Positions 1 to 41,726 of a stretch of 41,726 nt of DNA are shown in pieces. Origin of the DNA: Terriglobia bacterium (GTDB lineage: Bacteria; Acidobacteriota; Terriglobia; Bryobacterales; Bryobacteraceae); NCBI GenBank assembly GCA_025358575.1, contig JANYJA010000239.1:1-41726 (forward strand), in the 5' to 3' direction. The notes under the pieces are model-generated. The model was not told where the DNA came from. It did no database searches and saw only the letters and a list, made by a program, of their open reading frames with translations. Within the stretch, counting starts at the first letter, position 1. Each line of letters opens with the position of its first letter. A program made the translations under genes and the position numbers.

Positions 1-372
1 CGCGGCAACATGCTCGTGGTTCTGACCGTCACTCCACTGCCGGTCCGTGACCAGCGTGTTGCCTTGCCACTTGCACAGAATGGAGCCTCCCTCTGCACCT
101 AGCACCGGGTGGTACTTGCCGTCGCTCCGACAGTCGTTTTCAACAATTTTTTCGTCATTCCCATCGGTGGTCTTTCGGAAAATATGCACCATCTTTCCCT
201 TTTTGGTGATGGTGACAGTCATCGAACCGGGCGTGGAATGTGTTCCGAAGGTCGATTGGCTGGCGTCCAAAAGCCAAGTTCCGAACAACTCAGGCTTGTC
301 GTCTGCTATGGCTGAACTAGCAGCGAGTATCCCCGTGGAAAACACGGCGAACCAGATTGATTTCTTAATCAC
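1..372 (-). CDS. Secreted protein of unknown function, 3' end cut by window edge
   Basis: Read on the minus strand, an open frame of 124 codons runs from a GTG at 372 off the window edge. The GTG sits just after a GGGAGGA ribosome binding site (377-383), which decides the start. The N-terminus has two lysines and a hydrophobic run ending in Ala-Ile-Ala, a typical Sec signal peptide. The mature part opens with PELFGTWLLD and continues with alternating short strands (SMTVTITKKG, GKMVHIF), suggesting a small beta-sheet protein. The GTW-L-D opening resembles a type of small secreted protein I associate with acidobacteria, with no known function. It is transcribed away from the DUF3108 gene at 459. 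The C-terminus is missing from the window. Confidence 0.7.
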   Translation of the reverse strand, partial: MIKKSIWFAVFSTGILAASSAIADDKPELFGTWLLDASQSTFGTHSTPGSMTVTITKKGKMVHIFRKTTDGNDEKIVENDCRSDGKYHPVLGAEGGSILCKWQGNTLVTDRQWSDGQNHEHVAA

Positions 373-458
373 AAGCTCCTCCCATTCTCCTCTTAGCAGA
401 TTAATCGCCAATCCATTTCTTTGACTTGGGTTTCGGAAACCTGAGAAACTGACGCTTC

Positions 459-1223
459 ATGTATGCCTTTCCGCGTCCAGCGCGCGTAATTCGATGGACG
501 GCTTGGTTTCTGGCCGCGGCGCTGTGCGGACAAGCGGAGACTTCCCGCGGGGAAGTGCTGGATTATGACGTGGAGTGGCGCTTGGTAACCGCGGGGCGCG
601 CGAAGCTATCCTGGACTCCCAACACCCCGGCCGGGCGCGGCGGCGGGGAGGCCAAACTGCACCTCGAGAGCACTGGGCTGGTATCGCGGCTATTCCACGT
701 GAACGACGATTACACGTCAAGCGTCGGTTCAAATTTTTGCGTGGAGACCACCTTCCTCACGGCTCACGAAGGCAGCCGAAATCGGGAAACCAAGGTCACC
801 TTCGACGCTAGCGCCAAGAAGGCCAGTTACCTGGAGAAGGAGATTCCCAAGAATACGACGGTGGCGGCGCACGAGACTGAAATCCCGGCTTGCGTGCACG
901 ACATTATCGGCGGTCTTTTCTTTCTTCGAAGCGTAAATCTGGAACCGGGGCATTCGATGGAGATCCCGGTGAGCGACGGGAAGAAGACGGTGTCCCTGAA
1001 GGTAGAGGCGCAGGGACGCGAAGACATCAAAACTCCAGCAGGGATGAAAAAAACTGTACGCTGTGAAGTTTTTGCGTTCAATAACGTGCTTTACCGTCGC
1101 CCCGCGCACCTGCACGTTTGGCTCACGGACGACAATCGCAAGCTGCCGGTGCAGATCGAGATCCACATGCAATTCACGATCGGGACAGTTACACTACGAT
1201 TGAACAAAGAGAGCACGTTATGA
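459..1223 (+). CDS. DUF3108 family exported protein
   Basis: A 254-residue protein with a signal peptide: basic residues in the first 12 positions, a hydrophobic run (WTAWFLAAALCG), then a probable cut near residue 27-32. The mature part starts EVLDYDVEWRLVTAGRAKL and contains the long beta-strand pattern, including SLFxVxDxYxS-like and DIIGGLFFLRS segments, that marks DUF3108. That family is found in the envelope of proteobacteria and acidobacteria and has no settled function. The ATG at 459 has only a weak binding site. Its TGA overlaps the ATG of the SGNH hydrolase by four bases (ATGA at 1220-1223), so the two are almost certainly co-translated. Family assignment is fairly sure; function is open. 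Confidence 0.8.
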   Translation: MYAFPRPARVIRWTAWFLAAALCGQAETSRGEVLDYDVEWRLVTAGRAKLSWTPNTPAGRGGGEAKLHLESTGLVSRLFHVNDDYTSSVGSNFCVETTFLTAHEGSRNRETKVTFDASAKKASYLEKEIPKNTTVAAHETEIPACVHDIIGGLFFLRSVNLEPGHSMEIPVSDGKKTVSLKVEAQGREDIKTPAGMKKTVRCEVFAFNNVLYRRPAHLHVWLTDDNRKLPVQIEIHMQFTIGTVTLRLNKESTL

Positions 1224-2668
1224 GATGGATAGCGGCAGTTCTGGTCATCCTCGGAGCTGGCTGGGCGACGGCTCAACAAAGCTCAACTTCGACTGCAAAT
1301 TCAGGCGGCGGCACGGGCGGCGCGACGCTCAATGCCAAAGATTCGGAACAACTGGCGAGGCGCATCACGCAGCTGATGGAATCCACGGCGGTGATGGTGC
1401 CCGGCTTGACGCGCAGCACCGCAACCATTGCCGAAAGTTCGCGGCAGGCGCTGGCCGGGCTCCAAACCACGCCGCAGAACAGCGGGCTGACGTACAGCTT
1501 GTTGGCCGAAGCGCGGGCGTACTTGGCGGTTGCCGACGCGCTGCCGAAGCCGGTGTCTCTTCCCGAGACGGCGCGCCAGCAGTTCGCCGAATTGCGCGAC
1601 TCCGTGGAACGTTTAGGAATTTACTTTGAATTGCTGCTGGATCAGAAGGAGCGTCAGCTGCGGAATCCGGATCGCGACAATCTGCGGCGCTATGCGGACG
1701 CCAATGAGAAGCTGAGCCCACCGTCGCCAGCCATGCCCCGAGTGGTTTTCTTCGGCGATTCGATCACGGATGGGTGGCGGCTGAACGAATATTTTACGGG
1801 GCGCGAGTATATAAACCGCGGGATTAGCGGGCAGGTAACCGGCGAGATGCTGGGGCGCCTGAAGGCGGACGTGCTGGACTTGCATCCCCGGGCCATGCTC
1901 ATTCTAGCGGGGACTAACGACATCGCGCGCGGGGTTCCGGTGAAAACGATCGAAAACAATCTGGAGATGATCGGCGAGTTGGCGAATCTACAGCACATCC
2001 GGCCGTTGTTCGCGTCGATTCTGCCGGTGAGCGATTATCACAAGGACTCGAATCCGCGCTTTGAGATGACTAGGACCCGCCCGCCGGCGGCCATCATCGA
2101 GATCAATAACTGGATGCAAAATTACTGCCGCCAGCATAATTACACCTACGTGGATTACTACAATGCATTGAAAGACAACACTGGAATGCTGTTAGCGGAC
2201 GCGTCGGATGACGGGCTGCATCCCAATGGAAAGGGGTACCGTATCATGGCTCCGATCGCCATGGACGCGATAAATCGCGTGGTACCGGGCGGGATGGTTT
2301 CGACCGAGACGCGACCGGCGGTGAGGCGACCGGTGCCGGTGGTCACGAGTGCTGTGCCGCCGCCCGCGCCCGTAGTCACGCAGCCGGCAGTGGCGACCCA
2401 GCCGCCGATCACAAAGACGGAACCCACACCTGTACCGGCAATTACGGCGCCCGCGATAGCGCCTGTAACGGCACCCGTAACAGCACCGCCGACATCGCCA
2501 ACGGTATCGACTACCCAGGCCGCCAAGCCGGTTCCCGAAGTGGCGAAACCAGCTCCCGCGGCCACACCGGCGGCCAGCCGCCCAACTACGCAGCCATCGG
2601 TCTCAACCTATAGCCTTGCGGAGCAGCAGAAACCGGAAAAAAAGAAGAAAAAGAACACGCTGTTCTAA
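1220..2668 (+). CDS. Exported SGNH/GDSL-type hydrolase with Pro/Thr/Ala-rich tail
   Basis: The 482-residue protein starts at ATG 1220, inside the stop of the previous gene. A longer upstream frame exists, but this start gives a clean signal peptide (MRWIAAVLVILGAGWATA). A helical linker (residues about 40-165) leads to an SGNH hydrolase domain. Block I is GDSITDGW with nucleophile Ser181, block II NRGISG (199-204), block III GTND (231-234) and block V DGLHPN with Asp331 and His334. These enzymes cleave esters, commonly acetyl groups on polysaccharides. Residues about 350-470 are a low-complexity Pro/Thr/Ala/Val tail ending in a lysine run, probably a wall- or surface-spanning linker. The next gene begins one base after the stop, so it belongs to a four-gene operon. 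Confidence 0.85.
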   Translation: MRWIAAVLVILGAGWATAQQSSTSTANSGGGTGGATLNAKDSEQLARRITQLMESTAVMVPGLTRSTATIAESSRQALAGLQTTPQNSGLTYSLLAEARAYLAVADALPKPVSLPETARQQFAELRDSVERLGIYFELLLDQKERQLRNPDRDNLRRYADANEKLSPPSPAMPRVVFFGDSITDGWRLNEYFTGREYINRGISGQVTGEMLGRLKADVLDLHPRAMLILAGTNDIARGVPVKTIENNLEMIGELANLQHIRPLFASILPVSDYHKDSNPRFEMTRTRPPAAIIEINNWMQNYCRQHNYTYVDYYNALKDNTGMLLADASDDGLHPNGKGYRIMAPIAMDAINRVVPGGMVSTETRPAVRRPVPVVTSAVPPPAPVVTQPAVATQPPITKTEPTPVPAITAPAIAPVTAPVTAPPTSPTVSTTQAAKPVPEVAKPAPAATPAASRPTTQPSVSTYSLAEQQKPEKKKKKNTLF

Positions 2669-2669
2669 A

Positions 2670-3182
2670 GTGGCGCAACGTCTGGCAGTTCTTATTCCCG
2701 CCCTTTTCTTGAGCTCGTGTGCCACTCCGACGTTTCCCCCGCCGCGCCAGTACGATTTCACTCTGCCCAGCCCGATCGGCTCATTCGTAAACATGATTTA
2801 TGCGGATGCCGACAGCTACGTGGTGCGCGACCTCCCACCCAACGCCGTCACGAAATCGTGGCGATGGGCCGGTGCCCACCCGCAGTTGCGATTCTTCATT
2901 GAAGCGCCGAACGGAGTTACGTTCTCGGCGGATTACGCGTGCGCGGAGACTCTATTTCGAAAAACCGGACCGATCACGCTGACCTTCCTGATCAACGACG
3001 GCAAGTTCGGCCAGACCAATTGCTCGCATTCGGGCCGCGCTCAATTCAGCGTCAAAGTGCCCCCTGGACTGCTGATCCCCGGGGCGCTAAACCTGCTTCG
3101 CATCGAGCCAGATAAGACGGCCGCGGGCGAGGACGGGACGGTTCTCGGCTTTATTCTTATCAGCGCAGGTTTTTTATCCTAG
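2670..3182 (+). CDS. Small lipoprotein of unknown function
   Basis: I chose GTG 2670 (170 residues) over the longer TTG start at 2616 because it leaves a short basic N-terminus, a hydrophobic stretch (LAVLIPALFL) and a lipobox LSSC, with the lipidated Cys at about residue 19. Starting at 2616 would add a lysine/arginine-rich stretch that overlaps the SGNH gene by 53 bases. After the Cys comes a Pro-rich linker and a domain of about 140 residues rich in beta strands, with two further Cys near the middle that could pair. I do not recognise the fold; it could be a sugar-binding sandwich. Its stop shares one base with the GTG start of the membrane glycosyltransferase, which suggests a joint envelope role. 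Confidence 0.65.
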   Translation: MAQRLAVLIPALFLSSCATPTFPPPRQYDFTLPSPIGSFVNMIYADADSYVVRDLPPNAVTKSWRWAGAHPQLRFFIEAPNGVTFSADYACAETLFRKTGPITLTFLINDGKFGQTNCSHSGRAQFSVKVPPGLLIPGALNLLRIEPDKTAAGEDGTVLGFILISAGFLS

Positions 3183-5386
3183 TGCGTGAGGTTATCTACA
3201 TCCTGTTTGGGTGTGCGTTTACCGTCGCGACCGCGACCGCTTTCGGGGCGCTGCTATTTCGAGCGCTGCGCATCACGCTACGCAAGCACGAGCACTATCT
3301 TCTAGCGTTTGTCTCCGGTTCCGCAATTCTCAGCCTGATCGTCTTCCTGCTGTGTGCCGCGGGGCAGGCACGCAAAGGCGTGTTTCTGTGGACCGGTATC
3401 GGCGCTTTGATCGCCTGGTATTTTAAAGTTCGCAATTCACCGGCTCACGCCATGCCGCCAAAGCTCTCGCGCACCGGGATGGCCGTCTTCGCGCTGCTCT
3501 TCACCGTTTTCGGCGTGCTCTATTTCTTCAACGCCATGGCCCCGGAGTTCAGCCCGGACGGCTCCGCTTATCATTTGGGCATCGTCAGCCGCTATCTGAA
3601 GTGGCACGGCTTCCAGCGCGTAACCACGGATCTCTACATGAACCTGTCGCAAGGTTTCGAAATGCTTTTCCTTTTCGCGTTCGCGTTCGGAAGGCACTCG
3701 GCGTCTGCAATGGTTCACTGCGCGTTCCTGTTCACCTTGCCGCTGCTGATGTTGTCATATGGGCGCCGATTCGGGGTGGAACGCGCGGGTATCTGCGGTG
3801 CGCTGCTGGTTTTTATGAGCCCCATCGTGGGCATCGATGGTATCAGCGCTTATAACGATGTTGCCCTTGCCGCGGTCGCATTCGCGCTGTTCTATTTGCT
3901 GCAGATCTGGCGCGAAGAACGTGAGTTTAACCTGCTGGTTCCCATTGGCCTGCTCGCCGGATTCGCCTTTGCGATCAAATATACCGGCTTTCTGGCTGTC
4001 CCGTATGCGCTAGGGTATGTCGCGTGGCATGCGCCGCGGCAACGGCTCCGGCAGTTTATGGCGGTCGCGGGGTGCGCCGCCATTCTAGTTACGCCCTGGG
4101 TCCTGAAGAATGTGATGTGGTTCGGAAATCCGGCTTCTCCATTTCTCAACTCGGTGTTTCGCAACCCCTATATTCATGTGTATTTCGAGCACGAATACAG
4201 CCGAATATTCCGCACTTACAATATGCCGAGCCTATGGCCCGTGCCTTGGATGGCCACGGTTACGGGAGCCCTCGGCGGAACGATCGGTCCGGTATTTCTG
4301 CTCGCGCCGTTGGCGCTGCTGGCCCTCCGCAAGCGCATGGGACGCGATCTGCTGTTGGGCGCGGTGATATTCGGCGCGCCATACGCAGCCAATATAGGGA
4401 CGCGATTTCTGATTCCAGCGCTCCCGTTCATCGCACTTGCGCTTATGCTTGCGCTGGATGGCGCGGCATTTGTGATGGGGCTCGTCCTCTTGGTCCACGC
4501 GGCGCTTTCCTGGCCGCGACTGGTCGATTGGCACCTGCCGGACGACGGCAATTGGCGGCTTACGACGCTGCCCGCGCGCGCTGCGCTGCGGATTGTGCCC
4601 GAAGAGAAGTTTTTGCACGAGCATCTCTCAAATTACGGCATGGCGCGGCTTATCGATCGCGTAGTGCCGGAGGGCGGGCACGTGTTCGCGTTCAATCCCG
4701 TCGCCGAGTCCTATACGACGCGCGACATCATCGTCTATTACCAATCGGCGATGGGCGAGTCGATCAAAGACACCATCCTGGTACCCCAGCTGACCGATTT
4801 CATGCCCACCGCGCGCTTCGAATTTCAGTTTCCACCCAAGCCCCTGCAAGGGGTCCGGGTGGTCCAAACCGCCGGCGGCAACGTGCCGGATATCTGGAGC
4901 ATTTCCGAACTGCGCCTATTCAAGGGGCCGCTAGAGCTGCCGCGAGATTCATCGTGGCGGCTCACCGCACACCCATACCCGTGGGATATCCAACTGGCTT
5001 TCGACAACAACCCGGCCACACGATGGCGATCATGGGAGAGCATCAAGCCTGGGATGTTCGTGGAGGTGGAATTCTCACGCCCACTGGTTGTAAGCCGCGT
5101 CCTGGTGGAGTGCGGACACGACCAATACCAAGTGCGGATGCGGCTAGAAGGGCGCGATGAATCGGGTAAGTGGAATCTTCTGGCGAGTGCGCCTATCGGT
5201 ACGGATGTGTCTCCGAAACCCGGCTGGCGGAGAGCTTCGATGGACGCCCTGAAATCGCGCGGTGTCGGATTCATTGTGCTTGAAGACGTGCACGGTCAGG
5301 CTGCGGACTTCCGCTTGAATTCGGAACTCTGGGGTCTCAAGTTAGCCGGACAGTGGAATGGGTCGAGCCTATACCGGATTCTTTGA
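3182..5386 (+). CDS. GT-C type membrane glycosyltransferase with C-terminal discoidin-like domain
   Basis: A 734-residue protein starting at a GTG that overlaps the previous stop. The first 440 or so residues contain about ten hydrophobic segments. The first large loop carries an acidic motif (SPDGSAYHLG near residue 124), where GT-C enzymes such as ArnT and PMT place their catalytic Asp. A soluble region follows, and residues about 585-734 read as an F5/8 type C (discoidin) sandwich, with AFDNNPATRW and VEVEFSRPLVVSRVLVE as its signature strands. GT-C enzymes move sugars from polyprenyl-phosphate carriers on the outer face of the inner membrane, so the end domain would lie in the periplasm and could hold glycan. 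The acceptor is unknown. It closes a four-gene operon with an SGNH esterase. Confidence 0.7.
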   Translation: MREVIYILFGCAFTVATATAFGALLFRALRITLRKHEHYLLAFVSGSAILSLIVFLLCAAGQARKGVFLWTGIGALIAWYFKVRNSPAHAMPPKLSRTGMAVFALLFTVFGVLYFFNAMAPEFSPDGSAYHLGIVSRYLKWHGFQRVTTDLYMNLSQGFEMLFLFAFAFGRHSASAMVHCAFLFTLPLLMLSYGRRFGVERAGICGALLVFMSPIVGIDGISAYNDVALAAVAFALFYLLQIWREEREFNLLVPIGLLAGFAFAIKYTGFLAVPYALGYVAWHAPRQRLRQFMAVAGCAAILVTPWVLKNVMWFGNPASPFLNSVFRNPYIHVYFEHEYSRIFRTYNMPSLWPVPWMATVTGALGGTIGPVFLLAPLALLALRKRMGRDLLLGAVIFGAPYAANIGTRFLIPALPFIALALMLALDGAAFVMGLVLLVHAALSWPRLVDWHLPDDGNWRLTTLPARAALRIVPEEKFLHEHLSNYGMARLIDRVVPEGGHVFAFNPVAESYTTRDIIVYYQSAMGESIKDTILVPQLTDFMPTARFEFQFPPKPLQGVRVVQTAGGNVPDIWSISELRLFKGPLELPRDSSWRLTAHPYPWDIQLAFDNNPATRWRSWESIKPGMFVEVEFSRPLVVSRVLVECGHDQYQVRMRLEGRDESGKWNLLASAPIGTDVSPKPGWRRASMDALKSRGVGFIVLEDVHGQAADFRLNSELWGLKLAGQWNGSSLYRIL

Positions 5387-5440
5387 TTCTTTGAGATATA
5401 CGCAAGCGCCGGCGGCGCCAATGATCCTTAATAGAGGTTG

Positions 5441-6400
5441 ATGCCCTATTTTCTCGGAGTGGACGGCGGACAGTCCAGCACCACGGCGCTAATCGGCGAT
5501 GAAACGGGCCGGGTGCTCGGTTCGGGGGTAAGCGGCCCCTGCAATCACGTTGGCGCGAGGGAGGGCGCGGAGAAACTGGCGCGCGTGGTGCGAGGCTGCG
5601 CGGGAGACGCGTGCCGGGCCGCGGGCTTGGTGCTCGAAGATATTCGATTCCGCGCCGCGTGCTTTGGGATGAGCGGCGGTCCCGCCGACAAAGAGGCGCT
5701 CCTGACTTCCATAATCGCAGCGGAGCGGTTGATCGTCACGCACGATGCGCTTATCGCGCTAGCCGGTGCCGTCCCTGACGGAGTGGGCGTGATCGTGATC
5801 GCTGGAACTGGCTCGATCGCGTTTGGCCGAAATGCGGCCGGGGTGACGGCTCGCGCGGGCGGGTGGGGTTACATCTTCGGCGACGAAGGCGGCGCATTCG
5901 ATATCGTGCGACAGGCGGTTCGGGCGTCGCTCCGGGCCGACGAGGGCTGGGGTCCGGCGACGGCGTTGCGAGAGCCGCTGTTGAGAGCGTCGGGCGCTGC
6001 CGATGCCAATGAGATGCTCCATCTTTTTTACACGGCGGAGTGGCCGCGCTCGCGAGTAGCACGGATTGCGGCGATGGTTGATCGGATCGCCGTCGAAGGG
6101 GATGCAGTGGCGCGGTCGATTTTGCTGGAGGCGGCGGGGCAGTTAGTTGGGCTGACGGAGCATGTAGCGGAGCAGTTATGGCAGCCCTCGGAGGATGTGC
6201 GGGCGGCCTATATTGGGGGTGTGTTCGGCAGCGCGATTGTCCGGGAGGCGTTTGCACGGGAATGGATGAGGGTTGGGGGGAGAAGGAGCGGAACGCCGCT
6301 GTTACCGCCAGCGGCTGGAGCTCTTCTGGAGGCCTTGCGAACGGCGGGGCATTGGGTGGAATTGCGCGATGTGCCGGAACTCAAGACGGGAGCGGAATGA
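5441..6400 (+). CDS. BadF/BadG/BcrA/BcrD-family ATPase, probable N-acetylglucosamine kinase type
   Basis: The 319-residue protein starts at ATG 5441 behind AGAGG (5433-5437); a TTG three bases earlier is too close to the binding site. It belongs to the actin-like ATPase superfamily: phosphate-1 loop FLGVDGGQSSTTAL at residues 4-17, a phosphate-2 loop VIAGTGSIAFG near 118, and GDEGGAFDI near 143. This size and motif set match N-acetylglucosamine kinase-like BadF proteins, which phosphorylate amino sugars from wall recycling. The CoA-reductase activators of the same family normally carry Fe-S cysteines between their halves, and none are visible here. It lies 54 bases after the glycosyltransferase and may be in the same transcript. 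Substrate is inferred. Confidence 0.75.
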   Translation: MPYFLGVDGGQSSTTALIGDETGRVLGSGVSGPCNHVGAREGAEKLARVVRGCAGDACRAAGLVLEDIRFRAACFGMSGGPADKEALLTSIIAAERLIVTHDALIALAGAVPDGVGVIVIAGTGSIAFGRNAAGVTARAGGWGYIFGDEGGAFDIVRQAVRASLRADEGWGPATALREPLLRASGAADANEMLHLFYTAEWPRSRVARIAAMVDRIAVEGDAVARSILLEAAGQLVGLTEHVAEQLWQPSEDVRAAYIGGVFGSAIVREAFAREWMRVGGRRSGTPLLPPAAGALLEALRTAGHWVELRDVPELKTGAE

Positions 6401-6410
6401 GGCCTGGGAA

Positions 6411-6677
6411 TCACTGCAAGCGCGCGCGATTTTGTTCGTTCGTCACCAGCGCATCGAAAACGGCCAGCACCTGCTTGCGATACACATAAACACGCTGTAA
6501 ATTATCGCGAAACGCGATTTCGAAATCCCGAGCTTTTAGCCATTTTTCTAATAATGTCCGGGGCAGATCGATATCCTGTCGCAAGGCTTCGACCGAGTGA
6601 CCACGCAGGAAAAGGCCATAGAAAAATGCGGCCTCCCGTTGGGGCGCTAATGGGTCGGAATCATCTCTCGGCGTCAT
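6411..6677 (-). CDS. Small conserved-looking protein, possible helix-turn-helix
   Basis: An 88-residue protein rich in charged and helical residues. The middle (FLRGHSVEALRQDIDLPRTLLEKWL) has the spacing of a helix-turn-helix: helix, short turn after Asp-Leu-Pro, second helix. The C-terminal helix carries VYRKQVLAVFDALV. I do not know a named family, so a DNA-binding role is only suggested. It is supported as a real gene by a good promoter just upstream (6703-6732), by occupying otherwise empty sequence, and by lacking a competing frame. The stop lies 10 bases from the stop of the kinase gene, convergent. The ATG at 6677 has no clear ribosome binding site. Confidence 0.6.
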   Translation of the reverse strand: MTPRDDSDPLAPQREAAFFYGLFLRGHSVEALRQDIDLPRTLLEKWLKARDFEIAFRDNLQRVYVYRKQVLAVFDALVTNEQNRARLQ

Positions 6678-6702
6678 GTCTGCACGCTTTAGCGAAAAAG
6701 CC

Positions 6703-6732
6703 AGTATAGCGGGCGTTTAGGCCTGCAATCAA
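6703..6732 (-). promoter_or_regulatory. Sigma70-type promoter for the 6411-6677 gene
   Basis: On the minus strand a -35 TTGATT (6727-6732) is separated by 18 bases from a -10 TATACT (6703-6708). The start of transcription would fall near 6696, about 20 bases before the ATG at 6677. Found by eye, with no transcript data. Confidence 0.5.
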
Positions 6733-6765
6733 GTAAATTTCAGAAGATGTTGTGATCCAAGCAGA

Positions 6766-7422
6766 CTACTTTTTATCTATCCGAAAGTCGTCGAAGTAAG
6801 CAATGGTGTCGCTCTTCGTCCACACGCCGGTGCGGCCGGCCACCAGGAAAGTGGAGTCTTGCGCATCAAGCAGTTTACGGTGGTTTAAATAGACGGAGAC
6901 CCGGGCCCCGCGGAAGACCACCCGCAAGGTGTTCCAGCGCTGCTCTTCAACTTCGTGGGGCACGGACGACGCCTTCTCATCCGCGCCGAGCGGCGCTATG
7001 GCCGTACTCTTGCCGTCCTTCAATTTAAAGACAGCGATATTCTTGGAGTTTGCACTAGCGTGGACGAGATAGTAATTGTTGGGGTCCTGATAGCGCCAAA
7101 CGAGGCCGGCAGTCTGATCGATTTTGCCCGCAATCAACTTGAACTTAACGATCAAATCCCCGTCGCGGCACACCACCTTGTCGTAGATTGCCAAGGGGAA
7201 GCGGAAACGCGTTTTGTCATTGGAAAGTTGGGCCAGGACGTTCGGCCCGCTCGGGGCGGTCACGTCGGGATGCACCATCCATCGCGGCGGAGCCCCTTTG
7301 TGCGTTACGGCGATGGTCCATCCAGGCGGCGGGGCCCCGGCCTTGACCGAGTCGAAATTGACGGTCTCCGACCCCCACCAAGGCAAACCAAAATTGATCA
7401 GTATGAAGCCCAAGATACGCAA
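6766..7422 (-). CDS. Exported LamG/DUF1080-like beta-sandwich protein
   Basis: A 218-residue protein starting at TTG 7422 behind GGGTGA, which resembles the anti-Shine-Dalgarno complement. The N-terminus is short and hydrophobic (ILGFILINFGLPWW), plausibly a signal peptide. The body follows a concanavalin-like pattern: NFDS opening, DGDLIVKFKLIAGKIDQTAGLVWRYQ, NYYLVHAS, WNTLRVVFRGARVSVYLN and a closing GRTGVWTKSDTIAYFDDF. This strand order is typical of LamG/DUF1080 proteins, which bind or act on sugars outside the cytoplasm. The gene diverges from the alpha/alpha-barrel protein at 7489 with 66 bases between. No catalytic residues can be named with confidence. Confidence 0.7.
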   Translation of the reverse strand: MRILGFILINFGLPWWGSETVNFDSVKAGAPPPGWTIAVTHKGAPPRWMVHPDVTAPSGPNVLAQLSNDKTRFRFPLAIYDKVVCRDGDLIVKFKLIAGKIDQTAGLVWRYQDPNNYYLVHASANSKNIAVFKLKDGKSTAIAPLGADEKASSVPHEVEEQRWNTLRVVFRGARVSVYLNHRKLLDAQDSTFLVAGRTGVWTKSDTIAYFDDFRIDKK

Positions 7423-7488
7423 ACAATCACCCGGTACCAGTGTATTCTAAGCTTTGTGTTTCGCAGCGAGAGCGCAATTGAAAGCAAA

Positions 7489-8559
7489 ATGTATATCGAC
7501 CGGGCCGGACGGTGGATTCTATCTTCCGGTATCACCGCGGACACCGGCGGCGTGGCCCGGTACTATCGATCGGATCTGAAGCGGAACGCCGCGGTTTCGA
7601 CGGAGATATCGGGGTATGCCGTGAGCGCGTTGGCCTTCCTGCACGAGACGACGGGCGATCCCGAATATCTGCAAATGGCCATGCGCGTCGGGAATTTTTT
7701 GGTGGATTGCGCGTGGGATCGCCAAATCGGGGCAATGCCGTTCGAATTTTCGTCTGACAAGGTTGTTATTGAGCCGCGCAGTTACTTTTTCGACTGCGGG
7801 ATTATCGTGCGTGGCTTGTTAGCCGTTTGGCGCGTCACCGGTAACGCTGAATTTTTGAAAACAGCAGTGGATTGCGGCGGGAGCATGCTGCGCGATTTCG
7901 ATTCTGGAACGGATTTTCATCCGATTTTGAAGATTCCCTCCAAAGAGCCAGTGGCACGCGACGGGCGTTGGTCGCGGTCACCCGGATGTTATCAGTTGAA
8001 AGCGGCGCTTGGCTGGCGTGAACTGGCAATCGCGGCCGGAGACGGACGATTCGAAACCGCTTACCAGCGTGTTCTTGCGGATTCGCTCAGAACGGCTAAG
8101 GATTTTCTGCGCGGTGACTTGGAACCGGATCGCGTGATGGACCGGCTGCATGCGTTCTGCTATTTTCTGGAAGGCCTGACGCCCAATCTACAGGACGAGG
8201 GATGCGCCGCCGCGTTCAGAAACGGTTTGGAGCAAGTTGCGTTCCATTTGCATCACGCCGGGGAGGGGCTGTTGCGGTCTGACGTGATCGCACAAGTGTT
8301 GAGACTGCGGCTTTTCGGGGCGGCTGGCGGTTTCGCGACGATTGACGAGTTCGCAGAGTTCGAAGCGGAGTCGCTCGCGTTATTCCAGGCCGAGGACGCC
8401 GACGGGCGCTTAGACGGCGGGTTTTACTTCGGCTTGCGATCTGGCGAGATGCTGCCCTATGTGAATCCGGTTTCCACTGTGTTTGGCATGCACGCCCTGT
8501 ATATGTGGGCGCGCTATCGGGATGGGACGCTACAGGTGCGGCCCGAGATGCTGTTCTGA
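7489..8559 (+). CDS. Six-hairpin (alpha/alpha-barrel) glycosidase-like protein
   Basis: The open frame extends upstream to 6955, but that part lies over the divergent gene. ATG 7489 gives MYIDRAGRWI and a 356-residue protein; its ribosome binding site is poor. The sequence is mostly helical, with repeated pairs such as EISGYAVSALAFLHETTGDPEYL and YFFDCGIIVRGLLAVWRVTGNAEFL, each ending in GD/GN and a new helix. This is how alpha/alpha toroids in glycoside hydrolases, epimerases and terpene cyclases read. No signal peptide is seen, so it acts in the cytoplasm. The 3' end overlaps the start of the glycosyltransferase fusion by up to 55 bases, so it probably takes part in making the same polysaccharide. 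The reaction is unknown. Confidence 0.65.
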   Translation: MYIDRAGRWILSSGITADTGGVARYYRSDLKRNAAVSTEISGYAVSALAFLHETTGDPEYLQMAMRVGNFLVDCAWDRQIGAMPFEFSSDKVVIEPRSYFFDCGIIVRGLLAVWRVTGNAEFLKTAVDCGGSMLRDFDSGTDFHPILKIPSKEPVARDGRWSRSPGCYQLKAALGWRELAIAAGDGRFETAYQRVLADSLRTAKDFLRGDLEPDRVMDRLHAFCYFLEGLTPNLQDEGCAAAFRNGLEQVAFHLHHAGEGLLRSDVIAQVLRLRLFGAAGGFATIDEFAEFEAESLALFQAEDADGRLDGGFYFGLRSGEMLPYVNPVSTVFGMHALYMWARYRDGTLQVRPEMLF

Positions 8560-11204
8560 GTCCGGTCGCGGTCGCGTTCTGCTCCGGAACGGAGGAGCTG
8601 AACCGCGAGTTTCTGGACCGGATTGCGGATTTATATCCGGGCGCGGAATTATGGGTCGTCGCGGAGTTTCCACCGCATCGGGGAGAATGGATTCAATACC
8701 ACCTTTCCCAAAACTTCCGCGAAAATCTGGCGCGCGTCCGGGGAGGGTTGGCGGGAAGGACGATCCAGGTTAGCGCAGCACTGATGATGCCGCGGCGCGG
8801 GTATGGAACGATGCGGCTGATCGCGCTGGTGATCGCTCCAGGCCGGTTCGCCGGATTTGATGAGCGCGCACGACTTTTCACTTTGCGCGCACCGGCAAGA
8901 ATTGCCAGACACGCTGCGTGGCGACTGCGGGAGCGCGCTCGGTGGCATCTCCAGCCGGGAGGGCGCATCCGATTGTGGGCGCGCAGGATCGCGCATCCGT
9001 CCGAGGCTGCGATCCCGTTGCTGACGTGGACCGCGTATGCGTCAATGTGGCTGCGTCCGACGCGCCGGGTCGACGCTATGGAGGCGGAAGTTCGGGAGCT
9101 GCGGGAAGGAATCAGCGTCGTCATTCCGTCGCGAAATGGACGTGCACTGTTGGCGGAAATGCTCCCGGCCGTGATGGCCCAACACCCTTCGGAAGTCATC
9201 GTGGTGGATAACGGGTCGGATGACGGAACCGGGGAGTGGCTGGCGTCGGAATATCCCGAGGTGCGAACTGAAATTAGCGGGGAGCCGCTCTCGTTTGCGC
9301 GTGCGGTAAATCGGGGAATCAAACAAGCGCGTTTTGCGAGGGCGTGCCTGCTGAATAACGACATGGCGGTCGCGCCAGAGTTTTTTTCAGCTTTGGCGGA
9401 AAAGTTCGAGCGGGTGCCAAATCTATTTTGCGCAACCGCGCAGATTTTTTTTCCTCAGGGCAAACGCCGCGAAGAAACCGGGAAGGCTGTGTTCCAAGCG
9501 GTCGGCCCGCTGGACTTCCCGATTCGCTGCGAGGAACCGCTGGCGGGGGAAGACGAGACCTATGTGCTCTATGGAAGCGCTGGATGTTCTCTGTATGACA
9601 CAGCGAAACTGAGTGCGCTTGGGGGCTTCAGCGAAATTTTCGAGCCGGCTTACGTGGAGGATTTGGACGCTGGCTACCGGGCTTGGCAACGCGGGTGGCC
9701 GACGGTACTGGCGGCGGGCGCGCACGTAATTCACCGGCATAGAGCGACAACGGGCCGCTACCACTCGGAAGAGGATCTAGCTGCAATGGTTGAGATCAAC
9801 TATTTGCGCTTTTTAGGGAGTGCCGTGGGATCGGCGGAGCTGTTCACCAGGCTTTGGAAAGCGGCGATTCGGAGGCTGCAGTTGCTGGCGATGCGAGGTG
9901 AATTACCGGCGCGGCGGGCACTCGCGATGGCGTGGAAAATTCCGCGCGGGCCGGTTCGGGTTTCAAGCGCGAGCGAGGAGGCTGTTTTGGCACTAACGGG
10001 CGGGGATGTGGCCGTTTTCCCTGGCCGTCGCACTGGACGGCAGGTGGTGACGATCGCTTCGCCCTACCTGCCATATCCGCTCGCGCACGGGGGCGCGGTA
10101 CGGATTTTTAATCTGATGCGCGAGGGTGCAAAATGTTTCGACTTGGTGCTACTGGCATTCACGGATGAACTCGCCGCGCCGCCTTCGGAAGTGAAGGAAA
10201 TGTGCGCGGAAATCGTGCTGGTGAAACGCACGGGGAGCCACACGATTCGGCCTGGCAGCCGTCCTCGAATGGTGGAGGAGTTCGATTCAGCAAGCTTCCG
10301 GGAAGCGCTTCGACAGACAGTAAAAAAATGGCGGCCGCGATTGGTGCAGTTGGAATTCACGCAAATGGCGCAGTACGCGGAAGATTGCCACCCGGCGAAG
10401 ACGATCCTAGTGGAGCATGACATCACCTTCGATTTGCATGAGCAACTGTTGCGCGGGACTGAAGCCCGGTCCGACGAGCGCCAGGAACAAGAGCGTGAAC
10501 TAGCGCGTTGGCGGGCATTTGAGACAGATGCATGGACGCGCGTGAACGCCATTGTGACGATGTCGGAAAAAGACCGGACCGTGGTTGGCTTGGCGAAAGC
10601 CAGGTGTCTGCCAAATGGAGTGAATCTGGAGCGATTTCGTCCCGCGAGCGAGGAGCCGGAACCGGGGCGGCTATTATTCGTGGGGTCGTTTGCGCATCTG
10701 CCGAACCTGCTGGCGGTGGAGTTTTTCTTGCGCGAGGTGTGGCCGCGGCTTACGGGGATGAACTTGCAAATCATCGCAGGGTGGAGGCACGAGTACTTCA
10801 TGCAATATTACAAAAGGTTGTTGTTCACAGATCCCGGTCATCCCGGGATTCAGGTGGAGGATTTCGTGGCGGATGTTCGCCCGGCGTATCGCAGAGCAGC
10901 GATAGTTATAGCGCCGCTAATGGCGTCGGCGGGAACCAATATCAAGATCCTAGAAGCGATGGCTATGGGTAAGGCCATCGTGACGACAAGTTTCGGAGTG
11001 AACGGGTTGTTGGCGCGCGCGGGTCAAGAAGTGTTGGTGGCGGACGAGCCCGAGCAGATGGCTGAAGCGATCCGCGGGGTGTCAGTGGATTCGCAACAGC
11101 GGAAAAGTTTGGAGTCGAACGCGCGGACTTGGGTTGAACGCGAGTTTGGGTGGGACGAAATAGGGGAACGACAAAGCAAGCTCTACGAAGAATTCATCTT
11201 ATGA
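8505..11204 (+). CDS. Three-part protein: N-terminal unknown domain, GT2 and GT4 glycosyltransferases fused
   Basis: Up to 899 residues. The start is uncertain: GTG 8505 gives the longest form, while CTG 8556 would nearly abut the previous stop. Residues about 20-200 match nothing I know. A GT2 domain follows: SVVIPSRNG at about 204, VIVVDNGSDDGTGEWL at about 231 and the metal-binding region LLNNDMAV near 282, with a GSAGCSLYD segment and EDLDAGYR typical of rhamnosyl-type GT2 enzymes. From about 512 a GT4 (GT-B) enzyme begins with an N-lobe Gly-rich segment (AHGGAVRIFNL), then GRLLFVGSFAHLPN at about 722 and the nucleotide-sugar site SAGTNIKILEAMAMGKAIV at about 805. Both catalytic units look intact, so it could add two sugars in succession. 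Its stop overlaps the cytochrome gene (ATGA). Confidence 0.8.
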   Translation: MGALSGWDATGAARDAVLSPVAVAFCSGTEELNREFLDRIADLYPGAELWVVAEFPPHRGEWIQYHLSQNFRENLARVRGGLAGRTIQVSAALMMPRRGYGTMRLIALVIAPGRFAGFDERARLFTLRAPARIARHAAWRLRERARWHLQPGGRIRLWARRIAHPSEAAIPLLTWTAYASMWLRPTRRVDAMEAEVRELREGISVVIPSRNGRALLAEMLPAVMAQHPSEVIVVDNGSDDGTGEWLASEYPEVRTEISGEPLSFARAVNRGIKQARFARACLLNNDMAVAPEFFSALAEKFERVPNLFCATAQIFFPQGKRREETGKAVFQAVGPLDFPIRCEEPLAGEDETYVLYGSAGCSLYDTAKLSALGGFSEIFEPAYVEDLDAGYRAWQRGWPTVLAAGAHVIHRHRATTGRYHSEEDLAAMVEINYLRFLGSAVGSAELFTRLWKAAIRRLQLLAMRGELPARRALAMAWKIPRGPVRVSSASEEAVLALTGGDVAVFPGRRTGRQVVTIASPYLPYPLAHGGAVRIFNLMREGAKCFDLVLLAFTDELAAPPSEVKEMCAEIVLVKRTGSHTIRPGSRPRMVEEFDSASFREALRQTVKKWRPRLVQLEFTQMAQYAEDCHPAKTILVEHDITFDLHEQLLRGTEARSDERQEQERELARWRAFETDAWTRVNAIVTMSEKDRTVVGLAKARCLPNGVNLERFRPASEEPEPGRLLFVGSFAHLPNLLAVEFFLREVWPRLTGMNLQIIAGWRHEYFMQYYKRLLFTDPGHPGIQVEDFVADVRPAYRRAAIVIAPLMASAGTNIKILEAMAMGKAIVTTSFGVNGLLARAGQEVLVADEPEQMAEAIRGVSVDSQQRKSLESNARTWVEREFGWDEIGERQSKLYEEFIL

Positions 11205-11488
11205 AAATATTTCTGTTGACCGCCATTATGATGGCCGCGGCCACCGCCGCCACCGCGCCTGACGGCAAGAAGTTGTACATGCAGCACTGCTCTGTGTGTC
11301 ACGGGGACAAGGGACAGGGCGGCGCGGGCGCAAATTTGAAAGGCAAGCTCGTGCATCCGGGGTCGAAGGCAATGTTCGGGATCGTGAAGCACGGCGTGGC
11401 TGGAACAGCGATGCCAGCGTCAGATCTTCCCGATAAGGACATCACTAAGATTGTGACGTATGTGCAGCAGTTACATCGCGCGAAGTAG
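11201..11488 (+). CDS. Small monohaem cytochrome c
   Basis: A 95-residue protein. ATG 11201 overlaps the stop of the glycosyltransferase by four bases and gives a signal peptide (KIFLLTAIMMAAATAATA). The haem site is CSVCH (Cys30, Cys33, His34) and the likely distal ligand is Met71 in GTAMPAS, both standard for class I cytochromes c. The mature domain is about 75 residues, the usual size for a single-haem electron carrier in the periplasm. Its partner is not obvious. Translational coupling with a polysaccharide glycosyltransferase is unusual and may only reflect tight packing. It converges on ureF with 17 bases between. Confidence 0.88.
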   Translation: MKIFLLTAIMMAAATAATAPDGKKLYMQHCSVCHGDKGQGGAGANLKGKLVHPGSKAMFGIVKHGVAGTAMPASDLPDKDITKIVTYVQQLHRAK

Positions 11489-11505
11489 GGGGCAAGGCAG
11501 GGCGG

Positions 11506-12150
11506 CTAGCTAATAAACAATCGCACATCCAGCGACGGGTGGCGCATGGAGGCGAGGTCGAGCAGCGGGGTGAATGACGTTGCGTCGGCGGGTTGCAGCG
11601 CGCGGCTACGTTCCATGACGGCGACGATCGCCGGCTTTACGGCCCACAATAATTGGGCAGCGCGGATCTGGCCTAGCGGGAGCAGCCGCTGGCACGCGGA
11701 CACCAGCGCCATCACGGATTGTTGCAGGCACGCAAGCACCGTTTCGTCCACGTCGAATTCGAGACGGGCAGCAACGAGGCCGAACGCGAGCACCAGGTGA
11801 CACTCGGGTGCCGCCTCCCAATCGCACAGCGCCGCGGCCAGTTGGCCGAAGCGTCTACCCAGGGCCAAACTGGCTTTGCGCGACTCACTCGCGGGACGCA
11901 GCGCGCTGAGGTGCCGATTCAACGCGGGCAGCAGTTCTGAACTGGCGCGAAACGCGGCGCGGCAGAAAATCGCATCGACTAATCCGGTTTCCGCTAAATA
12001 GTCGTGCAAGAAACTTTCGAGCCCGTCCACGGTGAGAAGATTTTCCGCAACTAGTGTTTCAATCCCGAAGGAGTGCGCGGTCGCGCCTATGGGGATCGCG
12101 CTATCGGCAAGCTGCAATAATTGGAGAAAATTCAGCGGGCTTCGGGACAT
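11506..12150 (-). CDS. ureF: Urease accessory protein UreF
   Basis: A 214-residue protein from ATG 12150; the longer frame to 12213 would run over guaD. Early residues read LNFLQLLQLADSAIPIGATAHSFGIETLV, the conserved UreF opening (L-Q-L-x-D-S-x-x-P-x-G-x-x-x-H-S-x-G-x-E). The rest is helical, and the length fits the family (about 220). UreF joins UreD and UreG in loading nickel into urease in the cytoplasm. No urease subunit or other accessory gene is in the window. It sits beside a pathway whose allantoicase step would release urea, which explains the placement. It starts 29 bases from guaD, divergent. Confidence 0.82.
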   Translation of the reverse strand: MSRSPLNFLQLLQLADSAIPIGATAHSFGIETLVAENLLTVDGLESFLHDYLAETGLVDAIFCRAAFRASSELLPALNRHLSALRPASESRKASLALGRRFGQLAAALCDWEAAPECHLVLAFGLVAARLEFDVDETVLACLQQSVMALVSACQRLLPLGQIRAAQLLWAVKPAIVAVMERSRALQPADATSFTPLLDLASMRHPSLDVRLFIS

Positions 12151-12179
12151 GAATACGCGGCAGTCACTAAAATACGATA

Positions 12180-12647
12180 GTGCACAACCCACACATGGCG
12201 GAAGCAATCGCAATGGCGATCGCTAATGTGGAAGCAGGTCTTGGCGGGCCGTTTGCCGCAGTGGTGGTGAAGAACGGGGCCGTTATCGCGCGCGGCACCA
12301 ATCGCGTAACCACTACGAACGACCCGACGGCGCACGCCGAAGTGGTGGCGATTCGAGCCGCGTGTGCCGCGCTCACCACATTTGAACTCAAGGGCTGCGA
12401 AATTTACACAACATGCGAGCCCTGCCCAATGTGTTTGGGCGCAATTTACTGGGCGCATTTGGATGCCGTGAAATTTGGCAGCACTCGCGACGACGCGGCG
12501 GCGGCAGGTTTTGACGATTCGCTTATCTACGACGAGATTGCCGTCACGTTCAATCGACGAAAAATTCCCATGGAGGCGTGCATGCGCGACGAAGCGCAAG
12601 CCGTGTTCGCCGCGTGGACGGCGTACGCGAGCCGGATTCACTACTAA
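12180..12647 (+). CDS. guaD: Guanine deaminase (cytidine-deaminase fold)
   Basis: A 155-residue protein from GTG 12180; ATG 12195 is an alternative, but the GTG start matches the length of Bacillus GuaD ahead of GGPF. The zinc site is complete: HAE (His52, catalytic Glu54) and PCPMC (Cys82, Cys85). The segment NRVTTTNDPTAHAEV and the later AAAAGFDDS are specific to guanine deaminases rather than tRNA adenosine deaminases. The reaction is guanine plus water to xanthine plus ammonia. It is the only plus-strand member of the purine cluster, and its stop overlaps the end of the uricase remnant by four bases. It appears functional although the next enzyme, xanthine dehydrogenase, is broken here. 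Confidence 0.88.
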   Translation: MHNPHMAEAIAMAIANVEAGLGGPFAAVVVKNGAVIARGTNRVTTTNDPTAHAEVVAIRAACAALTTFELKGCEIYTTCEPCPMCLGAIYWAHLDAVKFGSTRDDAAAAGFDDSLIYDEIAVTFNRRKIPMEACMRDEAQAVFAAWTAYASRIHY

Positions 12648-13283
12648 GCGCCTCGCCGGATCGTGGCTTCGATCAGACCGTGCGGCTCGTCCACTGGCAT
12701 AAAAATCTCGTTGCGATTATCAAGCCCCAGCGGCGTCAGGTTCACCGGCAGACAATGTTTGTTGGGCATCGAAAGGTGAATGTCTTGCACTTGTGGAACT
12801 TCGCCCAGCACCGCATCCGCCATGGCATGAAGCGTGTGCTGCACCGAAAGACTGCGATGCGCGGCAAAGGTGTCCCCGAGTCAATTGGCGCACGCGGGTC
12901 CACAAAGGGTCATAATCGAGCGCTTCGTTCGCGCTAGTCTCCGGAAGCGTGGTGAACGGTTCGCGAATGTTGCCTGCAAATCCGGAGTGCTTTGTTTTCA
13001 AAACACCAGATGTGAAAGGCCCGCATGCAAACGGATTCCAGCGGAATCCGAGGTAAGACCGGCGGTGCGCCGCTAGGCGCCCGCCTGCTGAAATGCATGG
13101 CCGTCGAGCCGCGTCCAAAGGTGCTCGGTGCCTTGGATCGAGATCGCGCGCAAGTGTTCGTTGCGATCCGAAAAGTGGGCCGTAAGCCGCTGCAAAAAAG
13201 TTTCCAGGGGACCAAGCGGCTGCCGTGCGGCGAGCGCGTCGACCGTGTTTGCTGGAAGTGAGGAGCACCTTAGCTCCCGCGGT
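12644..13283 (-). pseudogene. Uricase (urate oxidase) remnant
   Basis: Three frames together spell a uricase but no single frame does. The first piece carries NTVDALAARQPLG and ends in GHAFQQAGA, then TAG at 13073-13075 where the family has Glu before RRT (a GAG-to-TAG change fits). That frame continues to HLV, where one base is missing near 13000-13008. The next frame has LKTKHSGFAGNIREPFTTLPET and DYDPLWTRVRQL, with about 10-15 residues absent between. A base is missing in the G run at 12874-12877, and the third frame gives SVQHTLHAMADAVL, SMPNKH and DEPHGLIEAT before TAG at 12644. The N-terminal 60 or so residues are gone. It cannot make an active enzyme. It would have oxidised urate to 5-hydroxyisourate. 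Confidence 0.85.
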
Positions 13284-13500
13284 TTCCACGCGCGGATAAA
13301 AAAGCGGTGTTGACCTCGAACGTGAGCCGGTAAATGCCGGGCCGCATTCCAGCGGATCCCTAGTTCCTAGCGCGGCCATCGGAATCGGTGATCGTCTGAG
13401 CGATTTCTTCCCAGGTCTCACCATGCTGCCTTGCAAGACTCACGGGCACGCCAGGGACGGGACGGCCGGTGGCGATATTCAATACGTGCGTGCTAATCAT
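13284..13500 (-). pseudogene. uraH: 5-hydroxyisourate hydrolase (transthyretin-like) remnant
   Basis: From ATG 13500 the frame reads MISTHVLNIATGRPVPGVPV, the standard HIU-hydrolase opening with the active-site His, then DSDGRARN and an in-frame TAG at 13360-13362. Past the stop the same frame continues RPGIYRLTFEV, so the stop interrupts a once-open gene. A frameshift follows near 13300 and gives FYPRVE, the next conserved block. The C-terminal third, including the catalytic HYHVP and YRGS motifs, is absent; the sequence passes straight into uricase. A deletion seems to have fused uraH and the uricase gene. The uraD gene ends 10 bases upstream. Confidence 0.8.
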
Positions 13501-13510
13501 TTCAGGCCGA

Positions 13511-13957
13511 TCATTGCAGGCCGATCTTGGCGAGCCGGAGCCGTGTGATTTGCGCTTGTTCGTTTGCCGCGATGCCGAGGTCGGTTTTGCTGTCGTCGGC
13601 GAGACGCGCGCAGAGCATCGCCACCATCTCCTGCATCGACTTTCCGGAAGCGCAGACGATAAAGATGTGGCCAAATTTTTCGTCGTACAGCCGATTGGCT
13701 TCGCGCATTTCTTTTTGCAAATCCATGTCCGCCTTCGCAGCGCCAGATTGCTCCCGATCGGCCCATCGCTCCGCTCGCGACCGCGCGGAAACGAGCTGTT
13801 CGCCGATGCGAGGATGTGCGCGAAATGCCTCAAGCCAGTCAGCGGGCGAGAGGCTCCACCAAATTTCTTCGGCATAGGCGGGCGGGTCGTGCGATTCCGC
13901 CATGCGCCGCGCCCAGGCGCGCGAACCGCAGCAGGTGAGAAAGGCGGCCTCAGTCAC
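13511..13957 (-). CDS. uraD: OHCU decarboxylase
   Basis: A 148-residue protein from GTG 13957 behind GGGGGA; a longer frame to 13993 lies inside the allantoicase end. Family motifs are in order: FLTCCGS-RAW, WLEAFRAHPRIGE with the catalytic His, REQSG, FGHIFIVCASGKSMQEM and AANEQAQITRLRL. It converts 2-oxo-4-hydroxy-4-carboxy-5-ureidoimidazoline to S-allantoin in the cytoplasm, the third step after urate oxidation. The segment between RRMAES and EEIWWSL seems a few residues shorter than usual. The start overlaps the allantoicase stop by eight bases. It is open and plausibly active, but the enzymes making its substrate are broken here. Confidence 0.85.
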   Translation of the reverse strand: MTEAAFLTCCGSRAWARRMAESHDPPAYAEEIWWSLSPADWLEAFRAHPRIGEQLVSARSRAERWADREQSGAAKADMDLQKEMREANRLYDEKFGHIFIVCASGKSMQEMVAMLCARLADDSKTDLGIAANEQAQITRLRLAKIGLQ

Positions 13958-14759
13958 GCGTCCCCCAAATGCGCAGGCGCGCCACACCGCCATCGGGATA
14001 AATGTTCAGGCGCACCTTCGTCACGGCGTCAGTGCCGCGCAGAGCAAACTCGTGAGCGGTGTCGGCTTGGAGTTTCGTCTCGGCAGGAATCGGTTTCCAT
14101 GGAGAGGTGTTGTCCGCGGCGTCCATGGAGCATCGTTCCGAGAAGTTTCCTTTGAAGTGCGCAGTATCGACCGTGGCACGATGCAGCCGCGCGCGCGAGC
14201 CGAGTTGAATGACGACCCAGTCGTAACCGGGTCCGCGGCGACGGCCGCCGTTCTGAATTGCCGCGACGTCGAATTCACCCGACGGAAATTGCGCCGCGAC
14301 TTCGCCGAGTACGCGCAATCGCGCCACGCCCCCGTCGGGATAGATGCGGAAGGGATTCGCGCGACGGGAAGCGAATCGGCGATCGCGAAGCGCTGGACCG
14401 AATCGCCCTGGAGAGGAGTGATGGGAAGAATTTCGTGCCAGACTTCATCGTCGTCCGCAGCGTCGATGGAACATTGCTCTGGATAGTTTCCGCGAAAGAA
14501 CGCGGTATCGACAACGACTGAGCGGATTACGCCGCGCAGCCCCAGACGCACGATGCACCAGTCGTGCCCGGGCGTGCGGCGGCGGCGCGTTTCCCATCCA
14601 TCCATCCATTTTCCGCGGGTCCGTGTAGCGACCCTCGATAAAGACCGGACTTTCAGGCTTCAACAGATTTTCTTTTTCCGCGAAGAACTCGTCGCTGGCT
14701 TCCACGACGCGGCCGCCCAGGCGTTGCGCCGCTAAGATCGATGAGCCAGAGGTCGGTCA
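13950..14759 (-). pseudogene. alc: Allantoicase remnant
   Basis: The family sequence is spread over several frames. A likely start overlaps the allB stop, where CTGA stands in place of [12 protein letters not shown] then shifts near 14730 to [26 protein letters not shown]. At 14617-14619 one extra C breaks [16 protein letters not shown]; removing it restores the motif exactly. The next frame has [12 protein letters not shown] and [11 protein letters not shown] and LQGDS. A third shift near 14355-14375 leads to [17 protein letters not shown]. In the second repeat about 40 residues are missing near 14240, where AAIQNGG jumps to RRRGPGYDW. The end ([23 protein letters not shown]) is intact. It would have cleaved allantoate to ureidoglycolate and urea. 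Confidence 0.88.
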
Positions 14760-16037
14760 GTTCGGGCGCAAACATATTCCTCCCGCGCCCTCGCCAACAA
14801 GTTCGCCGCGCAGATACGTGGCTTTAACGGCTCCGCTCAACAGCAGTCCGTCGTATGGCGAAATTTTGTGGCGGTGGTGCAGATTTTTCGCGATCACATC
14901 GAACTGTTCTTCGGGATCGAACACCACCAGATCGGCGTCATGGCCCACGGCAATCGATCCTTTGCGCGCGGCAAGGCCGGCAAGGCGCGCCGGATTTGCG
15001 CACATCCATCGCGCGATATCCGCCAGGGTGAAACCGCGCAATGATGCATGCGTCCACATGATCGGGAGGCTGAGCTGCAACGAGCTGATGCCGCCCCAAG
15101 CTTCGAAGAAATCGCCGCGCTTCAAATCGGGTGGGCACGGCGAGTGATCCGACACCACGATGCCAAGGCGATGTTCGCGCAGCGCTTGCCACAACTGCTC
15201 CCGATTCATGAAATCGCGGATGGGCGGTGCGCACTTGTACTCCAGCGCGCCGTCCGCAATCTCTTCGGCGGCGAAAGCGAGGTAGTGCGGGCAGGTCTCG
15301 GCAGTGATCAGTTCCTGTTTGCCATCGAGCAGGTCCAGACTCTCCGCTGACGATATATGGGCAATGTGAATGCGCGCCGAAAACTCCGCGCTAAGCCGCA
15401 CCATCATCTCGATGGCGCGACGTTCAGCCTCCACGGGGCGCGACGACAGCCATGTTTCATAGCGCTGCCGGTCGCCTTGCGGTTCGCGAAGATGCTCCGG
15501 CGATTCGGCATGAACCAGAAGAGGCAATCCGCCGAGAAGCGGGAGCGCGAGGCGAAGATCGGACTCACCAACATGAGTGAATTCATCGACGCCAGTGGGG
15601 GAGAGGAAGCATTTATACCCCAGAATTCCTCTGTCTCGCAGGGGCTCAAGATCGGCGGCATTGCCAGGGACAACGCCGCCCCAGAATCCCACATCCACCC
15701 AGCAATGCGCTGCGGCTGCTGCACGCTTGGCTTCGAGCGCGGCCACATTGGTCGTCGCGGGAATTGAATTCAGAGGCATGTCGATCAGCGTGGTGACACC
15801 GCCCGCCGCAGCCGCGCGAGTGGCGCTCTCGAAGCCCTCCCAATCGGTGCGGCCGGGGTCATTGATGTGGACGTGGGTATCGACAAGGCCCGGCAGAACT
15901 GCGAGATCGCCATAATCGAGGCAATCGGTTGAAACGTCATCGTAAGCGGAGACCGCAAGGATTCGCCCCCCGAAAACATGAATCGACGCGGGCGCAACGC
16001 TATCGGGCAGCACGACGCGCTTACTTCGCAGTTGCAC
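14757..16037 (-). CDS. allB: Allantoinase
   Basis: A 426-residue cyclic amidohydrolase. GTG 16037 is chosen because GGAGGAG (16045-16051) precedes it at the right distance; the longer frame to 16121 lies in xdh. Metal-site motifs are complete: HVH (His55, His57), carbamylated Lys142 in GILGYKCFL, HAES, IHIAHISS and the catalytic Asp in VVSDHSPCP. The segment FEAWGGISSLQL marks allantoinases rather than dihydroorotases or hydantoinases. It opens the ring of allantoin to give allantoate. The ORF is intact over its full expected length. It overlaps the xdh remnant upstream by 17 bases and its stop overlaps the broken allantoicase, so all are in one transcript. Confidence 0.92.
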   Translation of the reverse strand: MQLRSKRVVLPDSVAPASIHVFGGRILAVSAYDDVSTDCLDYGDLAVLPGLVDTHVHINDPGRTDWEGFESATRAAAAGGVTTLIDMPLNSIPATTNVAALEAKRAAAAAHCWVDVGFWGGVVPGNAADLEPLRDRGILGYKCFLSPTGVDEFTHVGESDLRLALPLLGGLPLLVHAESPEHLREPQGDRQRYETWLSSRPVEAERRAIEMMVRLSAEFSARIHIAHISSAESLDLLDGKQELITAETCPHYLAFAAEEIADGALEYKCAPPIRDFMNREQLWQALREHRLGIVVSDHSPCPPDLKRGDFFEAWGGISSLQLSLPIMWTHASLRGFTLADIARWMCANPARLAGLAARKGSIAVGHDADLVVFDPEEQFDVIAKNLHHRHKISPYDGLLLSGAVKATYLRGELVGEGAGGICLRPN

Positions 16038-17099
16038 GCAAGAACTCCTCCGGTAAATTTTGGGCGACGCGCAGGCGGTAGCGCGCAGTCGAACGAATGT
16101 CGTCGATCGGCGCGATTTCACGGGCGAGGATTTCGCGGGCTTTCATTACGGAAGGTCCTCGAGCCACCGAGGTCACGGTGGCGAGACACCGGGGTGATAC
16201 GGGTCCGACGCTGCCGACAGCGATTCGCACGCAGTTTAGTTTGGTAATACCCGAGAAGCAAACTTTTGAAATCGCCTGAGCGTTGCGGGTGCCGACCTTT
16301 CGAAAATAATGCTGACGGGGCGTACGGGTTCTTGGGAGCCGAATCCTTGCGATCAATTCATCTTTGCGCAAGACGGTTTGTTTGTAACCCGTGTGAAAAG
16401 AAGCATAGGGCACCCGTCGCGTGCCGTGGGTCGACTGCAGCTCAAGGTCAGCTTCATACACGAGCAATGCGGGGGACGAATCCTCGGCACGGTCGTAGAT
16501 CATCTTGACGGGCTTGCCGAATTTCCAGGCCAATAGCGCGGCGTGCCCGGCAAGGAGCGACGGATATTCCTCCTTGCCGCCGAACCCACCGCCCGTCTGC
16601 AGCGATCCCCATACCGCGACGCCATCCAGTGGGTTGGCAAAGGCCACCATGCCATTGGTTTCGATGTACAACTGCTCCTCGACGATGTGAGCCGCATGCG
16701 CCCAAACGGAATCGATGTCGCCTTTCTCGACAAGGAATTTTTTAAAGATGTTATCCTCGCCCCAGATGATTTCGCGCTGCGCGAGGGAATCTTCCAGGGT
16801 CAGCACAGGTGCAAGCGGATCGACAACCACGCGCACACAGCGCCGGGCTTTTTCGACCAAATAAGGGTCATGGTGTGCCAGCAATACGATAGCTTCTTCG
16901 CAATGATTCACGCGCTCTTCAGCGAGGTATGGCTGATCGGAGAGAATTTGTGCAACGAAATTTACGCCGGGAATATCGCGCGCTATCACCACCGTGAATT
17001 GGCCCCATGGAACATCGCCTTCGAAAAAATTTCGCGGCCGGTCACTTTGCTCCAGCCTTTTTTTCGAGGGACAGCCTGGCCTACAGCGCGCGTGGGCAT
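16021..17099 (-). pseudogene. Xanthine dehydrogenase remnant: molybdenum-subunit N-terminus fused to FAD-subunit C-terminus
   Basis: From ATG 17099, with GGAG nine bases before it, the frame reads TRAVGQAVPRK and KVTGREIF, the start of an XdhA large subunit. Near 17020-17035 about 25 residues are lost with a frameshift, and another frame continues FEGDVPWGQFTVV, DQPYLAEERVNH, GGGFGGKEEYPS and KPVKMIYDRAED. At about 16470-16487 this joins in frame to LLVYEADLELQS, FHTGYKQTVLRKDELIARI, RKVGTRNAQAISKVCF and IAPIDDIRSTARYR, which is the end of the FAD-binding subunit. About 500 residues of XdhA, carrying the molybdopterin contacts and the catalytic Glu, and the FAD-binding half of the other subunit are missing. 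No Fe-S subunit is nearby. It cannot oxidise xanthine. Confidence 0.85.
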
Positions 17100-17129
17100 G
17101 GTTGAATTCTCCAATGTACACTGAACCAA

Positions 17130-17744
17130 GTGGAATTCACACTGCATGAAACCGAAGTTCGCGTGCTCGGCGCGCTGATTGAAAAGGAGAGCACAACGCC
17201 GGAGTATTATCCGCTATCGCTCAATGCGCTCGTGAACGCGTGCAATCAAAAATCGAACCGTTTTCCAGTGGTGAATTATGACGAAGAGACGGTTGCGACT
17301 GCGATTGAATTGTTGCGCGGGAAGCGATTCGCCGCTGAAATTGTTGGCGGCAGCCGCGTTCATAAGTATGCGCAGCGTTTTTCCGAGACGCTCAATATGG
17401 GGAGGCGTGAATTGGCCGTAATCTGCGTGCTGATGCTTCGCGGGCCGCAGACGTTGGGTGAGGTGAAGGACCGTTCAGAACGGATGCACGCGTTCGCCGA
17501 CCTGGAAGAAGTGGAATCCGTGCTGGAGCGGCTGATGGAGAGCGGGATGGCCGTGAAGTTGGCGCGGCGTCCGGGACACAAGGAGCCGCGATATGCGCAG
17601 CTTCTATCGGGTCCGGTGCGGGAGATGGAAGTCGAAGCAGAGTCCGTGAATTTGAGCGCGGGAACGGATCGAGTTACGAAACTTGAGGAGCGCGTGGCAG
17701 AACTGGAGCGTCAGTTTGCGGACTTCCGGCGTCAGTTCGAGTAG
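17130..17744 (+). CDS. yceH: YceH/DUF480 family protein
   Basis: A 204-residue protein from GTG 17130. It opens LHETEVRVLGALIEKESTTPEYYPLSLNALVNACNQKSNR, a highly conserved DUF480 segment, followed by a second winged-helix unit (GRRELAVICVLMLRGPQTLGEVKDRS). Residues about 175-204 form heptads (VTKLEERVAELERQF), a short coiled coil. YceH proteins are widespread with two winged helices and no firm function. The gene diverges from the xdh remnant by 30 bases, and its last 71 bases overlap the end of addA on the other strand. Confidence 0.9.
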   Translation: MEFTLHETEVRVLGALIEKESTTPEYYPLSLNALVNACNQKSNRFPVVNYDEETVATAIELLRGKRFAAEIVGGSRVHKYAQRFSETLNMGRRELAVICVLMLRGPQTLGEVKDRSERMHAFADLEEVESVLERLMESGMAVKLARRPGHKEPRYAQLLSGPVREMEVEAESVNLSAGTDRVTKLEERVAELERQFADFRRQFE

Positions 17745-20700
17745 GGAAAGCGCCGGCAGGGCAGAGGCCTTTATAAAACTGGCAGCGATGGCAGTGGGGT
17801 GCTTCGTGGAGAGGGAACCGCAGCGTAGATTGGGCGTCCGCCAGATCACGGACAGCGGGCGCAACGGCAGCGGGTGTCAGAGGAATTTCAACTGCGACGT
17901 CCGGAACAAGCAGATGTATGTAGGCGCGGTCTGGCGCGCGCCCGGTGAGCGCGGTGAGTGCGGCGGCGTAGACCTGAATCTGCAACGCGTACATGAAGGC
18001 GTGTGTTCGCGCCTCGCTGGATGAAACATCGTCGGTCTTGTAATCGACGAGAATCAGTTCGCGGCCTTCTTCAAACCAAAGATCGATCTGTCCGCTAATC
18101 ACGACATCTTCCACCGCGAGCAGAAAAGAGAACTCACGTTCGATGCGCCGTGCGCGAGCAGCGCGCTTGCCGAGTGTGCTCAGTTCGAATGTTTGCGCCA
18201 AATGCCTCGCATGCAAGTCGGGGTTTTCGACTGGCAAACCGGCGAGAAGCGCGTGAACTTGCAGGCCCAAGGCGCTTGCGGGGAGGGCGGCGCTGACCGA
18301 CTCCTCGTCTGTTAACGCGTCCTCGTCTTCAAGCGCGGCGAGATTCACGCGACGAATTTGTTGCAGCCCGAGATACTGCGCGAGCATGTAACGGCGCGGG
18401 CATTGAGCAAAAATGGCGAGCGCGGTGACCGTCACGTTGGCATCATGCTGCGATGCGCCGGGGCCCTCTAATATGGGGCGAGGAAGGGGTGCGGCTTGGT
18501 GTACAGGGAGAGCTAGGGTGTCGAAGGAAAACGGGTCTGGATCAGAAACAGCACTCACTACACGCACGCGGAAAGGCTCGCCGTACGGAGATGAAAGCTC
18601 ACGCTCGCGCGCAATCCCATCAGGCGCCGAGCCGCCGATCTGCAGGGCAGGAGCGACAACTTTGGCCCAGTTATCGAATTTGGAAAACGACAGAACCAGA
18701 TGGTCTTCGGCGCGTGTCAGAGCGACATAGAGGAGACGGTTGGATTCCTGCAGCTCGCGGGCGGTGAGCACTTGTTTGTTGGCTTCGTGGAAAAGATCGT
18801 TGATATGGTCGCCCTTGGGCGGGGCATTCCAGCGCGAGCCGAGTCCGAATTCGGGAGTGAATGAAAAATTCGGCACGCCCTTTTGAATTCCCGCATCCAT
18901 CGCGGGCAGAATCACAATGGGGAATTCAAGGCCCTTCGCCGTGTGAGCGGTCATCATGCGCACGGCATCGGCGGTCTCATCGAACGGGACCTCGGTTTCG
19001 CGCAAGTTGGACTCCCGCTGGCGCGCCAAGTACTCGACAAATTGGGCCAGTGATTCTTTCCACTGCCGCGCCATGCCTAAAAATTTCTCGATGGCGGAGC
19101 CCGTCGCGGTAGCTGGCGCCCAGTCGAAACCGCATTCCGCGAGAGCCCGCAACAATAGACGGTCAAGCGACAGATAGGGCTGAAGCGAGCGCCAGGCTGA
19201 AAGGTGCTTCACGAAGAGGAGGAGGCGCGCACGATCTTCCGGCTCAAATTGAGACAGCGCGAGCTGCTCGCTTTCGAGCTTTGCGAGTGCGCCGCCCAGA
19301 TTTTTATCGAGCAACTTGAGGCGAAATAACGATTCGTCCGACACGCCCACTAACGGTGAACGCAGCAGCGCGGCAGTGGAAATTTCATCGCGCGGATTCG
19401 AGATGGCGCGAAGAAGATGCGTGATATCGAGAATTTCGCGAATCGCGAAAAAGCCCTTTGGCCGACTGATCGCGTATTTGATGCCGTGCCGTTCGAAGGC
19501 TGCTACGAGGGGTTCGAACGAATCCGCTTTGCGAACCAGCACCGCGAAATCCTGGAACCTGGGCCGCCGCTGTTCCGGACCGATACGAAGAGCGCCGCGA
19601 ATTTCGAGAATGCGACGCGCAATCCAGTTGGCTTCCACAGCCTCCGATTGGTCCGAAGGCAGAATACAGAAGACATCGATGCACGGCTGGGCCTTCGGGG
19701 GAAGCTCACGAGCGGGAATCAAACGGCGCACTTCGATGCCGGGCGCGTCGTGCAAAATAGTTTCAACAGCGCGCAGAATTTCGTCGCGGCTGCGGAAATT
19801 TTCTTTCAGGCTGACGTGGTGCCGGCCTTCGTGCACAATCAGGTCGCGGTAGGCGCGGAACCCTTCGGGGCTGGCGTGGCGAAATCCGAAAATGGATTGA
19901 TTGATGTCCCCGACGGAGTAGAAATTTTGCGGTGCTCGAAGCAGAGTCAGAAGCCGCGCCTGCATGCCGTTGGTGTCCTGAAACTCGTCCATCATGACCT
20001 GATCGAACTGATTTTGAACACGCGCGCGCACGCCATCGTGTCGCTCCAGAAGACGGGCGGCGATGTGTTCCAGGTCGGAAAAATCGAGCATGGAGAGCTC
20101 GCGTTTGCGGTCTTCATAAAACGCGTCGAAGCGTTGCAGAATGTCGATCAACAAGTCGCGTTGGGGTTGAACGAAGTCGGTCAGAACGGCTTGGCGAAGG
20201 AGCGTGCAGAGATCCCTGAGGCGGCTGGCGATCAATTTTGCGGCATCGGGAACGCGCCGAAGATTGATGGGGTTCTTCTGAAGGAATCCGATGATTGGAG
20301 CGAGGTCGGAACTTTGCCAGTACTCTTGCAGCCGGCCATTCCACTCCAATATTTCTTCGCGATGTTGCCGCTGTACAGGGGTGCAGTTGAAACTGACGGC
20401 GGCGGCGAATTGCCGCACAGCGAAATCAACGCCGGAGAAAGTGACCGCGTTTGTCGGAAGCGCAAAATCGCGGAGCCTCTCCATCTCGACGCCCGCGCAT
20501 CGGATCGCGTCATAAGTGTCGGTCAGACATCTCTGCAGATCGTAATGGCGCAAAAGGCGCACGAGGCGCAGCATGTCCTCATGACGTTCGGTCAGCAGCG
20601 CATCGAGCGCTTCGGCTAAACAACGATTTTGCTCATAGACGGCAGTTAGTTCATCGAGAATGGAGAACCGCGGATCAACCCCGGCGGCGATGGCGTTTTC

Positions 20701-20997
20701 GCGAATCAGGCGATTGCAGAAGCCGTGCATGGTGGAGACATAGGCGTTTTCCATCTGCTGCCGCAGCGAAGAGTCGCCCGCAAATTTCTCGGCGAGCTTG
20801 GCTTTCATGTTCGCGGCGGCCTTCTCAGTGAACGTGATCGCAAGAATTCGCGACGGCGGAATGCCGGATGCAACCAACTGACCGTAGCGTTCGACCAGCA
20901 CCGTCGTTTTCCCGGAGCCCGGGCCGGCAACGACGCACGCATCGGAACCGAGACGCGTGATATCGATGGCGTCGAGTTGGTCGCGGGTGTAAATCAT
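17674..20997 (-). CDS. addA: AddA-type helicase-nuclease subunit
   Basis: A 1107-residue UvrD-family protein. ATG 20997 overlaps the addB stop by four bases (ATGA), so the longer frame is discarded. All helicase motifs are visible: Walker A GPGSGKT (25-31), ITFTEKAAANM, VMMDEFQDTN, VGDINQSIFGFRH, LKENFRSR, AHTAKGLEFPIVILP and LLYVALTRAEDH. The last 260 residues form a RecB-type PD-(D/E)XK nuclease (GQIDLWFEEG, LVDYKTDD). This nuclease also carries four Cys in an iron-sulphur arrangement: one in FAQCPRRYML and three in CHRCQFYKGLC. Paired with AddB it resects double-strand breaks for recombination. It overlaps yceH at the 3' end. Confidence 0.87.
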   Translation of the reverse strand: MIYTRDQLDAIDITRLGSDACVVAGPGSGKTTVLVERYGQLVASGIPPSRILAITFTEKAAANMKAKLAEKFAGDSSLRQQMENAYVSTMHGFCNRLIRENAIAAGVDPRFSILDELTAVYEQNRCLAEALDALLTERHEDMLRLVRLLRHYDLQRCLTDTYDAIRCAGVEMERLRDFALPTNAVTFSGVDFAVRQFAAAVSFNCTPVQRQHREEILEWNGRLQEYWQSSDLAPIIGFLQKNPINLRRVPDAAKLIASRLRDLCTLLRQAVLTDFVQPQRDLLIDILQRFDAFYEDRKRELSMLDFSDLEHIAARLLERHDGVRARVQNQFDQVMMDEFQDTNGMQARLLTLLRAPQNFYSVGDINQSIFGFRHASPEGFRAYRDLIVHEGRHHVSLKENFRSRDEILRAVETILHDAPGIEVRRLIPARELPPKAQPCIDVFCILPSDQSEAVEANWIARRILEIRGALRIGPEQRRPRFQDFAVLVRKADSFEPLVAAFERHGIKYAISRPKGFFAIREILDITHLLRAISNPRDEISTAALLRSPLVGVSDESLFRLKLLDKNLGGALAKLESEQLALSQFEPEDRARLLLFVKHLSAWRSLQPYLSLDRLLLRALAECGFDWAPATATGSAIEKFLGMARQWKESLAQFVEYLARQRESNLRETEVPFDETADAVRMMTAHTAKGLEFPIVILPAMDAGIQKGVPNFSFTPEFGLGSRWNAPPKGDHINDLFHEANKQVLTARELQESNRLLYVALTRAEDHLVLSFSKFDNWAKVVAPALQIGGSAPDGIARERELSSPYGEPFRVRVVSAVSDPDPFSFDTLALPVHQAAPLPRPILEGPGASQHDANVTVTALAIFAQCPRRYMLAQYLGLQQIRRVNLAALEDEDALTDEESVSAALPASALGLQVHALLAGLPVENPDLHARHLAQTFELSTLGKRAARARRIEREFSFLLAVEDVVISGQIDLWFEEGRELILVDYKTDDVSSSEARTHAFMYALQIQVYAAALTALTGRAPDRAYIHLLVPDVAVEIPLTPAAVAPAVRDLADAQSTLRFPLHEAPHCHRCQFYKGLCPAGAFPTRTDAGSPQTDAPVLPRAPQVS

Positions 20998-23633
20998 GCT
21001 TCCGAAGCCGCGCGAGTTGCGGTGGCCGTGTAGCGGCACGCATCTCTGAAATCGCAGTAGCGGCAAGGCTCGATGGTGGCCGGTCGCGCGTGAATCAATC
21101 CGGAGCGAATTTCGGCAACGGCGCGGCGCACTTCGTTGATAGCGCCATCACGCCAGGCGCGGGTCAACGGCTGCAGATTGCGGGCCTGTTTGTCATTGAG
21201 GCCCGGCACTTCGCCCCATCCAAAAAGCTTGGCCTCTTCTTTCACGCTGCAATAGATCATTGCGGACGCGCGCAAATTAAATTGTTTCTCCAGGGCGAGA
21301 AGATAGAGCGGTCCTTGAACCTTGGTATCGTCAGTGGTCTTCGATTTCGTGTTGCTGGCCCGGCTATATTTGTAATCCACCACCACACCGATGCCATCCG
21401 GATAGGTTTCCACGCGGTCCAAACGTCCCGAGATCGGAATATCCGGATCGAGGGTAAACGCGCAATCGAGCTCGGTTTCGACGGAGATGGGCCGCGGCCA
21501 CTGATGCAGCGGTTCAAATTCGCCGAGCGCTTTTACGAGCTCATGACGCTTGACTTCGATCTGAAACCCGAAAGGGATATTTTTCTCGGCGCAGACGCGG
21601 TTGAAGACGCTTTCAATCAATGGCGCGAGATCCGGACGAGTGGGGAACCACTCCTTCAAAATTTCGTGCACGATGGTGCCGAGCAGGAGCGGGTCAAGGC
21701 GATCTTCCGGGCGCGGCGGAAATTCCCGAAGCTTCAGCGTTTTTTTAGCAAAGAACTGGAACGGGCACTGCAAATAGCTTTCTAGGGCGCTTGGGCTGAA
21801 AGCAGGGTGCCGTTGGTGGAGCATGGGGAGCAATTCTTGATGGCGAATTGCGACAGGATGAAAACTGGCTTCACGATTCACGATTGGAAACGGGCGCACG
21901 TTTTCGGGGATTTCGATTTCCAGACCGGTGGTGGCCGCTATAAAAAATGGCGATGGCAGAGGCTGATCGCCGCGCAAGCCAGAGACGGGATAGCTGAGCA
22001 CCAGCGCATGGGTCGCGCACGCGCACGCCGAATCAAAGAGGGCCTGTTCTTCGGCGTCCAGATCCACGGCGGTGCGAAGGCGAATGCCGTGCCTTCGCAA
22101 ATCCCGAAGCGCCTCATCCGGAAAAAATGCGTTTTGCGGATGCTGCTTGGGGAATTCCTTTTCGATGAGGCCGGGAATAAAAACCACCGCGAGATCCCAC
22201 TGGCGGGCCTCGTAGGCGCTCAAGAGATGGACTACGTTGCGGCGGCGATCGGGCGTGCGCAGCGGCGCGAGGCGCAGAATTGCTTTCACCGCAAGCCAGA
22301 ACTCAGACAGCGCAATAGCCCGCGCTGGCGCTTGGCCGCGAATGAGCGGGTCCGCAGCAGCTTGGAATGCGACATCGAAGCGGTCGAGCGCTCGATTCTG
22401 GCTGCGGTACATTTCCGCTTGCACTGGAGTGAGGGCGTCGGGAACAGTTCCGGGATGAAACAACGACCGCAAGGTGCGAAATTGTTCGACCCACTGAGCC
22501 GGCGTTCGACGAATGGCGCGCCACGAATCGAGTTTGCCGAACTCGCCAAGCAAGCGCGCGGCGGCTTCACCGGCATTGGTCATGCCGCGAAGCGAATCCA
22601 GACCTCGATTCGGAAGGTTGTCGCGCATTTTGATGTCGAGCCGATCGACAGACCGGCTAGCGCCTGAGCGCGGCGAGAGACGCATCGCCGCCACGGTTTG
22701 CTCGTGCTCCCACCCCGATAGCATGGCGTCCAGAAGCGCAGTGAAAAATTGTCCGACTGGATGTTGCGCTAGCGGTGAGCTGTTATACGAACGGAACGGA
22801 ATTCCGTAGCGCTCCAGCGTGGCGGAGATGAGCGGAGCCAGAAAATCGGGCTGGCGAAGAATGATTCCGATGTCGCGGAAGGGGCGGCCTTGCGCGGATT
22901 GGTGCAGAATTCGTCGCGCGATTTCATCGGCTTCGCGCTCCGGGGAATCGGCGCGAAATGCCGACGTAGCGGCTTCGCGAGGTTGCGCGGACGGCAGTAT
23001 CGCGGTGACGTCCGCGTTCTCGCCGAGTGCGTGGATCAACTCCAGCTCAGGCACGGAAAATACCGCGAAGCCATCGAACCAAAGCGTCTTGAGAGCGGGT
23101 GGAGACTCCCTCACCAGGCGCGCCGCAGCTAGCAAAACAGCACCGCGCATGAGAACTTGATTGGCGCTCATGGCGGCGTCGACTTCGTTCCACACGGCGG
23201 AGAATGCGCGTGCGAAGGGTGCCAGAGCGTCGGGCGGCAGAGCGCGCGCGAGCCGGGCGGCGCTGCAACCAGCCGCGTCGAACTCCTTTATGGTCGCGGC
23301 GAGCGATGCGTGGAACCCCGGCAACCGCGCGACAGCGGCGAACTCCGCGCGATCCAGCCGCTTCACGGCATCTTCAACCAGCAAGGCGAATAGCTCATCG
23401 GGAACGGTGCGGACCGCAGGCACCAAAGCGCTGGTCAGCTTCGAAAAAGTAACGATGCTCTCGGCCTGGACGAGCAGACCCTCGCGCGCCATTTCGTTGC
23501 GCCGGTGCTGCACCATGGTCGCGGTGGGGACGACGAACCTGAAGTCGCGGCGGCCCTCGCGCACAGCTTCTCGGAACTGTTCCAGGAGAAACTCGCTCTT
23601 GCCAGCCCCGGCTGGCGTTGTCACGCGAAGCAT
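20994..23633 (-). CDS. addB: AddB-type helicase-nuclease subunit
   Basis: An 879-residue protein from ATG 23633 with no strong ribosome binding site. A P-loop lies at the start (TTPAGAGKSEFLL, residues 5-17). The long middle is a degenerate helicase, with a recognisable SSPLAQHPVGQFF region and LLSAYEARQWDLAVVFIPGLIEKEFP. The nuclease is at the end: Cys in LESYLQCPFQFF, GTIVHEIL, GRLDRVE, VVDYKYSR, and a Cys triplet in CRYCDFRDAC. Four Cys flanking the nuclease are the AddB iron-sulphur staple. The product binds DNA and supplies the second nuclease of AddAB, coupled to addA through ATGA. At 879 residues it is shorter than the Bacillus AddB (about 1160), mostly in the helicase-like part. Confidence 0.85.
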   Translation of the reverse strand: MLRVTTPAGAGKSEFLLEQFREAVREGRRDFRFVVPTATMVQHRRNEMAREGLLVQAESIVTFSKLTSALVPAVRTVPDELFALLVEDAVKRLDRAEFAAVARLPGFHASLAATIKEFDAAGCSAARLARALPPDALAPFARAFSAVWNEVDAAMSANQVLMRGAVLLAAARLVRESPPALKTLWFDGFAVFSVPELELIHALGENADVTAILPSAQPREAATSAFRADSPEREADEIARRILHQSAQGRPFRDIGIILRQPDFLAPLISATLERYGIPFRSYNSSPLAQHPVGQFFTALLDAMLSGWEHEQTVAAMRLSPRSGASRSVDRLDIKMRDNLPNRGLDSLRGMTNAGEAAARLLGEFGKLDSWRAIRRTPAQWVEQFRTLRSLFHPGTVPDALTPVQAEMYRSQNRALDRFDVAFQAAADPLIRGQAPARAIALSEFWLAVKAILRLAPLRTPDRRRNVVHLLSAYEARQWDLAVVFIPGLIEKEFPKQHPQNAFFPDEALRDLRRHGIRLRTAVDLDAEEQALFDSACACATHALVLSYPVSGLRGDQPLPSPFFIAATTGLEIEIPENVRPFPIVNREASFHPVAIRHQELLPMLHQRHPAFSPSALESYLQCPFQFFAKKTLKLREFPPRPEDRLDPLLLGTIVHEILKEWFPTRPDLAPLIESVFNRVCAEKNIPFGFQIEVKRHELVKALGEFEPLHQWPRPISVETELDCAFTLDPDIPISGRLDRVETYPDGIGVVVDYKYSRASNTKSKTTDDTKVQGPLYLLALEKQFNLRASAMIYCSVKEEAKLFGWGEVPGLNDKQARNLQPLTRAWRDGAINEVRRAVAEIRSGLIHARPATIEPCRYCDFRDACRYTATATRAASEA

Positions 23634-23713
23634 GGAACCGGGGCGAAGAGAAGGCGTAGCATCGGGGAAATCCCAGTGTACCTCAGCCCGATGTTCGAGC
23701 CTAACTCACCGCT

Positions 23714-24038
23714 TCAAGAGTGTGCCGCGGCGGCGAGAGGACGTTTTTTCAATTTGCCTGCGACAAACGCAAACATCGCCATTTCGCTTGAATGACCGGC
23801 AACATATTGATCGAAGAGCAGAATGTGCGCGGAAGTGACCCAGAAAATATTCACGATGCTCACCAGGAAGCCGTGAAGGAAATTTTTGTCCGAACGCTTT
23901 TGTGCGATGACATAAGCACAGATACAGAAGATCGCCAGCCAACAGAATGGCTCAATGTTCGATGGGATGAAAGAATACCGTCGCAATGCTCATGAACAGG
24001 CCGAAAACCGATAGGTGAGGAATTAATTTCCAATCCAT
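23714..24038 (-). pseudogene. Small membrane protein, frameshifted
   Basis: A very good binding site (AAGGAGAA, 24043-24050) precedes ATG 24038. The frame reads DWKLIPHLSVFGLFMSIATVFF and then ends within eight codons. One base later the neighbouring frame continues without a break to 23714: IPSNIEPFCWLAIFCICAYVIA, LHGFLVSIVNIFWVTSAHILLF, MAMFAFVAGKLKKRP. The 325 bases are one more than a whole number of codons, and one extra T in the TTCTTTC run near 23990 explains it. Restored, it would be a 107-residue protein with three or four membrane segments. I do not know the family. It may be a recent mutation, a programmed shift or a sequence error. Confidence 0.65.
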
Positions 24039-24049
24039 GTAGTTCTCCT

Positions 24050-24994
24050 TTAGGGTTTTGAAATATCGCGCGATGCCAGCCACTCAGACATCCGCGCGGG
24101 CCAGCTTTCGACCGGCGAGCCAGGCTTTTTGGTTGGCCGCAGGCCAAATCCGTGGCCGCCATATTCGTAAATGTGCATCTCCGCGGGAATCTTATGAGCT
24201 TGCAATTCCAGATAGAACTTGACCGTGGCCACTACGTGAGAAGGGTCATCGTTGGTGCAGACCATGAACACGGGCGGCGCGTCATCGGGAATCGGAAGCT
24301 CGGAATTGAGTGCAATGGGTGTCAGACCTGGCGGAATCGCCGATGGCTGCGGCGCAGAGCCGGGCCGGTAGTACGGGTAAATCAAAATGTTGAAGTCCGG
24401 ACGCGAGCTCACGCGCTCGATCGGGTCCGCGGAATTTGAGTTTCCCGCGTCGTACTTCGTCCCAATCATTCCAGCAACTTCGCCGCCAGCCGAGAATCCG
24501 ATGAAACCGAGACGCGCTGGATCAACGCCCCACTCCTGGGCACGGCTGCGCACCAGACGGATGGAGCGGGCTGCATCCGCGTAGACTTCCTTATTCAACG
24601 TGTATTTCGAATCCTTCGCGCGAGCCAGCCTGTACTTGAGCACGAATGCCGCTATGCCGCGCTCGTTCAGCCAGTCGGCCATTTCCCAACCTTCTTTATC
24701 GATCACAAGCTGGCTGTGACCTCCGCCCGGCGCAACAATCATGGCGGCGCCCGTCGCCTTCTCTTTCGGCGGCAGAAAAACGTAGATGGAAGGATAGTGG
24801 GTGACGGTGAAGTTGCCGGGCCATTTGCTGTACTTCGGAACGGTTGAGAGCTTTGAAACCTCCGGCGCGGTGATGCCCTCAGATCCAGGCGCGCCGTTGG
24901 ACCAAAGCCGAATTTCTTCACCGCGTTCGGCCGCGGCGGCGGCGCCAACCATGAAGAAAAGTAAGAGCGCGGTGATTTTCATTAGCACGATCAT
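24050..24994 (-). CDS. Exported alpha/beta hydrolase, acetyl-xylan esterase type
   Basis: A 314-residue protein. ATG 24994 is used; ATG 24982 would also leave the signal peptide (KITALLLFFMVGAAAAA). The mature protein has the oxyanion region VAPGGGHSQL (88-96), nucleophile elbow GFSAGG with Ser168, a region around VCTNDDPSHV for the acid, and the catalytic His in GGHGFG. The opening (IRLWSNGAPGSEG) and GGGH motif are typical of BD-FAE/AXE-type esterases that remove acetyl groups from plant polysaccharides in the periplasm. It ends 12 bases before the start of the small membrane gene and diverges from the isomerase at 25032. Confidence 0.85.
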   Translation of the reverse strand: MIVLMKITALLLFFMVGAAAAAERGEEIRLWSNGAPGSEGITAPEVSKLSTVPKYSKWPGNFTVTHYPSIYVFLPPKEKATGAAMIVAPGGGHSQLVIDKEGWEMADWLNERGIAAFVLKYRLARAKDSKYTLNKEVYADAARSIRLVRSRAQEWGVDPARLGFIGFSAGGEVAGMIGTKYDAGNSNSADPIERVSSRPDFNILIYPYYRPGSAPQPSAIPPGLTPIALNSELPIPDDAPPVFMVCTNDDPSHVVATVKFYLELQAHKIPAEMHIYEYGGHGFGLRPTKKPGSPVESWPARMSEWLASRDISKP

Positions 24995-25031
24995 AGTATG
25001 GAAATCCTGTTAGGATGCTGGATGCATATCA

Positions 25032-26060
25032 ATGACGCGCCGAGAACTTCTAGCCATGGCGGGCGCGGTGCCGCTTGCAGCCCAACAGACCGCCAGCACG
25101 ATTCCGGTTAAACTCGGCATCGATCTATTCAGCATTCGTTCACAAGGCTGGACCCCGTTTCAGTATCTGGACTACTGCGCCGCGCAAAAGGCCAAGGTGG
25201 TGCACTTTTCGGAGATCCGGTTTATCGGAAGCCTTGAACCTGACAACCTTCGGAAGGTTCGCGGCTATGCCGAGGAAAAGGGGATTGAAATCGAGATCGG
25301 CATGCGGTCCATCTGCCCCACCTCGAAGATGTTCGATGCAAAAGCCGGCACTGCCGAACAACAGCTCACTCGTATGATCGCCGCGGCAAATGTTGTCGGA
25401 TCGAAAATCGTGCGTTGCGTGCTGGGAAGCGCCGAGGACCGCGTGCCCGGGCCCATCGCCATGCATATGGAAAGCATGGTGAAGGTGCTGCGGAACATGC
25501 GGTCGCGCATTATGGACGCGAACGTGAAAATCGCCATCGAAAATCATGCGGGCGACATGCAGGGCTGGGAACTGAAGAGCGTGATCGAAGCTGCCGGCAA
25601 GGATTTCGTGGGAGCGTGCCTGGATTCCGGGAACCCGTGCTGGACGCTTGAAGATCCGCATGTGACGCTGGAGGCGCTGCACCCATATGTGCTCACCAGT
25701 CATGTGCGCGACAGCGCGGTGTGGCGGGTGCCACAGGGTGCGGCAGTCTCATGGGTGCGGATGGGCGAGGGCAATGTCAACATCGACGATTACTGCCGCA
25801 AATACGCGACGCTTTGTCCCGGACGCGCTTTGTCGATGGAGTGCATCGTGATGGGGCCGCGCATCTATCCATATCGCGAAGCGAAATTCTGGGAAGCTTA
25901 CCGCGATATCCCGGCGTGGAACTTCGAAAGATTCGCTGAAATCGCGGAGCGCGGCAAGCCCTATGTGATTCCGCCGGTAGATCCGGCGCAGGCTGTCCAG
26001 AGGGAGCGCCAAGATTTGGAAGCCAGCCTGGCGCACGTGAAGAAGGTCCTGAATCTGTAG
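25032..26060 (+). CDS. Sugar phosphate isomerase/epimerase-type TIM barrel protein, exported
   Basis: A 342-residue protein. The N-terminus MTRRELLAMAGAVPLAAQQ has twin arginines and a short hydrophobic run, so export by Tat is likely. The rest follows the xylose-isomerase-like (AP endonuclease 2) barrel: LGIDLFSIRSQGW strand 1, KVVHFSEIRF, IEIEIGMRS, KIVRCVLGS, KIAIENHAGD with a metal-binding Glu, VGACLDSGNP with Asp, and HVRDSAVW with His. These ligands hold a divalent metal in sugar isomerases and epimerases. Substrate is unknown. Stop is one base short of the convergent membrane protein. Confidence 0.8.
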   Translation: MTRRELLAMAGAVPLAAQQTASTIPVKLGIDLFSIRSQGWTPFQYLDYCAAQKAKVVHFSEIRFIGSLEPDNLRKVRGYAEEKGIEIEIGMRSICPTSKMFDAKAGTAEQQLTRMIAAANVVGSKIVRCVLGSAEDRVPGPIAMHMESMVKVLRNMRSRIMDANVKIAIENHAGDMQGWELKSVIEAAGKDFVGACLDSGNPCWTLEDPHVTLEALHPYVLTSHVRDSAVWRVPQGAAVSWVRMGEGNVNIDDYCRKYATLCPGRALSMECIVMGPRIYPYREAKFWEAYRDIPAWNFERFAEIAERGKPYVIPPVDPAQAVQRERQDLEASLAHVKKVLNL

Positions 26061-26061
26061 T

Positions 26062-27606
26062 TTATTCGGGTTCTTTCTGGACCACCTCACCGATCTTCCA
26101 GCACGCCAGAAGACCGACCGTGGTCCAGAAACCTAGCGAACCGGTGATGGCGATCTCGAGTTCGCGCGCGCCGTTTTCGGAGACTTCGGGGGAGATTTCT
26201 GGAGAGCTCTCGACAGCTTTAGGCGGCAGCGCGACCGGCGGCGGTAACGAATGCTTCCGAAGGCGGGCAATCTCTTCCACAAGCCAAGGCCTTGGTTCAA
26301 CGGTGAATCGTTCAAGCGCGTGAAATTCCCTGGGGCGCAGTTCATTCACCGCATGAATATTCTTCACGGTGCCCGCGAAGGTAGCGTGTTGCATCAAGGA
26401 CGTGGCACCACAAATGCCGATGGCGACCGAGAGGGCTGCAAACGGCCAGTAATCCTCAACTGGCACGCCGGTTTGAAACAATATTCCCGTTAGAAATGCA
26501 ACGCCCGCAATCCAATATGGCCACGAACCGCCATGGCCAAACAGTGTGGCAGCGGCGAGAAGCAGAGCGGAAATGTATCCCACAAATGCCCACTGCCGGT
26601 TCCGGCTGGAAGGGCCGCGCAAAAGCGGTACCAGACATCCGAGCAAGACGCCAGGCAATCCCCAAGTCACCAGCGCGAGCGATAACATGCTCAAAAGAAC
26701 TTTTAGATTGGCCCATTCAAACAAGCGCCATATGGTCAGGACAAACGCGCCGAATAGAGGAATGACAACCGCGACGATTGTCCCCATGGCGATCACAAAT
26801 CCGGGCAGGCCGGGATTGCCGCCGCGCAGAAACGCGATCGTTACGAACGCCAGGATGACCATGCACGCGAGAAACAGCCAGACGTTGCTTGCTACCGAGC
26901 CCAAGAGCATGGCTGGAAGGTAGAGCATCTGAAAAAATCCGCTGGAGGGCATGAAACGAAGGTGCGATAGGCGGGCGACGGCATCGGCCCACCCAGAATA
27001 CTTGCTGGCCAGGTACGGGACGGAAGTGACAGCGCGCGCAACTAACACATACGCGAGAAGCGCGAGGGGCGCGCCGAGGATTCCCGCGCCACCCCCGAAG
27101 GCCGCCGAGCGAACCATTTCACCGCGAATATTTTGGCCGCTCCCCGGAATCGACAGGCTCAACATCAACGACAAGCCAGCGCCAACAACCACCCAGATGC
27201 CCGCCGTGGCGAGCACGTCCCACAGCATTCCAGCGGACCCGGAGAATTGGCCGAGCACGCTGTCGATCGCTCCTTGAAAAGCGGCGTGGTTCATCTCCGC
27301 GGACGCGTGAAAACCCGTGATGAACAGCTCGAAGAGGCCCACGACCACTACCGTGCCGATCACTCGCACCGCGGGATGCTTTCGACCTTCTTCAGCTTCG
27401 GCGCCGTGCCGGATTAGATCCCGCAGCCATTCGGTCAGCGATGAAATGGCCGCGGCGACGCCCAGCGCGAGCAGAACGCTCCACCACTGTTCGTGCCGTT
27501 CGGATTTCTCACGGAATACAAAAAAGACGGCGTATCCGCTGACGACTCCGAGGGCGCCGGTAACCGCGGCGACCAGCATACAGAGCCGTCTCTGCTTGGG
27601 TGGCAT
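26062..27606 (-). CDS. Polytopic membrane protein of unknown function
   Basis: A 514-residue protein with roughly ten to twelve hydrophobic segments, beginning near residue 8 (LCMLVAAVTGALGVVSGYAVFFVF). A charged loop at 55-80 (EWLRDLIRHGAEAEEGRK) probably faces the cytoplasm. Segments around 240-400 are regular, rich in Gly and Ala. Near 430-490 a soluble stretch (ALERFTVEPRPWLVEEIARLRKH, then a Pro/Ser/Glu-rich run) precedes a final membrane segment (GFWTTVGLLACWKIG). I recognise no family and no transport or catalytic motif. It stands between the TIM-barrel gene and the VCBS gene, 15 bases from the latter on the same strand, so they may be co-transcribed. Confidence 0.7.
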   Translation of the reverse strand: MPPKQRRLCMLVAAVTGALGVVSGYAVFFVFREKSERHEQWWSVLLALGVAAAISSLTEWLRDLIRHGAEAEEGRKHPAVRVIGTVVVVGLFELFITGFHASAEMNHAAFQGAIDSVLGQFSGSAGMLWDVLATAGIWVVVGAGLSLMLSLSIPGSGQNIRGEMVRSAAFGGGAGILGAPLALLAYVLVARAVTSVPYLASKYSGWADAVARLSHLRFMPSSGFFQMLYLPAMLLGSVASNVWLFLACMVILAFVTIAFLRGGNPGLPGFVIAMGTIVAVVIPLFGAFVLTIWRLFEWANLKVLLSMLSLALVTWGLPGVLLGCLVPLLRGPSSRNRQWAFVGYISALLLAAATLFGHGGSWPYWIAGVAFLTGILFQTGVPVEDYWPFAALSVAIGICGATSLMQHATFAGTVKNIHAVNELRPREFHALERFTVEPRPWLVEEIARLRKHSLPPPVALPPKAVESSPEISPEVSENGARELEIAITGSLGFWTTVGLLACWKIGEVVQKEPE

Positions 27607-27621
27607 AGAGCGGCTGAAGAA

Positions 27622-28191
27622 TCAACGCACGGTCTGCAACACAATCACGACTCCGGGTATGGACGAGATGGCCGCGATATCGGCGTAGCTGTCCCCGTTG
27701 AAGTCGGCAACCGCGATTGCAGAAGTGGCACCGGGCAGCGCATAGCGTTTGCCAGGGAGGAAAGAACCGGCTCCCGTTCCCTGGAGCACGGTGAAGTCGC
27801 CTGAAATGTTGGCAACCATCATGTCCACGATGCCATCGTTATTCAGATCGGCAGCGGCAATTGCATACGGATCAACGGCGCTGAAATGGCCGCCGATGCT
27901 GAAGGTGCCGTTGCCGTTGAAATCGCCCGATGCGATGGTGGAAGTATTGGCTCCGGCGGCGACCGCGGGGTCCGAGGCGAACGTGCCGTTTCCTTTGCCA
28001 AGAAGGACCGTAAGCGACTTGCCCGCCAGGGCCAGGTCCGGATGACCGTCCCGATTGAAATCCGCCGATATCACGGCGGAGGCACCAGGCGCGGTGAAAT
28101 CGCGGGGGCCGGGGAATTGAATTGCGGGCTTAGCAGCCCAAACAGAACTAATGGTTGATGCGAATATTAAGACAAATGAACACTTATACAT
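27622..28191 (-). CDS. Exported FG-GAP/VCBS repeat protein, with one shortened repeat
   Basis: A 189-residue protein with a signal peptide (YKCSFVLIFASTISSVWAA). It holds calcium-binding FG-GAP/VCBS repeats: ADFNRDGHPDLAL, GDFNGNGTF, ADLNNDGIVDMM and ADFNGDSYADIAA. The second repeat goes from DFNG directly into the NGTF that normally follows the next strand pair, so about 25 residues appear to have been lost by recombination between similar sequences. These repeats build beta-propeller blades, and seven are usual; with three full blades plus one half it would not close a ring. It may be a non-functional remnant or part of an oligomer. Confidence 0.75.
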   Translation of the reverse strand: MYKCSFVLIFASTISSVWAAKPAIQFPGPRDFTAPGASAVISADFNRDGHPDLALAGKSLTVLLGKGNGTFASDPAVAAGANTSTIASGDFNGNGTFSIGGHFSAVDPYAIAAADLNNDGIVDMMVANISGDFTVLQGTGAGSFLPGKRYALPGATSAIAVADFNGDSYADIAAISSIPGVVIVLQTVR

Positions 28192-28197
28192 GGGGGA

Positions 28198-28203
28198 ATT
28201 ATA
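28198..28203 (-). promoter_or_regulatory. Possible -10 box for a leaderless VCBS transcript
   Basis: A perfect TATAAT on the minus strand lies only six bases before the ATG at 28191, so transcription would begin at or next to the start codon. The -35 region is poor (AAGAGG), and no ribosome binding site precedes the ATG. Confidence 0.3.
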
Positions 28204-28230
28204 CGCCCAAGCCCGAAATACCTCTTCGCA

Positions 28231-28258
28231 TTGAACCTTTTACGGCACTTAGTATATG
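28231..28258 (+). promoter_or_regulatory. Possible promoter for the 28267 glyoxalase gene
   Basis: TTGAAC (28231-28236), 16 bases, then TATATG (28253-28258). The ATG at 28267 follows within nine bases, so a leaderless or very short leader mRNA is implied. No binding site precedes the ATG. Confidence 0.35.
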
Positions 28259-28266
28259 GTGTATAA

Positions 28267-28671
28267 ATGCCTTCTAGCGATTCCGATTCTCCGGGCCGTA
28301 TTCTCGGCATCGGCGGTATATTCTTCAAGTCAGGAGCCCACCAGCAGCTTCGCGCGTGGTACACCGAAAAGCTTGGCATCGAGCAAGAGCCACATGGCGC
28401 TCTGTTTAAGTGGCGCTCGCATCAGAGCCCGGAACGCGAGCATTTCACCGTATGGAGTATCTTCCCGCAATCCTCGACTTACTTCGACCCGAGCCCGGCG
28501 CAGTTCATGATTAATTACATTGTGGACGACCTGGACGCACTGCTGGCGAAATTGGCCGCGAGCGGAGTACAGATCGATCCTAAACGCGACGATCACGATT
28601 ACGAACGGTTCGCGTGGATCTATGATCCGGATGGCAACAAGATCGAGTTGTGGCAGCCGCCAGTTTCCTGA
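28267..28671 (+). CDS. VOC (glyoxalase/bleomycin-resistance-like) domain protein
   Basis: A 134-residue single VOC unit pair from ATG 28267. The first half (GRILGIGGIFFKSGAHQQLRAWYTEKLGI) and the second (INYIVDDLDALLAKLAASGVQI, then WIYDPDGNKIELWQP) show the beta-alpha-beta-beta-beta pattern, with the family's typical DPDGNKIELW ending. The metal-binding His of the first strand is replaced, so the usual glyoxalase metal site may be incomplete; the Glu in IELW is present. Role not known; relatives include isomerases and dioxygenases. It is cytoplasmic, with no signal peptide. Its TGA overlaps the next ATG (TGATG). Confidence 0.82.
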   Translation: MPSSDSDSPGRILGIGGIFFKSGAHQQLRAWYTEKLGIEQEPHGALFKWRSHQSPEREHFTVWSIFPQSSTYFDPSPAQFMINYIVDDLDALLAKLAASGVQIDPKRDDHDYERFAWIYDPDGNKIELWQPPVS

Positions 28672-29147
28672 TGACAAGGAGAATGGCGAGGGGCACAACG
28701 GGCAGGGGATCAAGCGGCCTGTACCTGATCGGCATCTACAAGCTTGTGGAGGCCGTGGCGCTGATTGCGTTGGCCTTCGGTGCGGTGCGCATGCTGCACC
28801 GGGACTTAGCTTCTTCGGTGCTTCAGTGGATCCACTTGCTGCGCGTGGACCCGCACAATCGCTATATTCATGCGTTGTTGGTGAAGGCATTTGCAGTGAC
28901 GCCCAAGCAACTCGAAGAATTCAGCGTGGGCACCTTCATCTACGCCGGACTGCGTATGGTGGAGGGCGTGGGGCTGGTCATGCGCAAGCGCTGGGCCGAG
29001 TGGCTGACCGCCGCGGCGACGGCGCTATTCATTCCGCTGGAACTATTTGAAATCTACCGTCACGTGAGCTGGATCCGCGTAGGTTTATTTGTCGTGAACG
29101 TGGCGATCGTGGTCTATTTGATCGCGATGATCCGGAAAAAACGGTAA
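28671..29147 (+). CDS. DUF2127 family membrane protein
   Basis: A 158-residue protein from ATG 28671, coupled through TGATG to the VOC gene. ATG 28683 has AAGGAG one base before it, too near to be used. Four hydrophobic segments: GLYLIGIYKLVEAVALIALAF, a middle one with GTFIYAGLRMVEGVGLV, LTAAATALFIPLELFEIY and VGLFVVNVAIVVYLIAMI. The order GLYxIxxYKxxEA, DPHNRY, YAxLRxxEGVGL, RWAEWLT and PLELFEI is the DUF2127 signature. The family is widespread in bacteria with no known role. No residues suggest catalysis. Confidence 0.85.
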   Translation: MTRRMARGTTGRGSSGLYLIGIYKLVEAVALIALAFGAVRMLHRDLASSVLQWIHLLRVDPHNRYIHALLVKAFAVTPKQLEEFSVGTFIYAGLRMVEGVGLVMRKRWAEWLTAAATALFIPLELFEIYRHVSWIRVGLFVVNVAIVVYLIAMIRKKR

Positions 29148-29188
29148 GTGAGACAACCTGCTAAGCGGTTCGATATACTTTGGGCGGA

Positions 29189-30031
29189 ATGACTCTTAAC
29201 TCTATTTCCGGCATACTGCTGGCGGGCGCAACTCTCTCGCTGGCTAGCACACTCGCGGTTGCGCAAGGTACACCGCCGCCAAAATCCGAAAATCACGATC
29301 TCGGATTTACGGACACTCCAATGCTTCCCGGGCTTCCCTTCCACGTTCACGACCCCAACCGCCCGCATCCGCCCGTGGTAACACCGTCTGAGATGCCGGG
29401 CGGGCCACCCTCCGACGCGATAATCCTTTTCGACGGCAAGGATTTATCGAAGTGGTCCGCGCACGCCAGCACCATCACGCATGCGGGCGGGGCCAGCGAC
29501 GCCGAGTGGAAACTGGGCGATGACTACATGGAAGTGGTGCCGAAGACCGGCGACATCGCGACGAAGCAGAAGTTCGGCGATTGCCAGTTGCACGTGGAGT
29601 GGGCGTCACCCGAGGAAGTGGAAGGCAGTAGCCAATCGCGCGGCAACAGCGGCGTGATTTTGATGGGCCGTTTCGAAGTTCAGGTGCTGGATTCTTACAA
29701 CAATCCGACGTATGCGGACGGCCAGGCTGGAGCTATTTACGGGCAGTGGCCGCCGCTGGCGAATCCGGTGCGCAAACCGGGCGAGTGGAACGCCTACGAC
29801 ATAGTTTTTGAAGCGCCGAAATTCGATGGCGAAAAGTTAGTAACGCCGGCCTTCTTTACGGTGTTTCTGAACGGCGTCCTGATGCAGAACCATCGGGCGT
29901 CGATGGGGCCGATGGTGTACCGACAAGTTGCGCACTACAGCCCAATGCCGGCGGAGGATTCACTGGTTCTGCAAAATCACAATTCCAAGGTTCGATTTCG
30001 CAATATCTGGATACGCCCTTTGGCGAAGTAG
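29189..30031 (+). CDS. Exported DUF1080 (3-keto-disaccharide hydrolase-like) protein
   Basis: A 280-residue protein. ATG 29189 yields a signal peptide (TLNSISGILLAGATLSLASTLAVA); a TTG at 29180 is less likely. The DUF1080 domain begins IILFDGKDLSKWSAH, continues FGDCQLHVEWASP, SRGNSGVILMGRFEVQVLDSY and AGAIYGQWPPLANPVRKPGEWNAYDIVF, and closes VRFRNIWIRPL. All main strand motifs are there. Members act in the periplasm on plant or microbial sugars, and some hydrolyse 3-keto glycosides. Six bases separate it from the double-VOC gene, so the two form an operon. Enzymatic activity is likely but unproven. Confidence 0.87.
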   Translation: MTLNSISGILLAGATLSLASTLAVAQGTPPPKSENHDLGFTDTPMLPGLPFHVHDPNRPHPPVVTPSEMPGGPPSDAIILFDGKDLSKWSAHASTITHAGGASDAEWKLGDDYMEVVPKTGDIATKQKFGDCQLHVEWASPEEVEGSSQSRGNSGVILMGRFEVQVLDSYNNPTYADGQAGAIYGQWPPLANPVRKPGEWNAYDIVFEAPKFDGEKLVTPAFFTVFLNGVLMQNHRASMGPMVYRQVAHYSPMPAEDSLVLQNHNSKVRFRNIWIRPLAK

Positions 30032-30037
30032 GGTGCG

Positions 30038-30949
30038 ATGAAAATTGGGAGTCTTTCGCTAGGGTTGCTGGTGACGTCAGCCGCGTTTTCGCAGACCGCA
30101 CCGGCTCGGCCGTCCATCGTCGGTGTGGCGCACATCGGGCTGAAGACCGCGGACCTGACGGCGGCACGCCATTTTTACGGCACCGAGCTCGGCTATCAGG
30201 AGCCATTTACCGTGGATAAACCCGCTGGCGGCCTGATGTTGACTTACTTCAAGGTCAACGACCATCAATACATCGAAATCTTCCCGAACCTGAAGAGTCC
30301 GACGGAAGATCGACTGTCGCATATCGCGTTCGAAACCACGAACATCCAGCAACTCCGCGACTACCTCGCTGTCAGTGGAGTAAAAGTCCCAGCTGCTTTG
30401 AAGCCCGGGCTGGATGGGAACGTAAGTATGATGTTGAGCGACCCCGACGGCCACAACGTCGAATTCGTTCAGTACATGCCAGGATCACTGCATACAAAAA
30501 ACTTTGGCAAATTTCTTGCGGATACGCGTATTTCGGATCGAATCATTCACGTGGGAGTGACGGTGCGCGATCGCGCGGCTGCCGACCATTTCTACAAAGA
30601 TGTGCTTGGCTTTCACGAGATCTGGCACGGCGGCAAAACCGATGACTCTGTCGACTGGGTGGATATGCGCGTGCCTGACGGCACCGACTGGCTGGAGTAC
30701 ATGCTCAACGTGAAAGACCCGTCGCCGAAGAGTCTCGGCGTGATGCATCATCTTGCGCTGGGAGTGCCGAGCGTTGAAGCCGGTTATAAAACGCTGCTCG
30801 CGCGCGGCGCGAAACCGCCTCAGGCTCCGAAGGTTGGCCGTGACGGTAAGTGGCAGCTCAACATGTACGATCCGGATTTCACGCGATCGGAACTCATGGA
30901 GCCAAAGCCAGTGGAAACGCCGTGCTGCTCGCCGATCCTGGACAAGTAG
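30038..30949 (+). CDS. Exported protein with two VOC domains
   Basis: A 303-residue protein with signal peptide (KIGSLSLGLLVTSAAFS). Domain 1 covers about 28-145 (VGVAHIGLKTADLTAARHFYG, HIAFETTNIQQLRDYL, DPDGHNVEFVQY) and domain 2 about 165-285 (IIHVGVTVRDRAAADHFYKDVLGF, HHLALGVPSVEAGYKTLLARG, YDPDFTRSELMEP). His in the first strand of both, His at HIAF or HHLA, and Glu in VEF or SELM form two candidate metal sites, as in extradiol-type VOC enzymes. The double, secreted form is unusual outside acidobacterial and planctomycete genomes (general impression). It may act on oxidised sugars or aromatic compounds together with the DUF1080 protein. Confidence 0.82.
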   Translation: MKIGSLSLGLLVTSAAFSQTAPARPSIVGVAHIGLKTADLTAARHFYGTELGYQEPFTVDKPAGGLMLTYFKVNDHQYIEIFPNLKSPTEDRLSHIAFETTNIQQLRDYLAVSGVKVPAALKPGLDGNVSMMLSDPDGHNVEFVQYMPGSLHTKNFGKFLADTRISDRIIHVGVTVRDRAAADHFYKDVLGFHEIWHGGKTDDSVDWVDMRVPDGTDWLEYMLNVKDPSPKSLGVMHHLALGVPSVEAGYKTLLARGAKPPQAPKVGRDGKWQLNMYDPDFTRSELMEPKPVETPCCSPILDK

Positions 30950-30962
30950 GCGCGGGGAGTAA

Positions 30963-31859
30963 CTACGCGTTCATCACGCGGTTCATGCGCTCAAGCGCTT
31001 CATCAATCTCGGAGGTATTCTTGAACCCGATGGTCACGGCGTCCACGCAACCTAAGTTCATGGCGAACTTCATGGCGGCGTCGCGGTCCTCGGCCGTTGT
31101 GAACTTGCCTTCTCCGCAAAGCTTCATGCTGATCACGCCCATGCCCTGCGCGTGAACCTTCCTGGTGTGCGCCACCACTTCATCCACGTTGCCGGGCTGA
31201 TTCACGTCATGCAATTCCGGCGTATCCATCTTGGTTCCGTTGTGATTCATGCGGATCATGGCAATGTCCAGCCACTGATTTCCGGGGAAAGTGCGCAGGG
31301 CGGTCAGCCCATGGACGGAAGCCCCATGCGACAGAATGACTTTCTTGCTCTTGGCTTCCGAAAATCCATCCTGCAGACTTTGGTAATCGGCGGACCAGGT
31401 CGCTGGCCGCAGGCAATGCAGCAGAAGAATGTCGATGTAGTCCGTCCCAAGCTGGCTTCGGAACTGGTCGATTTTAGGAGCCGGATCGCCGGAAGCGGGC
31501 GTGCTGTATTTGGTCATGAGCACGTAGCTTTCGCGAGGAAGCCCTTTCAGCGCGATGCCCAACATTTCCGGCATGCCGTGATAGCTTTCCGCGGTTTCAA
31601 AGAACCGGACGCCGTGGTCATACGCATAACGCACCAGACGGGTGAACTCTTCCTGGCCGAGATCGCGCTGAAGTTTGCCGCTGTAAGTGCCCGTTCCGAG
31701 CGCAAGACGCGTCACCCTTACTCCAGATTTGCCCAGCGTCACACGATCGGTCGCCAAGCGTTTGGCTGGCTTCGCGATTGCCTCGACGCCACTCAAACCG
31801 GATAGAACGGTCGCGCCCAGGCTGGAAAGAAGAAAGTCACGTCTGCGGAATTCGGCCAT
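30963..31859 (-). CDS. Tat-exported aldo/keto reductase
   Basis: A 298-residue protein. The N-terminus has RRRDFLLSSLGA, a standard Tat signal, so it folds with its cofactor in the cytoplasm before export. The barrel reads VTLGKSGVRVTRLALGTGTYSG, FFETAESYHG, VLMTKYS, DYIDILLLHCL. The catalytic tetrad is Tyr93, Lys117, and His in LLLHC, with Glu88 where Asp is usual. The Asp-to-Glu change may lower reductase activity but is also seen in other AKRs. The end (DAVTIGFKNTSEIDEALE) is the coenzyme-binding segment. Convergent with the VOC gene. Confidence 0.85.
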   Translation of the reverse strand: MAEFRRRDFLLSSLGATVLSGLSGVEAIAKPAKRLATDRVTLGKSGVRVTRLALGTGTYSGKLQRDLGQEEFTRLVRYAYDHGVRFFETAESYHGMPEMLGIALKGLPRESYVLMTKYSTPASGDPAPKIDQFRSQLGTDYIDILLLHCLRPATWSADYQSLQDGFSEAKSKKVILSHGASVHGLTALRTFPGNQWLDIAMIRMNHNGTKMDTPELHDVNQPGNVDEVVAHTRKVHAQGMGVISMKLCGEGKFTTAEDRDAAMKFAMNLGCVDAVTIGFKNTSEIDEALERMNRVMNA

Positions 31860-31896
31860 TGGTTTCGCCTCTTCCCCATATCTTACATCTCAAGTG

Positions 31897-32598
31897 TCAG
31901 GGCCGGACGACATGCAGCGTCCGGTTCCAGCGCGTCTTGGTGAAGAAGTGCTGCGCCAGATCGGTGACATGGTGCCAGTTGTATTCGAGCAGATCCTCGG
32001 TCGGCGCGTCGTACGACCACAAGATAAGGAAAGGTTTGCCCACGATGTTCTCGCGCGGCACGAACCCCCAGTACCGGCTGTCGGAAGAGTTATCGCGATT
32101 GTCTCCCATCGCAAAGTAATTTCCCTTCGGCACGATTAGTTCTCCATTCTCAGCGTGGTTCGCGAGCATTACCGCGCCAAGATCGAACAATTCGGGCGGC
32201 GGCGCCGAGGGGAAATCATCGCGATAGTCCACGCGTTCTGGAGAAATGTGCTGCGCGTAGGGCTCGCGGAGCGGCGCGCCATTGCGATAAACCCGCTTAT
32301 TGACGATGCGAATGCGGTCGCCCGGAATGCCGATCACGCGCTTAACAAAATTTTGGCGAATATCGACGGGGTAACGAAAAACGATGATGTCGCCACGCTG
32401 AACGTCCTCATAGGGAAGAATGTGCCGCGAGAGCGACCCCCAAAAGCCGTAACACATCTTATCGACGATGATGTGATCGCCCGTCATGAGCGTGCTCTCC
32501 ATCGAGGCCGATGGGATCACGTAGGGATACGCCACCGATCCGGCGCAGAAGATCAAAACCACGATGTTGAAAAGCCATTCCGATAAGCTGCGTGCCAT
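31897..32598 (-). CDS. lepB: Signal peptidase I
   Basis: A 233-residue protein from ATG 32598; the longer frame adds 24 unlikely residues. One membrane segment (LFNIVVLIFCAGSVAYPYVI) leads to the catalytic Ser32 in IPSASMESTL. Box C and D are RGDIIVFRYP and NFVKRVIGIPGD with general-base Lys86, and box E is GDNRDNSSDSRYWGFV. All key residues are present. It removes signal peptides of exported proteins on the outer face of the inner membrane, so it serves the numerous secreted products here. Divergent from 32682 by 83 bases. Confidence 0.95.
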   Translation of the reverse strand: MARSLSEWLFNIVVLIFCAGSVAYPYVIPSASMESTLMTGDHIIVDKMCYGFWGSLSRHILPYEDVQRGDIIVFRYPVDIRQNFVKRVIGIPGDRIRIVNKRVYRNGAPLREPYAQHISPERVDYRDDFPSAPPPELFDLGAVMLANHAENGELIVPKGNYFAMGDNRDNSSDSRYWGFVPRENIVGKPFLILWSYDAPTEDLLEYNWHHVTDLAQHFFTKTRWNRTLHVVRP

Positions 32599-32681
32599 AG
32601 TCGATAGAATCAACGAAAACGGACGCCCAAATGTTCCCGCTCCCCATTTGGAGCCGGCGGCGCCTGTCATAATGAAACAGC

Positions 32682-33371
32682 ATGATGGCGCGAATCTTGG
32701 TCGGAATATCGCTCACGCTGCTAATTGTAAGTGACGGGTCCGCTGCTCTAACGCCCCGCGAGCGCGTCTCAGACTACCCGGCGCATCTTGAAATCGGACC
32801 TTTCACACTGGGCGCGGAATATCTGGTCCATAGCTTCGGCAATGGACGGCAGATGTACTTCGCCCCTGATTTCCTGGTGGTCGAAGTGGCCGTTTTCCGT
32901 TCGCCCAATGGGCATCAAGATCTGGATATCAGCGACGGGCAATTTTCGTTGCGCATCAACGGAAGGAAGTTTGCCCTTCCCTCTCAATCTGGGGGGCAGG
33001 TTGCGGCTTCGCTCAAGTATTCCAACTGGAATCAGCGACCCAATCTAACGGCTGAAGCGGGCGTGGGCGATACAGGAGTGGTTATCGGGCGTCCGCCGCA
33101 GACGAATCGTTTTCCTGGCGATCCCACGGAGCGGCAATCTCGTTTGCCCCGGGCACCGAAGGCTCCCGACACGCTGCATCCCGCAGGAGAGGCACTGCCT
33201 GAAGCGCGCGCGGAAGATGTAGCCGTCGAGAATGCGTTTCCCAACGGTCCGGTGCGGGGTGACGTCGCCGGATTTCTTTACTTTTCGTATTCAGGTAAGG
33301 CTGAAAAAATTCGAACCGTGGAACTTTTGTATCGGTCCGCTGAAGGCGAAAAAACGATTTCACTAAAATAA
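32682..33371 (+). CDS. Exported protein of unknown function
   Basis: A 229-residue protein from ATG 32682 (a second ATG follows directly). Signal peptide: ARILVGISLTLLIVSDGSAA. The mature region appears beta-rich (PDFLVVEVAVFRS, FSLRINGRKFAL), then a Pro/Arg/Glu-rich linker (about 125-175), then RGDVAGFLYFSYSGKAEKIRTVELLYRS. This beta-linker-beta form fits a periplasmic scaffold with no visible catalytic residues. I do not recognise the family. No partner gene is evident; lepB is divergent. Confidence 0.7.
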   Translation: MMARILVGISLTLLIVSDGSAALTPRERVSDYPAHLEIGPFTLGAEYLVHSFGNGRQMYFAPDFLVVEVAVFRSPNGHQDLDISDGQFSLRINGRKFALPSQSGGQVAASLKYSNWNQRPNLTAEAGVGDTGVVIGRPPQTNRFPGDPTERQSRLPRAPKAPDTLHPAGEALPEARAEDVAVENAFPNGPVRGDVAGFLYFSYSGKAEKIRTVELLYRSAEGEKTISLK

Positions 33372-33441
33372 TCGCCTCAGTGCTTGCGATTTATATTCCC
33401 AAGTGAGACAATTTGTACGATTCTGCACAACTTAAGTGCAT

Positions 33442-33741
33442 ATGTCTCTTTCTAATCAATATGCGAAGTGGTCGGGCGACGAACTTCGCCGCGCTGAACG
33501 GATAGCGGATCAATTTCTTTCGAATCACAATCAGGAAATTTACCGAAGCTTCAATGCTCAGCTGCTGGCAGCGGCCGAGTTGCTGCACCGTCTGCGCGCG
33601 GACGGCGCGTCTTTAGAAGAGCGGCTCGATTGCTTCGCGCGAATTGCCGAAATCTCCGGCGTCATGCAGTCCGATGCCTATGCGTTATTTGAGCTGGCTT
33701 CCGAGCCGGGTGTGGCCCGCTTACTCGCGAGCGCCTTGTAG
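33442..33741 (+). CDS. Small helical protein of unknown function
   Basis: A 99-residue protein from ATG 33442; a GTG two codons before is possible. The sequence is all helix: DELRRAERIADQFLSNHNQEIYRSFNAQLLAAAELLHRLRADGAS, then CFARIAEISGVMQSDAYALFELA. No Cys pair, no signal peptide. Codon use resembles its neighbours, and the final 21 bases overlap the end of fabD, convergent. It could be a small regulator, but nothing shows it. Confidence 0.55.
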   Translation: MSLSNQYAKWSGDELRRAERIADQFLSNHNQEIYRSFNAQLLAAAELLHRLRADGASLEERLDCFARIAEISGVMQSDAYALFELASEPGVARLLASAL

Positions 33742-34656
33742 TATCTTTTCCACATCCGCCGCTTCACCGAATGTGATGCCTTGTGTGCCAGGCAGAATAT
33801 TCTTCAGCAGACCTACTAGAACTTTTCCAGCTCCCACTTCGAACCATCGGTCCACGCCCTTTAGCGCGAGGTGCTGAATGGAATCGGTCCAACGAACGGG
33901 ATTCGGAATCTGCTGGAACAACCCTTCGCGTGCGTCAACGCCCAGCAGTACTTCGCGGGCTTGCCAGTTATTCACGAGCGGAACTTTTAAATTCTGGAAT
34001 GCCGTCGCATCGAGCAGCGGTCGCAGACGCGCTTGCGCGGGCTTCATTAACTCGCAGTGAAACGGTGCGCTGACCGGGAGCGGCACAACCTTTTTAGCAC
34101 CGGCGGATTTAGCGAGGTCCATGGCGCGCTGCACGGCGCTCGCTTCGCCAGCGATAACGATCTGATCGGGGGAGTTGTAATTGGCGGCACTGACCACCGC
34201 GCCCCGCGATGCTTCGCGCAACACGCGCTCAAGTTGATCGAGAGGCATTTTCAACAGAGCGGCCATTGCCCCCGCCCCGGGAACCGCCGCGTCCTGCATA
34301 AATTTGCCGCGCTGGCGAACCAGGCGCACGGCGTCAGAAAAATCAAGTGAGCCAGCCGCGACCAGCGCCGAATATTCGCCGAGACTATGCCCGGCGACGT
34401 AATCGGGGATGACCCCGTGTTGCTGCAAAACCGCCAGTGCCGCTATGGAAACGGTCAACAGCGCGGGCTGCGTATTCTCGGTGAGTTTGAGATCCTCTTC
34501 AGGGCCTTCGAAACAGAGTTTGGAAATCGGAAAGCCTAGAGCATCGTCGGCCTGGTCGAAAACAGCTCGCGCGGCGGGGAAGTTTTCGGCCAAAGACTTA
34601 CCCATCCCCGCGAATTGCGAGCCTTGGCCTGGAAATAAAAATACGGTCGCGGCCAT
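33721..34656 (-). CDS. fabD: Malonyl-CoA:ACP transacylase
   Basis: A 311-residue protein with all FabD motifs: FPGQGSQ (8-14), nucleophile Ser91 in GHSLGEYSAL, Arg in VRLVRQRGKFM and catalytic His200 in VSAPFHCELM. It transfers malonyl groups from CoA to acyl carrier protein for fatty acid synthesis in the cytoplasm. The usual neighbours (fabH, fabG, acpP) are absent. It starts seven bases after the rnj stop, so the two are one operon. Confidence 0.95.
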   Translation of the reverse strand: MAATVFLFPGQGSQFAGMGKSLAENFPAARAVFDQADDALGFPISKLCFEGPEEDLKLTENTQPALLTVSIAALAVLQQHGVIPDYVAGHSLGEYSALVAAGSLDFSDAVRLVRQRGKFMQDAAVPGAGAMAALLKMPLDQLERVLREASRGAVVSAANYNSPDQIVIAGEASAVQRAMDLAKSAGAKKVVPLPVSAPFHCELMKPAQARLRPLLDATAFQNLKVPLVNNWQAREVLLGVDAREGLFQQIPNPVRWTDSIQHLALKGVDRWFEVGAGKVLVGLLKNILPGTQGITFGEAADVEKILQGARE

Positions 34657-34663
34657 CGAGCTT

Positions 34664-36331
34664 CTAAATCTCCATGATCACCGGCATGATCAACGGGCGG
34701 CGTTGAGTCTGCTTCGAAATGTACCGCTTCAGATCGGATCGCACCTTTTCTTTCATCACGCCCCAGTCGGTTTTCTCTTCGACGGAGGAATTTTCGAGCG
34801 TCTTCGCGACGATGAGGCGCGCGGCCTGCATCATCTCCGATTTCTCGTCGCTGGCGAAACCGCGGCTGACGATTTCCGGCGTGCCTTCCACTTTCCCAGT
34901 GTGTTTGTTGATCGCGATGATAGTCAGGACAATGCCATCTTCGGAGAGATGGCGGCGATCCCGGATCACTGTATCACCCACCACTTCATCAATCACGCCA
35001 GAATCGATGCAGACCCGTCCCACGGTGACTCGTCCGGCCTTGCGCGCACCGCGATTATCGATCTCCAGGCGATCGCCAGTTTCGAGCACGAACGATTCTT
35101 CCAGGCCCAGGTTGCGCAAATGCTCGGCCAGCCGCGCGTGTTTCGCAAGCTGCCGATACTCCCCATGCACCGGAACGAAATAGCGGGGGCGCACGAGATT
35201 TAACACCAGCCGCAGCTCTTCGATGCTGCCGTGGCCGGATACGTGCAGCGGGGGATTCATCGCCCCGTAGAGCACATCCGCGCCGCGCCGCGAGAGATGG
35301 TCGATCATGCGGAAAATCGGCTTTTCATTACCCGGAATGATTCGGGCGCTGAGAATTACGGTGTCGCCCTTCTCGGCGGTGATGTTCTTGTGATTGTCGA
35401 CAGAGACGCGCGAGAGCGCCGACATCGGTTCGCCCTGAGTTCCCGAAATCAGCACGGTAACTTTATTCGGCGGAGTATCCATCACGTCCTGCGGGCGAAT
35501 GAGAATGCCGTCGGGGATCTGAAGGAAGCCGTGATTGTGGGCGATCTCGGTGACCGCCGTCATGCTGCGACCGACAATGGCGACCTTGCGTCCGAAGTCC
35601 TGCGACAAATCGAGAATTAACTGCAGACGGTGGATGGAAGAACTGAAGCAAGACACGAGCAAGCGCCGCTCGGCCCGATTGAACGCGTCTTCCAGACGCG
35701 GCCGCACGGCGCGCTCCGAATCGGAATAGCCGGCGCGATCCGAGTTGGTCGAATCCGACATCAGCAGCAGAACGCCCCGCTTGCCGTATTCGGCGAGCGT
35801 ATGAAGATCGAACAGTTCGTTATCGGTGGGAGTTGGGTCCACTTTGAAATCGCCGGTGTGGATGACGACTCCGAGAGGAGTGGTGATGGCGACCGCGACG
35901 GCGCTCACGATGGAGTGCGTCACGTGAATAAACTCAATCTTGAACGGGCCGATTTCAATTATCTGTTTCGGCTTTATAGGACGAAGGTCGACTTCTTCAT
36001 CGAGCTCGTACTCATCCAGGCGGCGTTCGACCAGAGCCAGCGTGAATGCGGTTCCATATACCGGGACGTTCAACTCGCCCAGGAAAAAGGCCACCGAACC
36101 AATGTGGTCTTCGTGGCCATGAGTCAGCAGCAACGCGCGCACACAAGCGCGATTTTCCTTCAGGTAGGTTAGGTCTGGGGTAACGAAATCGACTCCGAGC
36201 AGTTCCGCTTCGGGGAACATCATGCCGCTATCGATGACGACGATATCGTCGCCGTAGCGCAGGCACATCATGTTCATTCCAAACTCTCCGAGGCCGCCGA
36301 GCGGAATGAGCTGGATCTTCTTATCAGTCAT
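34664..36331 (-). CDS. rnj: Ribonuclease J
   Basis: A 555-residue metallo-beta-lactamase/beta-CASP enzyme, the expected length. Motifs: LGGLGEFGMNM start, zinc motif HGHEDH (71-76), HVTHS, HTGDFKVD, the beta-CASP segment SDSTNSDRAGYS, LISGTQGEPMSALSR and HVSGHGSIEEL, VPVHGEYRQL. The C-terminal domain ends in IMEI. It is a 5'-3' exonuclease and endonuclease in mRNA decay and rRNA maturation. The start has no crisp ribosome binding site. Shared transcript with fabD. Confidence 0.95.
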   Translation of the reverse strand: MTDKKIQLIPLGGLGEFGMNMMCLRYGDDIVVIDSGMMFPEAELLGVDFVTPDLTYLKENRACVRALLLTHGHEDHIGSVAFFLGELNVPVYGTAFTLALVERRLDEYELDEEVDLRPIKPKQIIEIGPFKIEFIHVTHSIVSAVAVAITTPLGVVIHTGDFKVDPTPTDNELFDLHTLAEYGKRGVLLLMSDSTNSDRAGYSDSERAVRPRLEDAFNRAERRLLVSCFSSSIHRLQLILDLSQDFGRKVAIVGRSMTAVTEIAHNHGFLQIPDGILIRPQDVMDTPPNKVTVLISGTQGEPMSALSRVSVDNHKNITAEKGDTVILSARIIPGNEKPIFRMIDHLSRRGADVLYGAMNPPLHVSGHGSIEELRLVLNLVRPRYFVPVHGEYRQLAKHARLAEHLRNLGLEESFVLETGDRLEIDNRGARKAGRVTVGRVCIDSGVIDEVVGDTVIRDRRHLSEDGIVLTIIAINKHTGKVEGTPEIVSRGFASDEKSEMMQAARLIVAKTLENSSVEEKTDWGVMKEKVRSDLKRYISKQTQRRPLIMPVIMEI

Positions 36332-36365
36332 GTATTTGTCTTAGTTAAAGATACCAGCTACGGGG

Positions 36366-38186
36366 TTATCGATAGCCCGCGGCTTGAAGCTCGAACAGCT
36401 CAGCGTAGCGTCCGCCTAGCGCGACCAAGCTGCGATGGCTGCCCTGCTCCTGAATTTTTCCGTCCGCGAGAACCAGAATTCGGTCGGCCATGCGGACGGT
36501 CGAGAAGCGATGCGAGATGAGCACGGACATGCGGTCGCGAGTCAAGTCGGCAAATCGCTGAAACACTTCGAACTCGGCGCGGGCATCGAGAGTTGCAGTG
36601 GGCTCGTCGAGGATTAGAAGCTGCGCGTCGCGCATATAAGCACGGGCCAGCGCGATCTTCTGCCATTCGCCGCCGGATAGATCGACGCCGCCTTCGAACC
36701 GGCGTCCAATGACCTGATCGAACTTGGCGGGAAGGCGGGCGATCAACTCGTCCGCCAGTGATTTGCGGGCAGCGCGGTCCAAGCGGCTTTGTTGGTTCAT
36801 CTCTTCGACCTTGCCGAAGCCGATGTTCTCGCGAATCAGCAAGTCATAGCGCATATAGTCCTGGAAAATCACGCCGATTTCGCGGCGCAGATCGTCGATG
36901 GAGTAATCTCGGAGATCGTTGCCATCAAGGAGAATGCGGCCGGAGGTGGGGTCGTAAAGTCGCGCGAGAAGTTTGACGAGCGTCGTCTTTCCAGCGCCAT
37001 TTTCGCCGATCAGCGCGATCTTCTCGTGCGGTTCCAGGTGAAAGTTGATGTTGTCAATTACCAGGCGAGAACTGCCCTGGTACCCGAAACTCACATTCTG
37101 AAATTCGAACCCAATCCGGATGGGGCGCGGAGCGGGGAGCGAGTTCGGGGTGGTCCGGATGGCTGGCTGCATCTCGAAGAATTCAAACAAGTCTTTGAGG
37201 AAGAGAGCCTGCTCGGAGATATCGGAGAATCCGGACAGGATTTTTTCGATATACATACGTGAACTGGAAAAGGCCCGAGTGAGAAAGGTAAAGTCACCGA
37301 GAGTTAAAACGCGGGCGAGAGTCTGCTGCAAGACCACGGCGTAAGCGCCGTAATAACCGCCAGTAGAAACTAAGTTCAAAAACGAACCCATAGTCGCCTT
37401 CTTGATTGCAAGTGATTTGTTTTCAGCGAAGACGCGGTCAGAGACCCGCCGGTATCGGTCGGCGAGGTAATCGCCAAGGCCGAAAATCTTGATCTCCTTC
37501 GCGCTCTGGTTGCTGGCGCCGAGCATGCGGAGATAGTCCAGCTCGCGGCGTTGCGGGGTCCACTTGTACAGCACCGAATAGGCCAGCGATGTAAAGTGCG
37601 TCTCGCCTAAAAAGGCAGGGATGACGGCCGCGACGAGAAGCGCCATCAGCCAAGGTGAAAAAATGATTAGCCCAGCAGAAAGAGAAAGTAGCGTCACCGT
37701 GTCCTGGCAGATGTTCAGAAGCGACGCAATCAGACCCAAGCGGCCCGTGGTCTGACGCCGGGCACGTTCGAGTTTGTCGTAAAAGACGGGGTCCTCGAAG
37801 GACACCAAATCAAGTTTAGCGGCGTGCTGCATCAGTTGAACGCTTATTCGATTGGTGAATCGGTCGCCCAACAAGCTGTCGCAGAGGGCGTTTGCGCGGC
37901 CCAGAAGGTCGCTCAGAATGGCCAAACTGACTTCGATGGCCACCAAGGTCCAAATGTGGCGCAAATCTCCGTGGCGGGCGGTAATCCAGCCGACCACGGA
38001 ATCGATGATGAGGCGGGCGATCCAGAGAGTAGCGAGCGGGATAAGAGCCCGGACTAACCGCAGCGCAACGCTGGAGAGAATGAGCGGAGGGCTGGTCTGC
38101 CAAACCATGCGCAGTAGCGGCCGGATATTGCGAAGAGAGGCCAGCCGCGAACGCCAATCAGTCTGGCCAGCGGGTCGCTTGGGCAT
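36366..38186 (-). CDS. ABC exporter (fused membrane and ATPase domains)
   Basis: A 606-residue half-transporter. ATG 38186 is chosen; the frame opens further to TTG 38222, but that falls close to a terminator hairpin. Residues about 35-330 hold six membrane helices of the exporter fold. The ATPase has Walker A GENGAGKTTL (about 394), signature LSGGEWQKIAL (about 502), Walker B LLILDEPTATLD (about 520) and the switch His in LISHRFSTVR. It likely pumps lipids, peptides or drugs; the substrate is not shown. No ribosome binding site is visible, and a small hairpin (38196-38209) covers the region before ATG. Confidence 0.9.
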   Translation of the reverse strand: MPKRPAGQTDWRSRLASLRNIRPLLRMVWQTSPPLILSSVALRLVRALIPLATLWIARLIIDSVVGWITARHGDLRHIWTLVAIEVSLAILSDLLGRANALCDSLLGDRFTNRISVQLMQHAAKLDLVSFEDPVFYDKLERARRQTTGRLGLIASLLNICQDTVTLLSLSAGLIIFSPWLMALLVAAVIPAFLGETHFTSLAYSVLYKWTPQRRELDYLRMLGASNQSAKEIKIFGLGDYLADRYRRVSDRVFAENKSLAIKKATMGSFLNLVSTGGYYGAYAVVLQQTLARVLTLGDFTFLTRAFSSSRMYIEKILSGFSDISEQALFLKDLFEFFEMQPAIRTTPNSLPAPRPIRIGFEFQNVSFGYQGSSRLVIDNINFHLEPHEKIALIGENGAGKTTLVKLLARLYDPTSGRILLDGNDLRDYSIDDLRREIGVIFQDYMRYDLLIRENIGFGKVEEMNQQSRLDRAARKSLADELIARLPAKFDQVIGRRFEGGVDLSGGEWQKIALARAYMRDAQLLILDEPTATLDARAEFEVFQRFADLTRDRMSVLISHRFSTVRMADRILVLADGKIQEQGSHRSLVALGGRYAELFELQAAGYR

Positions 38187-38220
38187 GACCGGGTGCACTG
38201 AAACCAGTGTAACGGACCCC

Positions 38221-38255
38221 AAAATAGAAAAGCCCGCCGAATCAGGACGGGCTTT
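38221..38255 (-). terminator. Rho-independent terminator
   Basis: On the minus strand AAAGCCCG pairs with CGGGCTTT (38229-38236 with 38248-38255), and a CC/GG pair lies inside the loop. The hairpin is followed by TTCTATTTT, a U-rich run. In the plus direction no T run follows, so it acts on minus-strand transcripts. It lies 35 bases before the ABC exporter start. Confidence 0.75.
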
Positions 38256-38330
38256 CGCAATCCCCCGGTTACCCGGGCGATGTTTGGGAGAATCATTTTC
38301 AACGGCTTCGCAGTCGCTAAAAACCTAAGT
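38221..38330 (-). ncRNA. Candidate small structured RNA or leader
   Basis: A span of about 110 bases bounded by a good promoter (38337-38366) and a terminator (38221-38255). It contains a nine-pair stem closed by a GUAA tetraloop (38260-38281) with one G-G mismatch. No open frame of note is present. It lies between the DUF6599 gene end (38516) and the ABC exporter start (38186), on the same strand. It may be an independent small RNA or a regulated leader that ends early. I could not match it by eye to 6S RNA, SRP RNA, tmRNA, RNase P or a common riboswitch. The 5' end is inferred from the -10 box. Confidence 0.5.
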
Positions 38331-38336
38331 GATTGG

Positions 38337-38366
38337 ATCTTAGATTTTCCGGGGCACCCCCGTCAA
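38337..38366 (-). promoter_or_regulatory. Strong sigma70-type promoter
   Basis: On the minus strand a -35 TTGACG (38361-38366) is followed by 18 bases and -10 TAAGAT (38337-38342). A T-rich run lies just upstream of the -35. Transcription would start near 38330. No coding start lies within 140 bases downstream, which supports a noncoding or leader transcript. Confidence 0.6.
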
Positions 38367-38391
38367 GCAAAAAAAAGGGGTGAAAAATTGG

Positions 38392-38421
38392 GCGGTAAGC
38401 AGCGGTAAGCAGGGTACTTAC
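38392..38421. repeat. Tandem decamer repeat and overlapping inverted repeat
   Basis: GCGGTAAGCA occurs twice in tandem (38392-38401, 38402-38411). The GGTAAG of the second copy (38404-38409) also pairs with CTTACC (38416-38421) across a seven-base loop. The pair lies 26 bases upstream of the -35 box of the minus-strand promoter, a position suited to an operator. No regulator is known. Confidence 0.5.
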
Positions 38422-38424
38422 CAG

Positions 38425-38441
38425 TTTTCCACATTTCCACA
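38425..38441 (+). promoter_or_regulatory. Two DnaA-box-like TTTCCACA repeats
   Basis: TTTTCCACA (38425-38433) fits the relaxed DnaA consensus TTWTNCACA, and ATTTCCACA follows directly, overlapping by one base (38433-38441). Spacing is 8 bases. No dnaA, dnaN or AT-rich melting region is here, so an origin is unlikely; a local regulatory site is possible. Confidence 0.25.
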
Positions 38442-38515
38442 GATTCCAGGGAAATTGGCAAAAACGCCTTATTTTTCGCTCTTGAATCGTTCTAAAGGCA
38501 ACAAAACTGAGCCGT

Positions 38516-39508
38516 TTACGAATCCGTGAGGTGCAAAGAGATCATGGAATCGCCATCGCCGGTTTCGCCTCCGCGCCGGAAAAGTATGCGAAAACCGCCG
38601 AAAACAAGGCCCGAAACCAGCGAGAATACGATCAGTATCCCAATCAGAATCAGGATGTTAAGGAGAAGACTGCCAGGATTGTCTTTGCGAGCCTTGGGTT
38701 TTTCCCCGACCGTAACCGAAGCCTGATAGCGAACTCCCGACAAGAGCCGCTCCGCCTCATTCGCGTCGGCGGGGCCTGAGACGACGGCCACCAAAGGACC
38801 GCTTCTCTTCGAGATCAGGCCCGGTATTTTGTCAAATTCAGCCAGGCGATCACGCGCAATCGCGGGCGTCGGGTAAGAAAAAAGCACGAGCTTGAGAACG
38901 CCCTTCGGACTATGGAAACCTCCGTACTGACCCTCCGCGCCCATCCGAAATCCGGCGGTGGAAGGAGGGATCGAGGGAGCAAATTTCTTTAAGCTGGCTG
39001 GCCCCAAAATGTAACGTTCCGAGTTGGGAATAAGATTTATGGCGGGGAAGTAGTTAGGCAGCGTGGGAAGAGGCCCGTTTTCAAGCCTGGGCATGGCTCT
39101 TACCAGATTGGCAACTTCTTCCGGGCTAGGACTGTAGCCGTCGAAAATCAGAAAGTAATTACCAATCGCCAGCGCGGTTCCAGACGGATGATCCACCGCG
39201 AAACCGGTTAACTTCGTCATCCGTTCGCCCGCCGGGTGTGAATTACCGGGACGCTGCCAATCAAAAACCGCCAAAGCGCTGGTGGAATCCGGCAATCGAT
39301 AGGCGGTGGCGGTCACGGTTTTGCCGCCATTGGTAAACGTCGCTTGCTCAGATTCCTGGAGGCCGTACTCCGTCCACAGCGTGGCATCGGACAGTGCGAC
39401 TGGATGAACGGAGGATAAGTGATAGGACCCTAGAGAATCCGGGAACAGGGCCGCCGAGCCGGACACCGCGGCTAAGAGCGGAAGCAGCAAACCGATCAGT
39501 AATTTCAT
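38516..39508 (-). CDS. DUF6599 family exported protein with C-terminal membrane anchor
   Basis: A 330-residue protein. ATG 39508 gives the signal peptide KLLIGLLLPLLAAVSGSAA; the longer frame lies over secA. The body reads LFPDSLGSYHLSSVHPVALSD, LWTEYGLQESEQATF, TATAYRLPDSTSALAVFDWQRP, VPNSERYILGPASL and FHSPKGVLKLVLFSYPTP, the pattern of DUF6599 proteins from acidobacteria. A membrane segment near 290-315 (SLLLNILILIGILIVFSLVSGLVFG) and a basic cytoplasmic end follow. Function unknown. It starts 13 bases after the secA stop, so the two are co-transcribed. Confidence 0.82.
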   Translation of the reverse strand: MKLLIGLLLPLLAAVSGSAALFPDSLGSYHLSSVHPVALSDATLWTEYGLQESEQATFTNGGKTVTATAYRLPDSTSALAVFDWQRPGNSHPAGERMTKLTGFAVDHPSGTALAIGNYFLIFDGYSPSPEEVANLVRAMPRLENGPLPTLPNYFPAINLIPNSERYILGPASLKKFAPSIPPSTAGFRMGAEGQYGGFHSPKGVLKLVLFSYPTPAIARDRLAEFDKIPGLISKRSGPLVAVVSGPADANEAERLLSGVRYQASVTVGEKPKARKDNPGSLLLNILILIGILIVFSLVSGLVFGGFRILFRRGGETGDGDSMISLHLTDS

Positions 39509-39521
39509 AGATAGGCGACGG

Positions 39522-41726
39522 TCAGACAGTCCCGTGACACTTCTTAAATTTTTTGCCGCTGCCGCAAGGGCAGGGATCGTTTCGTCCAACCTTGTCACCC
39601 TTAATGACGGTTTCAGTAGCCGTGCTGGTTCCCTCGCCGCCTACAAATTGGAGCGCCGCCAGCTCTTTATCTTTCTTGCGCTGTATATTGCGCGTTAGAT
39701 CCTGGGCCTGCGCCTGTGCCTGAGCTTGTGCCTCGAGACGCTGCCGCTCCTGGATGGCCTCGGTATCTACAGTTTCGTCGTCGTCCTCATATTCGTCATC
39801 GGTTGGGAATGGAGGCGGAGCGCCCTGCTCAAAACGCATAAAGAAAAGGAAGCGAATGGTTTCGTCTTCGATGCGGTCCATCATGTCCTGGAACAGGACA
39901 TACGATTCCTTTTTGTACTCGACCAGCGGATCCTTCTGGCCGTAACCGCGCAGCCCGATACCTTCTTTCAAGTGATCCATGGAAAGCAGATGATCCTTCC
40001 ACTGATCGTCCACCACCTGCAACATGACCATGCGCTCGGTCTGGCGCATGACTTCAGCGCTGACCAAATCTTCTTTGTCCTGATACTTTTGAGTCAACTT
40101 TTCGACCAGCGTATCCTCAATGACGTTGCGATTCATCCCGGTGAATTCGGAGATTTCGAACTTGTGACCGAACTGCGTCAGGATATCGGTGCGAAGCCCG
40201 AGCAGATCGTACTGATCGATGTGCGTCCCTTCAGGCGCGCGCATGTCGATGAAGGCGCCGAGCACGCCGCGCATCATCTCCAGAACTTTATCTTTTTGAT
40301 CGAGGCCCTCCAGCAAATTGCGACGCATGCCGTACACGGCTTGGCGCTGCTTGTTCATTACGTCGTCATATTCAAGCAGATGTTTACGGGCTTCGAAATT
40401 TTGAACCTCAACGGCCTTCTGGGCGGCGGCGATGCGCTTGGTGATCATCCCGGATTCGATCGGCACATCCTCTTCCATGCCGAGCCGCAGCATCAAATTT
40501 TGCATGCGCTCACCGCCGAAGATGCGCAGCAGGTCGTCCTGTAAAGAAAGATAGAAACGCGAGCTTCCGGGATCGCCCTGCCGTCCCGCGCGGCCCCGAA
40601 GCTGATTGTCGATGCGCCGCGATTCATGCCGTTCAGTCGCCACAATGTGCAGCCCGCCGAGCGCCACCACTTCTTCATGTTCCTTCTCAGTCTGAGTCTT
40701 ATACTTGGCGAGCGCCTGCTCCCATTCCTCTTTGCCGGCGGGCGTTTCAAGCAACGCTTCGGGTGACTTTCCCTGCTTCTTCAGCGACTCGCGCGCCAGC
40801 GACTCGGCGTTGCCGCCCAGCAAAATATCAGTCCCTCGGCCGGCCATGTTGGTTGAAACCGTAACCGCGCCTTTGCGACCGGCCTGCGCGACAATGAACG
40901 CCTCGCGCTCGTGATTCTTGGCGTTCAAGACCTCGTGCTTAATGCCCATCTTCTTGAGCAGCGCACCCAGCCGCTCCGATTTCTCAACGGAGATGGTGCC
41001 CACCAAAACAGGCTGCCCCGTCTCGTGCAGCCGTGCGATTTCCTTAGCGGCATTACGAAACTTTTCTTCTTCGGTCCGGTACACCACGTCCTGATTCTCG
41101 AGCCGCAGCATTTTGCGGTTGGTCGGAATGGCAACGACGTCAAGCTTGTAGATCTTCTGGAACTCCGCGGCTTCCGTCTCGGCAGTGCCCGTCATGCCCG
41201 AGAGTTTTTTGTACATGCGAAAGTAATTCTGAAACGTGATTGTCGCGAAAGTCTGAGTCTCGCGCTCGATCTTCACATTTTCTTTAGCTTCGACGGCCTG
41301 ATGAAGCCCATCGCTCCAGCGGCGTCCGGGCATCAAGCGGCCCGTAAACTCATCGACGATGAGGACTTCATCATCCTTGACCACATAATCTTTATCGCGA
41401 ATGAAGAGCACGTGAGCCTTCAGCGATTGCTGCACGTGATGATTGACGTCAATGTTTTCGGGATCGTACAGGTTGCCAATGTTGAGCAACTTCTCGACCT
41501 TTGTAACGCCCTCTTCGGTCAGCGCGACGGAGCGATGCTTCTCATCCACGGTGAAGTCGCCCGTGGTGTACTTTTCACCCGGCTCCTTGCCCTCGATCAC
41601 CTCGCCGCGGATCAACTTAGGGATGATGCGATTGATCTTGTAATACTTGTCGGTGGATTCCTCGCTGGGGCCGGAGATGATCAGCGGAGTGCGCGCTTCA
41701 TCGATCAGGATCGAATCTACTTCATC
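39522..41726 (-). CDS. secA: SecA preprotein translocase ATPase, 5' end outside window
   Basis: The last 734 residues of SecA; the frame is open to the window edge. It begins at motif [21 protein letters not shown], so Walker A and the N-terminal 200 residues are missing. Later marks are [58 protein letters not shown] and the wing/scaffold helices ending in an acidic and Gln/Ala-rich linker. The SEC-C zinc motif ([17 protein letters not shown]) ends the protein, used for SecB and ribosome binding. It drives export of unfolded proteins through SecYEG. Confidence 0.97.

Follow-up and report, generated by a model that had tools for sequence, protein, structure and literature searches.

Trans-encoded small RNAs (sRNAs) of enterobacteria have their own promoter and terminator and an unpaired seed that binds an mRNA encoded elsewhere, at its ribosome-binding site, and for those that cover the Shine-Dalgarno sequence a block of ribosome binding is established. 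FsrA, an sRNA of Bacillus subtilis, is presumed to be assisted by FbpA-C, which are small basic proteins. Type I toxin-antitoxin systems comprise a tiny open reading frame (ORF) controlled by an antisense RNA that covers its translation start (PMC3919570, PMC6563280). The regulatory RNAs of Acidobacteria are little catalogued: the table of one review gives four annotated sRNAs (PMC9029176), and a further candidate RNA from the Bryobacteraceae, the Solibacter-1 motif, is given in its source table for Solibacter usitatus only and as doubtful as an RNA (PMC2864571); it could in principle be the same RNA as the present sRNA.

The minus-strand element described here lies in a 41,726-nt stretch of DNA from a member of the Bryobacteraceae (the window, meaning the whole stretch analysed). 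Like the enterobacterial sRNAs that cover a Shine-Dalgarno sequence, it combines its own predicted promoter and terminator with an unpaired seed and the ribosome-binding site of an unlinked mRNA as putative target; unlike them, it has a single microprotein mRNA as its dominant target, in co-evolution with a linker of two segments, and no sequence relation to them was found in Rfam. In common with FsrA and FbpA-C, a small RNA is found together with a very small basic protein, but the mRNA of that protein is the target here, whereas FbpA-C act as presumed helpers. What it shares with type I toxin-antitoxin systems is a tiny ORF whose translation start is covered by an antisense RNA; it differs from them in that the peptide is cationic rather than hydrophobic and in that the genes are unlinked. 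A trans-acting sRNA covering a Shine-Dalgarno sequence is a known kind of regulator; searches of Rfam 15 and of the literature gave no record of this sRNA family, of the lysine-rich microprotein that it targets or of the linker that co-evolves in two segments. The features concerned are as follows (window coordinates, except for the last line).

39598-38516, minus strand: DUF6599 gene (PF20244), the constant upstream neighbour
38366-38361, minus strand: -35 element TTGACG; TTGAC or TTGAT kept in an alignment of 46 loci
38342-38337, minus strand: -10 element TAAGAT, 18-nt spacer from the -35 element; TAnnnT kept across loci
38329-38336, minus strand: conserved start region CCAATCAC, from the alignment
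about 38330, minus strand: predicted transcription start, placed by its distance to the -10 element
38330-38221, minus strand: predicted sRNA of about 110 nt, from fold and covariance model
38324-38295, minus strand: hairpin H1, from fold and conserved pairing
38286-38295, minus strand: antisense seed TGATTCTCCC, complementary to the Shine-Dalgarno region of the target
38279-38283, minus strand: second antisense segment ACATC, pairs with GATGT 5' of the target Shine-Dalgarno sequence
38281-38260, minus strand: hairpin H2 with GUAA loop, in the first family (Bryobacteraceae) only
38256-38228, minus strand: intrinsic terminator stem-loop with U-rich tail to 38221; 9 of 12 consensus pairs changed on both sides
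36366-38186, minus strand: ABC exporter gene (PF00005), start ATG at 38186; variable downstream neighbour, not the target
G000:C8, 3916-3883, minus strand: microprotein (target) gene in the window's genome, on a contig other than that of the sRNA

The predicted 110-nt RNA folds with an energy of -45.7 kcal/mol, as compared with a mean of -33.58 (sd 3.71) for shuffled sequences (z -3.27; none of 200 shuffles as good), into H1, H2 and the terminator, with an unpaired linker between H1 and H2. Scans for promoters (2 found, 2.9 expected) and for terminators (8 found, 7.4 expected) are at chance level when taken alone, so that the case for an sRNA rests on conservation. An earlier note, made from the letters of the window, had proposed the minus-strand promoter TTGACG-18-TAAGAT, which is present at the place claimed and conserved in the 46 aligned loci; the transcript of about 110 bases that it placed behind this promoter agrees, as a sequence prediction, with the 110 nt that extend to the U-rich tail, and its terminator with a U run is borne out by the two-sided changes in the stem. 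The GUAA-capped stem is present as well, with eight pairs in the fold (five plus three around a mismatch) instead of the nine described, and the inventory of hairpins, correct for H2 and the terminator, had overlooked H1. A coding RNA was considered and rejected: the ATG found here (in AATGATT) is replaced in 28 of 44 aligned sequences, which read CTGATT, and is therefore not a conserved start, in agreement with the earlier view that the RNA contains no convincing reading frame.

In 57 of 63 distinct sequences, at least 10 of the 11 pairs of H1 are formed, and two-sided changes are seen at one pair (T-A in 15, G-C in 44) and at another (T-A in 48, C-G in 7). Arms paired with their own partners give 10.59 of 11 pairs and those with shuffled partners 10.18 (best of 100 shuffles 10.32), a margin that is small because the stem is so conserved; moreover, the hairpins had been selected by a 3'-arm motif, a choice that biases them towards pairing. 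Within the consensus structure, 10 of 21 pairs show a two-sided change in at least one sequence, and nine of these ten are in the terminator. RNAalifold, applied to a first alignment from which two doubtful loci (L038 and L052) were excluded, recovered H1 and the terminator and not H2, the sequence and length of which vary. A lack of conserved stem pairing in relatives, which was to have counted against the RNA, is contradicted by H1 and by the covariation in the consensus. Among the unpaired stretches, conservation is highest for TGATTCTCCC in the Bryobacteraceae, and for CTATTCTCCC or CTGTTCTCCC in a second family.

A DNA search with the sRNA gives matches in 105 of 200 Bryobacteraceae genomes, and a covariance model built from 44 sequences (the alignment of promoter and RNA comprising 46 loci) gives matches in 180 of the 200, nearly always once per genome. 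The first covariance model matched 21 of 396 genomes in a sample of the phylum, three of the 21 from the Bryobacteraceae. From this sample, all 26 foreign loci were screened for the motif and 13 were read; four (L154, L155, L158 and L161) are homologues, and the other nine show little beyond a terminator. The homologues of the second family, which is probably the Acidobacteriaceae, have TTGACA, TAGTAT, an 11-bp hairpin, ATTCTCCC and a terminator, without H2, and this diverged form is found in 137 of 150 genomes of that family by a DNA search with one of its loci. The DUF6599 gene stands beside the sRNA in the second family too (27 of 30 loci), though the downstream genes change. A joint model matched 238 of 399 genomes of the class; among the tabulated matches, those outside the two families are one weak match each in families f93 and f96 (E 0.007 and 0.001, respectively). 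At gathering score, Rfam 15 gives no match in the window, which excludes a known Rfam RNA, and only an adjoining tRNA in nine homologous loci; at E values up to 10, there are only sub-threshold resemblances to a hairpin followed by a terminator. The best of these is to ctRNA_pGA1 (RF00236), which has the same order of hairpin and terminator, but is a plasmid antisense RNA, and the match (21.4 bits, gathering score 45) does not cover H1.

Searched for alone in the window's genome, the complement of the seed has 26 matches, the majority of which do not open a long ORF, and recurrence across genomes is therefore needed to point to a target. The pattern GGGAGAATCA-N(2-12)-ATG occurs 114 times in 51 of 61 family genomes, compared with five times for the reversed pattern, and an identical 17-mer, GGGAGAATCAATCGATG, is common to 23 of these 61 genomes. 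A Lys/Ala-rich ORF, for example MKNATKKAAPKKKAAPKKKK, begins at 14 of 30 such loci that were read, and a pattern for the peptide, with no reference to the seed, finds the gene in 133 of 200 Bryobacteraceae genomes. By inspection, it has its own promoter (TTGACA...TATATA), a hairpin in the 5' untranslated region (5'UTR) beside the pairing site and its own terminator; the mRNA is monocistronic and unlinked to the sRNA gene, the sRNA and target positions being 2.83 and 4.56 Mb in one genome (G143) and 0.90 and 6.41 Mb in another (G144). The ORF extends over 18 to at least 50 codons (the longest peptide, in G141, was counted to 50 residues, a lower bound), with a median of 23, and encodes 49% Lys and 30% Ala; the third positions of its Lys and Ala codons are variable, as expected for a translated ORF. 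A Pfam search with the microprotein of the window's genome, a sequence very short for such a search, gave no match. Of the 180 genomes that have an sRNA match, 120 contain the peptide pattern, as do 13 of the 20 that lack one, so that presence is not visibly linked, figures that say little either way because both searches miss members.

The pairing energies of the two RNAs were compared across 80 genomes from 31 genera (89 genomes had the target, and nine of these, without an sRNA sequence, were left out), the targets having been selected by peptide and the sRNAs by model or DNA search, neither by complementarity; sRNA positions were reassigned beforehand in five genomes (G063, G068, G131, G143 and G193). 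Own sRNA-target pairs have a mean of -24.60 kcal/mol, versus -21.35 for pairs from different genera. With one pair per genus, the mean is -24.66 kcal/mol versus a permuted mean of -21.95 (sd 0.43), and none of 20,000 permutations is as low; kinship is handled here by the use of one genome per genus only, the tree being otherwise ignored. The signal comes both from the part of the linker after the seed, tested with the region 5' of the Shine-Dalgarno sequence (z -4.7; 0 of 20,000), and from the seed, tested with the Shine-Dalgarno region itself (z -3.6; 14 of 20,000). The H1 arm (z 0.9), H2 with the terminator (z -0.5) and the coding start (z -0.3) are flat controls, and some signal is seen with the 5'UTR hairpin next to the site (z -2.7; 100 of 20,000). 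For 8 of the 80 sRNAs, the own target is equalled or surpassed in pairing by over half of the foreign ones; in the window's genome the own pair has -23.7 kcal/mol, and this share is 46%.

Matching changes are found in both helices, as illustrated by AACGTAA/TTACGTT (genus g50), AATCGAA/TTCGATT (G162) and ATCGAAT/ATTCGAT (G083), and by the compensatory sRNA/target pair CGATTCTCCC/GGGAGAATCG in G010 and G080. In G043, G125 and G143 (all g44) and in G172 and G180 (both g47), the sRNA has TGTTTCTCC opposite GGAGAACA in the target, a pairing that leaves a single base bulged. At least six consecutive complementary bases are found for the second segment in 60 of the 80 pairs. The sRNA is complementary to an mRNA encoded elsewhere, and this complementarity is conserved with compensatory changes: the sRNA and the microprotein mRNA have co-evolved, a result that computation establishes, as it does the gene, its conservation and the complementarity itself.

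The second family has the seed pair CTATTCTCCC/GGGAGAATAG where the Bryobacteraceae have TGATTCTCCC/GGGAGAATCA. The predicted complement GGGAGAATAG occurs before an ATG in 54 of 60 second-family genomes (86 matches versus 18 for the reversed pattern), and a Lys-rich ORF, for example MATKKKAKKKKKH, begins at 23 of 30 such loci that were read, an independent confirmation because the peptide was not in the search pattern. First-family sRNAs have a mean energy of -21.53 kcal/mol with first-family targets and of -16.95 with those of the second family, and second-family sRNAs have -21.85 with their own targets and -19.52 with those of the first, the 25 second-family targets in this comparison having been found by seed, which favours them.

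Taken together, these sequence comparisons suggest, with a probability of roughly 0.8, that the element encodes a single-copy, trans-acting, base-pairing sRNA that blocks translation of an unlinked Lys/Ala-rich microprotein mRNA. The RNA would be expressed from its own sigma-70-type promoter and end at its own terminator, and the unpaired linker between H1 and H2 would pair with the mRNA around its translation start through two segments, TGATTCTCCC covering the Shine-Dalgarno stretch GGGAGAATCA and AACATC(A) pairing with (T)GATGTT just 5' of it. The Shine-Dalgarno sequence of the target, GGGAG, lies 8-9 nt before the ATG and inside the pairing site, and a block of ribosome binding is therefore the most likely effect; we infer repression as its direction, in that pairing would prevent binding of the 30S subunit and hence translation, perhaps with the participation of Hfq. 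Such a chaperone is available in the Bryobacteraceae genomes searched: Hfq is above the cut-off in all 13, that of the window included. In the same order, G720 and G722-G725 (genus g353, family f89) gave no Hfq match.

A second target in part of the family, not a general one, is possibly the mRNA of HU (PF00216): 17 of 30 HU loci were readable, and in seven of them (L465-L469, L472 and L480) GGGAGAATCA stands a few bases before the Shine-Dalgarno sequence, while in the other ten the site is absent or partial. The HU gene of the window's genome (L477) keeps GAGAATCA only. The sRNA and microprotein genes also have a start-region motif in common, by inspection AATCAC in much of the first family (window 38329-38336; L204) and TTCGYYAG, with exceptions, in second-family examples. 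The motif is not strictly shared, since ATCAC of the mRNA corresponds to ACTAC (G122) or ATTAC (G060 and G105) in the sRNA, and a common signal for both genes is for this reason only a suggestion. A tentative and rather unlikely extension is that the sRNA and the microprotein form an old, dedicated nucleic-acid-packing circuit, in which the peptide might bind DNA, RNA or polyphosphate in the manner of a histone H1 tail, while a single sRNA would set its level, and in part of the family that of HU as well, via the same linker. If so, the shared motif would make both genes answer the same signal.

An explanation that would leave the RNA a purely local role is that of a leader or attenuator of the ABC exporter, in which regulated termination at 38256-38228 sets read-through into the exporter 35 nt downstream, as the earlier note had also considered. 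The position and orientation in the window's genome fit, the distance of 35 bases from the U run to the exporter is valid provided that translation begins at the ATG at 38186, close to the point from which homologues align, and among loci chosen for the exporter, 16 also carry the RNA just upstream. Compared with these, loci chosen for the RNA present a different picture: of 30 in the first family, with flanks of 1.5 kb or less, the exporter follows in 4, RNase J but no exporter in 11 and neither gene in 15, whereas the DUF6599 gene is upstream in 29, the window included. A leader would stay with its gene; here, the upstream neighbour is kept and the downstream gene changes, so the RNA is not the leader of the exporter, though some read-through into that gene is conceivable in the window's genome. 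The trans target, moreover, accounts for the unpaired part that is most conserved. This explanation is very improbable, and the element is, judging by the promoter, hairpins and terminator conserved in the alignments, an independent transcription unit and small-RNA gene, as the first of the two options in the earlier note had it, rather than the exporter switch of the second; the target had not been foreseen. Hardly less improbable is that Shine-Dalgarno-like purine runs produce the complementarity incidentally, as a by-product, and that the RNA has some other function. Purine runs before ATG are common, for which reason the rarity of the reversed patterns (5 against 114 and 18 against 86) proves little by itself, but such a by-product leaves unexplained the second helix outside the Shine-Dalgarno sequence, its compensatory changes and the preference for the own target, as well as the same kind of gene being the target in two families with different seeds.

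The remaining explanations accept the pairing and assign it another purpose. It is possible, though improbable, that the pair works like a type I toxin-antitoxin system, with the free cationic microprotein toxic and the sRNA as antitoxin; the ribosome-binding site of a tiny ORF is indeed covered by a dedicated antisense RNA, as in that class, but the peptide is about half lysine, the genes are far apart in G143 and G144, and they are spread through two families, mostly in single copy, unlike mobile modules. A member of the class as usually defined can be rejected, there being no hydrophobic toxin and no neighbouring genes (overlap or proximity is usual, not universal, in the class, and the genes lie on different contigs in the window's genome). 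Still less probable is a reversal of roles, with the microprotein mRNA serving as a decoy and drawing the sRNA away from other mRNAs, that of HU for example. The GGGAGAATCA sites before HU and the start-region motif common to both genes are compatible with such a decoy, whereas the conservation of the ORF itself, in which third positions of the Lys and Ala codons vary, the position of the site over the Shine-Dalgarno sequence of the microprotein mRNA and the absent or partial HU sites in most readable loci argue against it.

With a trans-acting sRNA directed at the microprotein mRNA as the preferred reading, sequence comparison alone has led to a new sRNA family, its putative main target and the pairing sites, the evidence being that two unlinked genes have co-evolved. 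The comparison also draws attention to a conserved microprotein of about 23 residues, probably small enough to be missed by gene callers, the function of which is directly testable. Two further loci may be mentioned. A second tiny Lys-rich ORF of the window's genome, MSKGMDRKKETKKPKKDKK (L213/L442, G000:C117:18129-18144, minus strand), stands behind GGCGAAGGGAGAATCAATTATG, a possible site for the sRNA linker, and an ORF that is DksA/TraR-like by eye (L458, G004:C1:323100-324000) starts behind GGGAGAATCACCATG.
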